Source: Stenotrophomonas sp. 169 (GTDB lineage Bacteria > Pseudomonadota > Gammaproteobacteria > Xanthomonadales > Xanthomonadaceae). From it: a DNA stretch of 64,000 nt. Positions 1 to 64,000 of the stretch are shown here, in pieces. Position 1 is the first letter of the stretch. Each line of letters starts with the position of its first letter. The translations under genes were made by a program, and so were the position numbers. Under the pieces are notes generated by a model. It searched no databases. It had not been told where the DNA came from and was given only the letters and a program-made list of their open reading frames with translations. The stretch covers positions 2,748,501-2,812,500 of the forward strand of contig NZ_CP061204.1 of the NCBI RefSeq assembly GCF_014621775.1, in the 5' to 3' direction.

Positions 1-2308
1 AGCCGGTGATGGTGTAGCCCGACAGCATCGCGTTGCCGGCATAGGCGGACAGGTTCTCGATGCGGATCATGACTTCGTCCGCCGCAACCGTGCCGCGCAC
101 TGTACTGCCGACGTTGTTGTTGTCTCCGTTACAGACCGCCGTATTGGTGTTGGCCGCGCTGTAGCTTTTTGCTGCACGCGAGTCTGCACGCCAGCAGATG
201 TTGTTGTGGCCGGTTGCCTCACCGCAGCTGGCGCCAACGCAGTAGCTCAGCATCGCCACGACGTCGTTGTCGTGGTCATTGCCCCAGAGAGAATCCTCCC
301 ACACCAGCGAGAAGCTGCCCGCGGTGCCGTCAGCCTTGTAGGGTCGCCCGTACACGTTCGCCTGCGAGGTCGTGGACACCTTGGTGCCGATTCCGACCGC
401 GCCGAGGAAGCAGCTGCGCCAGCCGTTGGAGGCTGCTGTCGCATTGCCGCCGTTGTTGGCTTGGCACAGAGGGGAAATGCCGATCTTGCCGCCGCCGACA
501 TTGATCTCGAACTTGGGCAGGTTTTCGGCCATGGCCACCGTATAGGTGGTCGCGGTCACCTTGTAGCCCGCTGGCTTGTTCTGCACCCCGGGGCGCAGAT
601 CCGTCTCGGCCGCCGCCTTCGCCAGCCCGGCCAGCATGTAGCTGCCCTCCATCGAGGGGATGTCCGGGCAGATGCCGCGCATGTTGCTGAGATTGCCGAC
701 CGTTCGGCCCTGGCAGATATCCTCATGCGTATTCAACGACTCGTAACGCGGCGTCGCCGTGTTGCGGCCAGCCATGAAGGACTTGCCGACAATTCCTTCT
801 GCCGTGCCGACCGCATCGGTCGCCGCCGTTGCCGCAGCGAGATTGGCGACGGAGCCGATATTGTCACTATCGAACGACGGCAGGCCCGAAGACATCACCA
901 GGATGTTACAGGTCGCGCAATACGAGTTGCCGCCGTTTGCCGGCTGACGGTAGGGGTCGGCCCATTTCACGCCGGTCGGCAATCCAGCCAGATCACCGAG
1001 ATCGCCGTACAACGGCGTGCCTGCAGTAACGTAACGCAACGCCTCGGCGTACATCTCAGCCAACGGGTTACCCCAGGCACTGCACTTCTGGCCGCCAGTG
1101 CCTGGATCGGCCAAGTTGCCGTTGCCGTTCTGGCCCTGGCGATTCAGGATCCCGTAGGTATTGCAGTCGTTCCAGTTGCTGCTGCCGTTCCACTGGTTGA
1201 TCTTGAAGCTCGAGATCGTGTTGATCACCCCCTCTGCCGCCGCCGTCGCACCGGGCTTGAGGTAACAGAACTGACCGGTAGACAGATCGATTTCATCGCC
1301 AGTTGCGCAGAACGTGCTCGCGTTACCGGCGATCTTGCCGATGTTGCGACGCAGGGTTCCGCCATCACGTGGATTGACGTAGGTACCGGTGACCAGGCCG
1401 AAGCGCAGTCGACCACTCTCACCATACGTCTGCAGCACGCCGCTCGGCTTGTACCGATCAGTATTGCCATCGTTGTACTTGCGGCAGTTGCTCTCACGGA
1501 TCGCATTCGCGCTCGAATCGCATACTTCCACGCGAACAGCATAGGTCGTCGCGCTGCGCGGAACGTCGGATGACCCTTCGCCCGAGCGGCCCACGCCGCA
1601 CTGGTAGCCCGCCGTGGACGCCCACTCCGACCAGTTGCCCGCCGCCACCAGCATCAGCGGGGGATTGGTCGCGGTGCCGGCACCCAGCGTCGCATTGCAG
1701 AAGGATTGCGTGCCCGTCAGCGGCGCGAAGTTGCCGATGTCCGATCCGCTGTAGACCTTCACCCAGGAGTGAAGGTCATTGGGAATCTGTGCCCGCTCGA
1801 TGACCGTCTTGGTCAGCGTATCGGTTGACCGCTGGCCGCCGTACAGAACGCCGCGCATGACGTCCAGGCGGCTCATCGCGATCCAGTTCAGGAAGTTGCC
1901 GGACCAGCGTCCCGAACAGGTATGGCCATTGGTGCCACCCGCGTTGCCCGTCGCTTTGAAGACGCCATCGTTGCCAGTGGCGCTGGGCGCATAGCAGAGC
2001 TTCGGATCGAAATAGCCGCCGTACTCGAAGGTATCCAGATACGTGGTATCCAGCGTACCGTCTTCATTGAGATCGCTGTAGTCGCTGTAGGCCGCGTTGA
2101 ACAGCTGCTCGTCGCGCGACATCACCATCATCATCAGCGGCGGCTGCGTCTGCTTGCTGTACAGCGGTTCCTGGGCGACGTCGTAGTCACCGACAGCCGC
2201 GCGCAGCGGCACCACCAGCGCGGCAATACCCGCAAGCAAGGCCAGCCCCAGCCCGATGCGGGCAATGCGGGAGGGAGAAAAACCGGGGAAGCGACGGTCA
2301 CTGTTCAT
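1..2308 (-). CDS. pilY1: PilY1, type IV pilus tip-associated protein (C-terminus beyond window)
   Basis: PilY1 proteins sit at the pilus tip with the minor pilins and work in pilus extension, adhesion and surface sensing. The frame reads from an ATG at 2308 to position 1 without a stop, about 769 codons, so the C-terminal part is missing from the window. It opens with a basic stretch and a hydrophobic signal segment (residues about 14-36), followed by QPPLMMMVMSRDEQLF and a YSDLNEDGTLDTTYLD stretch, both typical of the PilY1 N-terminus. The ATG overlaps the pilX stop by four bases, so it is the last gene seen in the minor-pilin operon. The calcium-binding beta-propeller expected near the C-terminus is not visible here. 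Confidence 0.88.
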   Translation of the reverse strand, partial: MNSDRRFPGFSPSRIARIGLGLALLAGIAALVVPLRAAVGDYDVAQEPLYSKQTQPPLMMMVMSRDEQLFNAAYSDYSDLNEDGTLDTTYLDTFEYGGYFDPKLCYAPSATGNDGVFKATGNAGGTNGHTCSGRWSGNFLNWIAMSRLDVMRGVLYGGQRSTDTLTKTVIERAQIPNDLHSWVKVYSGSDIGNFAPLTGTQSFCNATLGAGTATNPPLMLVAAGNWSEWASTAGYQCGVGRSGEGSSDVPRSATTYAVRVEVCDSSANAIRESNCRKYNDGNTDRYKPSGVLQTYGESGRLRFGLVTGTYVNPRDGGTLRRNIGKIAGNASTFCATGDEIDLSTGQFCYLKPGATAAAEGVINTISSFKINQWNGSSNWNDCNTYGILNRQGQNGNGNLADPGTGGQKCSAWGNPLAEMYAEALRYVTAGTPLYGDLGDLAGLPTGVKWADPYRQPANGGNSYCATCNILVMSSGLPSFDSDNIGSVANLAAATAATDAVGTAEGIVGKSFMAGRNTATPRYESLNTHEDICQGRTVGNLSNMRGICPDIPSMEGSYMLAGLAKAAAETDLRPGVQNKPAGYKVTATTYTVAMAENLPKFEINVGGGKIGISPLCQANNGGNATAASNGWRSCFLGAVGIGTKVSTTSQANVYGRPYKADGTAGSFSLVWEDSLWGNDHDNDVVAMLSYCVGASCGEATGHNNICWRADSRAAKSYSAANTNTAVCNGDNNNVGSTVRGTVAADEVMIRIENLSAYAGNAMLSGYTITG

Positions 2309-2790
2309 GGGATGAAGATCGTGTCGATGACGGCGCTGGCCGCGGCATTGGTCGGGTCGTCACTGGCCAGGGCCGTGACCTGATAGATGTTGCCGGTCTC
2401 TTCGCTCTGTCGCGTACCCACGCGGCGACTGGAGGCCGCAAAGCATTTGTCGATCCGACGGGTATAACTGGACGTGGTGGCGGTGACGCCGTTTGACCAG
2501 GTCAGCGGGTCGTAGCTTGGGCTGCACTCTTCCTGCGTAGCGACGAAGACTTCGCCACCGGCGACCTTCGTCTCGATGTTCTGTTCCATCCCGCGTGCGT
2601 CGGCCTCCGCGTTCTGGAACGCCTGATTGGTGCGCAGGTAGTTGGCCGACATACGTTCCTGCATGCCCGTTACCTGCATGCCGGCAATACCGATCAGCGC
2701 CAACAGGATCAACATGATGAGCGCGACATACAGCACGGCACCGCGCTGTTGACGGGGTGGCGGACCAAAGCGATACGGGGAAGCGGGCAT
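2305..2790 (-). CDS. pilX: PilX, type IV pilus minor pilin
   Basis: A minor pilin that primes pilus assembly with FimT, PilV, PilW and PilY1. The ATG at 2790 gives about 161 residues beginning MPASPYRFGPPPRQQRG; upstream in-frame codons would only add unrelated residues overlapping pilW. The prepilin cleavage site is RG|AVLYV, followed by a hydrophobic helix (residues about 18-40). As is usual for PilX, the position after the cleavage site that is Glu in major pilins is not Glu. Two Cys in the C-terminal half (ECSP and KCFA) could form a disulfide. The stop overlaps the pilY1 start (ATGA). Confidence 0.87.
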   Translation of the reverse strand: MPASPYRFGPPPRQQRGAVLYVALIMLILLALIGIAGMQVTGMQERMSANYLRTNQAFQNAEADARGMEQNIETKVAGGEVFVATQEECSPSYDPLTWSNGVTATTSSYTRRIDKCFAASSRRVGTRQSEETGNIYQVTALASDDPTNAAASAVIDTIFIP

Positions 2791-2797
2791 GGAAACC

Positions 2798-3991
2798 TCA
2801 GTTGCCGTACAGGCGGTTACGCAAGGCGATGGTTGTCTGGTAGACCGAACGCATCCGTCCATCATTCGGCGCGGTGTACGTCACACCCAGCGAGGTCAGA
2901 GCAGCGGCGTCGCCCGTGGTCCGTTTCGCAGCCGCCGGGTCCGGACTGGACACCAGCAGACCCAGCTGCACGGCTCCGACGCGTCGCCACGCCTGAGCCT
3001 TGTCGGTCAGTGACGCTTCGACGTCCAGCGCGGTCCCTTGACGATCAATGAAGCCCGTCGGCGCTGTTGCGTCGAGCTGACGATCCTGTCCGTATAGCAA
3101 CTGCATGTTCTCAACACCTTCGACCAAGGCTTCAGGCGCCTGGGCCGCCAGTCCACCGCCCGGCTTTGCGGTGAAGCGCACCCGGTAGAGCTGTGACTGC
3201 TTCGACGTGGCATCGTAGCCGACGTAGAAAACAACGCTCTCCGCGCGATACAGGCTGGCCTGACCGGTGGTGTACAGACTGCTGAAAACGGAGGTGTTGT
3301 TCGGCGCGGTGTCGAACGTCACGCTGCCACCGTTATCGACGGCACTGGCCTGGAAGACGGTGGCAGATAGACAGTCAGCCACCCCGAAAAGACCGGGCTC
3401 GGAGACGCCGCTCTGCAGCACCGCGAGTCGTGACGCCTCGAAATTGAAGATGGGTTTGGCCGGCGTACCCGCGATCAGACTGACCGGCACGCCTTCAGGC
3501 ATCAGGTAGCGCAAGGCGACGATGTCGCTGCCATTGACCCGGTTGGTCAATGCCGCCGCGTACTGCGTAGGCAACGCGGGGCTGTATGCCGTGCCTCCGG
3601 TCGCGGGCGTTGCGGGCAGGGTCAGGGTTTTGCCAGGACCGGTGTCGGTGGCTTCATAGCCCTGGATGGACCTGCTGAAGTCCAGCGCCGGGTGCGTGGT
3701 AGCCAGGGTGGAGTTCAGTGATGCGGGTGTCTGCAGGCCGTGTGCCTGGTCGTTGACGCAGCCGAAGTGACCGGCCATGCGCAGCTCGCGCTGAAGGGAA
3801 TCCATCGCAAACCGGCTGTTCTCCTGCACGCGGGCCAGGCCTTCGGACAACTGGTAGGCCGAGCGCGACGCGGCGAATACCTGGATCACGGCAAGCATCA
3901 CGACCAGGCCAATGACCATGGCGATCATCAGCTCGACCAACGACACGCCCGCCATGCGGGAAGGCGACGAACGGGTACATGAAGGGCTCAC
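2798..3991 (-). CDS. pilW: PilW, type IV pilus minor pilin
   Basis: A large minor pilin of 397 residues. The type III signal reads RMAG|VSLVELMIAMVIGL with Glu at +5, followed by a long hydrophobic helix. The body contains the PilW-type stretch YQLSEGLARVQENSRFAMD just after the helix, then a long globular domain. Translation appears to start at a GTG at 3991 that overlaps the pilV stop (GTGA), which argues for coupling; the next in-frame ATG at 3955 falls inside the signal, too close to the cleavage site. It lies seven bases upstream of pilX. Confidence 0.88.
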   Translation of the reverse strand: MSPSCTRSSPSRMAGVSLVELMIAMVIGLVVMLAVIQVFAASRSAYQLSEGLARVQENSRFAMDSLQRELRMAGHFGCVNDQAHGLQTPASLNSTLATTHPALDFSRSIQGYEATDTGPGKTLTLPATPATGGTAYSPALPTQYAAALTNRVNGSDIVALRYLMPEGVPVSLIAGTPAKPIFNFEASRLAVLQSGVSEPGLFGVADCLSATVFQASAVDNGGSVTFDTAPNNTSVFSSLYTTGQASLYRAESVVFYVGYDATSKQSQLYRVRFTAKPGGGLAAQAPEALVEGVENMQLLYGQDRQLDATAPTGFIDRQGTALDVEASLTDKAQAWRRVGAVQLGLLVSSPDPAAAKRTTGDAAALTSLGVTYTAPNDGRMRSVYQTTIALRNRLYGN

Positions 3992-4449
3992 AGACGGGTC
4001 CTCGCCGTAAATGTCGTATCGGCGGCACTTTCATTCCAGCGCTCGTCACCCCATGTCACGTTCACCGTTACGACCCCGTTGTTGCTGGCCACCGTCGCTG
4101 TCGCGTTTTCACCCAGCGCCTTACCGAGACGACACTTCCAGTCACTCATGAAGCTGTCCTTGCTGATGTCCTTGCCCGTGGGAGGATTGCAGTTGGTCGT
4201 GGTGGCGGTGTAACTGCCGACGAACGTGTCGGCAGCCACCCGGTTGATCCGGATCTGATCGAGCAGTTCGTAACTGAGATTGGTTGCCTGGGTCCGGTAG
4301 TTCGCGCTTTGGACGTAACGCACATTCATCGTCTGCAGAAGCGCGAAGCCGAGCAGACCGAAGCCCAGGATCAGGATGGCGATCATGACCTCGATCAGGC
4401 TGAAGCCGCCCGCCTGGCGTCGTCCGCCACTGCAATTCCGAGGGCTCAT
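3988..4449 (-). CDS. pilV: PilV, type IV pilus minor pilin
   Basis: A minor pilin with the prepilin signal QAGG|FSLIEVMIAILILGFG, Glu at +5, and a hydrophobic N-terminal helix (residues about 16-38). About 153 residues. I chose the ATG at 4449 because it overlaps the fimT stop in an ATGA junction; an in-frame ATG at 4455 would add two residues. NYRTQATNLSYELLDQIRINR after the helix is typical of PilV. Two Cys (NCNPP and WKCRL) may pair. Assembly would need the PilD peptidase and PilB motor, which are outside this window. Confidence 0.87.
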   Translation of the reverse strand: MSPRNCSGGRRQAGGFSLIEVMIAILILGFGLLGFALLQTMNVRYVQSANYRTQATNLSYELLDQIRINRVAADTFVGSYTATTTNCNPPTGKDISKDSFMSDWKCRLGKALGENATATVASNNGVVTVNVTWGDERWNESAADTTFTARTRL

Positions 4450-4964
4450 GCGCATGCCTCCTTGTGAAGCCGAACTTGGCCTGTAGCCGAGATGGTGAGG
4501 CGCCGCTGGACCGGCTGGCCAGCGCACTCCTGCGGCCTCAGCGTGATGTCTTTCGCTGCATTGGCACGGCTGCGGCCGCGGCCATCGAAGGAGAACGAAA
4601 GGTCCTGATCACTCACGCCCGTCAGCGTGGGGCGGCCCTCCGAGAAACGAAGGATCGGCTCGCCGGCATCGAAGCTGCCATTGCGGTTGGTATCGCCCCA
4701 GACCATCCAGCCACCGGCCCAGCTCGTGCCATTGCACGACGCGCCTGCAGTGGACGCGCAGATTCCGGCACCGCGGGTGTTCTTAACCGCCTCGGAGCGG
4801 GCCAGCGCCATCGAAGCAATCAGCTCGTTGGCCGTAGTCGCCATGCGGTTGGAACGGAGGGTCGATTGAAAGCTCGGGAAAGCAATCGCGGCCATGATCG
4901 CCATCACTGAGATCGTGACCATCAATTCCAGCAGCGTGAAGCCCTTGATGCGGCGTAAAGACAT
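4446..4964 (-). CDS. fimT: FimT/GspH-family type IV minor pilin
   Basis: First gene of the minor-pilin operon. From the ATG at 4964 it encodes 172 residues; a GGGGAG ribosome-binding site lies about seven bases upstream of that ATG, which decides the start. The N-terminus is a class III signal, IKG|FTLLELMVTISVMAIM, and the following LRSNRMATTANELIASMALARSEAVK matches the GspH/FimT fold. It has Cys pairs ICAS/SCNG and ECAG/EACA in the C-terminal half. FimT proteins in Xanthomonadaceae relatives are implicated in DNA uptake; that role here is inference from family. Confidence 0.87.
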   Translation of the reverse strand: MSLRRIKGFTLLELMVTISVMAIMAAIAFPSFQSTLRSNRMATTANELIASMALARSEAVKNTRGAGICASTAGASCNGTSWAGGWMVWGDTNRNGSFDAGEPILRFSEGRPTLTGVSDQDLSFSFDGRGRSRANAAKDITLRPQECAGQPVQRRLTISATGQVRLHKEACA

Positions 4965-5084
4965 GGAACGCTCCCCAGCGTGATGGCTGCACGATGGGCC
5001 CCGTGCCTGCCGCGCGCAAGCGGCGGCAGGACGAACGGTCATTCCGGGCGATGGGCGTCAAAAGATCGGCACCACGGGCCCCTG

Positions 5085-5118
5085 GTCGCGCCGAGCCACG
5101 CTCGGCGAGCGCAGCGGC
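5085..5118 (+). repeat. GTAG/SMAG-type REP, single copy
   Basis: Imperfect-head copy (GTCG instead of GTAG) followed by the stem CCGAGCCACGCTCGG and the tail GCGAGCGCAGCGGC. It lies between the 3' end of ppnN and the start of fimT. Confidence 0.8.
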
Positions 5119-5178
5119 AACCTCCGCGGGGCCGGAACCCATCCGCATCACGGACGGGATCCGCCCCCTACCCTGCCC

Positions 5179-6570
5179 TCAGGTCACGACCTGGTAGCAG
5201 GGCTTGTACTCACCGGAGATCTTCATCCGGCGCTGGTCGACGAACGCGCGCAGCAGCGCGTCCAGGGCCTGCATCATGTCGGCGTCGCCATGGATCTGGA
5301 ACGGGCCGAACTCCTCGATGCGGCGCATGCCGTCTTCTTTCACGTTGCCGGCGACGATGCCGGAGAACGCGCGCCGTAGGTCGGCCGCCAGGGCATGCGG
5401 CGCCCGGCCGTGGTGCAGGTCCAGGCCGGCCATCGCCTCATGCGTGGGCACGAACGGCTGCTGGTAGTCCCACGGGATCTCGATGGACCAGTTGAAGAAG
5501 AACGAATCCTTCTGCGCCAGGCGGTGCTCACGCACCTGCTTGATGCCAGCCGACATGCGCCGTGCCACCGCCGATGGATCGCCGATGATGATCTCGTAGC
5601 GCTCCGCCGCCGCATCGCCCAGGGTCAGGCGGATGAAGCGATCGATCTGCTCGAAATACGGCGCGGCCATCGCCGGGCCGGTCAGGATGAGCGGGAACGG
5701 CAGATCCTTGTTTTCCTCACGCAGCAGGATGCCCAGCAGGTACAGGATCTCTTCGGCCGTGCCGACGCCGCCGGCGAACACGATGATGCCGTGGCCGATG
5801 CGGACGAACGCTTCCAGCCGCTTTTCGATATCCGGCATGATCACCAGATGGTTGACGATCGGATTCGGCGACTCGGCGGCGATGATGCCCGGCTCGGTCA
5901 GGCCGATGTAGCGCGTCACGCTACGGCGCTGCTTGGCGTGGGCGATGGTGGCGCCCTTCATCGGGCCCTTCATCGCGCCCGGGCCGCAGCCGGTGCAGAT
6001 GTCCAGGCCACGCAGGCCCAGCTCATAGCCGACCTGCTTGGTATACAGGTACTCGTCACGCCCGATCGAATGGCCGCCCCAGCAGACCACCAGGTTCGGG
6101 TCGCCCGGATTGAGGATGCGCGCATTGCGCAGCAGCCCGAATACGGCGTTGGTGATGCCATCGGATGATTCCAGCTCGGCCGCGTAGGCCGGGCCCATCT
6201 CGATGGCCATGTACGCCAGGTCCCGCACCACGGCGAACAGCAGCTCGGCGACGCCGCGGATGATCTCGCCATCGACGAAGGCCATCGCCGGCGCATTGGC
6301 CAGGTCGATGCGCACGCCGCGGTCCTGCTGCGCCACCTGGATATCGAAATCCGGGTACAGATCACGCGCCGCGCGCGGATCGTCCGAGGCGCTGCCACTG
6401 GTCAGCACGGCCAGCGCGCAACGGCGCAACAGCTCATGCATGCCACCGATGGAGGCATCGCGCAGGCGCGCCACTTCGGCGCGCGACAGCACATCCAGCC
6501 CACCGCGCGGGTAGATCCGCGCGTCCTGCACCGGCAGCGTACGTGCCGGCGTTTCACTCTTTGTGGTCAT
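5179..6570 (-). CDS. ppnN: PpnN-like LOG-family nucleotide 5'-monophosphate nucleosidase
   Basis: PpnN (YgdH) cleaves nucleoside 5'-monophosphates to base and ribose 5-phosphate, a salvage enzyme stimulated by (p)ppGpp in E. coli. The protein has about 463 residues, the full family length. The LOG Rossmann core is visible: CTGCGPGAMKGPMKGA near residue 190, and GGVGTAEEILYLLGIL with the catalytic GGxGTxxE motif near residue 270. Long N- and C-terminal extensions are characteristic of PpnN rather than the short LOG proteins. The ATG at 6570 is given, but a TTG at 6576 lies seven bases after AGGAAG and is better spaced, so the true start may be two codons earlier. Confidence 0.88.
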   Translation of the reverse strand: MTTKSETPARTLPVQDARIYPRGGLDVLSRAEVARLRDASIGGMHELLRRCALAVLTSGSASDDPRAARDLYPDFDIQVAQQDRGVRIDLANAPAMAFVDGEIIRGVAELLFAVVRDLAYMAIEMGPAYAAELESSDGITNAVFGLLRNARILNPGDPNLVVCWGGHSIGRDEYLYTKQVGYELGLRGLDICTGCGPGAMKGPMKGATIAHAKQRRSVTRYIGLTEPGIIAAESPNPIVNHLVIMPDIEKRLEAFVRIGHGIIVFAGGVGTAEEILYLLGILLREENKDLPFPLILTGPAMAAPYFEQIDRFIRLTLGDAAAERYEIIIGDPSAVARRMSAGIKQVREHRLAQKDSFFFNWSIEIPWDYQQPFVPTHEAMAGLDLHHGRAPHALAADLRRAFSGIVAGNVKEDGMRRIEEFGPFQIHGDADMMQALDALLRAFVDQRRMKISGEYKPCYQVVT

Positions 6571-6618
6571 GTCCAACGTTTCGCTTCCTCAAGGTTTCCG
6601 ACTTTAGCGCTGCCCCCT

Positions 6619-6651
6619 TAAAAAGCAAAACGGCCGGGAAACCCGACCGTT
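6619..6651 (-). terminator. Rho-independent terminator, second of a tandem pair
   Basis: A 10-bp stem (6629-6638 with 6642-6651, one G-T wobble) with a three-base loop, followed on the minus strand by a T-rich run (TTTTGCTTTTT). It lies about 45 bases upstream of the ppnN start and downstream of the receptor gene, so it is a backup stop for receptor transcription. Confidence 0.75.
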
Positions 6652-6754
6652 GGATAGGCGTCGCCAGCGTCCCCGGAGGTCGCGGCAGCGGCTTTCACCG
6701 CATACGTGGGTCGATGCTACGCCTGCGCGGAGGGCTCCACAAGCCCTGCCGCCG

Positions 6755-6787
6755 ACAAAAGAAAACGGCCGGGTTGCCCCGGCCGTT
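6755..6787 (-). terminator. Rho-independent terminator of the Oar-like receptor gene
   Basis: Perfect 10-bp stem AACGGCCGGG (6764-6773 with 6778-6787), four-base loop, followed on the minus strand by TTTTCTTTTG. It starts 29 bases after the receptor stop codon. Its stem is nearly identical to that of the second terminator at 6629-6651. Confidence 0.85.
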
Positions 6788-6815
6788 CTCCGTTACAGCA
6801 GGTACACGCTACCGC

Positions 6816-9800
6816 TTAGAACTGGTAACGGAAGCCCAACTGCAGCGACCACTGCGAGACACCGACGTCGAAGCCGTCGGCATCCGCGTTGGCAACCGTC
6901 GGCGCATCGGCGCTGCGGTAGTTGTACACGTACTTGCCCTGGTACATGCCCTGCAGGGTGGCCACACGAGCGTCGGCGAAGAAGCCGTAGTCGTAGATGT
7001 TGCCCCAATCCTTGTTCAGCAGATTGCCAACGTTCTGCACGTCCAGCCAGATTTCAGACTTGTGCCCCTTCATGAAGCCCGGCAGCTGCTGGCTGACACG
7101 GATGTCGAAGGTGTTGATCCAGCCAGTGCGGAACTCATTGGCACCCGGCGAGCTGCCGGCGTACTTGGCCAGTTCCGGGTTGGCAGCCAGCCAATCGAAG
7201 AAGCTCTTCTCCATGGCCGCATCGGCAGCGAACGCGCCGGTGCTGGAGAGCGTGCCAAACAGCACATCGCCCGGGCCCTTCGGCACGTAGAACAGGTCGT
7301 TGGCGCTGCGGTTGTCGCCGTTGGCGTCGTTGACGAACACGTAGCTGTACGGGCGGCCGCTGCGGCCTTCGTACACCAGACCAACCTTGGTTTCGTAGTC
7401 ACCGAAGAACTTGTGCTTCCAGTTCAGCGAGCCCGACAGGCGGTCGCGGATCTGGTAGCGCGAGGTGTTCTCGACCGGGGTATTGGCATCGAAGGCGTAC
7501 TGGTAACCCCAACCCGAGCTGGCGGTGGAGCTGGTCAGCGAACCGACTTCGGTCGCATCGGTGTAGGTGTAGCCGATGTTCCAGGACCAGTCGCTGGCAT
7601 CGCTCCACGGCTTGGACAGCGACGCGGTGAACTGCGAGGTGCGGCCCTTGTCGGTGTTGTCGATCAGGTAGACGTTGTTGTAAGCCCGGTTGCGCGAGAC
7701 ACGGCTGTCGTTGTCGGTCCAGGCGCCGACCTTCGAGGCGCTGTAGAAGATATCGCGACCATCCGGACCCTGGTACTGGATCGGGCCCAGGTTGAGGTTC
7801 TGGTAGTACAGGCCATCCTTGACCTTGGTGACCAGCAGCTCGGCCGAAGCCACGATGCCGTACCACGGGGTTTCATGATCCAGGGCCAGATTGGCCTTGT
7901 AGATCGACGGCATCTTGAAGTCGTTGCCGACGAAGTTGACGTTCTGGATCGCCGAGCCCGGCGCGGTCGGGACCGGCTGGGTGTCCTTGTTCGCGTTGAA
8001 CTTCAGCGCATCGTTGTACGCGGCGCTGTTCAGGCTGTAGACGTTGGTGTTGAAACCAGTCGCCGAGTAGCTGTTGCTCAGCCACACCTGCGGCGAGTCA
8101 CCCTGGAACAGGCCCACGCCACCGCGCAGCTGGGTCGGGCGCTCGGTGTCGAAGGTGTAGTTGAAGCCGAAGCGCGGCTGGATCAGGAACTTGCTGTCGA
8201 ACACCTTGCTGTTGTTATAGCCGAAGACGTTCGAGGCAGGTGCGTTGTAAGCCGGCGTCGGGGTGGTGTCCGGACGGTCGGCACGCAGGCCCAGCGTCAG
8301 GGTCAGGTTGTTGTTCACATACCAGGTGTCCTGCACGAACAGGGCCAGGTTGCTGTACTTGTAATCGGCGGGGATCGAGCCCGGCGTACGCTCCGGGGCG
8401 TAGTTGTAGCTGCTCCAGCGGCCGGCGGCGAAATTATCCAAACCGTAGAAGGTGTAGGTGCCAAACGAGTTGGCGCCGAAGAAGTTGTAGATATCGTTGG
8501 TATCGTACGACGCACCGAACTTGACGTCGTGGTCACCCAGGGTCAAGGTGCCGGCGCCGTAGTAGTTCCACGCCTTGGTCTGCAGGACGTTGTTCTGCGA
8601 GTTGGCTTCGGTACCCAGGTACAGCGAGTCGCCGGACGGCGCGCCCACGTTGCCACCAAAGAAGATGCGCACGCTCGGGGCATTGGTGCTCACGTTACGG
8701 ATGGCCGAGTACTCGCGGTACGAAGCCTTCAGTTCGGTGGAGAAGTTGTCGGACCAGTCGCTGAACAGCTGGGCGACGTAGCTCTCGTTGGTCTTGTCGT
8801 GCTGGTACCAGTACGAGCTGAGCGAGGCAGCACTGGTGGTCATGCCGTTGATGCGCAGCTTGCTCTGGTCGATCTTGCTGTAGCGGACGCTGGCACGCTG
8901 GTTGTCGCTGATGTTCCAGTCCAGCTTCAGCGCATACTCTTCCATCGAGGTGTCGCCGTTGCTTTCCAGGCCACCGGCGTCGATGCCGTAGCCCTGCGCG
9001 ATCTGCTGGGCGCGGGTCACGTCCGCCAGGCTGAACTGGCCATTGGCCTTGCCCAACGGGGTGGTCGACAGATCGGCGCCCGGGGCAGCCTGCTTGAACT
9101 TCTCGTAGTTGGCGAAGAAGAACAGCTTGTCCTGGATGATCGGACCGCCCACGGTCACGCCGTAGGTTTCTTCTTTGGTGAAGCCGTTGAACGGCTGGCC
9201 TTCCGGGTTGTCGCCGAACCAGTCACCGTCACGGTAGGTGCCGTAGACCGAACCGTGGAATTCATTGGTACCGGACTTGGTCACCGCGTTGACGGTGGCA
9301 CCGGCGGCGGCAGCGATGCTGACGTCGTAGTTGGACAGGTTGATGTCCAGTGCTTCGATGGCTTCCATGGCGACCGGCTGGCGACGGGTCGGCATGTTGT
9401 TGCCTTCCAGGCCGAACGTATCGCTGGCGGACACGCCGTCGATGCTGATCGAGTTGTAGCGCGGATTCTGGCCACCGGCCGAGATCGAGCCGGAGGCGCG
9501 ATCGATGAAGGTCACGCGCGGATCCAGACGCATCAGATCCTGGATGTTGCCGCCGATGGACGGCGCCATCTCGATCTGCTCTTGGCTGATGTTGGTGCCC
9601 GAGCCCATCTTGGTGGTGCTGAAGACTTCCGAGCCACCGCCCACGGCCATGACCTGGACGGCGTCCAGGTTGGTGGCGGCGAGGTCGCCGGCCAGCGTGG
9701 CGTTGATGGTGCCGGTCTGGTTCACGCCCAGATAGACGCCATCTTCAGTCTTGGTGCCTTCACCGGGCTTGGTGATCGAGATCGTGTACGGACCACCCAC

Positions 9801-10028
9801 GCGCAGACCGCGTGCGTTGTAGCGACCAGCCGCATCGGTCGTCGCACGCGAAACGGTGCCGGACTCGGTGTGGGTGATGGTGACTTCTGCGCCTGCAACG
9901 GGCGCGCCGGCCGAGGAGACAACCTGACCGCCGACACCGGCAGAGGTGCTCTGGGCAAAGGCGGGGGCGGCGGCGAGCACGGCCATGAGGCCAAGGGTGA
10001 GCTTGGACATCCGGAGCGGGTGGTTCAT
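6816..10028 (-). CDS. Oar-like TonB-dependent outer-membrane receptor
   Basis: A 1070-residue outer-membrane receptor. It has a signal peptide ending near AFAQ (residue about 26), a carboxypeptidase-regulatory-like beta-sandwich domain (about 27-115: VSSAGAPVAGAEVTITHTESG), a TonB plug (about 125-260, with EIEALDINLSNYDVS-type sequence), and a long beta-barrel ending in LGFRYQF with a terminal Phe. The family resembles Myxococcus Oar and the large Xanthomonadaceae receptors with unknown cargo. Start: GAGG lies nine bases before the ATG. It is monocistronic, with terminators downstream and an AT-rich upstream region. The substrate cannot be read from the sequence. Confidence 0.9.
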   Translation of the reverse strand: MNHPLRMSKLTLGLMAVLAAAPAFAQSTSAGVGGQVVSSAGAPVAGAEVTITHTESGTVSRATTDAAGRYNARGLRVGGPYTISITKPGEGTKTEDGVYLGVNQTGTINATLAGDLAATNLDAVQVMAVGGGSEVFSTTKMGSGTNISQEQIEMAPSIGGNIQDLMRLDPRVTFIDRASGSISAGGQNPRYNSISIDGVSASDTFGLEGNNMPTRRQPVAMEAIEALDINLSNYDVSIAAAAGATVNAVTKSGTNEFHGSVYGTYRDGDWFGDNPEGQPFNGFTKEETYGVTVGGPIIQDKLFFFANYEKFKQAAPGADLSTTPLGKANGQFSLADVTRAQQIAQGYGIDAGGLESNGDTSMEEYALKLDWNISDNQRASVRYSKIDQSKLRINGMTTSAASLSSYWYQHDKTNESYVAQLFSDWSDNFSTELKASYREYSAIRNVSTNAPSVRIFFGGNVGAPSGDSLYLGTEANSQNNVLQTKAWNYYGAGTLTLGDHDVKFGASYDTNDIYNFFGANSFGTYTFYGLDNFAAGRWSSYNYAPERTPGSIPADYKYSNLALFVQDTWYVNNNLTLTLGLRADRPDTTPTPAYNAPASNVFGYNNSKVFDSKFLIQPRFGFNYTFDTERPTQLRGGVGLFQGDSPQVWLSNSYSATGFNTNVYSLNSAAYNDALKFNANKDTQPVPTAPGSAIQNVNFVGNDFKMPSIYKANLALDHETPWYGIVASAELLVTKVKDGLYYQNLNLGPIQYQGPDGRDIFYSASKVGAWTDNDSRVSRNRAYNNVYLIDNTDKGRTSQFTASLSKPWSDASDWSWNIGYTYTDATEVGSLTSSTASSGWGYQYAFDANTPVENTSRYQIRDRLSGSLNWKHKFFGDYETKVGLVYEGRSGRPYSYVFVNDANGDNRSANDLFYVPKGPGDVLFGTLSSTGAFAADAAMEKSFFDWLAANPELAKYAGSSPGANEFRTGWINTFDIRVSQQLPGFMKGHKSEIWLDVQNVGNLLNKDWGNIYDYGFFADARVATLQGMYQGKYVYNYRSADAPTVANADADGFDVGVSQWSLQLGFRYQF

Positions 10029-10273
10029 CTAGGGTAGCCTCGATGCGAGTTGGCGATGGCGGAAAAAAAGCGCATCCAGACAGCCTTGCGGGAGGCTGTA
10101 AGGACATTTATCTGGGGTTCCCAACCGTGAACGGCAGCTGCCGCAACGGTTAACAATAGATTAACACGGTACGATCTGAATGTGACGGTAGTGCGACAAA
10201 CGGCACGCCGACGCAACCCAAACGTGACGTTTTCTTCACTCCCCGTGAAGATACGTACGAATTCGCTCCGTTC

Positions 10274-11020
10274 TTACCCGTTTACGTCCATGACAAGACC
10301 GCGCTGCGTCAAGGCCGAAGGCGACAGCAGGTGCACGGCGGCAGCGGCCGCGACGTCCGGGGCCTGTGCGGCGTCATCCTGGTCCAGCGACCAGGCGCGA
10401 GCCCGCAAGGCGGTGCGCATCGGGCCGGGCTGCAGGCCGGACACTCTTACCGGGCCACTCTTGAGTTCATCGTGCAGGGTGGCGATCAGCCCCCTCAGGC
10501 CATGCTGGGCGGCGCCGTATCCGCCCCAATAGGCTGCCCCCACCCGCGCGGGATCATCCACGCAGAACACCACGGCGGCATCCTCACGCTGACGCAGAAG
10601 AGGCAGACAGGCCTGCACCAGCCACGCCGGTGCGGTCAGGGTGACGTGCAACGAGCGCGCGAAGCTGGCCGGATCGGCCAGTTCAAACGGGGTGAGGCCG
10701 GGAAAATCTGCCGCGCATACCAGAATGCCATCCAGTCGACCCAGTTCACTGTGCAGGCGGGCCGCCAGTTCGGCGTAGTCATCCGGGCTGGCGCCTTCCA
10801 GATCCAGCGGATACAACAGGGGCTCCGGCCCGGCCTGCTGCACCTGCGCATACACTCTATCCAGGCGACGCGGCTTGCGCCCGCACAACACCACCGTCGC
10901 ACCGGCGCGCGCGCAGGCCACGGCGGCCGTGCTGCCCAGACCGCCGCCAGCCCCGACGACCAGAATCACCCGGCCCTCGAGCGACCCGCCGTCAGCAGCA
11001 GGCGAAGGCGCGGCACTCAT
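10274..11020 (-). CDS. SDR-fold protein (YciK-like) lacking most catalytic residues
   Basis: A short-chain dehydrogenase/reductase-fold protein of 248 residues. The nucleotide-binding motif is kept (VGAGGGLG, residues about 22-29). Against E. coli YciK and classical SDRs, the catalytic Asn of the VNVNA segment is Thr (HVTLTAP), the catalytic Ser region is FCVDDPARV with no Ser, and YxxxK is YGAAQ, so Lys is Gln; only the Tyr remains. The NNAG motif is also altered (VCAAD). It can probably still bind NAD(P) but is unlikely to be a normal oxidoreductase. It overlaps grxD by four bases and is probably cotranscribed. Confidence 0.82.
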   Translation of the reverse strand: MSAAPSPAADGGSLEGRVILVVGAGGGLGSTAAVACARAGATVVLCGRKPRRLDRVYAQVQQAGPEPLLYPLDLEGASPDDYAELAARLHSELGRLDGILVCAADFPGLTPFELADPASFARSLHVTLTAPAWLVQACLPLLRQREDAAVVFCVDDPARVGAAYWGGYGAAQHGLRGLIATLHDELKSGPVRVSGLQPGPMRTALRARAWSLDQDDAAQAPDVAAAAAVHLLSPSALTQRGLVMDVNG

Positions 11021-11343
11021 GCAACCGAGGCTTCTTCGACGATGCGCTTGAGCTCACCGGCCTCGAACAGTTCCATGACGATGTCGCAGCCGCCGATCAG
11101 CTCCCCGTGCATGAACAGCTGCGGAAAGGTCGGCAGGTTGGAGAAGCGCGGCAGGTTGGCACGGATCTCGGGCTCTTCCAGCACATTGACGGTACGCAGT
11201 GACACGGCACCGGCGGCCATCAGGGCCTGCACGGCGCGGCTGGAAAACCCGCACGTCGGGTATTGCGGGGTACCCTTCATGAACAGCACGAGGGGGTACC
11301 GATCAACTTCGGCCTGGATCTGTTGCATCACTGCCACAACCAC
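11017..11343 (-). CDS. grxD: Monothiol CGFS glutaredoxin GrxD
   Basis: A single-domain monothiol glutaredoxin of about 108 residues. These proteins bind a [2Fe-2S] cluster with glutathione and deliver it to target proteins. The active site is CGFS at residues about 31-34, preceded by VLFMKGTPQYPT; the family SNLPTFPQLF and GGCDI motifs follow (about 68-87). AGGAGG precedes a cluster of possible starts: GTG at 11343 (given), GTG at 11337 and ATG at 11328. It is divergent from the SOD-fold gene and overlaps the SDR-fold gene downstream. Confidence 0.93.
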   Translation of the reverse strand: MVVAVMQQIQAEVDRYPLVLFMKGTPQYPTCGFSSRAVQALMAAGAVSLRTVNVLEEPEIRANLPRFSNLPTFPQLFMHGELIGGCDIVMELFEAGELKRIVEEASVA

Positions 11344-11458
11344 ACTGCCTCCTGGATGGGCGAATCCGACCGCGACGGTCGGCTAGACTTCCCACAGTAG
11401 CCACCATTGTAAGCCGATGGAACCGGCCACCGGCATCCCCTTTCCCATCGCAGATCGC

Positions 11459-12040
11459 ATGCCCATAGAACTCACCCCCCTGCCCTACTCCCCCGGCGCC
11501 CTGCAGCCGCACCTGTCCGAACGGGCGGTTGCCCTGCAGCACGGGCAGCACCAGCGTGCCTGCGTGGACGCGGTCAACCAGCGGATCATCGGCACCGAAT
11601 GGGAAGACGCCCCGCTGGAGCGGATCGTCCGTGAAAGCCAGGGTGCGCTGTTCGAGTCGGCCGCCCAGGCCTGGAACCTGCAGTTCCAGTGGCAGTGCCT
11701 GCGCCCACGCGGCAGTGGCGACCCGCAAGGGCGGCTGGCCGACCGGGTGAAGCGTCGGTTCGGCGATGTGGCCGGTCTGCGCCATGCTTTCAATGATTCC
11801 GCGCTGGGCCTGTTCGGCGCTGGCTGGGCGTGGCTGGTGCTGCATCCGGATGGCAGCCTGGCGATCCAGGTGACCCGCAACGCGGGCACGCCATTGACCA
11901 GCCACAGCACCCCACTGCTGGGGTGCAACCTGTGGGAACACGCCTATTACCTGGATTACCAGAATGATCGCGCGCGCTACCTGGAGGCCTGGTGGAAAGC
12001 GGCGAACTGGGAGTTCGCCAGCGAGCAGATGCCCGACTGA
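11459..12040 (+). CDS. Superoxide-dismutase-fold protein with substituted metal ligands
   Basis: A 193-residue Fe/Mn SOD family member by overall sequence: IELTPLPYSPGALQPHLS at the start, GSGWAWLV-like GAGWAWLVLHPDG, NAGTPLT, and WEHAYYLDYQN. Aligned by eye with E. coli SodB, three of four metal ligands are changed: His in YHYGKHH is Gln (LQHGQHQ), His in VWNHTFYW is Leu (AWNLQFQW), and Asp in DVWEH is Asn (NLWEH). Only the final His remains, and the gateway Tyr34 is Cys. It is probably not a working dismutase. The ATG at 11459 fits the family N-terminus; an upstream ATG at 11417 would add 14 residues. Confidence 0.85.
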   Translation: MPIELTPLPYSPGALQPHLSERAVALQHGQHQRACVDAVNQRIIGTEWEDAPLERIVRESQGALFESAAQAWNLQFQWQCLRPRGSGDPQGRLADRVKRRFGDVAGLRHAFNDSALGLFGAGWAWLVLHPDGSLAIQVTRNAGTPLTSHSTPLLGCNLWEHAYYLDYQNDRARYLEAWWKAANWEFASEQMPD

Positions 12041-12052
12041 GGTCGGCGACCG

Positions 12053-12086
12053 GTAGCGCCGAGCCACGCTCGGCGAGCGCAGCGGC
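12053..12086 (+). repeat. GTAG/SMAG-type REP, single copy
   Basis: Canonical copy: GTAG head, stem CCGAGCCACGCTCGG and tail GCGAGCGCAGCGGC. It lies between the converging 3' ends of the SOD-fold gene and purK. Confidence 0.9.
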
Positions 12087-12133
12087 ATGCGCTGACTACC
12101 CGACCTGACGGCCGGCGGCCGTCAGTACCTCGA

Positions 12134-13282
12134 TCAGCGGCGCAGTGTGCGCACGGCGGGTTCCACCTGCGCCTGCCGGTCCAGCGCTTCACCTACCTGC
12201 TGCAAGGCGCTTGCGAGCGCACCCGCGTCGTCGTCACGCAGCGTAGCGTGGCCCACCTTGCGCCCGTCGCGTGCCTGCTTGCCATAGTCATGCCAATGAC
12301 CACTGGCCTGCGCCAGCACCGGCAGCGGGTCGGGCATGGCACCGATCCAGTTCAACATGCACGCGTGGCCCAGCATCCGCGTGTCGCCCAGCGGCAGGCC
12401 CAACACGGCGCGCAAGTGGTTCTCGAACTGCGAGGTCTCGCTGCCTTCAATCGTCCAATGGCCGGAGTTGTGCACGCGCGGCGCCATCTCGTTGGCCAGC
12501 AGCTCGCCATCGCGGCAGAACAGCTCCAGCGCTAACACACCGACATACTGCAGATGGTCAGCCAGCGTGCGCGCATACCCGATCGCCGCATCGTGCTCGG
12601 CTGCGCTCAGCTGCGCGGGCGCGACACTGGCGGAGAGCACGCCGTCCACATGCCAGTTACCCGTCACGGGATAAGCGCGGAAGCTGCCATCGACAGCGCG
12701 CACGGCGACCACGCTCACTTCTCGCTGGAAGGCGACGAAGCCCTCCAGAATCAATCCCGTGCGATCCACCTGTGCGCCCAGCGCGTCCCACGCGGCATCG
12801 ATATCGGCCTCGCTGCGCAGACGGAACTGTCCCTTGCCGTCATAGCCCAGGCGACGCGTCTTCAAAATGCAAGGCAGGCCGAACTCCGCTGCTCTGGCAG
12901 CAAGCTCATCACGACTGCGGATATCGGCGAACGGCGGCAGCGGGATGCCCAACTGCTGGAACAGCGTCTTCTCACTGAGGCGGTCCTGCGCGACGGCCAA
13001 GGCCGACGGCGGCGGATACACCGTCACGCGTTCGGCCAGCCACTGCGCACTGTCGGCGGGTACGTTCTCGAAATCGAAGGTGATCACATCGACCTTCGCT
13101 GCGAACGCCGCCAGCGCATCGCGGTCGTCGAACGCCGCCACGGTCAACGGTGCCAGCGGTCCGCCGCACGCATCAGCGGCAGGATCGAACAGCTCGAAGC
13201 GCAGGCCCATCGGCGCGCCGGCCAGGACCATCATGCGGGCCAGCTGGCCGCCGCCCAGGATGCCAACGGTCTTCGTACTCAT
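12134..13282 (-). CDS. purK: N5-carboxyaminoimidazole ribonucleotide synthase PurK
   Basis: ATP-grasp enzyme of purine synthesis that converts aminoimidazole ribonucleotide, ATP and bicarbonate to N5-CAIR, which PurE then rearranges. It has 382 residues, a normal length. The N-terminal [20 protein letters not shown], the central ATP-grasp stretch [15 protein letters not shown] (about 145-160), and [16 protein letters not shown] (about 265) are diagnostic. Its ATG overlaps the purE stop (ATGA), so the pair is one operon with purE first. Confidence 0.96.
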
Positions 13283-13782
13283 TGACGCGGATCATCGTGG
13301 GCCATGACATCTTCGGTCTGGCGTGCGCGGAAGGCATCCAGCGCCTCGCCGATGGCGGGCTGATCGCTGGCCAGCATCGCTGCGGCGAACAGCGCCGCAT
13401 TGGACGCACCGGCGTTGCCGATGGCGAAGGTCGCGACCGGGATACCGGCCGGCATCTGCACGATCGACAGCAGTGAATCCATGCCGTTGAGGGCCTTGGA
13501 CTGCACCGGTACGCCCAGCACCGGCACCGCGGTCTTGGCAGCGATCATGCCCGGCAGGTGCGCAGCGCCACCGGCGCCGGCGATGATCGCGCGCAGACCG
13601 CGCGGACCGGCCTGTTCGGCATAGTCGAACAACACGTCCGGGGTGCGGTGTGCGGATACGACTTTCACTTCGAACGGAACGCCCAGTGCTTCAAGCTTCT
13701 GGGCCGCGTGCTGCATGGTTTCCCAATCGGAGCGGGAGCCCATGACGATGCCGACGAGCGGCGAGGGGTGGTTGGGGGTCAT
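13279..13782 (-). CDS. purE: N5-CAIR mutase PurE (class I)
   Basis: Catalyses the N5-CAIR to CAIR step of purine synthesis. 167 residues with class I PurE motifs: [13 protein letters not shown] near residue 12, VVSAHRTPD near 43 (catalytic His), and [11 protein letters not shown] near 69. Class I agrees with the presence of purK next to it. Divergent from the trm112-like gene, with 58 bases between the starts, which should hold both promoters. Confidence 0.96.
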
Positions 13783-13840
13783 TGGCCGTCACCTGCCTTA
13801 AAGACGTATTCTAGCCATCTTCCACGCAAGACGAAGAACC

Positions 13841-14110
13841 ATGGATCGCAAGCTGCTAGACCTGCTGGTCTCACCGGACACCCGCCAGCCCCTTTCCCTG
13901 CTGGATGCCAAGGGGTTGGACGCCCTCAACCGCGCCATCGGCAGCGGTTCTGTCACCAAGGCCGACGGCAATCCGCTGGCGCAGCCATTGCGCCAGGCCC
14001 TGGTCACCCGCGACCGCAAGCAGGTGTTCCGCCTGGACGACGGCATCCCGGTGCTGCTGGCCGAAGAAGCCATCGCCACCGACCAGATCGCCGACTTCCC
14101 CGCCGCATGA
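13841..14110 (+). CDS. Trm112-family (YcaR/UPF0434) small protein without zinc cysteines
   Basis: An 89-residue protein that begins MDRKLLDLLVSPDT and ends with the family signature RLDDGIPVLLAEEA. Trm112-type proteins are small partners of methyltransferases. The CPxC pair present in YcaR and many relatives is replaced by SPDT, and the protein contains no Cys at all, so it cannot bind zinc in the usual way; a middle insertion makes it longer than the 60-residue E. coli form. The stop overlaps the nadC start (ATGA). Confidence 0.8.
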   Translation: MDRKLLDLLVSPDTRQPLSLLDAKGLDALNRAIGSGSVTKADGNPLAQPLRQALVTRDRKQVFRLDDGIPVLLAEEAIATDQIADFPAA

Positions 14111-14973
14111 GCACCGCCGGCGCTGGCGTCTTTGATGCGCCGGATCCGGCGCTGGTCGCCGCCGACGTGGCCCGCGCGCTTGCCGAAGACCTCGGCAGCG
14201 GCGATGTCACGGCCGCGCTGTTGCCCGACCAGGCCGACACGGCGTACCTGCTCTGCAAGCAGGATGCGGTGATCGCCGGCCGGCCATGGTTCGATGCCAC
14301 CCACCGCGCGCTGGACTCCGACGTACGCATTGACTGGAAGGTCGATGAAGGACAGCAGGTCCACGCCGGTACGGTGCTGGCCCTGCTGCAGGGTCGCAGC
14401 CGCAGCCTGGTCAGTGCCGAACGCACCTCGCTGAACTTCCTGCAGACCCTGTCAGGCACGGCCACCATCACGGCGCGGCATGTGGCAGCCGTGGCCGGTA
14501 CGGCCACGCGCATCCTCGACACCCGCAAGACCCTCCCGGGCCTGCGCCTGGCGCAGAAATACGCGGTGCGTTGCGGAGGCGGTGCCAATCACCGCATCGG
14601 CCTGTACGACACGGTGATGCTGAAGGAGAACCACATCCGCGCCGCCGGCTCGCTGCCCGCTGCGGTCGCTGCCGCGCGCGCGATGTGGCCGCAGCTGCCG
14701 CTGATCGTGGAAGTGGAAGACCTGGACCAGCTGCAGCAGGCCCTGCAGGCAGGCTGCGAGCGGATCCTGCTCGATGACTTCCCGGCCGCACTGCGTCGCG
14801 ATGCGGTCCGCCTGACGGCCGGACGGATTCCGCTGGAGGTGTCAGGCAGCGTCGGACTGGACGGCCTGCGGGCCATCGCCGAGGACGGCGTGGACTGCAT
14901 TTCCATCGGTGGTCTGACCAAGCACGTGCAGGCCATCGACCTGTCGTTGAAGCTGGGGCCCCCGCCGGCTTGA
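14107..14973 (+). CDS. nadC: Quinolinate phosphoribosyltransferase (decarboxylating) NadC
   Basis: Converts quinolinate and PRPP to nicotinate mononucleotide in NAD synthesis. The ATG at 14107 overlaps the preceding stop and gives 288 residues, the normal length; an upstream open stretch in this frame is not part of the gene. Family motifs: LAEDLGSGDVT near residue 24, ERTSLNFLQTLSG near 104, TRKTLPGLRLAQKYAVRCGGG near 140, NHRIGLYDTVMLKENH near 162, and EVSGSVGLDGLRAIAEDGVD near 240. Confidence 0.96.
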   Translation: MSTAGAGVFDAPDPALVAADVARALAEDLGSGDVTAALLPDQADTAYLLCKQDAVIAGRPWFDATHRALDSDVRIDWKVDEGQQVHAGTVLALLQGRSRSLVSAERTSLNFLQTLSGTATITARHVAAVAGTATRILDTRKTLPGLRLAQKYAVRCGGGANHRIGLYDTVMLKENHIRAAGSLPAAVAAARAMWPQLPLIVEVEDLDQLQQALQAGCERILLDDFPAALRRDAVRLTAGRIPLEVSGSVGLDGLRAIAEDGVDCISIGGLTKHVQAIDLSLKLGPPPA

Positions 14974-15096
14974 TGTGTCTGGCAGGCCGGAATCCAATCC
15001 GGTCTGCTGCGCGCGAGCGATCTGAGCGCCCGCTCTACCCTTCGTTCACGAGCACGCTGCGACGCTTGCGCCATCCCCCTTGTTGCGGAGCACCGC

Positions 15097-16062
15097 ATGC
15101 GCCGGTTGCTGCTTGCCTGTCTGCTGCCTTTGTCAGCTGTTTCATTCGATGTGGCGGCGGCGGAAGCCTGCGATGTGCCGCCTCCGTTCGGCCAGAGTCC
15201 GTTGGCGCTGGCCATCCGCCAGACCGCCTGCAACGAACACCGCTTATGGTTCCGCCCCTTCATCGATCGGGAGGGCCGCGCCGCCAGCCTGGCGGTGACC
15301 GAGGCGGAGAACGAGCACCTGGCCGACAACGGCCTGATTGCATGGCAGCGCGTGGCGGGTTACTGGCGCGACAGCGGCACGTTGAATGCGATGGGCGCCC
15401 AGCCCGGTGCCAGCAGCTGCATTGCGCCCCTCGGGTCGCGCTATACCGACAGCGATTGCCGTGCCTTCCTGCTCGACAACCCGTGGTCGGCTGCCTTCAT
15501 CTCGTGGGTCATGGTGCGCGCGGGCGTGCCCGGCTTCAACGCGTCCCCTCGCCACATCGATTACATCCGCGCCGCATACAACGGGTCTGCCCCGTACCGC
15601 TTGGCCGATCCGGCGGCCGAGAAACCGGCAGTCGGCGACATGCTCTGCTTCCTGCGTGATCGCAGCCAGACCCTGAGCTACAGCGGGCTGGTGCAGGCAC
15701 TGGGCAATGGTTCGGTCGGCCACTGGAAATCGCATTGCGAGGTCGTGGTGTCGGCCAACATGGGCGGCGACCGGACGCTGTACCTGATCGGCGGCAACGT
15801 CATGAACACGGTGGCCATGCGCATGTTGATGCTGGACCGCACCGGCCGCGTCGAGCTGCCTGGCAAGCGGGAGGCCGACCCGGACGGCATCGCACCGACC
15901 TGCACGCCCGGCCGCGAGGAGGAGTGCAGCTTCAACCGCCAGGACTGGGCAGCGCTGTTGAAGCTGACCGCAGCGGCGTCTATTAAGTTACCGGCTTCCA
16001 CGGACGGAGTGCCGGGGCAACAACCTACACCGGCGGATCCGGTCCAGACTCCGGTGCGCTGA
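15097..16062 (+). CDS. DUF2272 domain secreted protein
   Basis: An exported protein of 321 residues. GGAG lies about six bases before the ATG. The N-terminus MRRLLLACLLPLSAVSFDVAAAEA is a signal peptide. The DUF2272 region (about 85-250) contains NPWSAAFISWVMVRAGVPGF, HIDYI, and HCEVVVS, an arrangement like papain-fold CHAP/NlpC amidases with His near the end; the catalytic Cys is not certain because several Cys are present, including PWSAAF where many relatives have CxAF. Periplasmic, possibly acting on cell wall, but the family is uncharacterised. Proline-rich tail. Confidence 0.8.
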   Translation: MRRLLLACLLPLSAVSFDVAAAEACDVPPPFGQSPLALAIRQTACNEHRLWFRPFIDREGRAASLAVTEAENEHLADNGLIAWQRVAGYWRDSGTLNAMGAQPGASSCIAPLGSRYTDSDCRAFLLDNPWSAAFISWVMVRAGVPGFNASPRHIDYIRAAYNGSAPYRLADPAAEKPAVGDMLCFLRDRSQTLSYSGLVQALGNGSVGHWKSHCEVVVSANMGGDRTLYLIGGNVMNTVAMRMLMLDRTGRVELPGKREADPDGIAPTCTPGREEECSFNRQDWAALLKLTAAASIKLPASTDGVPGQQPTPADPVQTPVR

Positions 16063-16230
16063 AGACGCGCTATACCGATCCGAATCCCGGCATACGTTTC
16101 AACTTGCGAGGCAACTTCATCGGTGCACGAGCGGCCGCAGGCATTGTGACCGCGACGACGCGACGCTCGCAATCGCTGCCGATAACACACAGGCCGCCGC
16201 CGCGCTCGACGGCGGCGGTCTGCGACCGGA

Positions 16231-16713
16231 CTACTGGCAGATGTACTCGCGCGCAGACTCGATGGTATCGACGTCGAGCTCTTCATACTGGATCTCGACG
16301 GTTTCGACACTGAGCGAAGTGACCACCGCGCGCGCTCCGACGCTGCATGCGGCCGGCAAGCCGCCGGCATAGACGTGTCCGTTGATCGCATGAGCCAGGC
16401 CGTAGCAAACGGAGCCGAGCTGGAAGGGATTGTGGTTGCAGGCCATCACCTGCTCGTTGGCCAGTCCCAAGGAGGCGTTGAAGTTGGCCGTCCAGCCGCT
16501 GGCGGCATCGTTGGCGCAGCTGCCCGGATAGCCAACGGTCGGCGCAGCGCCGGCGTTGCAGGTGTGTTGGACAAAGCCGCCGAAGAAGCTGTTCTTAATG
16601 TAAGCGGTGCGGCCGCTCTCGACCCATTGCGCGGCGGCGGCGTCTTGAGCGAAGGCGGACAGGCCAAGCAGGCACAGCGCAGATGCGGCGAGTGGTTTCA
16701 ATCCTTTCAACAT
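16231..16713 (-). CDS. Small secreted six-cysteine protein of unknown function
   Basis: From the ATG at 16713 it encodes about 160 residues starting MLKGLKPLAASALCLLGLSA, a signal peptide with probable cleavage after AFAQ or DAAAA. The mature part has six Cys (HTCN, GSCA, MACN, SVCY, AACS, YICQ), spaced as if for three disulfides. A short Ala-rich start is followed by a soluble domain with EIQYEELDVDTIES near the end. I do not recognise the family. No obvious partner; the flanking DUF2272 gene converges on it. Confidence 0.68.
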   Translation of the reverse strand: MLKGLKPLAASALCLLGLSAFAQDAAAAQWVESGRTAYIKNSFFGGFVQHTCNAGAAPTVGYPGSCANDAASGWTANFNASLGLANEQVMACNHNPFQLGSVCYGLAHAINGHVYAGGLPAACSVGARAVVTSLSVETVEIQYEELDVDTIESAREYICQ

Positions 16714-17503
16714 CACTATCGTCCTTTGAAGTGGCGAGTGTCGCGTCGGGGCGTTCGCGCATGGCTCGCGCGGACGCGGATTGCGGCGGGCTCGAATCGG
16801 CCCAGTGCATGGCAGCACGTGCGAAACCCATCGCAAAGGCCCGCCGCGGCCATGATTGACCAGGGGCGATGGAGACGCAAGCCGCTCGGAATGAGGCGCG
16901 GACAATGAGTGAGGTTAGAACCGATAAGCCCCCCGCGGTTGGCTTTCAAGCTCGAAGCTGAGCTTGGGCGGGCGGCGGGGTTGGTCAGGGGACGGGGAAA
17001 CGTCATCGCATTCGCGCTGCCGCTCCCACGCCTTGCCTCGCAAACCATGAGCCCCGTCTCACCAGCACCCACCCCCGCCGCTGCGTGACCGCCCTGACTC
17101 AGGGGCCCCTTTCGGCAGACGGATCAATGAGACATGCGGTGGCGCCAAGCCGTGCTCTGGGGGATGTCGCCGCCACGGCCCGCTGCGCTCGCCGACCATG
17201 GGTCGGCGCTACCGACGTAAGCATGCCCGTCGGTTCCAAGGCCGCGGTAAACCTGTCGAAGGCGGCGCGGCCGGAGTGGGTTTGTAGGGGCGTTGGGCGC
17301 GATGGATGGCGCGAAACAAGGCCCGCATGGATGCGGTTGTTGCCGTACCCCGCCGACCCACTGCCCCGAGGATTTTGACGTTGACGGTGACGTTTACGTT
17401 CGGTTCGAAGCCCACGCGCAGCGCGAAAACCAAACCCCAGCGCTTGAACTGCGGCGCGCGGACCGCCATCTTGTAGGCACCTTTCCTGCAGTGCGCGAGC
17501 GAC
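16714..17503. other. 790-bp gap without a convincing gene
   Basis: The gap upstream of the six-Cys protein gene and upstream of the DUF3301 gene. It holds one inverted GTAG REP (17178-17212) and a degenerate hexamer run of TTGACG units (17375-17400). Open frames in both directions are low in recognisable sequence and I do not call any. The first 150 bases presumably contain the promoter of the six-Cys protein gene. Confidence 0.6.
17178..17212 (-). repeat. GTAG/SMAG-type REP, inverted single copy
   Basis: Reverse-strand copy that ends in GGTCGGCGCTAC at 17212; stem variant CCGACCcatGGTCGG, the same variant used in the array at 18.5-19.1 kb. Confidence 0.85.
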
Positions 17504-17854
17504 ATGCCTACCTTGATCCTGTTGATGATTGTCGGCGCCGCGGGTTATGCCTTCTGGAACTCATCGCGCGCGGCCGCCGAGCGCGCCGGCGTGCTGGGTC
17601 GAAACGCGTGCAAGGCTGCCGACGTGCAATGGCTGGACCAGAGCGTGCATGCGATCGGCCTGAAAGTGGCGCGCGGTGACGATGGCAAGCTCTGCTTCGA
17701 GCGCACCTTCAAGTTCGAGTATTCCTACGATGGGATCGATCGCCACGTCGGGCGGATGGTGCTGCGCGGGGACGATCTGGTGTCCTTCAGCGGCCCCGGT
17801 GCGGCGCGGATCAGTGCGATCCGGCCGGATGTGGACGACGCCGAAGATGTCTGA
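17504..17854 (+). CDS. DUF3301 membrane-anchored protein
   Basis: A 116-residue protein with one N-terminal membrane helix (MPTLILLMIVGAAGYAFW) and a cytoplasmic or periplasmic domain. The stretch ERAGVLGRNACKAADVQWLDQSV and FERTFKFEYSYDGIDRHVGRM match DUF3301 in gammaproteobacteria. Function unknown. The spacing and weak GAGCG upstream of the ATG are compatible with this start. Confidence 0.78.
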   Translation: MPTLILLMIVGAAGYAFWNSSRAAAERAGVLGRNACKAADVQWLDQSVHAIGLKVARGDDGKLCFERTFKFEYSYDGIDRHVGRMVLRGDDLVSFSGPGAARISAIRPDVDDAEDV

Positions 17855-17895
17855 TGGGATGACGACCCAGGGTCGTCATCTGGCAGTGCGTGGCG

Positions 17896-18366
17896 TTACT
17901 TGACCACGCGCAACTGCGGACGACCACTCGGGCGCGGCGGCGGGGCATCGGGCGGCGTATCGTCATCCGACGAACCATCGGCCTCATCCGACACCTCGTG
18001 GAGCGGCACATCGTCCTCGGCCGCGTCCGCGCCGATCACGTCGTCAGGCAGCGCCATGCCCTGCCCCGTTTCCCGGGCATATACGGCAAGCACCGCACTG
18101 ATGGGCACCAGCACCGCGTAGCTCACGCCGGAAAAGCGTGCAGAAAAGCTCACCGCCTCGTTGTCGATCAACAGCTTCACGACGGCGCGTTCGGCGATGT
18201 TGAGCACTACGCGACCGTCCTTGATGCTCGACGGCGGCACCTGTACGCCTGCCACCCCCGCATCCACCAGGATGTGCGGCGTCAGCGCGTTGTCGTTGAT
18301 CCACTCCACCAATGCCCGTAGCAGGTACGGACGGTGGCTGGTCATCCGGAAGAATTCGTCAGTCAT
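17896..18366 (-). CDS. sspB: Stringent starvation protein B, ClpXP adaptor
   Basis: SspB tethers ssrA-tagged proteins to ClpXP. 156 residues from the ATG at 18366. The N-terminal folded domain begins MTDEFFRMTSHRPYLLRALVEWI and contains HILVDAG and the FSARFSGVS stretch typical of the peptide-binding sheet. A long acidic, Pro-rich linker (about 105-145) ends in GRPQLRVVK, the conserved ClpX-binding tail. Downstream of sspA on the same strand but separated by the 94-bp REP array, so cotranscription would run through the array. Confidence 0.95.
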   Translation of the reverse strand: MTDEFFRMTSHRPYLLRALVEWINDNALTPHILVDAGVAGVQVPPSSIKDGRVVLNIAERAVVKLLIDNEAVSFSARFSGVSYAVLVPISAVLAVYARETGQGMALPDDVIGADAAEDDVPLHEVSDEADGSSDDDTPPDAPPPRPSGRPQLRVVK

Positions 18367-18457
18367 GTGTGAAGTGTACGCGCCCGCCCCCCTGCTTGGC
18401 ACCGGGGGCCGACAGAGCGTTCGGCTGCCAGTCGAAAACGCGGAACGCCGGAAACCG

Positions 18458-19129
18458 GTAGCGCCGACCCACGGTCGGCGAGCACATCGGTAGCGCCGAC
18501 CCGTCGTCGGCGAGCGCAGCGGCCGCGCGCGGTCCGGCAATCCGCCGAGCGTGGCTCGGCGCTACAGGAACCGCAGCACATCGGTAGCGCCGACCCATGG
18601 TCGGCGAGCGCAGCGGCCGCGCGCGGTCCGGCAGTCCGCCGAGCGTGGCGTGGCGCTACAGGAACCGCAGCACATCGGTAGCGTCGACCCGTGGTCGGCG
18701 AGCGCAGCGGCCGCGCGCGGTCCCGCAATCCGCCGAGCGTGGCTCGGCGCTACAGGAACCGCAGCACATCGGTAGCGCCGACCCATGGTCGGCGAGCGCA
18801 GCGGCCGAGTGCGGTCCGGCAATCCGCCGAGCGTGGCTCGGCGCTACAGAAACCGCAGCACATCGGTAGCGCCGACCCATGGTCGGCGAGCGCAGCGGCC
18901 GCGCGCGGTCCGGCAATCCGCCGAGCGTGGCTCGGCGCTACAGGAACCGCAGCACATCGGTAGCGCCGACCCATGGTCGGAGAGCGCAGCGGCCGCGCGC
19001 GGTCCGGCAATCCGCCGAGCGTGGCTCGGCGCTACAGGAACCGCAGCACATCGGTAGCGCCGACCCGTGGTCGGCGAGCGCAGCGGCCGCGCGTGGTCCA
19101 GCAATCCGCCGAGCGTGGCTCGGCGCTAC
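18458..19129 (+). repeat. REP array, 94-bp period, seven units plus a partial
   Basis: GTAG heads at 18458 (partial, 32 bp), 18490, 18584, 18678, 18772, 18866, 18960 and 19054. Each unit is a 76-bp dimer of one forward REP (stem CCGACCcatGGTCGG) and one inverted REP (stem CCGAGCgtgGCTCGG, ending GCTAC) plus an 18-bp spacer AGGAACCGCAGCACATCG. Units are nearly identical, with a few point changes (for example 18645, 18725 and 18806). It lies wholly between sspA and sspB. Not CRISPR: the spacers are the same in every unit. Confidence 0.95.
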
Positions 19130-19150
19130 AAGGGGGATGCGCGGTATCGA

Positions 19151-19786
19151 TCAGCTGGGCAGATCGCGCAGCTTCTTTTCCTGATCGGTCAGGCTGCGGA
19201 TGAAACCGGGATGGCGGAAAATGCGATTGCCGTAGTCCTCGATCGCCTTGCCATCCTTCGGCAACGGAATATCCAGTGCCTGCAGGCGCCAGATGATCGG
19301 TGCGATCGCGCAGTCGGCCAGGCTCATTTCCTGGTTGAGGAAGAACTTGCTCGCCTTGAACAACGGCACCGACGAGGTCAGCAGTTCTTTCAGGCGTTTA
19401 CGCCCGGCCTCGGCCTGCGCTTTGTTGCCCAGTTGAATGGCCTGTACCTGCGGCACCCAGTCGTGCTCGATGCGCAGCATCGCCAGACGGATGCGGGCGC
19501 GTGACAGCGGGTCCACCGGCATCAGCGGCGGATGCGGATAGCGCTCGTCCAGATACTCGCTGACCACCGAGGCGGCGTACAGCACCAGCTCGCGCTCCAC
19601 CAGCGTGGGCACCGAGTGGTACGGATTGAGGTCGATCAGATCTTCGGGCGGATTCTGCGGATCCACTGCCACGAAGTCATAGGTGACGCCCTTGGCCGCA
19701 AGGACCAGACGCACCCGATGACAGAGCACATCGTCGTTCGAGGAAAACAGCGTCAGGGTATTACGCATGCGTACGCTCGCCGCCAT
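19151..19786 (-). CDS. sspA: Stringent starvation protein A
   Basis: A glutathione-S-transferase-fold protein that binds RNA polymerase and takes part in starvation and acid responses. 211 residues from the ATG at 19786, which has GGAGAG just upstream; a second ATG at 19768 would lose six residues. The thioredoxin-like half reads LFSSNDDVLCHRVRLVLAAKGV, followed by DLNPYHSVPTLVERELVLYAASVVSEYLDE and a helical half with the conserved DERYPHPPLMP surface. Same strand as petABC upstream. Confidence 0.95.
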   Translation of the reverse strand: MAASVRMRNTLTLFSSNDDVLCHRVRLVLAAKGVTYDFVAVDPQNPPEDLIDLNPYHSVPTLVERELVLYAASVVSEYLDERYPHPPLMPVDPLSRARIRLAMLRIEHDWVPQVQAIQLGNKAQAEAGRKRLKELLTSSVPLFKASKFFLNQEMSLADCAIAPIIWRLQALDIPLPKDGKAIEDYGNRIFRHPGFIRSLTDQEKKLRDLPS

Positions 19787-19950
19787 CAAAGGCTCTCCAA
19801 CGACAGGAGTCCGCCTGCCGAATCGGCGCTGTCGGACCATTTCCGACAGTCAGCTCGTTCCCGAGTGTGCAACCGGCGATCACAAAAGCCAATAGGCCAT
19901 GGGTATCGGGTCACACATTGACGCGTGCACCGCGTCCCGGGGTCGAACCG

Positions 19951-20700
19951 TCAATGTACATCCTTCCAGTAATCTTTCTTCAGCAGATACAACAGGAAGG
20001 TCAGCAGCGCCAGGAACAGGATCACCCACACGCCCAGCTGCTGCCGCTTCAATGCCGCCGGCTCGCCGGCATAGGCCAGGAAGTTGGTGATGTCGCGCAC
20101 GGTCTGGTCGTACTGTCCGGCATCAACGTTGCCGGGCGTACGCACTTCCAGGGCCAGCACCGGCGGATCCAGTCCAGGTGCCTCCGGCTTGCCATGCACG
20201 GCGTGCTGCAGGCCCTGCATCTGCCACAACGGGTTGGGCATGGAGGCGTTCGGGAAGACGGTGTTGTTCCAGCCCAGCGGACGGTTGCTGTCCAGGTAGA
20301 ACGACTTGAGGTACGTGTAGACCCAGTCCGGTCCGCGCACGCGCGAAATCAGGCTGAGGTCCGGTGGCATCTTGCCGAACCACTTCTCCGCGTCGGCCTT
20401 GGGCATCGAGACCGGCACCTGGTCGCCAATCGCGGACCCGGTGAAATTGAGGTTGTTCATCACCTCTTCTTCGGTCAGCCCCAGGTCGGCCGCCATGCGC
20501 GAGTAGCGCAGGTATTTCAGCGCATGGCAGCTGGAACAGTAGTTCATGTACAACTGCGCGCCGCGCTGCAACGAGGCACGATCGCCCAGATCATTGCCGG
20601 CCTGCAGCATCTTGGCGCTGCCTTCAGCAGCCAGCGCCGCGCCGCCTGCGAGCAGCATCGTGGCCATCAGGGCCACGCGGACCATCCAGCGCTTACTCAT
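19951..20700 (-). CDS. petC: Cytochrome c1 of the bc1 complex
   Basis: 249 residues. Signal peptide MSKRWMVRVALMATMLLAGGAALAAE is cleaved after ALA. One c-type haem motif YCSSCH near residue 54, and Met ligand candidates in the SMPNPLW and GKMPPDLS stretches. A C-terminal membrane anchor (VILFLALLTFLLYLL) keeps the haem domain in the periplasm. It starts eight bases before the petB stop. Third gene of the petABC operon. Confidence 0.96.
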   Translation of the reverse strand: MSKRWMVRVALMATMLLAGGAALAAEGSAKMLQAGNDLGDRASLQRGAQLYMNYCSSCHALKYLRYSRMAADLGLTEEEVMNNLNFTGSAIGDQVPVSMPKADAEKWFGKMPPDLSLISRVRGPDWVYTYLKSFYLDSNRPLGWNNTVFPNASMPNPLWQMQGLQHAVHGKPEAPGLDPPVLALEVRTPGNVDAGQYDQTVRDITNFLAYAGEPAALKRQQLGVWVILFLALLTFLLYLLKKDYWKDVH

Positions 20701-21952
20701 GCGTGGTCACCCTTTCCGGTACCGGCTTGGTCTTGTCCAGTCGCGTCCATATCGGCATGGTGAGGAAGAAAGCGAAATACAGGAAGGTCAGTACGCGACC
20801 CACCCAGGTTTCCCACACCGCCGTGCCCGGGCCGGAACCGATCACCCCCAGCCAGATGAAGCACACCACCAGCACGCCCAGCATCACCTTGGATATCCAG
20901 CCGCGGTAGCGCACCGACTTGACCTTGCACTTGTCCAGCCACGGCACCAGGAACAGGATCGCGATCGCCGAGAACATCACGATCACCCCGCCCAGCTTGT
21001 TTGGAATGACCCGCAACATCGCGTAGTAAGGCGTGTAGTACCAGACCGGCTTGATGTGTTCCGGAGTCACCAGGCGGTTGGCCTCGGTGAAGTTGTCGTG
21101 TTCCAGGAACTGCCCGCCGAAGGCCGGCGCGAAGAAGATGATGAAGGCGGCGATGATCAGCAGGAAGCCGGCGCCAACGGCGTCTTTCATCGTGTAATAG
21201 GGATGGAACGGAATGCCATCGGTCGGCGCGGTCGGCGACCAGCGGTTGCCCTTCGGCCCCTTCTTGATTTCCACGCCGTCGGGATTGTTCGAGCCCACCT
21301 CATGCAGCGCACCCAGGTGCAGCACCACCAGCAGCAGCAGCACCAGCGGCAGGGCGATCACGTGCAGGGCGAAGAAGCGGTTGAGCGTGGCATCGCCGGG
21401 CAGGTAATCGCCCATGATCCATTCGGTCAGCCCGTTGCCAATCACCGGGATGGCGCCGAACAGCGAAATGATCACCTTCGCGCCCCAGAACGACATCTGG
21501 CCCCACGGCAGCACGTAGCCCATGAAGGCTTCGGCCATCAGCACCAGGTAGATCAGCATGCCCAGTATCCACACCAGCTCGCGCGGCTTCTGGTAACTGC
21601 CGTACAGCAGCCCGCGGAACATGTGCAGATAGACCACGATGAAGAACAGCGATGCACCGGTGGAGTGCATGTAGCGGATCAGCCAGCCCCACTCGACGTC
21701 GCGCATGATGTACTCGACCGAGGCGAAGGCTTCGGCCGCGCTGGTCTTGTAATGCATCGTCAGGAAGATGCCGGTGACGATCTGGTTGACCAGGATCAGC
21801 AGCGCCAGCGAACCGAAGTAGTACCAGATGTTGAAGTTTTTCGGCGCGTAATACTCGCTGACGTGCTTGCGGTACACCGGCATCAGGCCCGGCGCGCGCG
21901 CGTTGACCCAGTCGGCCAGGCCGCTGGCGGTACGGGCAAGGATGTTGGCCAT
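20693..21952 (-). CDS. petB: Cytochrome b of the bc1 complex
   Basis: 419 residues, multi-spanning membrane protein that carries the bL and bH haems and the quinol oxidation site. Motifs include GYVLPWGQMSFWGA (near 150), the PEHIKPVWYYTPYYA stretch with the PEWY-type Qo motif (near 285) and paired His in helices B and D. The start overlaps the petA stop by one base (TGATG), which implies translational coupling. Confidence 0.97.
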   Translation of the reverse strand: MANILARTASGLADWVNARAPGLMPVYRKHVSEYYAPKNFNIWYYFGSLALLILVNQIVTGIFLTMHYKTSAAEAFASVEYIMRDVEWGWLIRYMHSTGASLFFIVVYLHMFRGLLYGSYQKPRELVWILGMLIYLVLMAEAFMGYVLPWGQMSFWGAKVIISLFGAIPVIGNGLTEWIMGDYLPGDATLNRFFALHVIALPLVLLLLVVLHLGALHEVGSNNPDGVEIKKGPKGNRWSPTAPTDGIPFHPYYTMKDAVGAGFLLIIAAFIIFFAPAFGGQFLEHDNFTEANRLVTPEHIKPVWYYTPYYAMLRVIPNKLGGVIVMFSAIAILFLVPWLDKCKVKSVRYRGWISKVMLGVLVVCFIWLGVIGSGPGTAVWETWVGRVLTFLYFAFFLTMPIWTRLDKTKPVPERVTTHE

Positions 21953-22572
21953 CAGGCGGTACCCTCCGGATCGACGCCGATGATGATCGTATTGTCGTCC
22001 TGGTAGTGATGCGGCGGCACCAGCAGGTTGATCGGGGCGGGGACGTCATTGAAGACCCGGCCGGACATGTCGAAGCGCGACTTGTGGCACGGGCAGAAAT
22101 AGCCCCCTTTCCACTGCGCGTCATAGGGTTCCGGGCGGATTTCGGCCACCATTTCCGGCGAGCAGCCCAGATGGGTGCACAGGCCGACAAGCACCGAGAC
22201 GGCCGGCTTGATCGACCGCAGCTCCGGATTGCCCTTGAGCACGTACTCCGGCTGCTGGTCTTTCACGCCTGACCCGGGATCCTTCAGGCGGTCATCCAGA
22301 CTGGGCAGCGCGTCGAGGATGGCTTTGGAGCGCTTGACGATCCAGATGGGCTGACCGCGCCATTCCAGTATCAGCCGCTGGCCTTCCTGCAAGGCACTGA
22401 TGTCAGCGGTCACCGGTGCACCGGCCAACTTGGCACGTGCACTGGGATTCCAGGACTTGATGAAAGGAACTGCGACGAAACCGACGCCTACCGCCCCCAC
22501 CACTGCAGTAGTGGCTGAGAGGAATCGGCGACGTCCATGATCGACTGGATCGTATACCCCATCGTTGGCCAT
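21952..22572 (-). CDS. petA: Rieske iron-sulfur subunit of the bc1 complex
   Basis: 206 residues, first gene of petABC. The N-terminus RRRFLSATTAVVGAVGVGFVAVPFI is a twin-arginine signal-anchor. The two cluster-binding boxes are CTHLGC (near 143) and CPCHKS (near 167). The 110 bases upstream, toward the transglycosylase gene, should hold the operon promoter. Confidence 0.97.
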   Translation of the reverse strand: MANDGVYDPVDHGRRRFLSATTAVVGAVGVGFVAVPFIKSWNPSARAKLAGAPVTADISALQEGQRLILEWRGQPIWIVKRSKAILDALPSLDDRLKDPGSGVKDQQPEYVLKGNPELRSIKPAVSVLVGLCTHLGCSPEMVAEIRPEPYDAQWKGGYFCPCHKSRFDMSGRVFNDVPAPINLLVPPHHYQDDNTIIIGVDPEGTA

Positions 22573-22682
22573 CCGGCACTCCGATATTGATTAGGTAGCT
22601 TTAAGGCTGCCGGCAACCTGGTGGGGGCCAGGCTGCTTTGAATCTGAAGCGAGTGTATCTAAACGCGCGTTGCGGTCAATCA

Positions 22683-23642
22683 TCACTGATGGGAGGCCAG
22701 CGCACCGCGATAGCGCTCGGCCAACTGGCCTACCCGCTGTACGTAGTACCGCGTCTCACTATACGGCGGCACGCCACCGTGGCGGGCAACGGCGCCCTCC
22801 CCTGCGTTGTAGCCAGCCGCGGCAAGCGTGAGGTCGCCATTGAAGCGTTTCAACAGCCATGAAAGATACTGCACGCCACCGCGGATGTTCTGCGCAGCGT
22901 CGTACGAATCGGTTACGCCAAAGCGCGCCGCGGTCGGCGGCATCAACTGCATCAGTCCCTGCGCCCCGGCGCGGCTGAGCGCTGTCGGGTTGTAGGCCGA
23001 TTCCGCATGGATGATCGCCCGCACGATCGCCTCCTCAACACCGTATTGGCGCGCGGCGGCGGCGATCTCGCTCTGGAAGGCGGTGGTATTGAGCCGGACC
23101 GAGCCGAAATTGACTGCCGGATTGCTGCCACACGCGAAGCAGCGCTCGATGAAGCTGTAGCGGATGGTGCGCACCTGGGACAGGCTGGCCACCTGCCCCG
23201 CGGGCCGGGCACTGGTGTAATGGCGCACACCGTCCTTCATGTACGAATAGACCTGCCCGCTGACGACGCGGCCCGCCTTGCTGGCCGGGGCCGGAACGGG
23301 TTTTGGGGCAGGTGCGGCGATTACCGAGGCCACGGCAGCAGACGCAGGCACCACGGCGGCGGCAACGGCCGCGCCTGCAGCAACCGCAGAGGATGAAGGC
23401 GCTTCGCGGGCCGGGACGGCCGTGACAGGGGCCGCCGGCGGGACGGGCGCGGTGGTTGCGGGGCGGGCCGGTCGGCTGTCGCGGCTGTAGCTGATGCCAC
23501 TGCACTGCGCACCGCTGACCCGTTTGCTGACGTAGCTGGGAACGCCATCGGCGCCGACACACTTGTACAGCGTGCCGGCACTGGCCGGCACGGCCGCCAG
23601 TGCAGCGATGCTGATCGCCACGATCCTTAAGGTCCCCTTCAT
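22683..23642 (-). CDS. Secreted lytic transglycosylase with DUF4124-like N-terminus
   Basis: 319 residues, exported (MKGTLRIVAISIAALAAVPASA). An N-terminal DUF4124-like segment (YKCVGADGVPSYVS, about 24-45) is followed by an Ala/Pro-rich linker (about 60-130), then the SLT domain (about 195-310). SLT motifs are IIHAESAYNPTALSRAGAQGLMQLMPPTA, with catalytic Glu in HAES, and AAGYNAGEGAV. It cleaves peptidoglycan glycan strands. The ATG at 23642 was chosen because the signal peptide begins there; the open frame upstream has no features. Confidence 0.9.
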   Translation of the reverse strand: MKGTLRIVAISIAALAAVPASAGTLYKCVGADGVPSYVSKRVSGAQCSGISYSRDSRPARPATTAPVPPAAPVTAVPAREAPSSSAVAAGAAVAAAVVPASAAVASVIAAPAPKPVPAPASKAGRVVSGQVYSYMKDGVRHYTSARPAGQVASLSQVRTIRYSFIERCFACGSNPAVNFGSVRLNTTAFQSEIAAAARQYGVEEAIVRAIIHAESAYNPTALSRAGAQGLMQLMPPTAARFGVTDSYDAAQNIRGGVQYLSWLLKRFNGDLTLAAAGYNAGEGAVARHGGVPPYSETRYYVQRVGQLAERYRGALASHQ

Positions 23643-23730
23643 GGGCGCGAGTGTCCCAGCTTGCGCGACGGTTGCCAAGGGCCGGGCCAGACGAGGCCCG
23701 TCAGGGCAATGCGATCCGGGGTCAAGCCCC

Positions 23731-24750
23731 TTACCCCGCGCGGGGCGGATCGGATCCCAGCGCGCGCCCTCCGTCCGCGTCGTGGCAGGGGACGCCACCC
23801 CCGGCAAGCACACTCGCGAGACCGGCAACCTGCGCCTGCAGTTCTGCATGCAAGGACGGCGGCGTGGTACGTATCGCCACGGGTGGCAATCCCAGGCTGA
23901 GGATCTGCCCGGCGAGCATCGCGGCACTGTCTGCGCCCATCAGCAACCGGCAGTGGTCGGGCCCGTCGGCGCGCAGCACGCCGAACCAGGGCGGCACCTG
24001 CAGCGCCAACGTGTCGATGCTTCCACACAAGGTCACCTCCGCGCGAAGGGTGAAGGGCGACTGGCTGACTGCCTGGCGCACCACGACCTCGGGCGGTGCA
24101 GGCAATGCGCGACGTGTTCCTCGCACAGGCAGGCAGCGCACCTCGCTGATGCGGTCTACCCGGAGCGTTCGCCAATCGTCGCGATTGCGATCCCAGCCCA
24201 GCAGATACCACCGCTGGCCATAGTTCACCAGATGCTGCGCTTCCGCTTCGCGCGGTCCGCTTACCCCATCATGGGTGCAATACATGAAAGACAGCACGGC
24301 ATGCTCGCGGCAGGCCATGGCGAGTTGTCCCAGCAGGCGGCCGTCGACGCTGGGCATGCCACTCATCGTGGCAGTGGCCGCATGGATCTCACCCGCCTGC
24401 TGCCGACGGCGGAGGGGCACCAGCGGATCCAGCTTGGTCAACACCGACTGCGCGGTGTCATCCAGACCCGACACGCTGGCCGTGACGACCCGCAGCGCCA
24501 GCGCAATGGCGGTGGCCTCCCCCTCATCCAGCAGCAGGGGCAGCACCGGTGCGCCCCCACCCAGGCGATAACCGCCCCCGACCCCGGACGATGCGCTGAT
24601 CGGATAGCCCAGCTCACGCAGCCGCTCGATGTCGCGCCGAATGCTGCGCCGGTCCACCTGCATGCGCTCGGCAAGCTCGGCACCCGACCAGTGCCGCCGG
24701 CTCTGCAGCAAGGCGATCAGCCTGAGCAGCCGCTGGGCGGTGTACGCCAT
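23731..24750 (-). CDS. YafY-type transcriptional regulator (HTH + WYL)
   Basis: 339 residues. N-terminal winged helix (AYTAQRLLRLIALLQSRRHWSGAELAERMQVDRRSIRRDIERLRELGY, about 2-55) and a WYL sensor domain with HLVNYGQRWYLLGWDRNRDDWRTLRVDRI (about 170-205). WYL proteins sense nucleotides or small ligands and regulate neighbouring genes. Divergent from a glutathione S-transferase with 74 bases between starts, which is its likely target. The ATG at 24750 begins the HTH domain; upstream codons overlap the intergenic DNA. Confidence 0.9.
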   Translation of the reverse strand: MAYTAQRLLRLIALLQSRRHWSGAELAERMQVDRRSIRRDIERLRELGYPISASSGVGGGYRLGGGAPVLPLLLDEGEATAIALALRVVTASVSGLDDTAQSVLTKLDPLVPLRRRQQAGEIHAATATMSGMPSVDGRLLGQLAMACREHAVLSFMYCTHDGVSGPREAEAQHLVNYGQRWYLLGWDRNRDDWRTLRVDRISEVRCLPVRGTRRALPAPPEVVVRQAVSQSPFTLRAEVTLCGSIDTLALQVPPWFGVLRADGPDHCRLLMGADSAAMLAGQILSLGLPPVAIRTTPPSLHAELQAQVAGLASVLAGGGVPCHDADGGRALGSDPPRAG

Positions 24751-24764
24751 GAGGGAATCATCGA

Positions 24765-24779
24765 GGACAGAAGGTGTCC
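24765..24779. promoter_or_regulatory. Candidate operator between the WYL regulator and the GST gene
   Basis: Dyad GGACA-N5-TGTCC in the 74-bp divergent intergenic region, placed where a regulator could control both genes. No experiment or second copy supports it. Confidence 0.35.
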
Positions 24780-24824
24780 GCAATAGTGCGCCACGATGAC
24801 GGCACATTCCAACGGGAAACGCAC

Positions 24825-25442
24825 ATGACACGTCATATCACCCTGTATCACGCCATCCCCTCGCGCTCGGCCGGCGTGCTGGTGCTGCTCGAAGCACTGG
24901 GTGCGGATTACGCCCTTGAGGTGCTCGACCTGAAAGCAGGCGACAACGTGGCACCGGCCTTTCTCGCCGTGAACCCGATGGGTAAAGTTCCGGCCATCGT
25001 GCATGACGGCGCGCTGGTGACAGAACAGGTTGCGATCTATCAATACCTGGCCGAGCTGTATCCCGAAGCCGGGCTGGCACCGCCCATTGGGGATCCGCAG
25101 CGCGGCCCGTTCCTGCGCTGGCTGGCGTTTCACGGATCGTGCTTCGAACCGGCGATGGTCGAAAAGGCAATGAAACGGGACCCTGCCCCACGCGGCATGT
25201 CGCCCTATGTCGATGCGGAAACGGTGTTGCGCGTGGTGGAGGAGCAGCTGTCGCAGGGCGATTACCTGTTGGGCTCGCAGGTGTCGGCGGCCGACTTCCT
25301 GTGGGGCAGCGCGCTGGGCTGGTTGAGTGCGTTCGGCTTGCTGCAGCCGGGACCGGCAACCACGGCGTACATCGCACGGATGGCCGCACACCCCGCCGCC
25401 GCCCGCGCCAAGGACATCGACGCGCGCCTGGCAGCCGGTTGA
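24825..25442 (+). CDS. Glutathione S-transferase
   Basis: 205 residues from the ATG at 24825. N-terminal thioredoxin-like domain (ITLYHAIPSRSAGVLVLLEALGADYALEVLDL, then NPMGKVPAIVHDGALVTEQVAIYQYLAELYPEAG) and an all-helical C-terminal domain with VSAADFLWGSAL (N-capping box). The Ser in PSRSA is the probable catalytic residue. Probably conjugates glutathione to reactive compounds; the substrate is unknown. Likely under control of the divergent WYL regulator. Confidence 0.9.
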   Translation: MTRHITLYHAIPSRSAGVLVLLEALGADYALEVLDLKAGDNVAPAFLAVNPMGKVPAIVHDGALVTEQVAIYQYLAELYPEAGLAPPIGDPQRGPFLRWLAFHGSCFEPAMVEKAMKRDPAPRGMSPYVDAETVLRVVEEQLSQGDYLLGSQVSAADFLWGSALGWLSAFGLLQPGPATTAYIARMAAHPAAARAKDIDARLAAG

Positions 25443-25497
25443 CCCATCGCCGGGCGCCGCTGCGCCCCCGGCCACCCTGCGCGACCCACCCACACCG

Positions 25498-25586
25498 GTA
25501 GCGCCGACCCATGGTCGGCGAGCGCAGCGGCGCGCGCGCTCCACCCGCACCGGTAGCGCCGACCCATGGTCGGCGTGCGCAGCGGC
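25498..25586 (+). repeat. Two direct GTAG/SMAG REP copies
   Basis: GTAG heads at 25498 and 25553 (55 bp apart), both with the CCGACCcatGGTCGG stem and an identical tail, in the same orientation and with GC-rich spacers. They lie between the GST gene and miaB. Confidence 0.9.
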
Positions 25587-25663
25587 GCGCGCACCTACCC
25601 CGTTCCGGCAACGCAAGGGAGTAAACTGGACCGCTTACCCGCCACCCGCCTGGATTAATCACC

Positions 25664-27082
25664 ATGACCGGGACGCCAGACGTCTTTCCATCCGTCGCTG
25701 TTGACGACACCCCTCTGTTCGCCCTGCCCACCGGTCCGCGCAAGCCCGACCAGGTGCGTGGCAAGCTGTACATCAAGACCCACGGTTGCCAGATGAACGA
25801 GTACGACTCGGCCAAGATGGCGGACGTGCTGGCAGCCAGCGATGGGCTGGAGCTGACCGACAACCCGGAAGAAGCCGACGTTATCCTGGTCAACACCTGC
25901 TCCATCCGCGAGAAAGCGCAGGAGAAGGTGTTCAGCCAACTCGGTCGCTGGAAGGCGCTGAAGAACAACGGGCGCGACGTCATCATCGGCGTCGGCGGCT
26001 GCGTGGCTTCGCAGGAAGGCGAGGCCATCGTCAAGCGCGCGCCGTATGTGGACCTGGTGTTCGGCCCGCAGACCCTGCACCGCCTGCCGGAACTGATCCG
26101 TGCGCGACGTGAGCAGAACCGGCCGCAGGTCGATATCAGCTTTCCGGAGATCGAAAAGTTCGACCGCCTGCCCGAGCCACGTGCAGACGGGGCCTCCGCT
26201 TTTGTGTCGATCATGGAAGGCTGCTCGAAGTACTGCTCGTTCTGCGTCGTGCCCTATACGCGTGGTACCGAAGTCAGCCGTCCGTTCGAAGACGTCGTGG
26301 TGGAGGTGGCGCAACTGGCTGCTCAGGGCGTGCGGGAGATCAACCTGCTCGGCCAGAACGTCAATGCGTACCGTGGACCGTATGGCGAGGGCGAGCATGC
26401 CGACCTGGGCCTGCTGATCCGCACCATCGCCGAAATCGACGGAGTCGGCCGCATCCGCTTCACCACCTCGCACCCGTTGGAGTTCAGCGACTCGTTGGTG
26501 GATGCCTTCCGCGACGTGCCGAAGCTGGCCAACTTCCTTCATTTGCCGGTGCAGGCGGGCAGCGACCGCATCCTGTCGGCGATGAAGCGGGGCTACACGG
26601 CGCTGGAGTTCAAGTCGAAGATCCGCAAGCTGCGCGCGGTACGTCCTGACATCTCCATCAGCTCGGATTTCATCGTCGGCTTCCCCGGTGAAACCGACGC
26701 CGACTTTGAGAAGACGATGAAGCTGATCGAGGACATCGGGTTCGACCAGAGTTTCTCCTTCATCTATTCGCGTCGCCCCGGCACCCCGGCCGCCGACCTC
26801 GAAGACACCATCACCGATGCCGAAAAGCACGCACGGCTGTCGCGCCTGCAGGCACGAATCAACCAGCACGCCGGCGAGATTTCCGCTGCCATGGTCGGCA
26901 CAGTGCAGCGCGTCCTGGTGGAAGGCCCGTCGCGTCGTGACCCGAACGAGTTGAGCGGCAAGACCGAGAACATGCGGACGGTGAACTTCGCCGCACCTGC
27001 GCGTCTGGTCGGCCAGTTCGTGGATGTGCTGATCACCGAGGCCTACAGCAATTCTCTGCGTGGCCGGGTCAGCGGCGCCTGA
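25664..27082 (+). CDS. miaB: tRNA-2-methylthio-N6-dimethylallyladenosine synthase MiaB
   Basis: Radical-SAM methylthiotransferase that modifies A37 of tRNAs reading UNN codons. 472 residues. UPF0004 N-terminal domain with the three cluster Cys (HGCQMN, NTCSIR, GGCVAS), then the radical-SAM triad CSKYCSFC (about 183-190), the SPFDxV-like [10 protein letters not shown] stretch, and a C-terminal TRAM domain ([24 protein letters not shown]). Length and order are normal for MiaB. Followed by phoH and ybeY on the same strand. Confidence 0.97.
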
Positions 27083-27138
27083 CTGGCAGGTTTTTCACCA
27101 CCTCATAATGCGGCTTGTGGCACAAGCGCTGAGAAGGC

Positions 27139-27193
27139 TTATCCACAACTTTACCGCGTGACCACCCACACCTTGTGTGGAAAGAACCCGCAC
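27139..27193. other. DnaA-box-like 9-mer with a weaker inverted partner
   Basis: Perfect consensus TTATCCACA at 27139-27147 and a weaker reverse element TGTGGAAAG at 27176-27184, in the miaB-phoH gap. Two sites in isolation are far from an origin, but DnaA could regulate locally. Confidence 0.35.
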
Positions 27194-27207
27194 CCAATTC
27201 TGGATCC

Positions 27208-28194
27208 ATGAAGAATATCGAGCACCGAGATTTCACCCTGTCGCCGGAAGACAACACCCGACTCGCCAACCTGAGCGGGCCCTTCGACGGTCATCTGCGC
27301 CAGATCGAGCTGAAGCTGGGTGTGGAGATCGCCAACCGCGGCCACGTCTTCCGCATCACTGGCCCGACCGAGGCCGCTGTCGAAGCGCAGAAGCTGATCG
27401 AAGCCCTGTACGAGGAAGCCGCCGAGGTCACTTTCGACAACCAGGCGATCCACCTTCGGTTGAACGAAGCCAACATCGAGCACATCGCGGAGCGTTCTTA
27501 CGAGGCACAGGACGTGGCGATCAAGGTCAAGCGAGGCACTGTGCGGGGCCGCGGCGCCAACCAGGCGCGCTACCTGCACCAGATCGCCAGCCATGACATC
27601 AATTTCGGTATCGGTCCCGCCGGCACCGGTAAGACCTTCCTGGCCGTTGCCAGCGCCGTGGAAGCCTTGAACGAGTCGCGCGTGCAGCGGCTGATCCTGG
27701 TGCGCCCCGCGGTGGAGGCCGGCGAAAAACTCGGCTTCCTGCCTGGCGACCTGACCCAGAAGGTCGACCCCTATCTGCGGCCGCTGTACGACGCCCTGTA
27801 CGAAATGCTGGGCGTGGAAAAGGTGGTCAAGCTGCTGGAAAAGAACGTCATCGAGATCGCGCCGCTGGCCTACATGCGCGGACGCACGCTCAATGATGCG
27901 TTCGTGATCCTCGACGAGGCACAGAACACCACCATCGAGCAGATGAAGATGTTCCTGACCCGCCTGGGCTACGGCTCGACCGCCGTGGTGACCGGCGACC
28001 TCACCCAGACCGATCTGCCAAAGCATGTGAAATCGGGTCTGCGCGATGCCGTGGACGTGCTGCGCGACGTGGAAGGCGTGAGCTTCACCTTCCTGGAGGC
28101 GCGCGACGTGGTCCGCCATCCGCTGGTGGCGCGCATCGTCAACGCCTACGACCGTCGTGAACAGCAGCAGGCCGTGCCGGAGAAAACCCCATGA
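27208..28194 (+). CDS. PhoH-family ATPase (PhoL-type)
   Basis: 328 residues from the ATG at 27208. P-loop [11 protein letters not shown] near 133, [19 protein letters not shown] with Walker B near 232, and an N-terminal KH-like RNA-binding stretch ([27 protein letters not shown]). PhoH-like ATPases next to YbeY are thought to act in RNA or ribosome quality control. Its stop overlaps the ybeY ATG by four bases. The phoH/phoL/ybeZ names are all used for this family, so no symbol is assigned. Confidence 0.93.
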
Positions 28195-28676
28195 CCCGCG
28201 GCCCCGTCCGCCTGGATGTCGCGGTCAGCTATGCACTGCCCCGTGCCGGCCTGCCGGCTGCGGTGAGCTTCCGCAAATGGGTGGCGGCCGCGTTGAAAGG
28301 CCGCATTCGCGAGGCGGATCTGGCTATTCGCATGGTCGACGCCAAGGAAGGCCAGTCGCTCAATCGCCATTACCGCGGCAAGGACTACGCGACCAATGTG
28401 CTGAGCTTTCCCGCCGATGTGCCGGAGGGCCTGCCCAAGGGCGTGAAGTTCCCGCTGCTGGGCGATCTGGTGATCTGCGCACCGGTCGTGGCACGCGAGG
28501 CCGACGAACAAGGCAAGCCGCTCACCGCCCACTACGCGCACTTGACCGTGCACGGCGTGCTGCACCTGCTGGGCTGGGACCACGAAGACGACAAGGAAGC
28601 CGACGCAATGGAGCAGCTGGAGCGTGACATCCTGGCCGAGCTGGGCATCGCCGATCCGTACGCGGGCGAGCGTTGA
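28191..28676 (+). CDS. ybeY: Endoribonuclease YbeY
   Basis: 161 residues. Zinc site [11 protein letters not shown] (H-x3-H-x5-H), preceded by [11 protein letters not shown] and NVLSFPAD. YbeY acts in 16S rRNA 3' maturation and ribosome quality control. It overlaps phoH (ATGA), and the miaB-phoH-ybeY-corC gene order matches other gammaproteobacteria. Confidence 0.95.
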
Positions 28677-28757
28677 GACCGGTGCGGGATCCTCGCGCGC
28701 CCTCTGTTGCAGCCGATGCGCTTCATGCTTCAATGCGGCCACTCATATCTGCCACGG

Positions 28758-28952
28758 ATGGCCGTCATGCTTGAACAACGCCCGACCCTCATCGCTCCGG
28801 TCCTGCTGCTGGTCGGACTGGTCTGCGTACTTGGCGCGCCGTGGCTGCCGATGGCGGCCAATGGCCGCATGGTGATTACCGCACTGGGCATCGTCGGCGC
28901 CGCACTTGCCGCCGGCCCCGCCTGGCGCTGGACCCTCGCCGCCCGCCGTTGA
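28758..28952 (+). CDS. Possible small two-helix membrane protein
   Basis: A 64-residue frame beginning MAVMLEQRPTLIAPVLLLVG with two hydrophobic helices (about 8-25 and 36-52) and ending in a basic AWRWTLAARR tail. I do not recognise it. The first ATG at 28758 and the next at 28767 both have weak ribosome-binding sites, and an in-frame start at 28707 is also possible. It could be a real small protein or chance; the hydrophobic pattern and location between ybeY and the next secreted gene make it worth listing. Confidence 0.42.
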   Translation: MAVMLEQRPTLIAPVLLLVGLVCVLGAPWLPMAANGRMVITALGIVGAALAAGPAWRWTLAARR

Positions 28953-28979
28953 TCTGCGTCCTGCGTTGATCTACGTCCG

Positions 28980-29000
28980 GTAGTGCCGGCTTCAGCCGGC
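28980..29000 (+). repeat. GTAG-headed REP, variant stem
   Basis: Short copy of the GTAGTGCCGGCTTCAGCCGGC type, with stem GCCGGCttcaGCCGGC, between two small genes. A different stem class from the CCGAGC/CCGACC copies. Confidence 0.7.
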
Positions 29001-29084
29001 AACCGCGCGCGCCCTGAACGGCCCGACACCCCTGCCCTGGCACGCTATCATCGTCGCCTTCGCCAGCTCCTGTCCGTCGCCCCG

Positions 29085-29645
29085 ATGAAACTGCCCGCCT
29101 GCATCGCCGCCCTGTTGCTGTGTTCCGCCCTGCCGAGCGTCGCCGCCGAGCCGCTGGATCTGCCGGCCCTGGTGGAATGCCGCCAAGGCGTGGCCGCGCA
29201 CGCCGCGCTGGCAGTCGCCCTGGCCGACTCGCTGCAGGCCGTCGCGAAGGGGCTGCAGCCGCTACCGCAGCAGAATCAATTCATGACCGAATACCGTCTG
29301 GCCACGCCGATGACCGTGTTCGGCCAGCGCACCGACCGCATCGCCCTGGCCGGGGCCAGCATCATGGCGATCCTGGACCTTAAGGATCCGCGGCCGCTGG
29401 CGACGGAGCTGAAACTGGAAACCGCCTACGACGCCGACGGGAAGTTCATGGCCGGCCGTGAGCTGGTCAGCCGCGATGTCACCGATCCGGTGACGGGGGA
29501 AGCCCAGATCGAATCGATCATCCTCAGTGTTTCCACGGTCCAGAGCCATCCGGACCAGACCCTGGCCGGCTGCACCTACAGCCTGGACCTGCCTGCTGAC
29601 GATGAGGCGCCCGCCGCAGTGGCCCCGCCTGCCAACAAGGGCTGA
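29085..29645 (+). CDS. Exported protein of unknown function
   Basis: 186 residues from the ATG at 29085, with signal peptide MKLPACIAALLLCSALPSVAA. The mature protein has only two Cys (VECRQG and GCTYS), which may pair, and the stretches ASIMAILDLKDPRPLATELKLETAYDADG and GRELVSRDVTDPVTGEAQIESIILS. Alternating hydrophobic residues suggest a beta-rich periplasmic domain. I do not recognise the family. Confidence 0.75.
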   Translation: MKLPACIAALLLCSALPSVAAEPLDLPALVECRQGVAAHAALAVALADSLQAVAKGLQPLPQQNQFMTEYRLATPMTVFGQRTDRIALAGASIMAILDLKDPRPLATELKLETAYDADGKFMAGRELVSRDVTDPVTGEAQIESIILSVSTVQSHPDQTLAGCTYSLDLPADDEAPAAVAPPANKG

Positions 29646-29722
29646 CCGGCCTTTCCGCCGCACCCCACGCAAGCGCCGGGCACGCGCGACAGGGCCTGAC
29701 ATCCTGCTAGACTGCAGCCAAC

Positions 29723-29747
29723 GCCCGGCCTGCCGGGTGCCTTTTTT
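29723..29747 (+). terminator. Terminator-like hairpin just upstream of corC
   Basis: Stem GCCCGG-CCTG-CCGGGT (one G-T pair) followed by CTTTTTT. It ends only seven bases before the corC ATG, so it may terminate the preceding transcript or act as a leader hairpin; the short stem makes it uncertain. Confidence 0.45.
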
Positions 29748-29753
29748 CCCGAG

Positions 29754-30635
29754 ATGTCTGAAGACGACAGTAGCAGCTCCACGCTGGAGCACAGTGAGAA
29801 AAGACGCAGCTGGCTTGAACGCCTGGGTGCTGCGTTTTCCGGTGAACCACATACCCGCGATCAGCTGATCGCCCTGCTGCGTACCGCACAGGAAGACGGG
29901 CTGATCGCCGCCGATACCCTACGCATGATGGAAGGCGCCATTTCGGTCGCCGAACTGACGGTGGGCGACGTGATGATCTCGCGTTCGCAGATGGTATCGC
30001 TGCCGGTGGAGGCGCCGTTCCTCGACCTGATGAAGCAGGTGGTCGAATCCGGTCATTCGCGCTTCCCGGTGCACGGCGACAACAAGGACGACATCCTGGG
30101 CGTGCTGTTGGCCAAGGATCTGCTGCGCGGCGTGGTTTCCGACCATGGCCCCGCCAATATCCGTGAACTGCTGCGTCCGGCGGTGCTTATCCCCGAGGCG
30201 AAGAAGCTCAACGTACTGTTGAAGGAGTTCCGCCTGTCGCGCAACCACATGGCGATCGTGGTGGACGAGTACGGCGGTGTCGCCGGCCTGGTCACCATCG
30301 AAGACGTGCTGGAGCAGATCGTCGGCGAAATCGACGACGAGCACGACGAAGCCGAGGACCCGGCGGCCGGTATCGCCATCCAGGCCGACGGTCGCTATGT
30401 CGTGGATGCGCTGACGGCCATCGGCGATTTCAACGAACGCTTCGGCGCCGACTTCCCCGATGATGACTACGACACCATCGGCGGACTGGTCACTGAAGCG
30501 ATCGGACACTTGCCGGAAATCGGTGATGAGCTGGCCCTGGACCGCTTCATGTTCCGCGTGGCACGTGCCGACGCGCGCCGCGTGCAGGCCTTCCACGTGA
30601 CCGTGCTGCCGACGGACGAACAGGAATCCGCTTGA
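29754..30635 (+). CDS. corC: CorC/HlyC-family cation efflux accessory protein
   Basis: 293 residues, soluble, with paired CBS domains (VGDVMISRSQMVSLPVEAPFLDL, about 61-90, and AKKLNVLLKEFRLSRNHMAIVVDEYGGVAGLVTIEDVLEQIVGEI, about 150-195) and a C-terminal CorC_HlyC transporter-associated domain (YVVDALTAIGDFNERFG to FHVTVLP). CorC proteins take part in Mg/Co homeostasis. No transmembrane domain, as in E. coli CorC (YbeX). Next to corA in the same direction. Confidence 0.93.
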   Translation: MSEDDSSSSTLEHSEKRRSWLERLGAAFSGEPHTRDQLIALLRTAQEDGLIAADTLRMMEGAISVAELTVGDVMISRSQMVSLPVEAPFLDLMKQVVESGHSRFPVHGDNKDDILGVLLAKDLLRGVVSDHGPANIRELLRPAVLIPEAKKLNVLLKEFRLSRNHMAIVVDEYGGVAGLVTIEDVLEQIVGEIDDEHDEAEDPAAGIAIQADGRYVVDALTAIGDFNERFGADFPDDDYDTIGGLVTEAIGHLPEIGDELALDRFMFRVARADARRVQAFHVTVLPTDEQESA

Positions 30636-31894
30636 AGCGTACCGCCGGACTCATGCTGAGCGGCTGGCTGGCCGTGCTGATGCTGGCGGCGTTGCTGGTC
30701 GCGCCGGGGGCGGTGCTGGCGCAGTCGACGCCTGCCGCCGTCAATGCTGCCGCCTCTGGCGACGCGCAGGCCGATGTCCCGCGCATCGGCGTGGTCACCA
30801 TGCAGCCGGGCACGATCTTTTTCGAGCGCTTCGGCCACGATGCCATCGTGGTGGTGGATCCGCTCAGCGGCGCCGCCACCTCGTACAACTTCGGCTACTT
30901 CGATCCGGGCGAGCCGGACTTCATCAGCCGCTTCATACGCGGCGAGATGATGTATTACCTGGTCGCCCTGCCCTTGCAGCAGGATCTCGGGTATTACGAC
31001 GAATCCGGTCGCGGAGCGAGCGTCCAGTGGCTGGATCTGCAACCCGAACAGGCCCGTGCGCTGGCCGCCGACCTTGCAGAGCGCGCGAAGCCGGAGAACG
31101 CGCGCTACCGCTACGATTACTACACCGCGAACTGCGCCACGATGGTCCGCGATACGCTGGACAAGGCGTTGGGCGGCGGGCTGCATGCGCAGCTGTCGGG
31201 CCGTTCGCGGGGCAACACCTACCGCAGCGAGTCGGTGCGCCTGGCTTCGCCGGCACCGTGGATGTGGCTGGGCTTCGACCTGGGGCTGGGACCGTTCGCC
31301 GATCAGCCGCTGTCGCGCTGGCAGGAAGCCTTCGTGCCGATGCGCCTGGCCGATGCGCTGCGCCAGGTGCGCAACAGCGAGGGCCGACCCCTGGTGCAGT
31401 CCGAACAACAGCTGCTCGCACACCGCATCGACGCCGAACCGACCGAGCAGGCCCGTGCCTGGTGGCCATGGCTGGTGGTGGGGCTGGGGCTGGCTGCCGG
31501 TGTGTTCGCACTGCGTCGCCGTCCCCGTCTGCTGGCCGCGCTGGCGCTGCCGTTCTGGATAGTCAGCACGATCGCCGGCAGCCTGCTGGTTTTCCTGTGG
31601 GGCTTCAGCGACCACCATGCCGCGTGGGCCAACCGCAACCTGCTGCAGCTGTCACCGCTGTGCCTGCTGCTGCTGCCCGGCGCCATCGCGCTGCTGCGCC
31701 GGCGCCGACCCGGTCGCCTGTTCCGCATCGTACTGTGGGCCGTGGCCGGGTTGTCTCTGGCCGGACTGGTGCTGCACTGGCTGAGCCTGCAGGCCCAGTA
31801 CAACGTGCAGTGGATCGTGCTGCTCCTGCCGCTGCATGCCGCGCTCGCGTGGGTGCTTGGCCGCGCATCGCGATGGCCGCTTCACGCCCGCTGA
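30632..31894 (+). CDS. DUF4105 (Lnb-type) membrane protein
   Basis: 420 residues. Signal sequence (LAALLVAPGAVLAQ), then a periplasmic DUF4105 domain (about 55-245) with FFERFGHDAIVVVD, YFDPGEPDFISRFIRGEMMYYL, and YYTANCATMVRDTLDKAL. The paired His (FGH) and Cys (NCAT) fit the papain-like NlpC/P60 relatives. Four or five membrane helices follow (about 265-415). Starts at a TTG overlapping the corC stop with AGGA in place; the ATG at 30653 is the alternative. Possibly cuts or transfers a lipid or lipoprotein; function unknown. Confidence 0.82.
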   Translation: MKRTAGLMLSGWLAVLMLAALLVAPGAVLAQSTPAAVNAAASGDAQADVPRIGVVTMQPGTIFFERFGHDAIVVVDPLSGAATSYNFGYFDPGEPDFISRFIRGEMMYYLVALPLQQDLGYYDESGRGASVQWLDLQPEQARALAADLAERAKPENARYRYDYYTANCATMVRDTLDKALGGGLHAQLSGRSRGNTYRSESVRLASPAPWMWLGFDLGLGPFADQPLSRWQEAFVPMRLADALRQVRNSEGRPLVQSEQQLLAHRIDAEPTEQARAWWPWLVVGLGLAAGVFALRRRPRLLAALALPFWIVSTIAGSLLVFLWGFSDHHAAWANRNLLQLSPLCLLLLPGAIALLRRRRPGRLFRIVLWAVAGLSLAGLVLHWLSLQAQYNVQWIVLLLPLHAALAWVLGRASRWPLHAR

Positions 31895-31900
31895 CGCAGG

Positions 31901-32926
31901 ATGAGCGGCATGCACGTGCCCGATACCACCGCCCCCGCAGCGCATAATCCTGCCTGCGTCATCAACTGCGTTCACTACGATGATGATGGCAAGCGCCATG
32001 ACATCGCCCTGGATGCCATCAGCGACGTCATCGCCAGTGGCAACGGATTCGTCTGGGTAGGCCTGTATGACCCGGCGGACAGCGTCCTGCTTAAACTGCA
32101 GGAAGAGTTCGGCCTGCACGACCTGGCGATCGAAGACGCGCGCAATGCCCACCAGCGTCCGAAGGTGGAGACCTACGGCAACTCGCTGTTCGCGGTGGTG
32201 ACCACGGCGCAGATGGTCGATGAGCGCATCCAGTACGGTGAAACCCACGCCTTCGTCGGCCCCCGCTTCCTGGTGACGGTGCGCCACGGCGCCTCGCTGT
32301 CCTACGCGCCGGTGCGGGCGCGCGTGGAGCGCGAGCCCCACCTGTTGAAGATGGGTCCGTCCTACTGCCTGTATGCCGTGCTGGACTTCGTGGTCGACAA
32401 CTACCTGCCGATCACCAACCGCTTCCGCGACACGCTGGAACTGCTGGAGAAAGACATCTTCGCCGACGACTACAAGCGCAGCACCGTCGTGCGCCTGTAT
32501 GAGTTGAAGCGCGAGCTCAACAAGATGCGCATGGCGGTGGCGCCTTTGCAGGACGTCCTGTCGGCACTGAAGCGGCATCCGGCCGAAAGTGGCCTGGTGC
32601 CCGACGAGGTGAAGTTGTACATCCGCGACGTGCATGACCATGCCGTCCGCATCAGCGATGTCATCGATACCCTGCGTGAAATGCTGGGCACCGCCCTCAG
32701 TGTGAATCTGTCACTGGTGACGCTCGCACAAGGTGAAACGGTAAAACGGCTGGGTGCCTGGGCCGCACTGCTGGCAGCCCCAACGCTGATCACCAGCTGG
32801 TACGGCATGAACTTCACGCACATGCCCGAGCTGGACAAACCATGGGCCTATCCGGCGATCATCATCGGCGTCGCCGCGGTCTGCGTCGGGATGTACCGCC
32901 TGTTCAAGCGCGCACGCTGGCTGTGA
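31901..32926 (+). CDS. corA: Magnesium/cobalt transporter CorA
   Basis: 341 residues. Large cytoplasmic alpha/beta domain followed by two C-terminal membrane helices, with the selectivity motif YGMNF (near 303) at the end of the first and a basic tail KRARW. Family stretches AIEDARNAHQRPKVETYGNSLF and REMLGTALSVNLSLVTLAQGETVKRL are present. Six bases after the DUF4105 gene, so the two are probably cotranscribed. Confidence 0.95.
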   Translation: MSGMHVPDTTAPAAHNPACVINCVHYDDDGKRHDIALDAISDVIASGNGFVWVGLYDPADSVLLKLQEEFGLHDLAIEDARNAHQRPKVETYGNSLFAVVTTAQMVDERIQYGETHAFVGPRFLVTVRHGASLSYAPVRARVEREPHLLKMGPSYCLYAVLDFVVDNYLPITNRFRDTLELLEKDIFADDYKRSTVVRLYELKRELNKMRMAVAPLQDVLSALKRHPAESGLVPDEVKLYIRDVHDHAVRISDVIDTLREMLGTALSVNLSLVTLAQGETVKRLGAWAALLAAPTLITSWYGMNFTHMPELDKPWAYPAIIIGVAAVCVGMYRLFKRARWL

Positions 32927-32930
32927 AGCG

Positions 32931-32986
32931 GTAGCGCCGAGCCATGCTCGGCGGATCTCCCGCAGCGCCGAGCCCGGCTCGGCGCC
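32931..32986 (+). repeat. GTAG/SMAG REP pair after corA
   Basis: GTAG copy at 32931-32953 with stem CCGAGCcatGCTCGG, followed at 32962 by a GCAG-headed copy with stem CCGAGCccGGCTCGG. Between the converging ends of corA and the semialdehyde dehydrogenase gene. Confidence 0.85.
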
Positions 32987-32997
32987 GTCGGGCCTGC

Positions 32998-34362
32998 TCA
33001 GGCCACGTAGATCGTCTTGATGTTCATGAACTCATGGATGCCGTGTTCGGCCAGTTCGCGGCCGAAACCCGATTCCTTGCTGCCGCCGAACGGCAGCCGC
33101 ACATCGCTCTTGACGATGGAATTGACGAAGGCCGCACCGCACTCCATCTGCTGTGCAAACGCTTCGCCGCGCGCCGCATCGGTGGTCCACACGCTGCCGC
33201 CCAGCCCAAAGCGAGTGTCATTGGCGACACGCAGCGCTTCGGCTTCGTCCTTGACCCGGATCACCGCCGCCACCGGTCCGAACAGCTCCTCGTCATAGGC
33301 CGGCATGCCCGGCGCCACCGCATCCAGCACCGTCGCGGCGTAGCCCGCGTGGCTGCCCGCTACCGGTTCGCCACCGATCAACACGCGTGCACCCTTGGCC
33401 ACGCTGGCCTGTACCTGCTTATGCAGCTCATCACGCAGGTCCGCGCGTGCCATCGGCGCCAATGTCGTTTTCTCGTCGGACGGATCACCGTAACGACGCT
33501 CGGCCGCCGCCGCCACGAAACGGTCGGTGAAAGCGTCAGCCACCGCATCGACCACGATGAACCGCTTGGCCGCGATGCAGGTCTGGCCGCTGTTGTCGAA
33601 GCGCGACTTCACCGCCGCATCCACCGTCATCTCAAGATCCGCGTCTTCCAGCACCACGAAGGCATCGCTGCCGCCCAGTTCCATCACGCACTTCTTCAGC
33701 TGATCGCCGGCGTTGGCGGCGATGGATCGTCCCGCACGCTCGCTGCCGGTCAGCGTCACGGCTCTCACCCGGCGGTCGCGCAGTACGTCCGCCGCTTGGT
33801 CGTTGTCGATGTGCAGCACGTCGAACACGCCTGCCGGCAAGCCCCCTGCACGTACCACGGCATTGATCAGGTCAGCGCACTGCGGCACGTTGCTGGCGTG
33901 CTTCAACAGCGCCACATTGCCGGCCATGAACGCCGGTGCCAGGAAACGAAACACCTGCCAGATCGGGAAGTTCCACGGCATCACCGCGAACACGCAGCCG
34001 ATCGGCTCGTAGCGCACGTAACTGCGCTGTGCTTCGGTCTTGATCTGCTGCGGCTGCAGATAGTCGCCCGCGTGATCGGCATAGAACTCGCAGGCCAGCG
34101 CGCACTTTTCCACCTCGGCCAGCGCTTCGCCTTTCAGCTTGCCCATCTCGGACGTCATCGCCTGCTGGAGCTCATCGCGCCGTGTACGCAGCTGCGTGGC
34201 GATTGCCCGCAGCACATCGGCGCGCTGCGCCAGCGATTGTGCGGCCCAGCCCGGAAACGCAGCAGCGGCCGCGGCCAGGCGCTGCTCGATACCCGCCTTG
34301 TCCAACAGCTCATGGCGGTAATCCACCTGCCCGGTGGTGGGATTGACGATTTCAACAGTCAT
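32998..34362 (-). CDS. NAD(P)-dependent succinate-semialdehyde dehydrogenase (YneI/Sad-like)
   Basis: 454 residues from the ATG at 34362. Aldehyde dehydrogenase fold with catalytic Cys in FDNSGQTCIAAKRF (near 261), general base Glu in ELGGSDAFVVLED (near 228), and PWNFPIWQVFRFLAPAFMAGN. The length and sequence resemble YneI (Sad), which oxidises succinate semialdehyde, more than GabD. Position next to the polyamine transport genes suggests it finishes GABA or putrescine breakdown by making succinate; it might also take the gamma-glutamyl aldehyde. Confidence 0.9.
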   Translation of the reverse strand: MTVEIVNPTTGQVDYRHELLDKAGIEQRLAAAAAAFPGWAAQSLAQRADVLRAIATQLRTRRDELQQAMTSEMGKLKGEALAEVEKCALACEFYADHAGDYLQPQQIKTEAQRSYVRYEPIGCVFAVMPWNFPIWQVFRFLAPAFMAGNVALLKHASNVPQCADLINAVVRAGGLPAGVFDVLHIDNDQAADVLRDRRVRAVTLTGSERAGRSIAANAGDQLKKCVMELGGSDAFVVLEDADLEMTVDAAVKSRFDNSGQTCIAAKRFIVVDAVADAFTDRFVAAAAERRYGDPSDEKTTLAPMARADLRDELHKQVQASVAKGARVLIGGEPVAGSHAGYAATVLDAVAPGMPAYDEELFGPVAAVIRVKDEAEALRVANDTRFGLGGSVWTTDAARGEAFAQQMECGAAFVNSIVKSDVRLPFGGSKESGFGRELAEHGIHEFMNIKTIYVA

Positions 34363-34438
34363 CGCAGGTCTCCTCGAATCAGGCGACCATTCTGCGCCGG
34401 CCCCCGTGAGCCAGACGTTGCCGGATCGGGCCACCCCA

Positions 34439-34455
34439 CGCGACACAGTGTCGCG
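34439..34455. promoter_or_regulatory. 17-bp perfect palindrome, candidate operator
   Basis: CGCGACAC-A-GTGTCGCG in the gap between the aldehyde dehydrogenase start (34362) and the potI stop (34505). Perfect symmetry with a single central base is typical of operators for dimeric regulators. A regulator gene is not adjacent. Confidence 0.4.
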
Positions 34456-34504
34456 GCCTTCACCCGCCGTTACCGGGTGCGGTGATGCGATGCCCCGCTG
34501 GCCG

Positions 34505-35350
34505 TCAGCCGTTGTCCTGCCGCGCCATCAGCAGGTCACGCTGGCGGCGTTTCTCGGCCCGCGCGGTGAAGTACCAACCGATGAACGCGGCCACCGCCAC
34601 CGCCGACACCATCAACGTGGCCAGTGCATTGATCTTCGGACTGATGCCCATCCGCACCGAGGCGAATACCTTCATCGGCAGCGTGGTGGAACTGGGCCCG
34701 GCGACGAAGCTGGCGATCACCACATCATCCAGTGACAGGGTGAAAGCCAGCAGCCAGCCCGCCAGCAGCGCCGGCGCGATGATCGGCAAGGTGATCTTCA
34801 GGAACACGGTGAGCCGGCTGGCACCGAGGTCCATCGCGGCTTCCTCCAACGAGATGTCCAGCTCCTGCAGGCGCGAGGACAGCACCACGGTGACGAAGGA
34901 CAGGGTAAAGGTGACGTGTGCGATCCAGATCGTCATCGCGCCGCGGGCCGGGAAGCCCGGGATGCCGCCCATCGATACCAGCAGCGTCATCAACGAAAAG
35001 CCCAGGATGACATCGGGCATCACCAGCGGCGCGGTGATCAGCGCACTGAACGCGGACTTGCCACGGAAGCGTCGGAAACGGGTCATCACCATCGCCGCCA
35101 TGGTCCCCAGCACGGTGGCGGCGCAGGCTGTCCAGAACGCCACTTTCAGGCTCATCCACAGCGCGTCCATCAACGCGCGGTCGTTGAACAGTTCGCCATA
35201 CCAGCGCGTGGAGAAACCCGCCCACACCGTGGCCAGCCGTGAGCTGTTGAACGAGAACACCATCAACAACAGGATCGGCAGGTACAGGAAGGCGAACCCC
35301 AGCGCCAACGCGCCCCAGCCCATCCAGCGGTAACCGCGCATCGTGCTCAT
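34505..35350 (-). CDS. potI: Putrescine/polyamine ABC transporter permease PotI
   Basis: 281 residues, six membrane helices of the MetI fold. The EAA loop is EEAAMDLGASRLTVFLKITLPIIAP (about 195-219). Translation starts at the ATG at 35350, overlapping the potH stop (ATGA). Works with PotH, PotG and PotF to import putrescine. Last gene of the operon before the aldehyde dehydrogenase. Confidence 0.95.
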   Translation of the reverse strand: MSTMRGYRWMGWGALALGFAFLYLPILLLMVFSFNSSRLATVWAGFSTRWYGELFNDRALMDALWMSLKVAFWTACAATVLGTMAAMVMTRFRRFRGKSAFSALITAPLVMPDVILGFSLMTLLVSMGGIPGFPARGAMTIWIAHVTFTLSFVTVVLSSRLQELDISLEEAAMDLGASRLTVFLKITLPIIAPALLAGWLLAFTLSLDDVVIASFVAGPSSTTLPMKVFASVRMGISPKINALATLMVSAVAVAAFIGWYFTARAEKRRQRDLLMARQDNG

Positions 35351-36258
35351 GCCTGCTTTCCTTCCAGCACGCGCTGCTGGGACCGGTTGAACAGGAAAAT
35401 CGGCACCAGCAGCAGCAACAGCATCACCACCGCCACCGAGGAAGCCACCGGCCAGTTACGGTTGTTGAAGAACTCACCCCACAGCACCCGCCCGATCATC
35501 AGCGTGTCCGGCCCACCCAGCATTTCCGGGATCACGAACTCGCCCACCGCCGGGATCATCACCAGCATGCAGCCGGCGATGATGCCTGCCTTGGACAGCG
35601 GCAGGGTGATGCGCACGAACGCCTGCCACGGCTTGGCGCCCAGGTCGTAGGCCGCTTCCAGCAGACGCTGGTCGTGCTTGACCAGGTTGGCATACAGCGG
35701 CAGCACCATGAACGGCAGATAGCAGTAAACGATGCCGATGTAAGCCGCCACCGGGGTGTAAAGGATGCGCAGCGGCTGGTCGATCAGACCGATCTTCAAC
35801 AGCACCTGGTTGAGCAGGCCATTGCGGTCGAGGATGCCGATCCAGGCGTACACGCGGATCAGGAACGACGTCCACGAGGGCAGCACCACCAGCATCATCA
35901 TCACGTTGCGGGTGGAGGGCTTCATGCGTGCGATGGCGTACGCCATCGGATAGCCGATGATCAACGTCAGCAACGTGGAAATCGCCGCGATCTTGAAACT
36001 GCTGGCATAGGCCAGCACGTACTGCTGGTCGCGTACCAGTTGCAGGTAGTTTTCCAGGTTGAGCTTGAGCGAGAACGCGCCGTCCACGTACTGCAGCAAC
36101 CACGTGTAGGGCGGCGAGCCGACCTGCGTGTGGGCGAAGGAGATCATCAGGATCAGCGCGAACGGCACGGCGAAGAACAGCAGCAGCCACAGGTAGGGCA
36201 CGCCGATCACCGCACTGCGTAGTCCGGGCAGCCAGCGCTTCGGGGCTGCCGCGCTCAT
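35347..36258 (-). CDS. potH: Putrescine/polyamine ABC transporter permease PotH
   Basis: 303 residues, beginning at the ATG at 36258 that overlaps the potG stop. Six predicted helices; the first is VIGVPYLWLLLFFAVPFALILMI. The EAA loop is LEAAYDLGAKPWQAFVRITLPLSKAG (about 218-243), followed by a periplasmic VGEFVIPEMLGGPDTLMIG loop that is conserved in PotH. Confidence 0.95.
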   Translation of the reverse strand: MSAAAPKRWLPGLRSAVIGVPYLWLLLFFAVPFALILMISFAHTQVGSPPYTWLLQYVDGAFSLKLNLENYLQLVRDQQYVLAYASSFKIAAISTLLTLIIGYPMAYAIARMKPSTRNVMMMLVVLPSWTSFLIRVYAWIGILDRNGLLNQVLLKIGLIDQPLRILYTPVAAYIGIVYCYLPFMVLPLYANLVKHDQRLLEAAYDLGAKPWQAFVRITLPLSKAGIIAGCMLVMIPAVGEFVIPEMLGGPDTLMIGRVLWGEFFNNRNWPVASSVAVVMLLLLLVPIFLFNRSQQRVLEGKQA

Positions 36259-37391
36259 GAGCTCAGCACCACGCCGTCGTTGTCGCGCCAGTGCACCCAC
36301 ACGGCGTCGCCCCAGGTCAGGCCATCGCTGGCCCAGCGCTGCGAATTGGCGAAGTTCGCCATGACCGTGGCGCCGCTCGGCAGGCGCACGTGATAGACCG
36401 AGTGGCTGCCGAAGTAAGCAATATCTTCGATCACGCCCTGCGCCTTGTTGACGTGCCCCTCCGGCTCTTCCTTGCCGATCATGATTTTCTCTGGACGCAC
36501 CGCGTAGGCCACGGACTGGCCTTCGTAACCGGTGATGCCGTGTCCAATGTAGATCGGCGCCGGGAACGCCGAGGTGCGCACGGTGGCATGTTCCGGCAGG
36601 TCCTCGTCGATCACCCCTTCGAACGAATTCACCGAGCCGATGAAGCTGGCCACGAACCGATTGGCCGGCTGTTCGTAGACCTCATCCGGCTTGCCCACCT
36701 GCTGGATCCAGCCGGCATCCATGACCGCAATGCGGGTGGCCATGGTCATTGCTTCTTCCTGATCATGTGTGACCATCACGCAGGTCACTCCGGAGGTTTC
36801 GATGATGTTCACCAGCTCCAGCTGCATCTGCGAGCGCAGCTTCTTGTCCAGCGCGCCCATCGGCTCGTCCAGCAGCAGCAGTTTCGGGCCCTTGGCCAAC
36901 GACCGCGCCAACGCAACGCGCTGCTGCTGGCCACCGGACAACTGATGGGGACGGCGCTTGGCCAACTGGGACATCTGCACCAGCTCCAGCATCTCGCCCA
37001 CCCGCCGGCGGATCGCATCGCTGGCCATGCCGTCCTGCTTCAGGCCGAAGGCGATGTTCTGCTCCACGCTCATATGCGGAAACAGCGCATACGACTGGAA
37101 CATCATGTTGACCGGCCGCTTGTACGGCGGCAGCGCGTCCAGGCGCTGCCCATCGACGACGATGCTGCCCTTGGTCGGGGTTTCAAAGCCGCCCAGGCAG
37201 CGCAGCAGGGTCGATTTGCCACTGCCTGACCCGCCGAGCAGCGCGAAGATCTCGCCCTTGCGCACATCCAGGTTGACGTCGTCCACGGCCACGAAGCCAT
37301 CGAATTCCTTGCGCAGGTCACGGACGGACAGGTAGCCGGGCTCTCCGTGGGCATCGACGGCGGCGGCTTCCGGCTGGGCAACAACGGACAT
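36255..37391 (-). CDS. potG: Polyamine ABC transporter ATPase PotG
   Basis: 378 residues. Walker A GGSGSGKST near 54, Q-loop QSYALFPHMSVEQ, signature LSGGQQQR near 151, Walker B LLLLDEP near 173, H-loop VTHDQEE. The C-terminal TOBE region (about 300-378) carries AYAVRPEKIMIG. First gene of potGHI; potF lies 4.6 kb away behind a three-gene efflux pump instead of beside it as in E. coli potFGHI. Confidence 0.95.
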   Translation of the reverse strand: MSVVAQPEAAAVDAHGEPGYLSVRDLRKEFDGFVAVDDVNLDVRKGEIFALLGGSGSGKSTLLRCLGGFETPTKGSIVVDGQRLDALPPYKRPVNMMFQSYALFPHMSVEQNIAFGLKQDGMASDAIRRRVGEMLELVQMSQLAKRRPHQLSGGQQQRVALARSLAKGPKLLLLDEPMGALDKKLRSQMQLELVNIIETSGVTCVMVTHDQEEAMTMATRIAVMDAGWIQQVGKPDEVYEQPANRFVASFIGSVNSFEGVIDEDLPEHATVRTSAFPAPIYIGHGITGYEGQSVAYAVRPEKIMIGKEEPEGHVNKAQGVIEDIAYFGSHSVYHVRLPSGATVMANFANSQRWASDGLTWGDAVWVHWRDNDGVVLSS

Positions 37392-37566
37392 GGGGGGCTC
37401 CGACGGCGGTCAAGGGGATGGCGGCGCCATTCTAACGGCGGTGGTGCCGACGGGACATGACGGCAGCTGGCGCCTTGCGCCGATCACGTCTGCACTGCGG
37501 TCGCGCGTGCTGGGGGACGTCCACCGCGCCACGGTACGGCGGGCGATGCAGGCCGTCAGCCACAGC

Positions 37567-39114
37567 TCATCGCGACACCGCCGCTTCCGGCGCTTCCTGC
37601 CAGCCCAATCCGAGGCTCTTCTGCAGCGCCACGTAACGGACCAGCAGTTGCAGCTGCGCCTGGGCCAGCCCGTCCTGCGCATCGAGCTGCTGCCGTTGCA
37701 CGTCCAGCAGATCGATCTGCGACGCGGCACCGGCCTGCCTGCGCTGCTGCATCAACCGGTCGGCACGCGTGGCCGACGCTTCGGCACGGGTGGTCGCCTG
37801 CACCTGCTGGCGCGCGGCACCGAATCGCGCCAGCGCGGTGTTGGCATCCTGCAGCGCGGCCAGCACGGTGCCTTCATAGGCCGCCATGCGTGCGTCGTTG
37901 CCTGCCCGCGCCTGCGCGACACGCGCCTTGTTGCGGCCGAAATCGAAGACAGACCAGCGCAGGAACGGGGCGACGATGGTGGCTGCCGAATCCGAGCCCA
38001 GATCGGACAGCGAACCCGCGCCGGCGCCGACCGTGCCCAGCAAGGTCACCTGCGGAAAATACGCTGTCAGCGCCTGGCCGATCTGCGCCGACGAAGCGGC
38101 CAGCTCGCGCTCCGCCTTGCGGATGTCCGGCCGCCGACGGATCAGGGCCGCCGCATCGTCCACGGCAATCCGCGCAGGCAACGCAGGCAGTTCCGCGCCC
38201 TGCCCCAACCGCCCGTCCAGCGCGCCGGGCTCGCGTCCCACCATGAGGGCCAGCACATCGCGGGCCTCATCGGCCTGCGCCCTCAACGGCGGGATGCGTG
38301 CCTGCTGCTGCTCGCGCTGCGCCTGCGCGCGCTCGACCTGCAGGTCGGAATCGGCGCCGCGCTCGCGCCGTTGCCGTGACAGCCGCAACGCCTCATCCGC
38401 TGCCCGCAGGTTGTCCTCCGCCAGCGCGATCCGTTGCTGGCTGCTGCGGTAGCTCAGATAGACCTGGGTGAGTTCGGCGGCAAGCTGCACCTGCGCATCG
38501 GCCAACGCCGCCGCATCGGCGCCGGCCTCGGCGGCCGCCTGCTCGGCAGCGCGCCGGCGCCGGCCGAACAGGTCCAGCTCCCAGCTTGCATCGAAGCCGA
38601 CCACGTACAGTTCGGTGTCCAGGTCGACATCGGCGAACTGCTGGCGCAACTGCGCGGCCTCCTGCGGCCGGCCGTTGGCCTCGGCGACCTGGGCCACGTT
38701 CTCGCCCAGGCCCCGCACGCTGTCGTTCAGCGAATCCGGAGCCTGCACGTTCGCGTAGCCAGCGGCAGCGCCCACGCTCGGCAGCTGCTCGGCACGTCGC
38801 TGACGCTGCAGCGCGCGCGATGCCACCACCTTGGCCTGCGCCGCACGCAGATTGGGGCTGCTGCGCAACGCCTCGTCCACCAGTTCATCCAGCAAGGGAT
38901 CGCGCAGCTCACGCCACCACTGGCTGGGCGGGGATGCCGCCACCACGCCGGCCTGGTCGGCCCGCGGCAGCGTTGCCTGCGCGGTCGCCGTGCCGGCCAC
39001 GTCCGGTCGCGTGTAATCCGGCCCCAGCATGCAGCCGGCGAGCAGCAACGGCAGCAGCGCGAAAGACAGTGGGCGCAGCCGTGCAGCAGATGGGAAGGAA
39101 TTCAATGGGGTCAT
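37567..39114 (-). CDS. Outer-membrane efflux lipoprotein (NodT/OprM type)
   Basis: 515 residues. Lipobox LLAGC (Cys near 28) begins a TolC-family channel with MLGPDYTRPDV and two repeats of the OEP domain (about 60-250 and 300-480), long coiled-coil-rich helices with RADRLMQQRRQAGAASQIDLLDVQRQ near the C-terminus. Overlaps the MFS gene by one base (stop and start share 39114). Forms the outer-membrane exit of the pump. Confidence 0.92.
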   Translation of the reverse strand: MTPLNSFPSAARLRPLSFALLPLLLAGCMLGPDYTRPDVAGTATAQATLPRADQAGVVAASPPSQWWRELRDPLLDELVDEALRSSPNLRAAQAKVVASRALQRQRRAEQLPSVGAAAGYANVQAPDSLNDSVRGLGENVAQVAEANGRPQEAAQLRQQFADVDLDTELYVVGFDASWELDLFGRRRRAAEQAAAEAGADAAALADAQVQLAAELTQVYLSYRSSQQRIALAEDNLRAADEALRLSRQRRERGADSDLQVERAQAQREQQQARIPPLRAQADEARDVLALMVGREPGALDGRLGQGAELPALPARIAVDDAAALIRRRPDIRKAERELAASSAQIGQALTAYFPQVTLLGTVGAGAGSLSDLGSDSAATIVAPFLRWSVFDFGRNKARVAQARAGNDARMAAYEGTVLAALQDANTALARFGAARQQVQATTRAEASATRADRLMQQRRQAGAASQIDLLDVQRQQLDAQDGLAQAQLQLLVRYVALQKSLGLGWQEAPEAAVSR

Positions 39115-40676
39115 CAGTGCATCGCCAGGGGAACGCCCTTCGGCAAGGGCTTGAGCAGGAAGACCAGTGGCAGCGTCGCCACCACGATCAGGCCGAAAAT
39201 CCAGAACAGGTCGTTGTAGGCCATCACCATCGCCTGCATCTGCACGGTCTGCGCCAGCACGGCCATGCCCTGCATCGGGTCACCCAGCTGCTGGCCGTAA
39301 GCACCCAGTGCATCCTGGGCTACCTGCGAATTGGCCGTGATACTGCTGCCGATGGCATCCACGTGCAGGGTGGTCCGGCGGTCCTGGAACGTCGAAATGA
39401 TGGCCAGGCCGATCGACCCGCCCATGTTGCGGGCGGCGTTGAACAGGCCGGAGGCATCGCTGGTGAACTCGCGGGGTACCGAGGTGATGGCCGCCTGGTT
39501 GAGCGCCATCATGGCCAGCGCCAGGCCGCAGCCCTGCAGCAGTTGCCCCAGCACGAAGTGCGGGCCGATGCTGTCCGGCGTCAGCCCCAGGTTGACGAAG
39601 CACGCCGCGGCGAAGCACAGCATGCCGCCGAACACCATGATCCGCACATCCACCGTTTCCAGCATCTTCGGCATCAGCGGCATCAGCAGGATGGTCGGCA
39701 GGCCCGCCAACAGCAGCACGTAGCCGGCCTGCTCGGTGTTGTAGCCGGCGATGATCGCCAGGAACTGCGGGATCATGTACATCACCCCGAACAGGATCAT
39801 GCCCACCGCCATCACCATCACGAACACCGCGCCGAAGCTGCGGGTGAACAGGATTTTCAGGTGGATCACCGGTTCTTTGCTGGTGAACTGGGACAGCGCC
39901 AGCAAGGCGAACCCGGTCAGCGAAACCAGGCTCAGGATGATGATCAGCGTGGATTCGAACCAACGCTCGCGCTGCCCGTCCTCCAGTACCACCGTCAATG
40001 CGGACAACCCCGCCGTCATACCGATGATGCCCAGCCAGTCGGCACGCAGCAGGCCCCACCAGTTGGATTTTTCATGCGGCAGGCCAAGCAGCAGCAGCGC
40101 GACCAAGCCGGCGCAGATCGGCACGTTGATGAAGAAGGCATAGTGCCAGCTCACGTTTTCCGTCAGCCAGCCGCCCAGCAGCGGACCAATGACCGGCCCG
40201 AGGATCACCGTCATGCCGAACAACGCGGTGCCCAGCGGCTGCTGTTTGGGAGGCAGGCGCGTACCGACGATGGTCAGCGCAGTGGGGATCAGCGCACCAC
40301 CGGCGAAGCCCTGGCCGATGCGTCCCACGATCATCATGGGCAGGGTATCGGCGAAGCCACACATCACGGAAAACGCGGTGAACAAGGTGGCGCAGATCAG
40401 CAGGAAGGTGCGCAGCCCCAGCGTCCGCACGAACCAGCCGGTCAGCGGGATCATCACGATCTCCGACACCAGGAAGGCGGTGGAGATCCACGTGCCTTCG
40501 GTGCCGCTGGCGCCGACTTCGCCCTGGATGGTTGGCAGCGCCGCGTTTACGATGGAAATGTCCAGCGTCGCCATGAACGAGCCGATGGTGCCAGCGGCCA
40601 CCGCCAGCCACGCGCCCGCGTCGGCCTTCTGCGGCGACGCGTCGGCCGGCCCTGCACTGGCCGCGCTGCTGCTCAT
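39114..40676 (-). CDS. EmrB/QacA-type MFS drug exporter
   Basis: 520 residues with 14 predicted helices, DHA2 family. Motif A-like GRIGQGFAGGALIP near 118 and motif C-like GMTVILGPVIGPLLGGWLT near 148. The first helix contains the DHA2 motif LDISIVNAALP. Overlaps the membrane-fusion gene (stop of emrA-like at 40673). Exports hydrophobic compounds in a tripartite pump with the genes on either side. Confidence 0.93.
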   Translation of the reverse strand: MSSSAASAGPADASPQKADAGAWLAVAAGTIGSFMATLDISIVNAALPTIQGEVGASGTEGTWISTAFLVSEIVMIPLTGWFVRTLGLRTFLLICATLFTAFSVMCGFADTLPMMIVGRIGQGFAGGALIPTALTIVGTRLPPKQQPLGTALFGMTVILGPVIGPLLGGWLTENVSWHYAFFINVPICAGLVALLLLGLPHEKSNWWGLLRADWLGIIGMTAGLSALTVVLEDGQRERWFESTLIIILSLVSLTGFALLALSQFTSKEPVIHLKILFTRSFGAVFVMVMAVGMILFGVMYMIPQFLAIIAGYNTEQAGYVLLLAGLPTILLMPLMPKMLETVDVRIMVFGGMLCFAAACFVNLGLTPDSIGPHFVLGQLLQGCGLALAMMALNQAAITSVPREFTSDASGLFNAARNMGGSIGLAIISTFQDRRTTLHVDAIGSSITANSQVAQDALGAYGQQLGDPMQGMAVLAQTVQMQAMVMAYNDLFWIFGLIVVATLPLVFLLKPLPKGVPLAMH

Positions 40677-41848
40677 CGGTCCTTGCCGGCCTCGGCTTCG
40701 TCCCGGGTGCGCTCACGCGCGCCCTTGTTGCCCCGCGTATCCACGGTGACATCCACCGACATCCCCGGCACCAGCACCTGGCGTGCCTCGGTGCCTGCAT
40801 CCACTTTGATACGCACCGGCACGCGCTGCACCACCTTGGTGAAGTTGCCGGTCGCGTTCTGCGGTGGCAACAGCGCGAACTGCGATCCGGTGCCCGGCGA
40901 GATGCTTTCTACCGTGCCGTGCAGATCCACGCCGGGCAGCGCGTCGACCTTGATGGTCGCGGGCTGGCCGGGGCGCATCAGGCCCACTTGGGTTTCCTTG
41001 AAATTGGCCGCGATGTACAGCGATGCCACCGGCACCACGGTCATCGTGCGGGTACCGGCGGCGACGAACTGGCCGACCTGCACCGTCTTGTTGCCGATGC
41101 GGCCGTCGATGCGCGCGCGCAGCTCCGTGTCTTCAAACGCGACCGCGGCCTGCGCGGCATCGGCCTGCGCTTGCTTCAACCCGGCCTGGGCCTGCTCCAG
41201 CTGCGCCTGACTGGCCTGGATCTGGCTCTGCGCGCCGGTGATCTGCGCCTGCGCCGCGTCGTACTGCGCCTGCGCCCGCTGCAGGTCATGGCGCAGGCTT
41301 TCCACGTGTTCGTGCGTATCGGCACCGCTGGCAGCCAACGGCGCGAACCGGGCCACTTCGGCCTTGGCGAAACGCAGCGTAGCAGCGGCGGCGACGGACT
41401 GGGTGCGTGCCTGTATCAAGCTGGCCTGCTGGCCCTGCACACCCGCGGTCGCCGCGGCAATGTCGGCCTGGCGCACGGCGATGACCGCTTCGGCCTGGTC
41501 CAGCGTGGCGCGATAGGTACGCGGGTCGATGCGTAGCAGGGGCTCACCGGCCTTCACCTGTTGGTTGTCCTGCACCAGCACTTCGGTCACATACCCGTTG
41601 ATGCGCGGCGCCACGGCGACCGCGTCCGCCTGCAGATACGCGTTGTTGGTGTCCTGCAGGTACCGCCCGATCAGCAGGTGGTAGAACAGCCAGATGACCA
41701 GCACGGCGAGCACCACATTGACGCCGATGATCAGCGCCCAGCGCACTTTGGGATTCTTCAGCGGCGAGGGTTTCTTTTCTTCCGCCTCATGGTCGGGCGG
41801 GTCCTGCTGCGCGGGCGCATCGTCGTGCCGGCTGGGCTGTTCGCTCAT
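40673..41848 (-). CDS. EmrA/HlyD-type membrane-fusion protein
   Basis: 391 residues. Short cytoplasmic Pro-rich N-terminus, one membrane helix (WALIIGVNVVLAVLVIWLFY, about 37-56), barrel-sandwich hybrid halves (VAVAPRINGYVTEVLVQDNQQVKAGEPLLRIDP and TELRARIDGRIGNKTVQVGQFVAAGTRTMTVVP) around a Gln/Ala-rich coiled coil (about 115-240). First gene of the efflux operon; no regulator gene is adjacent. Differs in order from the emrRCAB operon described in S. maltophilia. Confidence 0.92.
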   Translation of the reverse strand: MSEQPSRHDDAPAQQDPPDHEAEEKKPSPLKNPKVRWALIIGVNVVLAVLVIWLFYHLLIGRYLQDTNNAYLQADAVAVAPRINGYVTEVLVQDNQQVKAGEPLLRIDPRTYRATLDQAEAVIAVRQADIAAATAGVQGQQASLIQARTQSVAAAATLRFAKAEVARFAPLAASGADTHEHVESLRHDLQRAQAQYDAAQAQITGAQSQIQASQAQLEQAQAGLKQAQADAAQAAVAFEDTELRARIDGRIGNKTVQVGQFVAAGTRTMTVVPVASLYIAANFKETQVGLMRPGQPATIKVDALPGVDLHGTVESISPGTGSQFALLPPQNATGNFTKVVQRVPVRIKVDAGTEARQVLVPGMSVDVTVDTRGNKGARERTRDEAEAGKDR

Positions 41849-41991
41849 CGTCTGGTCGCGGGGGTGGTCAGGTCCATACGCGACGGTAGGGGAAGCGATG
41901 CACAGAAAACGTGAAGTGCCGGGCCGAGCACATGCCGTTGAAACGGATCCCTTCCACCGAGGGGAAGGGATTCGTGTGCAGGGCTGCCGGG

Positions 41992-42015
41992 CCGCCGAGC
42001 GTCGCTCGGCGCTAC
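41992..42015 (-). repeat. GTAG/SMAG-type REP, inverted single copy
   Basis: Stem CCGAGCgtcGCTCGG ending GCTAC at 42015, just downstream of the potF stop and upstream of the efflux operon start. Confidence 0.85.
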
Positions 42016-42022
42016 CGATGAC

Positions 42023-43138
42023 TCAACGGCCGGTTTTGATTTCCGTCCACAAGCGGGTGTAGAGCTTGTCGGTTTCCGGCGTATTGATCGAGTAGGTGAA
42101 CATCTTTTCCGCAACGTCCGCCGGCGGATAGATGGTCGGATCGGTGCGGATCGCTTCATCGACCAGCGCGGTGGCATCGGTCACCGGATTGGCGTAGTGG
42201 ATGAAGTTGGTGTTGGCCGCCGCGACCTTCGGTTCCAGCAGGTAATTGATGAAGGCGTAGGCTGCCTCGGGGTGCTTGGCATCCTTCGGGATCGCCAGCA
42301 TGTCGAACCACTGCGGCGCGCCTTCGCGCGGAATCGAGTACGCCACGTGGACGCCGTTGGCCGCTTCCTCGGCACGATCACGCGCCTGGATGATGTCGCC
42401 CGACCAGCCCACCACCAGGCAGGTGCCGCCGTTGGCCAGCGACCCCACGTACTGCGACGAGTGGAAGTTCTGCACGTACGGGCGGATCGATTTCAGCAGT
42501 TCGGCCGCTTTCTGGATGTCGGCCGGGTTGTTGCTGTGCGGGTCCAGCCCCAGGTAATGCATCGCCACCGGGATCATGTCGGCGGGCGTGTCCAGGAGGG
42601 TCACGCCGCAGTCCTTCATCTTGGCGATGTTCTCCGGCTTGAAGATCAGGTCCCAACTGTTGGCGATGTCGGCGCTGCCGCCGAAGCGCTCCTTCACCAT
42701 GTCCACGTTGTAGCCGATGCCGGTGGTGCCGATCATGTACGGCACGCCGTACTTGTTGTCCGGATCCTGGGTGGCGATGCGCTCCATCACCTTCGGGTCC
42801 AGCTTGGCCAGGTTCGGGATCTTCGCCTTGTCCAGCGGCAGGAACACGCCGGCCTGGATCTGCCGGCCGAAGAAATTCAGTGTCGGCACCACCACGTCGT
42901 AGCCACTGTTGCCGGCCAGAAGCTTGGTCTCGACCATCTCGTCACTGTCGAACACATCGTAGGTGACCTTGATCCCGCTCTGCTTCTCGAAATCCGGGAT
43001 CGTGTTTTCGGCGATGTAATCGCTGTAGTTGTAGACGTTCAGGACCTTGCTGTCCTGCGTGCTTCCCGCGCCATCGCCGCCGCCACAGGCAGCAAGCAGG
43101 GCAACGGACAGACCGAGCGTGAGGGTACGCAGCTTCAT
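42023..43138 (-). CDS. potF: Polyamine-binding periplasmic lipoprotein PotF
   Basis: 371 residues from the ATG at 43138. Lipobox LLAAC (Cys near 18), then SBP domain with KVLNVYNYSDYIAENTIPDFEK (typical PotF opening), DVVVPTLNFFGRQIQAG, PYMIGTTGIGYN and VVGWSGDIIQARDRA. Putrescine contacts in PotF come from Trp and Asp residues; WSGDI and an IIF-type core are present but I cannot assign substrate specificity from sequence. Supplies the PotGHI importer. Confidence 0.94.
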   Translation of the reverse strand: MKLRTLTLGLSVALLAACGGGDGAGSTQDSKVLNVYNYSDYIAENTIPDFEKQSGIKVTYDVFDSDEMVETKLLAGNSGYDVVVPTLNFFGRQIQAGVFLPLDKAKIPNLAKLDPKVMERIATQDPDNKYGVPYMIGTTGIGYNVDMVKERFGGSADIANSWDLIFKPENIAKMKDCGVTLLDTPADMIPVAMHYLGLDPHSNNPADIQKAAELLKSIRPYVQNFHSSQYVGSLANGGTCLVVGWSGDIIQARDRAEEAANGVHVAYSIPREGAPQWFDMLAIPKDAKHPEAAYAFINYLLEPKVAAANTNFIHYANPVTDATALVDEAIRTDPTIYPPADVAEKMFTYSINTPETDKLYTRLWTEIKTGR

Positions 43139-43305
43139 GGGAGGGGGCTCCAGAAAAGGGTGGGGGCCGATTCCGGCCAACAGACGGACCCAGCCTAACG
43201 CCCGGACGCCGGATCATCCAGTGACGCACGGGTGACGGATTGGCGACGGCGCCTTGGGCGGCCCGGTGATACGTCCGGTGGCCCCACCGAATAAAACCGG
43301 AATCG

Positions 43306-43898
43306 GTAGCGCCGAGCTATGCTCGGCGAGCGCGCAGCGCGGCCTGTGGCAGGCATCGCGGTGCCGGACGGATTCCGCCGAGCGTGGCTCGGCGCTACAA
43401 CGGGGATGCTGCCGGCACGGTAGCGCCGAGCCCTGCTCGGCGAGCGCGCAGCGCGGCCTGTGGCAGGCATCGCGGTGCCGGACGGATTCCGCCGAGCGTG
43501 GCTCGGCGCTACAACGGGGATGCTGCCGGCACGGTAGCGCCGAGCCATGCTCGGCGAGAGCGCAGCGCGGCCTGTAGCAGGCATCGCGGTGCCGGACGGA
43601 TTCCGCCGAGCGTGGCTCGGCGCTACAACGGGGATGCTGCCGGCACGGTAGCGCCGAGCCCTGCTCGGCGAGCGCGCAGCGCGGCCTGTGTCAGGCATCG
43701 CGGTGCCGGACGGATTCCGCCGAGCGTGGTTCGGCGCTACAACGGGGATGCTGCCGGCACGGTCGCGCCGAGCCATGCTCGGCGAGCGCGCAGCGCGGCC
43801 TGTGTCAGACATCGCGGTGCCGGACGGAGTCCGCCGAGCGTGGCTCGGCGCTACAACGGAATGCTGCCCGCACGGTAGCGCCGAGCCGTGCTCGGCGG
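43306..43898 (+). repeat. REP array, 114-bp period, five units plus a half
   Basis: Heads at 43306, 43420, 43534, 43648, 43762 (GTCG variant) and 43875 (half unit). Each unit is a 93-bp forward/inverted REP dimer (stems CCGAGCyxxGCTCGG and CCGAGCgtgGCTCGG) plus a 21-bp spacer AACGGGGATGCTGCCGGCACG. The forward REP uses the GCTCGG stem, unlike the array at 18.5 kb. Fills the 800-bp gap between potF and puuA. Confidence 0.95.
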
Positions 43899-43941
43899 GA
43901 CGTGTCCGGAGCACGGGACACCGAGCGTCCGCGATCAATGT

Positions 43942-45339
43942 CTAGACATTCAGCAGCAGGAACTCACGTTCCCACGAGCTGATCACCCGGAAGAACGTCT
44001 CGTATTCCTTCCGCTTCACCGAGATGTAGGCCTTGCAGAATCGCTCGCCCAACAGCGCCTGCAGCTCACTGCAGCGTTCCAGCCCGTCCAGCGCCTCACC
44101 CAGCGACCGTGGCAGGTTGTAGCCCAGCTCCTTGGCACTGCCACTGACCGGGGCATCCGGCGCCAGCTGGCCGCGCAGCCCCAGCAGCCCACAGGCCAGC
44201 GTCGCCGCCATCGCCAGGTAGGGATTGGCATCGGAACCGGCGAACCGACTCTCCACCCGCATGTTGTCCGGCGTATCCATCGGCACCCGCAGGCCGCAGG
44301 TGCGGTTGTCGAACCCCCAGTGCACGTTGCTCGGCGAGACCTCGCCAAACACCAGGCGCCGGTAGGAGTTCACGTTCGGCGCGAAGAACGCCATCGCCTG
44401 CGGGGCGAACTTCTGCAGCCCGCCCAGGTAATGACCGAACACCGGACTGAACTCGCCCTCGGCATTGCCTTCGCCGGCAAACACGTTGCTGCCATCACTG
44501 CGACGGAGCAGGCTCTGGTGGATGTGCATCGCACTGCCCGGCTCGTTTTCCATCGGCTTGGCCAGGAACGTGGCATACACCCCGTGGCGCATCGCCGCCT
44601 CGCGCATGGTGCGCTTGAACAGGAAGACCTGGTCGGCCAGGTTCATCGCATCGGCGTGGGTGAAATTGACTTCCAGCTGCGCTGCACCGGACTCATGGAT
44701 CAGCGTATCCACGTCCAGCTTCATCGCATCCGCGTAGTCATACATCAGGTCCAGGATCGGATCGAACTCGTTTACCGCATCGATGGAGTACGACTGCCGT
44801 GCTGTTTCCGGCCGTCCTGAACGGCCCGCCGGCGGCAGCAGCGGAAAATCCGGATCGGTGTTCTTCTGCACCAGGAAGAACTCCAGCTCCGGTGCGACGA
44901 CCGGTCGCAGGCCGAGTTCTTCGTACGCATCCAGCACCCGGCGCAACACATTGCGCGGGGCCAGCTCATGCGGCTTGCCGTCCTTGGTGTAGCAGTCGTG
45001 GATGATCTGCGCGGTCGGGTCGGTCGCCCACGGGACCACCCGCACGGTCTCGGGATCGGGCCGCAGCACCATGTCCGAATCCGACGGCGAGGTCAGCTCG
45101 TAATAGTCATCGGGGTAGTCGCCGGTCACCGTGGTGGCGAAGATACCCTCCGGCAACCGCGTGCCGTAATCGTGCGAGAACTTGTCCGCCGGGATGATCT
45201 TGCCGCGCGCGATGCCGGTGATGTCCGGCACCAGGCACTCCACCTCGGTGATGCGCCGCTCTTTCAACCAGCGCAGCAGGCTGCTTTCCTGTCCGTCGTC
45301 CACGGTCGGCGGTTTTCGCGAGCGGGTGTCCGTACTCAT
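43942..45339 (-). CDS. puuA: Gamma-glutamylputrescine synthetase PuuA
   Basis: 465 residues from the ATG at 45339. Glutamine-synthetase fold without the adenylylation loop: APELEFFLVQKNTDPDFPLLPPAG near 145, SGAAQLEVNFTHADAMNLADQ near 225, and HIHQSLLRRSDGSNVFAG with Glu and His metal ligands near 275. It ligates glutamate to putrescine, the first step of the glutamylated putrescine pathway. Overlaps the puuD stop (ATGA). Confidence 0.94.
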   Translation of the reverse strand: MSTDTRSRKPPTVDDGQESSLLRWLKERRITEVECLVPDITGIARGKIIPADKFSHDYGTRLPEGIFATTVTGDYPDDYYELTSPSDSDMVLRPDPETVRVVPWATDPTAQIIHDCYTKDGKPHELAPRNVLRRVLDAYEELGLRPVVAPELEFFLVQKNTDPDFPLLPPAGRSGRPETARQSYSIDAVNEFDPILDLMYDYADAMKLDVDTLIHESGAAQLEVNFTHADAMNLADQVFLFKRTMREAAMRHGVYATFLAKPMENEPGSAMHIHQSLLRRSDGSNVFAGEGNAEGEFSPVFGHYLGGLQKFAPQAMAFFAPNVNSYRRLVFGEVSPSNVHWGFDNRTCGLRVPMDTPDNMRVESRFAGSDANPYLAMAATLACGLLGLRGQLAPDAPVSGSAKELGYNLPRSLGEALDGLERCSELQALLGERFCKAYISVKRKEYETFFRVISSWEREFLLLNV

Positions 45340-46097
45340 GGGGAATCCTGTTGAAGTCGTTGACGCTGCCGACAAGCATCGCCGAATGCGCGGAACACAG
45401 CGTGATAGAAGGGATTGTGGGTCACCCGCCATTCGGGATGCCACTGCACGCCGAGCACGAAACCATGACGGGGACTGCGTGCTGCTTCGACCAGTCCATC
45501 ATCGGCGTGTGCCTCGGCCACCAAGCCGTCGGCCAGCACGGCGACGCCCTGCCCGTGCACGGAATTGACCACTGCCGAGCGGCTGCCGTGCCAATGCGAC
45601 AGCCAGCCACCGGCAACCAGTGAAATGCTGTGCGCGGGGCCATACTGCGACTCGGCGGACGCCGCAGAATCCTCGCGGTGGTCATGCAGACCCTCCACCC
45701 GGTGCAGCCTGGGATGCAGGCTGCCACCCAGCGCCACGTTGAGTTCCTGGAAACCACGACAGATCGCCAACACCGGCAGGTCGATGCGCAACGCATGCTC
45801 CAGCAGCGAAAACGCACCGGCGTCGCGCGCCGCATCATGCTGGTTGCCGGGCCAGGTCTGCCCGCCGGGGTAATGATGGGGTTCGATGTTGCTGACGGCA
45901 CCGGTCAGCAGCAGGCCGTGCAGCCGCCCGAGCCAGTCGCCGGCAGGCAGCGCGGGCTGCAGGGAGGGCAGCATCACCGGCGTCACCGCAGCGCCATCGA
46001 CCAGAGCGCGCACATGCTTCTCGCCGGCCATCAGGAAGCGGTGATGTCCCTGCAACGTGCTATCGGTCGGCAATCCCACAAGGGGAGGAAGGCGCAT
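45336..46097 (-). CDS. puuD: Gamma-glutamyl-GABA hydrolase PuuD
   Basis: 253 residues from the ATG at 46097, with GAGGA eight bases upstream. Class I glutamine-amidotransferase fold: nucleophile Cys in LAICRGFQELNVALGG (near 109) and catalytic His-Glu in VQWHPEWR (near 222). It releases GABA from gamma-glutamyl-GABA. Divergent from puuB with 96 bases between the starts. Confidence 0.93.
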   Translation of the reverse strand: MRLPPLVGLPTDSTLQGHHRFLMAGEKHVRALVDGAAVTPVMLPSLQPALPAGDWLGRLHGLLLTGAVSNIEPHHYPGGQTWPGNQHDAARDAGAFSLLEHALRIDLPVLAICRGFQELNVALGGSLHPRLHRVEGLHDHREDSAASAESQYGPAHSISLVAGGWLSHWHGSRSAVVNSVHGQGVAVLADGLVAEAHADDGLVEAARSPRHGFVLGVQWHPEWRVTHNPFYHAVFRAFGDACRQRQRLQQDSP

Positions 46098-46193
46098 CTG
46101 CAAGTCCTCGGCGCTGACGACACGGTAGCGCCGCATGATGACGCCAGCAAGCGCGGCATAGTCACACCATTGCCGCGTCATCTGCGCCAGACT

Positions 46194-47501
46194 ATGCGGA
46201 TGGACCCTACGCATCCCCTGCGCGAAGACCCTACCCTGCCGCCCAGCTGGTATGCCGCCAGCGTCGCGCCGCGCACGCCATTGCCCGCACTGGATGGCGA
46301 TACCCATGCCGATGTCGCCATCCTGGGCGCAGGCTACACCGGGCTGTCCGCCGCGCTCGAGCTGGCATCGCGCGGACTCAAGGTGGTGGTACTGGAAAGC
46401 TGCCGGATAGGCTGGGGGGCCTCGGGCCGCAACGGTGGCCAGGTGCTGTCCGGCTATGGCTGCGAAGTCGATGTGCTGGAATCGCTGGTCGGCCCGGACG
46501 ATGCGCGTACCTTGTTCGATCACTCACGCCAAGGCGTGCAACTGGTGCGTGATCGCATCGCCCACCACGGCATCGACTGTCACTGGGTTGCAGGCCACGC
46601 CAACGTGCCGATCACCGCACGCCAGGCGCGCACCCTGCATCACGACATGGAGCGGCTGACCGGGCACTACGATTACCCGATGCAATGGTGGGACCAGGCC
46701 ACCCTGCGCGAGCAGCTGGACAGCCCCCGCTACCGGGGTGCCATGTTCGATCCGCTCAGTGGTCACCTGCACCCATTGGCGTTCGCGCATGGCCTGGCCG
46801 ACGCCGCCCTGGCCGCAGGCGCCACCGTCCACGAGCAGACGCCGGTGCTCGAACTGCAACGGCATCCGCGACCGGCGCTGCGCACGGCCACCGGCACCGT
46901 ACACGCCGACCACGTGCTGCTGGCGGGCAACGCCTGGCTGGAGGGCATCGCGCCCGAACTGGAGCGCTACATCATGCCGGTGGGGACCTACATCGGCGCG
47001 ACGCCGGTGCTCGGCGCCGAGCGTGCGCGCGCGTTGATCCGCAACGACATGGCCGTATCCGATACGGGCCTGGTGCTGGACTACTTCAGGCTCAGCCACG
47101 ACCACCGCGTGGTGTTCGGCGGCGGTGCCAGCTATTCCTCGCGGCCACCACCGGGGCTGGCACAGGTGATGCAGCGCCGCCTGTGGCAGGTGTTCCCGCA
47201 GCTGCATGGCGTACCGATGGAGTACCTGTGGGGCGGCTATGTCGACATCACCACCCGCCGCGCACCGCATTGGGGACGACTCACCCCGGACATCTACTTT
47301 GCCCAAGGGTTTTCCGGGCATGGCGTAGCGGCGGCCAACCTGGCCGGTCAGGTCATCGCCGAGGCCATCGCAGGCCAGGCGGGACGACTGGATGTGTTCG
47401 AACGCATCCCCCAACGCCCCTTCCCGGGCGGCCGCCTGCTGCGGACGCCGCTGCTCGTAGCGACCATGGCATTTGTGAAGCTGCGCAATTTAATTTGGTG
47501 A
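46194..47501 (+). CDS. puuB: Gamma-glutamylputrescine oxidase PuuB
   Basis: 435 residues. FAD-dependent amine oxidase of the DAO family: dinucleotide-binding ADVAILGAGYTGLSAALELASRG (about 39-61), GASGRNGGQVLSGYG near 80, and a C-terminal GFSGHGVAAANLAGQVIAEAI. The first ATG is at 46194, a second at 46200; ribosome-binding sites are weak at both. Oxidises gamma-glutamylputrescine to its aldehyde. Its stop codon shares bases with the start of the diguanylate cyclase gene. Confidence 0.92.
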   Translation: MRMDPTHPLREDPTLPPSWYAASVAPRTPLPALDGDTHADVAILGAGYTGLSAALELASRGLKVVVLESCRIGWGASGRNGGQVLSGYGCEVDVLESLVGPDDARTLFDHSRQGVQLVRDRIAHHGIDCHWVAGHANVPITARQARTLHHDMERLTGHYDYPMQWWDQATLREQLDSPRYRGAMFDPLSGHLHPLAFAHGLADAALAAGATVHEQTPVLELQRHPRPALRTATGTVHADHVLLAGNAWLEGIAPELERYIMPVGTYIGATPVLGAERARALIRNDMAVSDTGLVLDYFRLSHDHRVVFGGGASYSSRPPPGLAQVMQRRLWQVFPQLHGVPMEYLWGGYVDITTRRAPHWGRLTPDIYFAQGFSGHGVAAANLAGQVIAEAIAGQAGRLDVFERIPQRPFPGGRLLRTPLLVATMAFVKLRNLIW

Positions 47502-48895
47502 TGGAGTTCAAGTTTTTGAGCCGCAGGCCGCTAGTACCTACGACCCAGCCCGTTCCGAGCGCACGCCTCATGCCCGCCTTGCTGCAGGGCGCTTTCGAAA
47601 GCGACCCCGGTGTTGACCCCCTGCCCCAGCGCGTCCTGCTGGTGGAAAACTCCCGCACGTTCACCACCCTGGTGCGTGAGGCCATCGAGCAGCGGCTCGA
47701 TGTGACCGTGACCGTGGCCTCCACGCTGGCCGAAGCCGGCCGGCTGCTGGAAGAACAACAGGGCTGGTTCCTGGTATTGACCGGCCTGGTGCTCGCCGAT
47801 GGCGACCGCGACGGCGTGGTGGACTTCTTCGTGTCCCGCGGCATGCCGACCGTCGTGGTCAGCGGCGTGTACGACGAGGACGTGCGCCGACGCGTACTGG
47901 AACAGAAAGTCATCGATTACGTGCTCAAGAACACACCGGGTAGCGTGGATTACCTGGTGTGGCTGGTGCAGCGGCTGGACCGCAACCGGCGCATCGCCGC
48001 ACTGGTGGTGGACGATTCACCGTCCGCGCGCGGTTATGCCGCCGCGCTGCTGCGCATGTACGGCCATGAAGTGTACGAAGCCGCGGACGGCGAGCAGGGC
48101 CTGGCCGCCATCGAGGCCCATCCGGCGATCCGGCTGGCCGTAGTGGACCAGGAAATGCCTGGCATGCAGGGCGTGGAGTTCACCCGCCGGCTGCGCATGC
48201 AGCGTTCGCGCGACAAGGTGGCGGTGATCGGACTTTCCGGCAACACCGATGTCACCCTGATTCCGCGCTTCCTGAAGAACGGGGCCAACGACTTCCTGCG
48301 CAAGCCGTTCTCGCGCGAAGAGTTCTTCTGCCGGGTTTCGCAGAACGTGGACCAGCTTGAGCTGATCGGTACGCTGCAGGACTTGGCCACGCGCGACTTC
48401 CTGACCGGCCTGCCCAACCGCCGTTATTTCCTGGAACACAGCCAGCGCCAGCTGCCGCAGTTGCAGCAGGACGACGAGTGGGTGGCGGTGGCGATGGTCG
48501 ACATCGACCATTTCAAGCACATCAACGACAGCTTCGGCCACGATGGCGGCGACGAAGCACTGCGCGCCTGCGCCGATGCCGTCGCGGCGCATGCACGCAG
48601 CGGCGACCTGGTGGCGCGTTTCGGTGGCGAAGAGTTCTGCCTGATGGTGCCGGGGCTGGACCCGGAGGCCGCGGTTTCGTACTTCGAAGCCTTGCGCCAT
48701 GCGATCGCGATGCTGCGCGTGCCGATCGGCGACACCACGCTGCGCATGACCGTCAGCATCGGCTTGTGCTGCCTGCGGCCACGCCGTGACAGCCTGCATG
48801 CGTTGATCACCGAAGCCGACCGCCAGCTTTACCTGGCCAAGGCCGGTGGCCGCAACCGCGTATGCGGGGCCAACGCGGCAGCCACTGCCGCCTGA
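47501..48895 (+). CDS. Diguanylate cyclase with two receiver domains, coupled to puuB
   Basis: 464 residues. First REC-like domain (about 44-160, VLLVENSRTFTTLVREAIE) lacks the phospho-accepting Asp (VLTGLVLADGDRDG in its place), so it is likely pseudo-receiver. Second REC (about 167-285) keeps VVDDSPSARG, the Asp in VVDQEMPGMQG, and KPF. The GGDEF domain (about 300-455) has FGGEEF with an upstream RSGD I-site five residues before it, so it should make c-di-GMP and be product-inhibited. The ATG overlaps the puuB stop in a TGATG junction, which makes translational coupling likely. Confidence 0.9.
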   Translation: MEFKFLSRRPLVPTTQPVPSARLMPALLQGAFESDPGVDPLPQRVLLVENSRTFTTLVREAIEQRLDVTVTVASTLAEAGRLLEEQQGWFLVLTGLVLADGDRDGVVDFFVSRGMPTVVVSGVYDEDVRRRVLEQKVIDYVLKNTPGSVDYLVWLVQRLDRNRRIAALVVDDSPSARGYAAALLRMYGHEVYEAADGEQGLAAIEAHPAIRLAVVDQEMPGMQGVEFTRRLRMQRSRDKVAVIGLSGNTDVTLIPRFLKNGANDFLRKPFSREEFFCRVSQNVDQLELIGTLQDLATRDFLTGLPNRRYFLEHSQRQLPQLQQDDEWVAVAMVDIDHFKHINDSFGHDGGDEALRACADAVAAHARSGDLVARFGGEEFCLMVPGLDPEAAVSYFEALRHAIAMLRVPIGDTTLRMTVSIGLCCLRPRRDSLHALITEADRQLYLAKAGGRNRVCGANAAATAA

Positions 48896-48907
48896 GGCAG
48901 ACGCTCG

Positions 48908-48934
48908 GTAGTGCCGCGCACTGCCCGGCGCTAC
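48908..48934 (+). repeat. Degenerate GTAG REP
   Basis: Short imperfect palindrome from GTAGTGCCG to CGGCGCTAC with a weak central stem, directly after the diguanylate cyclase gene. Confidence 0.6.
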
Positions 48935-49032
48935 CGGTCACGTCGCCACGCCGTCATCCGCTTTGATCCAGATCAGTGCCCGGCGCTCTACAGCCGTCGA
49001 CACTCGCGCCATCGGTCACATGGAGCGCGCAC

Positions 49033-49494
49033 ATGGCACTACTGGTCTGGCAGGACGACCTCAACATCGGCATCGACGTCATCGATCATCAGCACATGCG
49101 GATCGTGGAAATGCTCAACCAGCTGCATGTTGCCCAGCAGGGTGTGCAGCGCGCTGCCGTGGCGGACGTGATGGGGGAACTGGTGGATTACACCATGTCC
49201 CATTTCGCCTTCGAAGAGGAGCTGATGGAAGAAGCCGGCTACCCGTTCTGTGCCGCACACAAACGCGTGCACGAGATATTCGGCAAGCGCGTGTCGGATT
49301 ACCGTCTGCGTTTCCAGGCGGGGGAAGATGTCACCGATGAACTCCGCAGCATGCTGTCGCGTTGGCTGTTCAACCATATCCGTGGCGATGACAAGGCGTA
49401 CGCCGAGCAGGTGAAACAGCACCTCAACCAGTTCACCCGCCAGCACCAGGGCGGCACGTGGCTGGGCCGCACCTTGAAACGCTTCTTCAGCTGA
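49033..49494 (+). CDS. Bacteriohemerythrin
   Basis: 153 residues. A non-haem di-iron oxygen-binding four-helix bundle. Iron ligands are visible in the typical order: DHQHMRIVE (His, then HxxxE), [13 protein letters not shown] and HIRGDD. The ATG at 49033 follows GGAGCG at suitable spacing. Might store or deliver oxygen or act as an oxygen sensor. Directly after the cyclase and before a convergent transporter; a link to oxygen-consuming PuuB is plausible. Confidence 0.94.
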
Positions 49495-50787
49495 TCAGCG
49501 CACGCGCCGCTGCAGCGCCAACAGGGCACAGATGGTGATCAGCGCGGCAATGCACAGGTAGTAGCCGACGGCCACCAGACCGAAGCGTTCGGCCAGCCAC
49601 GTGGCCAGGTAGGGCGCGGGGGCCGCACCCAGGATGCCGGCCAGGTTGAACGACAACGAGGCCCCGGTGTAACGCACCTCCACCGGATAGATCTCGGCCA
49701 GGAAGGTGCCGCACGGACCGTAGGTGAGCCCCATCAGGAACAGGCCCAGCGACAGGAAGCCCAGCACCATCCACGGACTGCCGGCCTGGAACAGCGGCGC
49801 CAGCAACACCCCGAAGCCCACGATCAGGCCGCTGGCGATGATCATCGTGCGGCGCGTGCCCCAGCGGTCGCCGTAGCGCGCGGAGATGGGAATACCGGCG
49901 GCGAAGAACAGGATGCCGACCATCTGCAGCAGCAGGAACTGCTCGCGGCTGTAGCCCAGCACGGACGTGCCATGACCCAACGCGAACACCGTCATCAGGT
50001 AGAACAGCACGAAGGTGGCGAACACGCCCAGCGTGCCCAGTACCATCGGCACGGCGTGCTCGCGCAGCACGGTCATCATCGGCAGCTTGACCCGCGCATG
50101 GGTATCGAGCGCTTTCTGGAACGCCGGCGTCTCGTGGATGTTCAGGCGCACCCACAGCCCCAGCCCGACCAGCAGCGCGCTGGCGATGAACGGAATGCGC
50201 CAGCCCCACTGCAGGAAGTCGTCGATCGACAACAGCCGCCCCAGCAACAGGAAAATGCCCGCCGACAACAGAAAGCCCAGCGGCGCACCCAACTGCGGGA
50301 ACATGCCATACCACGCGCGTTTGCCCGGGGGCGCGTTCTCGGTTGCCAGCAGCACCGCCCCGCCCCACTCCCCGCCCAGCCCCAGGCCTTGGCCGAACCG
50401 GCACAGCGCCAGCAGCGCCGGTGCCCACAAGCCGATCTGCGCGTGCGTAGGCAACAGTCCGATCAGTACCGTGGACAGCCCCATCGTCAGCAGCGCAGCG
50501 ACCAGCGTGGCCTTGCGACCGATCCGGTCACCGAAGTGGCCGAACACCGCCGAGCCCACCGGACGCGCGATGAACGCGACCGCGAAGGTGGCCAGCGACT
50601 GCAGCAGCGCGGCCTGGTCACTGCTCTCGGGGAAGAACAGGTGCGGAAACACCAGCACCGCCGCCGTGGCGTAGATGTAGAAGTCGAAGAACTCGATGGT
50701 GGTGCCGATCAGGCTGGCCAGCAGCACGCGCCGCGGCGAATTGGCCGGCACGGGTGTGGGTGGAGCAGGTGCAACGGTGGACGACAT
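49495..50787 (-). CDS. MHS-family MFS transporter
   Basis: 430 residues, 12 predicted helices. Family stretches: LIGTTIEFFDFYIYATAAVLVFPHLFFP near 24, GHFGDRIGRKATLV (motif A), and RFGQGLGLGGEWGGAVLLATENAP near 125. Resembles metabolite:H+ symporters that import organic acids or osmolytes; here possibly products of polyamine breakdown, but substrate is unknown. Its stop abuts the hemerythrin stop (convergent). Confidence 0.92.
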   Translation of the reverse strand: MSSTVAPAPPTPVPANSPRRVLLASLIGTTIEFFDFYIYATAAVLVFPHLFFPESSDQAALLQSLATFAVAFIARPVGSAVFGHFGDRIGRKATLVAALLTMGLSTVLIGLLPTHAQIGLWAPALLALCRFGQGLGLGGEWGGAVLLATENAPPGKRAWYGMFPQLGAPLGFLLSAGIFLLLGRLLSIDDFLQWGWRIPFIASALLVGLGLWVRLNIHETPAFQKALDTHARVKLPMMTVLREHAVPMVLGTLGVFATFVLFYLMTVFALGHGTSVLGYSREQFLLLQMVGILFFAAGIPISARYGDRWGTRRTMIIASGLIVGFGVLLAPLFQAGSPWMVLGFLSLGLFLMGLTYGPCGTFLAEIYPVEVRYTGASLSFNLAGILGAAPAPYLATWLAERFGLVAVGYYLCIAALITICALLALQRRVR

Positions 50788-50888
50788 GGAAGGGGAATCG
50801 CTGGGCAGGAAGCGTTCCGGATTCTGCCATGGGCTCCCGGCCGGGGGGCACATTGGTTTCAGCCGACACCGCCCGCACCACACGCCCG

Positions 50889-50922
50889 GTAGCGCCGACC
50901 CATGCTCGGCGAGCCCAGCGGG
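50889..50922 (+). repeat. GTAG/SMAG-type REP, single copy
   Basis: GTAG copy with an imperfect stem CCGACCcatGCTCGG and tail GCGAGCCCAGCGGG, about 100 bp upstream of the MHS gene start. Confidence 0.85.
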
Positions 50923-51105
50923 CCCCGCCGCCGAACGTACCGAGCCACCCCGCGCGGATTGGCGCAACCACCGCACACCAGCACAATCCAATCGCGACAT
51001 GCTGCCAACCACGTGATCGCCACCTACGAACCGCAACTTTGCCCATGGACGCAGGCAGGGTCACGTCCGCACGATGATGACGCTGACGACGTAGAAGCGT
51101 CAGCC

Positions 51106-51295
51106 GGGATTGGCATCCCGGATCGTGTGGTCCTTTGCACTCTGTTGCTGCCCTCACGGGCCCGGCGGAGAATGCATTGTCTCGCCCTTCATACGGCGGA
51201 CGGTGCGTGGGGATCCCCGTATCCGCCGGCTTTTGGATCACACGACCGGTATGCCAACCCGCATCGTCCGCCACCCTCGCCTCGGCGCAGGTGGC
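51106..51295 (+). other. Strongly folded leader-like element
   Basis: Arms 51106-51133 and 51235-51260 are inverted copies that pair at 25 of 26 positions (one G-T, one mismatch, two single-base bulges on the left arm), enclosing about 100 bases that contain another 7-bp stem (51194-51200 with 51222-51228). A second hairpin, GCCACC/GGTGGC (51270-51275 with 51290-51295), follows. The element ends 25 bases before a small gene on the plus strand, so an RNA leader is possible. Not recognised as an Rfam family by eye. Confidence 0.5.
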
Positions 51296-51319
51296 CTTCC
51301 TGCCGAGCGAGGTTGACCG

Positions 51320-51743
51320 ATGTCCGGCCAACTCCTGAGCGGTGCACGCCTGCATTCCCTGCTGGGCGACCGCATGCACGACCTGCCCCGCCCCTTCATC
51401 GACACGCTGGAGCGCATCCTGATGGCCAATGGCGTGCCACACCCGGCAGCGGGGCAGCGCCCTGCTCTGCAGCTCGTGTCTGCCTGCACTGACCGCCGCG
51501 ACGACGACGCAACGCAACGCAACGCAACGCGCAGCGTTGGCTGTGAAGTTGCCGGAACGCGCAGTGCCCGGCCTGCAGGAGGGCACCCGCCAGGCATTGG
51601 ACGCGATCCTGGAAATCCTGCACGCGGTACACGACAGCCAGCACGATGGCTCCAACGAGGTGCTGCTGTGCGAGCGTCTGGTCGAGGGCCTGATCGTCGC
51701 CGGACGGCAGCTGGTCCGGGAGGCCGCGCCCAGCGCGCGGTGA
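51320..51743 (+). pseudogene. Small protein gene split by a frame change at a 5-bp repeat
   Basis: From the ATG at 51320, with GAGG seven bases upstream, the reading frame codes MSGQLLSGARLHSLLGD, DLPRPFIDTLERILMANG and so on to about 51506. There, 4.8 copies of ACGCA (51507-51530) occur. After this the coding-quality frame is a different one, ending ...LVREAAPSAR at 51743 with the stop TGA and clear high-GC3 codons. As written, frame one runs on without sense to 51775. One extra copy of the repeat, or two fewer, would join the two parts into a protein of about 142 or 137 residues. Family unknown. It may be an off state of a phase-variable gene, a true pseudogene or a sequencing error. Confidence 0.6.
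51507..51530 (+). repeat. Pentanucleotide repeat ACGCA, 4.8 copies, in a coding region
   Basis: Short tandem repeat of a length not divisible by three, situated exactly where the frame of the small gene changes. Confidence 0.9.
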
Positions 51744-51884
51744 TCCTGTGTAGCGGCGTCCTTCGGCGGGGGTAACGCGTTCGTGCCGCGCGGGAACGCG
51801 GCCGTCATGCGCCTCGCACAGTGCAGACAGCGCCTCGACCCGCCCAGCGGTACCGTGCGCCTACCTGCCCCGCTGGAGCGTTCG

Positions 51885-53237
51885 ATGCCTTCTTCCGCCG
51901 CCTCCCTCACCACGCTGGCCACCACACAACCGGAGACGCTGGACGCGTTCTGGATGCCGTTCACCGCCAACGCGCAGTACAAAGGCGCGCCGCGCATGCT
52001 GGTACGCGCCGAAGGCATGTACTACGAAGACGTGGACGGTCGGCAGATACTGGATGGCACGGCCGGGCTGTGGTGCTGCAACGCCGGCCATGGTCGGAAG
52101 AAGATCGTCCAGGCCATCGCCGAACAGGCCGGCACGCTGGATTTCGCACCCACCTTCCAGATGGGATCGCCTTTGCCGTTCGTGCTCGCACAACGGCTCG
52201 CCGCGCTGGCGCCGGCAGGATTGAACCATGTGTTCTTCACCAATTCCGGCTCGGAAGCGGTGGACAGCGCGATGAAGATCATCCTCGCCCACCACCGCGC
52301 GCGCGGCGAGGGCCAGCGCACGCGCTTCATCGGGCGGGAAAAGGCCTATCACGGCGTCGGCTTCGGCGGCATGGCGATCGGCGGCTTGGCCAACAATCGC
52401 CGTCAGTTCGGCCTGCAGCTTGGCGGCACCGCCCACCTTCCACACACCCTCGATCTGCAGCGCAACGCGTTCACGCAGGGCCTGCCTCGGCATGGCGCCG
52501 AGCTGGCCGACGCACTGGAGCGACTGATCGCGCTGCACGACGCGTCCACCATCGCCGCGGTGTTCGTTGAACCCATCGCCGGGTCGGCCGGTGTCATCCT
52601 GCCCGCGCCCGGCTACCTGCAGCGGCTGCGCGAAATCTGCGATCACCATGGCATCGTGCTGGTGTTCGATGAAGTCATCACCGGCTTTGGCCGCGTCGGG
52701 ATGCCCTTCGCGGCACAGCGTTTCGGCGTCACCCCTGACCTGATCACCTTCGCCAAGGCGGCCAGCAACGGCGCGGTGCCACTGGGCGGCGTGCTGGTCG
52801 CCGATGCCATCCATGCCAGCCTGCAGCAGGGCCCGGCCCAGTCGATCGACCTGTTCCACGGCTATACGTACTCCGGCCATCCATTGGCCTGCGCGGCCGC
52901 CTTGGCCACGTTGGAGGTGTATGCCGAAGAGCGCCTGTTCGAGCGTGCCATCGAACTGGGTGACCACTGGCAGCAGGCCCTGCATCGCCTGCACGACCTT
53001 CCCAACGTGATCGACATCCGCAACTTCGGCCTGGTGGGCGCGGTGGAGCTTGCGCCGCGCCGAGATGCCCCTGGCAGCCGCGGCCACGAGGTGTTCCGGC
53101 GATGTTTCCATGATGGCGACCTGCTGGTGCGCCAGACCGGCGACATCATCGCGTTATCGCCGCCCCTGATCGTGGAACCGGCGCAGATCGACCGGATCGC
53201 CGACGTGCTGGGGGCCATGATCCGCGCCACCGCCTGA
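51885..53237 (+). CDS. Class III aminotransferase (SpuC/omega-amino acid:pyruvate type)
   Basis: 450 residues from the ATG at 51885 (GGAG nearby). Class III PLP fold: WMPFTANAQYKGAPRML near 24, FTNSGSEAVDSAMKI near 119, DEVITGFGRVG near 265, and PLP Lys in LITFAKAASNGAVPLGG near 290. Resembles beta-alanine/putrescine:pyruvate transaminases. It would turn putrescine or GABA into the aldehyde, giving a second route that joins the semialdehyde dehydrogenase. Context is the polyamine region; substrate unproven. Confidence 0.88.
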   Translation: MPSSAASLTTLATTQPETLDAFWMPFTANAQYKGAPRMLVRAEGMYYEDVDGRQILDGTAGLWCCNAGHGRKKIVQAIAEQAGTLDFAPTFQMGSPLPFVLAQRLAALAPAGLNHVFFTNSGSEAVDSAMKIILAHHRARGEGQRTRFIGREKAYHGVGFGGMAIGGLANNRRQFGLQLGGTAHLPHTLDLQRNAFTQGLPRHGAELADALERLIALHDASTIAAVFVEPIAGSAGVILPAPGYLQRLREICDHHGIVLVFDEVITGFGRVGMPFAAQRFGVTPDLITFAKAASNGAVPLGGVLVADAIHASLQQGPAQSIDLFHGYTYSGHPLACAAALATLEVYAEERLFERAIELGDHWQQALHRLHDLPNVIDIRNFGLVGAVELAPRRDAPGSRGHEVFRRCFHDGDLLVRQTGDIIALSPPLIVEPAQIDRIADVLGAMIRATA

Positions 53238-53300
53238 GCCGGGACGCGCCAGCGCGAGCCGGTACAATGGGCGGTTCCGCTCCACGACCGCCCGTTGCCC

Positions 53301-54167
53301 ATGAACATCGTCGTCAAAGAAGAACTCAAGGCCTACATCGACCCGCTCACCGCGGACGAGTACGAAGCGCTGGAGCGCAGCATCCTCGCCGAAGGCTGCC
53401 GCGATGCGCTGGTGCTGTGGGGTGATGTACTGGTGGACGGACACAACCGATACGGCATCTGCCAGAAGCACGACCTGCCGTTCAACACCGTGCAGAACAC
53501 CCGCTTCCAGAGCATGGATGATGTCCACCTGTGGATGATCGAACAGCACCTGGGCCGACGCAGCGTGTCCGACTTCCAGCGTGGCGAACTGGCGCTGCGC
53601 AAGCGCGAGATCCTGGCTGCGCGCAAGCGCATCGAGCAGGAGCAGCTGCAGCGCGAGAGCGATGGCACCAGCGAGGGCCAGGATGAGGACCAGGACAGCC
53701 CCCCGTGGGACCCGGCACCGACGTTCAGCCGTGCCGAACTGGCCCGCGAAGCCAAGCTGAGCAGCAACCAGATCAGCATGATCGAACGCATCCGTGCGCA
53801 GGCTGCGCCGGAAGTGGTCGAAGCGGTAAAGAACGGCCAGCTGTCGATCAGCGCGGCAGCGGCCGTGTCGTCGCTGCCGGAAGACGAACAACGTGCAGCC
53901 GCCACCGGTGGCAAGGACGAACTGAAGCAGGCCGCCAAGCGCGCGCGCGAAGCCAACCGCAAGCCACGCGCCGCCAAGCCGGACGCGGTGGTCGAGGCTG
54001 ACGCGGTCAGCGAGGATGAGCAGGCGCTGCGCGATGCCAAAGTGCTCACCGCCCTGGAGCAGCTGGGTGAAGGCCCGCCCGCGCTGCGCGCCCGAATTGT
54101 CAGCCTGACGCGTGAGAACGACGCCCTGCGCCAGCAGCTGGCGGCCCTGCGCGCCCAGTTGGCGTAG
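53301..54167 (+). CDS. Orphan ParB-like N-terminal domain protein
   Basis: 288 residues from the ATG at 53301; a TTG at 53295 would add two. N-terminal ParB/Srx-like fold (YIDPLTADEYEALERSILAEGCRDALVLWGDVLVDGHNRYGIC), HTH-like middle (FSRAELAREAKLSSNQISMIERIRAQAAPEVVEAVKNGQLSISAAAAVSSLPE) and an acidic/coiled-coil C-terminus. No parA or parS is seen nearby, so its role is probably not chromosome partition. Its stop codon TAG lies within a GTAGAGCCGAC sequence resembling a REP head. Confidence 0.8.
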   Translation: MNIVVKEELKAYIDPLTADEYEALERSILAEGCRDALVLWGDVLVDGHNRYGICQKHDLPFNTVQNTRFQSMDDVHLWMIEQHLGRRSVSDFQRGELALRKREILAARKRIEQEQLQRESDGTSEGQDEDQDSPPWDPAPTFSRAELAREAKLSSNQISMIERIRAQAAPEVVEAVKNGQLSISAAAAVSSLPEDEQRAAATGGKDELKQAAKRAREANRKPRAAKPDAVVEADAVSEDEQALRDAKVLTALEQLGEGPPALRARIVSLTRENDALRQQLAALRAQLA

Positions 54168-54187
54168 AGCCGACGGGCATACCCGAC

Positions 54188-54264
54188 TGGTGGACCTGAC
54201 TGGTGGACCCGACTGGTGGACTGACTGGTGGACCTGACTGGTGGACCCGACTGGTAGAGCCGAC
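54188..54264 (+). repeat. 13-bp minisatellite that resembles a REP head
   Basis: Units of TGGTGGACCTGAC or TGGTGGACCCGAC at 54188, 54201, 54214 (12 bp), 54226 and 54239, ending in TGGTAGAGCCGAC at 54252, which is the head of the REP that follows. Confidence 0.85.
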
Positions 54265-54323
54265 TTCAGTCGGCTGCTGTTTGCATGGGGTAACCAGCAT
54301 CAGCCGACTGAAGTCGGCTCTAC
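54254..54323. repeat. REP dimer with 23-bp perfect inverted arms
   Basis: Arms at 54254-54276 and 54301-54323 are exact reverse complements, each starting GTAGAGCCGAC and containing CCGACTtcAGTCGG; 24 bases lie between. A third REP subtype. It might also terminate transcription from the ParB-like gene. Confidence 0.9.
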
Positions 54324-54422
54324 CCGGCAGCCGCATCGGTCGGCCCCACCGTCACCCCTTCCCCCACCGCCCCGCCGCAGGCCGTCAACTGCGCCCAACA
54401 TCCACCCCGTTAGACTGCGCGC

Positions 54423-55724
54423 ATGAAGCCCTCCCTGCCCTCTGCTCCCCACGATCCTCGCCGCGCCCAACTGCGCCGGTTGAAGGCCATCGCCTTCGGC
54501 ATGTTGCTGGTCATGCTGGCCGGATTCGCGGTCAGCCACTGGCAGGGAGAGCGCGGCGCCTGGGCATGGGTCTCTGCGTTCTGCGAGGCGGCCGCTGTCG
54601 GCGCGATGGCGGACTGGTTCGCCGTCGTGGCACTGTTCCGCCGCCCCATGGGCCTGCCGATTCCGCACACCGCCATCATCCCGCGCAGCAAGGAACGCAT
54701 CGGCGACAGTCTGGCGGTATTCGTGCGCGATCAGTTCCTCGCCCCGGACATGCTGCTGGCACGATTGAAGGTGTTCGATCCGGCGGCACGCCTCGGCAGC
54801 TGGCTGTCCGCGCCGGAACAGGTACGCATGCTGGCCGATATGGCACGCACGTGGGCGCTGCAGGCGCTGGACTTCTTCGATGAAACGGCCGTACGGCGGC
54901 AACTGCACGCGTTCGTGGTGCAGCAGTTGCGGCAGTGGAATGCGGCCTCCACCGCGGGTGAGCTGCTGGCCCTGCTGACCGCCGATGGCCGCCATCAGCG
55001 CGTACTGGACGAAGGCCTGCAACGCGTCGCACGATGGCTGGAGCAGCCGGAAGTGAAAGAGCGCGCATCGCAGTTGATCGTGCGCTACATCCAGCGTGAG
55101 TGGCCCACCCTGTCCAGCACCGTGAACTGGATCAAGCCGATCGATGAGATCGGCGACAGCCTGGCCGAGCGACTGGCAGGCGCAGTGCTTGAAGAAATGC
55201 AGCAGGTGCTCGCCGAACCGATGCATCCGCTGCGCCAGGATTACGAGGCCTGGCTGGGCAATTACGTACAGCGGCTGCGCGAAGACCCGGCGCTGGCCGA
55301 ACGCATCGAGCAGTTGAAGCAGGAAATGATCGACCACCCGGCCCTGCAGGACTATGTGCAGGGGCTGTGGTCGCGCATCCACGCCAGCCTGCGCGCCGAT
55401 CTGCAGAGTGAGACCTCCGCGTTGGCAGGCTATCTGGAACGCAGCATGGCCGCGCTGGGCCGCAGCCTGTCATCGGACCCGGCGCTGCGTGACGCGCTCA
55501 ACCAGCATCTGCTGGAAGGTGCCCAGCGCTTGACCTCGCGCCTGCGCGATGGCGTCACCACGCATATCGCTCAAACGGTAAAAGGCTGGGACGAGCGCCA
55601 CCTGGTGGAGCAGCTGGAACTGAGCGTGGGCCGCGACCTGCAGTTCATCCGCTTCAACGGCACGCTGGTCGGTGGGCTGATCGGTCTGTTGCTGCATGCC
55701 GCCACCACGTTCCTGCCCGGGTAA
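54423..55724 (+). CDS. DUF445 membrane protein
   Basis: 433 residues. An N-terminal membrane helix (AIAFGMLLVMLAGFAVSHW), the family motif GAMADWFAVVALFRRPMGLPIPHTAIIPRSKERIG near 61, a long helical body, and a C-terminal membrane helix (GTLVGGLIGLLLHAATTF). Inner-membrane protein of unknown function, widespread. Downstream of the inverted REP dimer. Confidence 0.85.
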   Translation: MKPSLPSAPHDPRRAQLRRLKAIAFGMLLVMLAGFAVSHWQGERGAWAWVSAFCEAAAVGAMADWFAVVALFRRPMGLPIPHTAIIPRSKERIGDSLAVFVRDQFLAPDMLLARLKVFDPAARLGSWLSAPEQVRMLADMARTWALQALDFFDETAVRRQLHAFVVQQLRQWNAASTAGELLALLTADGRHQRVLDEGLQRVARWLEQPEVKERASQLIVRYIQREWPTLSSTVNWIKPIDEIGDSLAERLAGAVLEEMQQVLAEPMHPLRQDYEAWLGNYVQRLREDPALAERIEQLKQEMIDHPALQDYVQGLWSRIHASLRADLQSETSALAGYLERSMAALGRSLSSDPALRDALNQHLLEGAQRLTSRLRDGVTTHIAQTVKGWDERHLVEQLELSVGRDLQFIRFNGTLVGGLIGLLLHAATTFLPG

Positions 55725-55998
55725 GCCGCGTTGCGTACAGCGCGCGCGCAGGGCCGCGCCACCGATTGATCCTGAAGCAGAGACTGCTGCCTGCGATCGA
55801 TTTTTTCGACACCATCCGCTCTGTGATTAGCGACAAACTCCGCACCGTCGCACCTGCCTAGCATTGGCCGTGCCCGCCCGCCAACAGCGGCAGCGGCGAG
55901 CCAGTCCTTGATCACCCTGAGAGGCCCGCTTCGTGCAGGGCCAGGAGACGTTGCGGCCTGAACATCCCTGCCGCTCTGCCTCAGCCGGATCCCTAACC
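55725..55998. other. Gap upstream of the LasA-like gene
   Basis: 274 bases without a gene. Contains a GTG at 55933 that would extend the next ORF by 22 residues ahead of its signal peptide, which I judge unlikely. Nothing else was recognised. Confidence 0.5.
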
Positions 55999-57138
55999 AT
56001 GACCGTCTACAAGCGTCCTCTGTTCAGACCCTTGCTGCTTGCTGTTCTCTGTGCTGCGTCCACGCTGTCGATTGCGCACGCCGGCACGCCCTCCCTGCAC
56101 AGCCAGCACCTTGTCTACCAGTACGACGAAATGTTTGATTTCAATATCGGCGAGTGGCTGGAAACGCATGCGCCACCGCTGGCTGCGCAGGCAGAGACGC
56201 TTTCCCACTGGTCGGGCTACAGCGGGATCAGCCCGCGTGTGCTGCTTGCGCTGATGGAGCTGCAGACCGGCGTGTTGAGCTCCCCCCAGCCGAGTGCGGC
56301 AAGGCTGGAGCGGCCGTTTGGCACGCTTGTCGCCACGACGGGTTTCAGTGCGCAGTTGCGCGATGTTGCCGAGACGCTGCGCGATGCGATGTACGACGCC
56401 GCTGACAGAAGCACCCGTGGTCCTGTTGCGCTTTCTACCGGCAATCCGCTGCGTACGTTGTATGCGCTGGCAGGAACCGAAAGCGTGCGTGCGGCGCAGT
56501 TGGCGGATATCGGATTCGTTGATGTCTACCGCCGTCTGTTCGCAACCGAGCCAACGCAGGTATCGCGTACGGCGCAGCCCCGCGCCGACGCTCCACCGAC
56601 GAACCTGCTGCAGTTCCCGTACCCGCTCAACGCCCGCTGGTACGTCGGAGGAGCGCACACCAATTCCGGAAGCGGCAGCTTTCCGATGTCCTCGCTGGAC
56701 GTGGGCGTGGGCGGGTGGTGGGGCAGCGACCAGAGCCGCAACTGGGTATCCGCCTCCGCTGCCGGAAAATTCAAACGCCACTCTTCCTGCATGGCTGAAA
56801 TCGTGCACGACGGGGGTTGGTCCACTACCTACTACCACCTGATGAACATCCGCCCCGCCACCGGCGACACCGTTACGGCCAACGCCCCCATCGCGAACCC
56901 CGCGAACAGCCTGGTGCAGGCATTGTGCAACGGGGGTGCATCGACAGGCCCACACCTGCATTGGTCACTGAAGTCCAACGGAAGCCACCACCATCTGAAC
57001 GGCATCACCCTGTCCAGCTACGTGATAACCGCCACGGGTTCCAGTTATGACGTCAATTGCCAACGCTTCAATCTCAGCCGAAACGGCAGTCGCTCCTGTT
57101 TCGGCTACTACACCAACATAGGTGTCGACGCTCCCTGA
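55999..57138 (+). CDS. LasA-like M23 metalloendopeptidase, secreted
   Basis: 379 residues from the ATG at 55999. Signal peptide (MTVYKRPLFRPLLLAVLCAASTLSIAHAG), a pro-region (about 30-200), then an M23A domain with zinc motif HTNSGSGSFPMSSLD (His and Asp) and HLHW (His near 319). Four Cys in the mature part could form two disulfides. Resembles LasA/beta-lytic endopeptidases that cut pentaglycine or other cell-wall bridges of competitors. A surface or predatory role is inferred from the family. Confidence 0.87.
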   Translation: MTVYKRPLFRPLLLAVLCAASTLSIAHAGTPSLHSQHLVYQYDEMFDFNIGEWLETHAPPLAAQAETLSHWSGYSGISPRVLLALMELQTGVLSSPQPSAARLERPFGTLVATTGFSAQLRDVAETLRDAMYDAADRSTRGPVALSTGNPLRTLYALAGTESVRAAQLADIGFVDVYRRLFATEPTQVSRTAQPRADAPPTNLLQFPYPLNARWYVGGAHTNSGSGSFPMSSLDVGVGGWWGSDQSRNWVSASAAGKFKRHSSCMAEIVHDGGWSTTYYHLMNIRPATGDTVTANAPIANPANSLVQALCNGGASTGPHLHWSLKSNGSHHHLNGITLSSYVITATGSSYDVNCQRFNLSRNGSRSCFGYYTNIGVDAP

Positions 57139-57189
57139 ATAGGGTATTCTCCCGCGCATCGCGCGCCAAGGCGGTGCGCCGGGGGAACC

Positions 57190-57591
57190 ATGACCAGGAT
57201 GTTGGTGACGCTGGCGCTGTGCGCGCTGGCAACGCAGGCGCATGCGCAACGCGTGTACAAATGCAGCGACGGCAAGCAGACCATCTACCAGTCCGTGCCG
57301 TGCCCGAAAGAGCTGGACACCGGCGTCAGCCGCCCTATCGTGCGCGACCCCAACCTGACCTCCGCCGACCGCGTGCGGGTGGCCCGCGAGACGTCGCAGG
57401 CGCGCCGTTGGGTCCGCGAAAGCGTCGGCTATGACCAGCCGGACATACGCGGCACGGTCATCGACAACGTCGTCGATGCGGAAGCGTGCGAGGACGCGCG
57501 CGTCCGCAAGGAAATGACCGAGGTGTTCACGGGACGCACGGCGCCCGAACGCGTCAACAAGGAAATCCACCGCGCGTGCGCGGTTCGCTGA
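57190..57591 (+). CDS. Secreted DUF4124-like protein
   Basis: 133 residues. Signal peptide (MTRMLVTLALCALATQAHA), then RVYKCSDGKQTIYQSVPCPKELDTG, the DUF4124 motif with paired Cys. Two further Cys at the end (EACED, HRACAVR). Function unknown; in this window a similar N-terminal segment is part of the transglycosylase at 23.6 kb. Confidence 0.8.
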   Translation: MTRMLVTLALCALATQAHAQRVYKCSDGKQTIYQSVPCPKELDTGVSRPIVRDPNLTSADRVRVARETSQARRWVRESVGYDQPDIRGTVIDNVVDAEACEDARVRKEMTEVFTGRTAPERVNKEIHRACAVR

Positions 57592-57651
57592 CCGACTGAT
57601 GCGCCATCCGTTCGTCCATGGGACCGTACTGAAAACGCTTGCTTAACTAAA

Positions 57652-57666
57652 TGCGAATACTTATCA
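57652..57666 (+). promoter_or_regulatory. Fur-box-like site before the iron cassette
   Basis: TGCGAATACTTATCA matches TGATAATNATTATCA at 11 of 14 specified positions, about 210 bases upstream of the receptor ATG. No other Fur evidence is visible; the match is good enough for a candidate. Confidence 0.6.
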
Positions 57667-57874
57667 TTTAAGCATTGTCGTACGCCCAGCCAGTCAGTTG
57701 CGGATGCTCTGCTTCCGTCTCCGCCGCCCCGTGTACCCACACCACTGTCTGCCGCTCGGGCCCTGCGCCCGCGCGGCGACGATGGGAGCGGGCGCTGACT
57801 GCAGCGCTGAGCGCACGCGTCCACGCGGCCGCTTCCATCGCCGGCTTTTTTACCTGCATGGATACGCATCCCTC

Positions 57875-60097
57875 ATGTCGTCCCCGTTCGTTGCACCCGC
57901 CCCATCGCGCCTCGCCGTCGCCATCACCAGCCTGCTGTTGGCCGCCACCGCCCACGCCGAGGCGCCTGCTGCCGATGCCGCGCGCACCCTCGATGCCGTA
58001 CAGGTGACCGCCGACGGTGAAATCGACAACGGCTATACGGTGAAGCACGCGCGGACCGCGACCAAGCTGGACCTGTCGCTGCGCGAAACCCCGCAGTCGG
58101 TGACCGTGATCACCCGCCAGCGCCTGGACGACATGGGCCTGTTCGCCCTGTCCGATGTGATGGCCCAGGTTACCGGCGTGCATGTGTCGGTCACCGACAG
58201 CGAACGCATCAACTATGTGTCGCGTGGCTACAACATCACCAATTTCCAGGTCGATGGCATGCTCAACACCTTCGGCGGTTCGATCAAGACCAACACCGAC
58301 AGCGTGATCTACGAGCGTATCGAGGTGATCCGCGGTGCCACCGGCCTGACCACGGGTGCCGGCGATCCGTCGGGCACCATCAGCTTCGTGCGCAAGCGCC
58401 CGACCGACACCTTCCAGGCCGGGGCCAACCTGACCCTGGGCCGCTGGGGCAACCAACGCCTGGAAGCCGATCTCGGCGGCCCGGTGGCGCTGGACGGTCG
58501 CGTCCGCGCGCGCGTGGTCGCGGCCAAGCAGCAGAGCGATTCCTTCCGCGATGTCTACACACTGGACAAAGACGTGTTCTACGGCATCGTGCAGGCCGAC
58601 GTCACTGACAGCACACTGCTTGAACTGGGCTACGAGTACCAGTCACCGCATACCCGCGGTGTGACGTGGGGCGTGGTGCCGTACTGGGGCGCCGATGGCA
58701 CGCCGGCGAACCTGCCGCGCTCGACCAACCTGTCCGCCTCGTGGAGCAGCTGGCCGATCATCGAGAAGACGCGTTTCGTCCGCCTGGAACAGCAGCTCGG
58801 CAATGGCTGGTCGGCCAAGGCCAACGTCACCCATGCCGACCGCGATACCGACGGCAGCGTCTGGTACGGCGCATCGGGTTACCCGCGCCCCGATGGCACC
58901 GGCGTGGTGGCCTACATCTCGCACTTCAACGAAAAGAGCACGATGTCGGTGTTCGACCTCAACGTCAGTGGCCCGTTCAAGCTGTTCGGACGGGACCATG
59001 AACTGGTGTTCGGCGTGGGCCAGTCGGTGCGCAAGGGCGAATCGGATGCCATCGATTTCGACTACAGCGATGCCTACGCCAGGGTGCCGGACTGGCGACA
59101 CTGGACCGGCGAGGTTCCGCGTCTGCCGGTGACCCGCCTGGGCTATCTCGCTTCGGAGAACGAGCTGAAGCAGCGCGCTGCCTATGTGGCCGCACGCCTG
59201 CAGCTGGCCGATCCGCTGCTGGCGGTGGTCGGTGCGCGCTACGGCAGCTGGGAAACCACGAGCTGGCGCTATACGCACGACACCGCGGGCGCGCTCACCG
59301 CCACCACGCGCACGGGCTATAAGCCCGACGACTCCCTGACCCCGTATCTCGGCCTGGTCTACGACTTCAATCGCAACTTCAGCGGTTATGTCAGCTACAC
59401 CGACATCTTCCAGCCGCAGAACTACCGCGATCGCGACGGTGATTACCTGGAGCCGGTGGTCGGCAACATGTGGGAGGGCGGCCTGAAGGCGGAGTTCTTT
59501 GATGGCCTGCTCAATGCATCGGCCGCGGTCTTCGAGGGCGAGCAGGACAACGTGGCGGAGATCGATGATTCGGTGCCGCCGTCGTCGCTGCCCGATGGCA
59601 GCCAGGCCTATCGATCCACCGGCAAGGGCAACAAGGTGAAGGGGTGGGAACTGGAGACCCAAGGCAGCATCGGCGAGCACTGGAACCTGTCCGCCGGCTT
59701 CGCCCATACCACCATCCGCAACCGTGCCGGCGTGCTGCAGAAAACCACGACGCCGCAGGATACGTTCCGCCTCAACACCAGCTGGCGTCCGGGCGGCATC
59801 GAAGGCCGGTTCTGGCTGGGCGGTGGGGTCACCTGGCAGAGCGGCATCTGGAACAACAGCAGCAAGCCGCGCGCGGATTACCTGACCACGGGTCGGACCG
59901 AACCCGCGCGCATCGAACAGGACGCGTTCTACCTGGTGAACCTGTCGGCGGGCTATCGCTTCGACGAGAACTTCAGTGCCCAGCTCAATATCAACAACCT
60001 GCTGGACAAGGCGTACTACAACAATGTCGGCTTCTACCAGGGCGTTTATTGGGGCGAGCCGCGCAACGTCACCGTGACGCTGCGCTGGAAGCTCTGA
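57875..60097 (+). CDS. TonB-dependent siderophore receptor
   Basis: 740 residues from the ATG at 57875. Signal peptide ending ATAHAEA, a TonB box-like stretch (LDAVQVTAD), plug domain (about 50-160, ETPQSVTVITRQRLDDMGL, NFQVDGMLN, ERIEVIRGATGLTTGAGDPSGTI) and a 22-strand-type barrel ending in VTLRWKL with an aromatic next to the end. Resembles FhuE/FpvA-type ferric siderophore receptors (secretin-like SIGNATURE not seen, as is typical for plain receptors). First gene of a four-gene cassette with a Fur-box-like site. Confidence 0.92.
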   Translation: MSSPFVAPAPSRLAVAITSLLLAATAHAEAPAADAARTLDAVQVTADGEIDNGYTVKHARTATKLDLSLRETPQSVTVITRQRLDDMGLFALSDVMAQVTGVHVSVTDSERINYVSRGYNITNFQVDGMLNTFGGSIKTNTDSVIYERIEVIRGATGLTTGAGDPSGTISFVRKRPTDTFQAGANLTLGRWGNQRLEADLGGPVALDGRVRARVVAAKQQSDSFRDVYTLDKDVFYGIVQADVTDSTLLELGYEYQSPHTRGVTWGVVPYWGADGTPANLPRSTNLSASWSSWPIIEKTRFVRLEQQLGNGWSAKANVTHADRDTDGSVWYGASGYPRPDGTGVVAYISHFNEKSTMSVFDLNVSGPFKLFGRDHELVFGVGQSVRKGESDAIDFDYSDAYARVPDWRHWTGEVPRLPVTRLGYLASENELKQRAAYVAARLQLADPLLAVVGARYGSWETTSWRYTHDTAGALTATTRTGYKPDDSLTPYLGLVYDFNRNFSGYVSYTDIFQPQNYRDRDGDYLEPVVGNMWEGGLKAEFFDGLLNASAAVFEGEQDNVAEIDDSVPPSSLPDGSQAYRSTGKGNKVKGWELETQGSIGEHWNLSAGFAHTTIRNRAGVLQKTTTPQDTFRLNTSWRPGGIEGRFWLGGGVTWQSGIWNNSSKPRADYLTTGRTEPARIEQDAFYLVNLSAGYRFDENFSAQLNINNLLDKAYYNNVGFYQGVYWGEPRNVTVTLRWKL

Positions 60098-60152
60098 ACC
60101 CTCTCACGTTTCCCTGGGGCAGCACTGCCTCCAACCGCAACGCAGGATCACC

Positions 60153-60485
60153 GTGGACCGCTCGCCAACTTCCGCCAGCACGACCGCCAGCCCCCGCCTG
60201 GCCGCGTTCTTCGCCCGCCCCGGCTGGGGCGTGTTTTCGCGCAGCATGGCGGCCATTTTCGGTGGCTACGCGCTGGCCGCAGTAACCAGCGTGTTCTGTG
60301 CGCTCGTCGTGCCCGGCCCGCGCGGCCAGGCCGTGTTGACCGGCATGCTGGTTGCCATCGTGGTCTGCGCCTGCGCGGCCTTGTGGGCGTTCGCCACCCG
60401 CACCGCGCTGCGGGCGTGGGTCGGGATTCTGCTGCCCACCCTGCTCATGGCGGCGGTGGCACGTGCACTGGGAGCATGGGCATGA
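60153..60485 (+). CDS. DUF3649 small membrane protein
   Basis: 110 residues from a GTG at 60153 with AGGA six bases upstream; an in-frame ATG at 60246 would remove the first part. Three predicted helices with AAIFGGYALAAVTSVFCALVV near 33. DUF3649 proteins accompany PepSY and DUF3325 genes after siderophore receptors. Overlaps the PepSY gene start (ATGA). Confidence 0.83.
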   Translation: MDRSPTSASTTASPRLAAFFARPGWGVFSRSMAAIFGGYALAAVTSVFCALVVPGPRGQAVLTGMLVAIVVCACAALWAFATRTALRAWVGILLPTLLMAAVARALGAWA

Positions 60486-62104
60486 AGAACGGATTCCGTC
60501 AGTCGATGGCATGGCTGCATACCTGGACCGGACTGCTGGTCGGCTGGCTGCTGCTGTTGATTTTCATGGCCGGCACGGCCAGCTATTACCGCGAGGAAAT
60601 CAGCCGCTGGATGCGCCCTGAGCTGCCGGCCACCACGGTCAGTACCGATGTCGCCGCCGAACGGGCAGTGGGTTACCTGCAGACCCATGCCGGCCAGGCC
60701 GAAACGTGGTTCGTCACCCTGCCCGATCCACGCAACCCGGCCATGCGGATGTTCTGGCGCAACCCCGAATCGATGGTCAAGCCGCCGGTGGAAGGCGAGC
60801 GACGGCGGCGTGGCGGCGGTCGTTTCGGCGATGCGACCATCGATCCGAACACCGGCGAAAAACTGGAAGCACGCGAGACCCGCGGCGGCGAGTTCTTCTA
60901 CCGCCTGCATTTCGACCTTCATTACATCCCGGTGTTGTGGGCGCGCTACCTGGTCGGTTTCTGCGCGATGTTCATGCTGGTGGCGATCATCACCGGTGTC
61001 ATCACGCACAAGAAGATATTCAAGGACTTCTTCACCTTCCGCAAAGACAAGGGGCTGCGCTCCTGGCTGGATTTCCACAACGTCAGCGCAGTGATGGCGC
61101 TGCCGTACCACGCGATGATCACCTATACCGGCATCGTCACCCTGATGGTGATGTACCTGCCGTGGGGCATGAAAGTGGCCTACCCGACCGACGAAGACGC
61201 GTTCTTCAGCGAGGCCTTCGGTGGCATGCCCGAGATCAGTGCGCCGGCCGAAGGACGCGCTGCCGCCCTGCCGATCCAGCAATTGCTCGACAGCGCGCGG
61301 ACGCATTGGAAGGGCGTGGACGTGTCCGGGTTCAGCGTCACCAGCCCTGGCGCGGCCAATGCGGTGATCGACATCCGCCAGCGCGATGGCCGTCGCCTGT
61401 CCACCGATACGCCGGCGCTGCGCTATGACATGGTCAGCGGCGAACTGCTGATGGAGACGCCGGCGTCCGGCGCGGCCACCGCCACCCGTGGCGTGATGTA
61501 TGGCCTGCACCTGGCGCGCTTCGCCGACTGGGGCCTGCGTGCCCTGTTCTTCCTGTCCGGGCTGACCGGCTGCCTGATGGTGGCCAGCGGCGTGGTGCTG
61601 TGGGCGGTCAAGGAGCGTCCCAAGCATGCGAAGACCGGCAGGATCGGCTTCGGCCTGCGCCTCGTCGATGCACTGAACATCGGGGCGGTGGCCGGCCTGC
61701 CGATCGCGTTCGCGTCGTACTTCTGGGCCAACCGGCTGCTGCCGCTGCAGACCGCCGAGCGCGCCGATGCGGAAGTGAGCGTGTTCTTCTATGCGTGGGG
61801 CACCGCGTTGTTGGCCGCCTTCATCTGGCCCAAGCGGGTGATGTGGACGTGGCAGTTGTACTTGGGTGCGGCGCTGTTCGCGCTGTTGCCGCTGCTCAAC
61901 GCACTGACCACCCACGCCCACCTGGGCGTCACGATTCCGGCCGGTGACTGGGTGCTGGCCGGCTTTGACCTGGTGATGCTGGCGTTCGGCGCCATGCTGG
62001 CGATGTGTGGCTGGCGCATGCAGCGCTGGACGCCGCCACTGACGGCCGCGGAGAAGAAGAAACGCGCTGCCGCAGCCGCCGTTGCAGCGGAGGCCCGGGC
62101 ATGA
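60482..62104 (+). CDS. PepSY-associated membrane protein, putative siderophore-iron reductase
   Basis: 540 residues. Four or more membrane helices with PepSY-like segments: WLHTWTGLLVGWLLLLIFMAG near 11, FYRLHFDLHYIPVLWARYLVGF near 140, and DFHNVSAVMALPYHAMITYTGI near 197 with conserved His. The first and third helices carry His pairs typical of haem-binding reductases. Possibly reduces ferric siderophores after import. Overlaps neighbours on both sides by four bases. Confidence 0.87.
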   Translation: MKNGFRQSMAWLHTWTGLLVGWLLLLIFMAGTASYYREEISRWMRPELPATTVSTDVAAERAVGYLQTHAGQAETWFVTLPDPRNPAMRMFWRNPESMVKPPVEGERRRRGGGRFGDATIDPNTGEKLEARETRGGEFFYRLHFDLHYIPVLWARYLVGFCAMFMLVAIITGVITHKKIFKDFFTFRKDKGLRSWLDFHNVSAVMALPYHAMITYTGIVTLMVMYLPWGMKVAYPTDEDAFFSEAFGGMPEISAPAEGRAAALPIQQLLDSARTHWKGVDVSGFSVTSPGAANAVIDIRQRDGRRLSTDTPALRYDMVSGELLMETPASGAATATRGVMYGLHLARFADWGLRALFFLSGLTGCLMVASGVVLWAVKERPKHAKTGRIGFGLRLVDALNIGAVAGLPIAFASYFWANRLLPLQTAERADAEVSVFFYAWGTALLAAFIWPKRVMWTWQLYLGAALFALLPLLNALTTHAHLGVTIPAGDWVLAGFDLVMLAFGAMLAMCGWRMQRWTPPLTAAEKKKRAAAAAVAAEARA

Positions 62105-62430
62105 TGCTGCTCGCCCTGTGCCTGTCCTTCAGTGCGTTCACCGCGCTCTCGCTGGCGATGGAAAAGCACCAGATGGACCTGCATGGACGGCAGGCCGCAC
62201 CGGTGTCACGGCGACGCATGTGGTCCGTGCTGGGCTGGCTGCTGCTGGCGGCAGCCTTCGCCCTGTGCGTGGTCGATCATGGCTGGGCGCTGGGCCCGGT
62301 GCTGTGGCTGGGCGCGATGACCCTGGGCGGCCTGCTGCTGGCGTTTGGCCTGTACCCGTGGAAGCCACGCTGGATCGTGCCGCTGGCCGTGGCGTTGCCG
62401 GCGATGGGCCTGGTCGCGGCGGTGCTCTGA
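62101..62430 (+). CDS. DUF3325 small membrane protein
   Basis: 109 residues, start ATG at 62101 overlapping the PepSY stop. Three hydrophobic helices; EKHQMDLHGRQ between the first two is shared with DUF3325 proteins. Last gene of the iron cassette. Function unknown, probably supports PepSY. Confidence 0.85.
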   Translation: MMLLALCLSFSAFTALSLAMEKHQMDLHGRQAAPVSRRRMWSVLGWLLLAAAFALCVVDHGWALGPVLWLGAMTLGGLLLAFGLYPWKPRWIVPLAVALPAMGLVAAVL

Positions 62431-62455
62431 CCAAGGCGATGGTCTGACCACGGCG

Positions 62456-62488
62456 CCGCTGCGCTCGCCGAGCATGGCTCGGCGCTAC
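62456..62488 (-). repeat. GTAG/SMAG-type REP, inverted single copy
   Basis: Reverse copy with stem CCGAGCatgGCTCGG ending GCTAC at 62488, between DUF3325 and the converging rlmKL. Confidence 0.85.
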
Positions 62489-62501
62489 CACCGTGTAACC
62501 C

Positions 62502-62563
62502 CATGACGGCTACCGGCCGTCATGCGTCATGTGGGACGGCAGTGACGGCCGCCGGCCGTCACT
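62502..62563. terminator. Two adjacent hairpins between convergent genes
   Basis: CATGACGGC/GCCGTCATG (62502-62510 with 62516-62524) and AGTGACGGCC/GGCCGTCACT (62541-62550 with 62554-62563). Both contain TGACGGC. No T run follows either, so the terminator label rests only on position 8 bases beyond the rlmKL stop and 70 beyond DUF3325. Confidence 0.4.
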
Positions 62564-62570
62564 GAGCTGG

Positions 62571-64000
62571 TCACAGTGCGCGCAGTTCCCACGCGCGGTG
62601 GATGCGCGCGTTGCGCTCGAAATCCGGTCCGATGGTGCGCGGGCTGATCTCCCGGCAATTGGCGAACTCGGCAATCGCATTTTCTTCCAGCTTGAAGCGA
62701 CGGAAGTTGTTGGAGAAATACAGAACACCACCGGGCGCGAGGCGCGCAACGGCCGCACGCAGCATCCGCACCTGCTCGCGCTGCACATCGAAGTCTTCGG
62801 CACGAGCCGAGTTGGAGAAGGTCGGCGGATCGCAGAAGATCACGTCGTACAACCCTTCATCGGCCTCCAGCCACGCCATGGCGTCGGCCTGCACCAGCAG
62901 GTGCTGGTTGCCGCCCTGCCCGTTCAACGCCAGGTTGTCGTAGCACCACTGCAGGTACGTGGCGGACAGATCCACGCTGGTCGTGCTGGCCGCCCCCGCC
63001 ACCGCCGCCTGCACACTGGCGACGCCGGTGTAGCAGAACAGATTGAGGAAGTGCTTGCCGCGGATCTGTTCGGCCATCGTCCGGCGCAGCGGGCGGTGGT
63101 CCAGGAACAGACCGGTGTCCAGGTAATCGAACAGGTTCACCCGCAGCAGCGCATCGTTTTCGCGCACGACCAGGAACTCATCCCGACGCTCGAAGCGGCC
63201 GTACTTGCTGCCGCCCTTGCCGCGCTCGCGCGACTTCAGCGCTACCTGTTCCGGCGGCACCTGGAATACCTCGCGCGCGGCCGACAGCAGCTCGTTGCGG
63301 CGACGGCGCACGTCATGCTCGGGAATGGTGGCCGGCGCGGCGTACTCCTGCACATGCAGGAACGTGCGGCCCTTGCCACCGTCCTCTTCGTATACGTCGA
63401 TGGCGGCCGCATATTCCGGCAGGTCGGCATCGTAGGCGCGATAGCAGGTGATCTGCTCACGGCCACGCCACGTCTTGAATTTCTTCAGGTTCTTGCGGAT
63501 GCGGTTGGCCACCATCTGCGCGCCTTCGCTCAGCTCGCGCGGAATGGCCGGGTCACGCTTCGGCACGGCGACCGGATCGCAGACGATCAAGGCACATTCC
63601 AGTGCGCCATTGAACATCTGGTACTTCTTGCCAGCGCGCAGGCCGGTAGCGAACGCCAGATCGTCATTGCCGCACAGCAGGCTGGCCCGCCATTGCGGCA
63701 CCGCCTTCTGCAAGGCGTCGCCGAGGCGGCGGTACAGCGCCGGATCGGCCGCCAAGCGCTCGTCATAGGGCGGGTTGCAGACCACCGTACCGATGTCCAG
63801 CGGGGGGGCCGGCAGGTCCACGATGTCGGCGCGGGTGAAGGTGATGGCATGCGAAACACCGGCCACTTCCGCGTTCTCGCGTGCGGCGGCGATGGCGAGC
63901 GGATCGATGTCACTGCCGAACACCACCGGCTTCAGCGCGGCCAGGCCTGCGGTTTCACGCTCACGGGCTTCGGCCAGCAGGGTCTTCCAGTTGTCCTTGT
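62571..64000 (-). CDS. rlmKL: RlmKL bifunctional 23S rRNA methyltransferase (N-terminus beyond window)
   Basis: The frame is open from 64000 to the stop at 62571, about 476 codons, covering the end of the RlmL domain and all of the RlmK domain. RlmL makes m2G2445 and RlmK m7G2069 in 23S rRNA. Visible motifs: [19 protein letters not shown] and [11 protein letters not shown] (RlmL, NPPY) and then [20 protein letters not shown] and [20 protein letters not shown] (RlmK). The THUMP domain and true start lie outside the window. Confidence 0.95.

Follow-up and report, generated by a model that had tools for sequence, protein, structure and literature searches.

The frame-broken gene and the ACGCA tract

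The window, i.e. the whole 64 kb stretch of DNA analysed here, carries on its forward strand a small gene (L085) whose frame is broken at a short tandem repeat. The start frame runs from ATG 51320 to a stop codon at 51773-51775 (51320..51775, 151 aa), and its ribosome-binding site GCGAGG lies at 51307-51312, in agreement with the start and ribosome-binding site described in the first-pass annotation. About the first 70 residues are family-like, matching residues 1-70 of the intact allele P0003 at 96%, and are followed by an unrelated shifted tail. A second frame on the same strand (51429..51743, stop at 51741-51743) encodes the family C-terminal half and matches P0003 residues 52-137 at 92%. 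In a profile search, family positions 2-71 were located in the start frame and positions 49-133 in the second frame. The proposed break of the frame at a 24-base tract with a second frame continuing to 51743 is thus borne out, since both frames match one family.

The tract consists of 4.8 perfect tandem copies of ACGCA (24 bases, 51507..51530, forward strand) and falls in the part of the gene for a linker that is predicted to be disordered (residues 45-79 in the intact allele). It is the sole period-5 run of at least 18 bases in the window, and 60 dinucleotide-shuffled versions of the window gave none longer than 15 bases. Two direct copies of ACGCGCAG, 30 bases apart, are found on the same strand at 51527-51534 and 51557-51564 (span 51527..51564). 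A 19-base ACGCA pattern is present in 3 of 91 Stenotrophomonas genomes, namely the source genome (one place, 51507-51530), G072 and G081. The tract of G072 (L160, near position 1501) is longer and is located after GGCGAC/GGCAAC repeats; several open frames cross it, and by eye none of them is the C4 family gene.

Other repeats were seen elsewhere in the window. Tandem arrays of GGTAGCGCCGA...TCGGCG palindromes occupy 18481-19130 (94-base unit, 6.9 copies) and 43304-43897 (114-base unit, 5.2 copies), both of which resemble amplified REP-type elements. A 13-base tandem tract at 54181-54265, with 6.6 copies of ACCCGACTGGTGG, lies directly 3' of the open frame 53295-54167 and is a candidate slippage site.

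The assignment of the locus to a polyamine region found no support in the two neighbours tested, one of which is an MFS transporter and the other a class-III aminotransferase. An intact relative in Stenotrophomonas tumulicola (G003) adjoins the same MFS gene, with an upstream flank of 88% identity over 1385 bases. Synteny is one-sided: the S. tumulicola stretch contains nothing that matches the aminotransferase side of the L085 locus.

Intact alleles and the helical protein family

When the second-frame piece was searched against a protein database, five of 15 candidates reached an E value of 0.001 or below. One of them is P0003 (137 aa, with 11 member sequences and 2 contigs), which contains both halves in one frame and shows 90% identity over 81% of the query piece. 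Its length corresponds to the L085 gene minus ten bases. In the linker, the first frame of L085 reads DDDATQRNATR, whereas P0003 reads DDDATQRAALAV. Written in the codons of the window, DDDATQRAALAV implies 2.8 ACGCA units, a unit number deduced from the protein. The arithmetic of the first-pass annotation, by which a gain of one unit or a loss of two would join the frames, is correct, and P0003 is a natural allele of exactly the length predicted for two units fewer.

P0006 (126 aa) shares the implied tract start of P0003 (2.8 units, likewise deduced from the protein) and is devoid of the 10 residues encoded between the two direct ACGCGCAG copies. This ten-residue loss appears to have arisen between the ACGCGCAG copies, separately from the unit number, and hence the linker may be prone to repeat-driven change generally. 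P0004 and P0005 (136 aa each) are intact relatives with no implied tract. Out of 432 candidates, a search with the 151-aa frame yielded 4 matches, and all of them are devoid of the shifted tail; gene callers may skip such a frame.

A joined protein of about 140 residues with helices had been expected, and P0003 fits this description with 137 residues and four predicted helices. The AlphaFold model places them at residues 9-21, 24-36, 80-105 and 115-132, with low confidence over most of residues 45-79, the tract region (mean pLDDT 68.2, pTM 0.41). A Foldseek search of the PDB with this model gave no match with an E value of 0.001 or below, a result of little weight given the low confidence of the model (pTM 0.41). 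No confident family was assigned to the helical proteins searched against Pfam, NCBIfam and PHROGs, and P0003 matched neither the phage collection nor plasmid records. Viral contigs contained no confirmed relative of the family alignment and no confirmed instance of a short tract pattern.

Among the best-word-sharing 7998 candidates scored in the profile search, 133 proteins were found; the rows that name an organism (12 among the 120 matches listed) are all from Stenotrophomonas. Three close paralogues show dN values of 0.035-0.059 versus dS values of 0.559-0.721. Since dN is well under dS, this points to purifying selection on them.

The C4 element in front of the gene

Upstream of L085, on the forward strand, lies a C4 antisense RNA (Rfam RF01695, 51189..51278; 53.1 bits against a gathering cut-off of 45, E 6.9e-9, full model 1-87). 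The gene starts 41 bases behind it. The conserved leader begins with a small hairpin GCTGACG...CGTCAGC (51082..51104); by eye, similar hairpins occur in other modules. It is followed by an a1b1-like upstream pairing segment (51105..51133), which is complementary to the C4 arm of the L085 module. Its partner is the C4 variable arm plus CCGGTATGCCAACCCG (51235..51261), and the predicted duplex has an energy of -46.0 kcal/mol, the own partner ranking first. Within 50900-51900, neither a sigma-70-type promoter nor an intrinsic terminator pattern was detected.

Membership of the leader in the isrK family (RF01394) was considered and dropped, as 51082-51135 scores 25.2 bits against a gathering cut-off of 50. 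Over 12 loci, the isrK model gave sub-threshold matches at L085 and L097 (24.4 bits) only, and the position of the L097 match differs from that of the L085 upstream segment.

C4 modules in Stenotrophomonas genomes

The source genome (G000) contains 22 C4 places, 21 of them above the Rfam cut-off. C4 was found in 15 of 41 genomes searched, the source included, with up to 26 copies, and in 0 of 14 control genomes. Six C4 matches come from G047, a genome of the same order and another family; one of them, with 76.9 bits, scored highest in the whole search.

Behind 12 of the 22 modules of the source genome lies a full-length family member in one frame (L077, L079, L081-L084, L087, L089, L090, L093, L096 and L098). 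Split family members are L085, the window gene, and L086. L095 has the C-terminal family part only, and in L091 the N-terminal family part is fused to an antidote-like helix-turn-helix. Other antidote-like helix-turn-helix ORFs are present at L080, L088, L092 and L097, and L094 carries an ORF that weakly matches another helix-turn-helix family. The ORF of L078 presumably resembles a LacI regulator. Six of these ORFs were compared with PF21716 (HI1420-type addiction module antidote): L092 and L097 score above the cut-off, L080, L088 and L091 below it, and L094 has no match. The pieces of the window gene gave no match to PF21716 in Pfam.

In G003 (S. tumulicola JCM 30961), 14 of 18 loci carry full-length members, two the N-terminal part only and two none. 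Full-length members follow 14 of 15 loci in G029 (S. chelatiphaga DSM 21508) and four of five in G070. One G029 match was flagged for an internal TGA and by translation ends slightly early. No split family member was seen in the loci examined in G003, G029 and G070. Searched at the protein level, P0003 has matches in 32 of 91 Stenotrophomonas genomes. A scan of genome contigs with alignment A3 matched S. tumulicola and S. chelatiphaga, and the same kind of scan with P0002 gave no confirmed match.

The N-terminal helix pair is also found fused to a HI1420-type antidote helix-turn-helix in L027/L131 (G003) and in L091 (G000; below the Pfam cut-off). These fusions suggest that the N-terminal part is a shared module to which different C-terminal domains can be joined. 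At L028 (G029) and L082 (G000), another ORF lies behind the intact helical gene and by eye resembles an antidote helix-turn-helix. This layout is perhaps the remnant of an operon composed of C4, the helical gene and a helix-turn-helix gene.

Predicted private pairing between the upstream segment and the C4 arm

Each module of the source genome contains an upstream segment composed of CGGGATTGGCATCC and a variable stretch; its complement is the variable arm of C4 together with CCGGTATGCCAACCC. With upstream segments parsed by four hand-picked start patterns, the own partner was the strongest in 22/22 rows and 22/22 columns of the pairing matrix of the 22 modules. The mean duplex energy was -38.7 kcal/mol for own partners versus -20.6 kcal/mol for others. 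For the variable part alone, the own partner ranked first in 17/22 rows and 21/22 columns, and 0 of 20000 partner shuffles reached the observed sum.

In a test over three genomes, a parse rule blind to pairing read 50 of 55 loci (L078, L135, L145, L148 and L154 were dropped); G070 was left out, two of its five loci having been parsed. Own partners ranked first in 21 rows and 21 columns of 21 for G000, in 16 and 17 of 17 for G003, and in 12 and 12 of 12 for G029. The corresponding values for the variable part alone were 20 and 20 of 21, 16 and 15 of 17, and 12 and 12 of 12. An earlier automatic parse, in which some upstream segments were wrong, had given 19 and 19 of 21, 15 and 16 of 17, and 12 and 12 of 12.

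A heptamer core matches exactly in 49 of the 50 parsed modules, and its middle position exists in G-C, C-G and A-U versions. As judged from the sequences, the changes at this position are compensatory, the modules being related so that the counts do not represent independent events.

Leader folding and proposed working of the modules

Leader folding was predicted for 21 of the 22 modules of the source genome (L078 was dropped) in three states: full leader, upstream segment masked and C4 arm masked. With the upstream segment masked, self-pairing of C4 rises in 21/21 leaders, part of this rise being favoured by the masking itself. For the L085 leader it increases from 0.07 to 0.60. The mean predicted openness of the ribosome-binding site, 0.33 in the full leader, is 0.23 under masking of the upstream segment, which lowers it in 16 of 21 leaders, and 0.34 under masking of the C4 arm. 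The drop to 0.23 agrees with a model in which C4, once folded on itself, closes the site, but is too weak to establish a direction of control. For L085, the ribosome-binding site is predicted to stay closed in each of the three states (openness 0.00-0.02).

The following working may be proposed. A typical module consists of the upstream pairing segment, C4, a ribosome-binding site about 25-30 bases later and a small regulator-like gene. The upstream segment and C4 presumably share one transcript, and the leader RNA would adopt either of two competing folds, in which the upstream segment is paired with the C4 arm or C4 is folded on itself. A short RNA released by processing of that transcript, or of a sister one, may then alter translation of the downstream gene, by analogy with C4 in phage P1 and IsrK in Gifsy-1. 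Each module would respond to its own partner sequence only.

Inactivated allele or switch

We consider it probable, the proposed RNA working included, that L085 is a recently inactivated allele of a chromosomal gene for a helical protein of about 137 residues, and that this gene is part of a set of modules, present in many copies, with C4 antisense RNAs. The frame break, the intact allele, the C4 element, the module count, the private complementarity and the purifying selection on three close paralogues were computed here. Open and closed states differ by whole units, which makes slippage the likely cause, and on these sequence comparisons whole-unit slippage has probably occurred at the ACGCA tract. 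Most likely, DNA slippage added two ACGCA units in the linker-coding part, and the N-terminal and C-terminal helix pairs would then no longer be translated as one protein. L086 (G000 2954283-2954802, minus strand), whose C4 module is above the cut-off, is a second frame-split family copy and has no tandem tract; thus ordinary decay occurs in the helical family. The leader of L085 retains C4 and its pairing, and the locus could still be working as an RNA or a switch.

The first-pass annotation had gone further and regarded L085 as a candidate phase-variable gene. Were the ACGCA tract a contingency locus, the gene would be switched reversibly by gain and loss of units. The implied unit numbers of the open and the closed state do differ by whole units; the tandem repeat lies in the frame, and its unit number sets the frame of L085. 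Moreover, in-frame length changes could be harmless in the predicted disordered linker in which the tract falls, and C4, the pairing and both gene halves are retained. Nevertheless, true phase variation is unlikely. The tract has just 4.8 copies, and known five-base switches usually carry more. No such tract is present in the other 50 of 51 family copies from four genomes (partial copies included), nor is one implied in P0004 and P0005, so that the repeat is not kept across relatives; the next longest run in the other copies is 2.5 units, in a survey of periods 4, 5, 7 and 8 within the matched stretches of family copies only. L086, furthermore, was broken without any repeat. A comparison of homologues for 2.8, 4.8 or 5.8 copies had been suggested: 2.8 units are implied in the open alleles P0003 and P0006, 4.8 are present in the closed source genome, and the protein database searches found no third number. 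What stands of the earlier claim is a single gene broken at a repeat, with a close open-frame allele of another implied unit number (P0003); the switch itself is unsupported.

Three further explanations leave the inactivated allele as our preferred reading. The two halves might now be made separately, the second from GTG 51564, and maybe still cooperate. The database indeed contains a 59-aa gene call for the C-terminal piece of L085 (P0007) whose length fits a start at this GTG, one half occurs alone at L095, L133 and L154, and the helix pairs are joined by the predicted disordered linker alone. But P0007 has one member sequence versus 11 for the intact P0003, and both halves are in one frame in 12 of the 22 modules of the source genome, which renders a split gene very unlikely. 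An error of sequencing or assembly would explain why protein database searches with both L085 frames found the closed state in the source genome alone. Typical sequencing errors concern one base, however, and the implied change is exactly ten bases, within a tandem tract of a one-contig assembly; such an error is therefore highly improbable. Programmed ribosomal frameshifting at the repeat could join both frames, since the overlap of the two open frames covers the tract. Yet the intact allele, with its other implied unit number, reads straight through, and by eye the tract contains no slippery run of identical bases, so that this explanation is scarcely credible.

On the preferred reading of L085 as an inactivated allele, the ACGCA repeat shows how a gene copy of a module can be lost. 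For the whole set, we give an even chance to a wider proposal: Stenotrophomonas chromosomes would hold about 20 domesticated phage-immunity RNA switches that work in parallel without cross-talk, each with its own base-paired address (upstream segment and C4 arm) and its own small helical or helix-turn-helix regulator, and the window copy would have a second, genetic layer through the slippage tract in its linker. If the private pairing works, about twenty orthogonal RNA switches would exist on one scaffold in one genome, a ready-made set for tests of RNA specificity.

Comparison with known systems

A bacterial genome with many copies of C4-like RNAs is already known (A. baumannii, PMC5320573). 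Among open-licence papers, none names both Stenotrophomonas and C4 antisense, and one, on Xylella vesicles, names both Xanthomonas and C4 antisense. Against that literature, two features look new, namely the private partner upstream of each C4 and the families of proteins encoded behind the modules.

Neisseria opa is a slipped-strand phase-variable gene with five-base repeats. L085 resembles it in having a five-base unit within the coding frame whose number sets the frame, and differs from it in the shortness of the tract. In phages P1 and P7, the C4 target lies on the same transcript, and a1b1 is the upstream partner of C4. According to PMC5320573, RNase P releases C4 of these phages from a larger transcript, and the loops of C4 base-pair with the target mRNA near its ribosome-binding site. 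The c4-a1b1 motif appears in a table of Weinberg et al. 2010 (PMC2864571, table entry). The Stenotrophomonas modules share with the phage system a C4 above the Rfam cut-off, a small gene behind it, an upstream complementary segment and a variable arm that possibly sets specificity. In contrast to the phage C4, they are chromosomal and multi-copy (22 places), and by family-profile and Pfam searches their ORFs fall into other protein families.

A second parallel is IsrK/orf45/anrP of the Salmonella prophage Gifsy-1. According to PMC4825925, the fold that is translationally inactive contains a cis duplex between the middle part of IsrK and about 30 bases of orf45, and short IsrK acting in trans switches translation on. 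The Stenotrophomonas modules would resemble this system in a 5' RNA segment that pairs over about 30 bases with a downstream segment of the same transcript, and in two alternative folds. Unlike in Gifsy-1, the isrK covariance model stays below its cut-off here and the pairing partner lies before the ORF.

A third parallel is Group 1 of Acinetobacter baumannii AB5075, for which portions of PMC5320573 describe 21 C4-like sRNAs with a variable a' loop, apparently processed from longer transcripts. Many similar C4-type RNAs thus occur in one genome in both cases (21 there by that description, 22 in Stenotrophomonas). The Stenotrophomonas modules differ from Group 1, as described in those portions of PMC5320573, by their private upstream partner and by the protein family behind the RNAs. 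If the proposed pairing is true, it could explain the variable a' loop of A. baumannii, whose partner may lie on the same transcript rather than on a distant mRNA.
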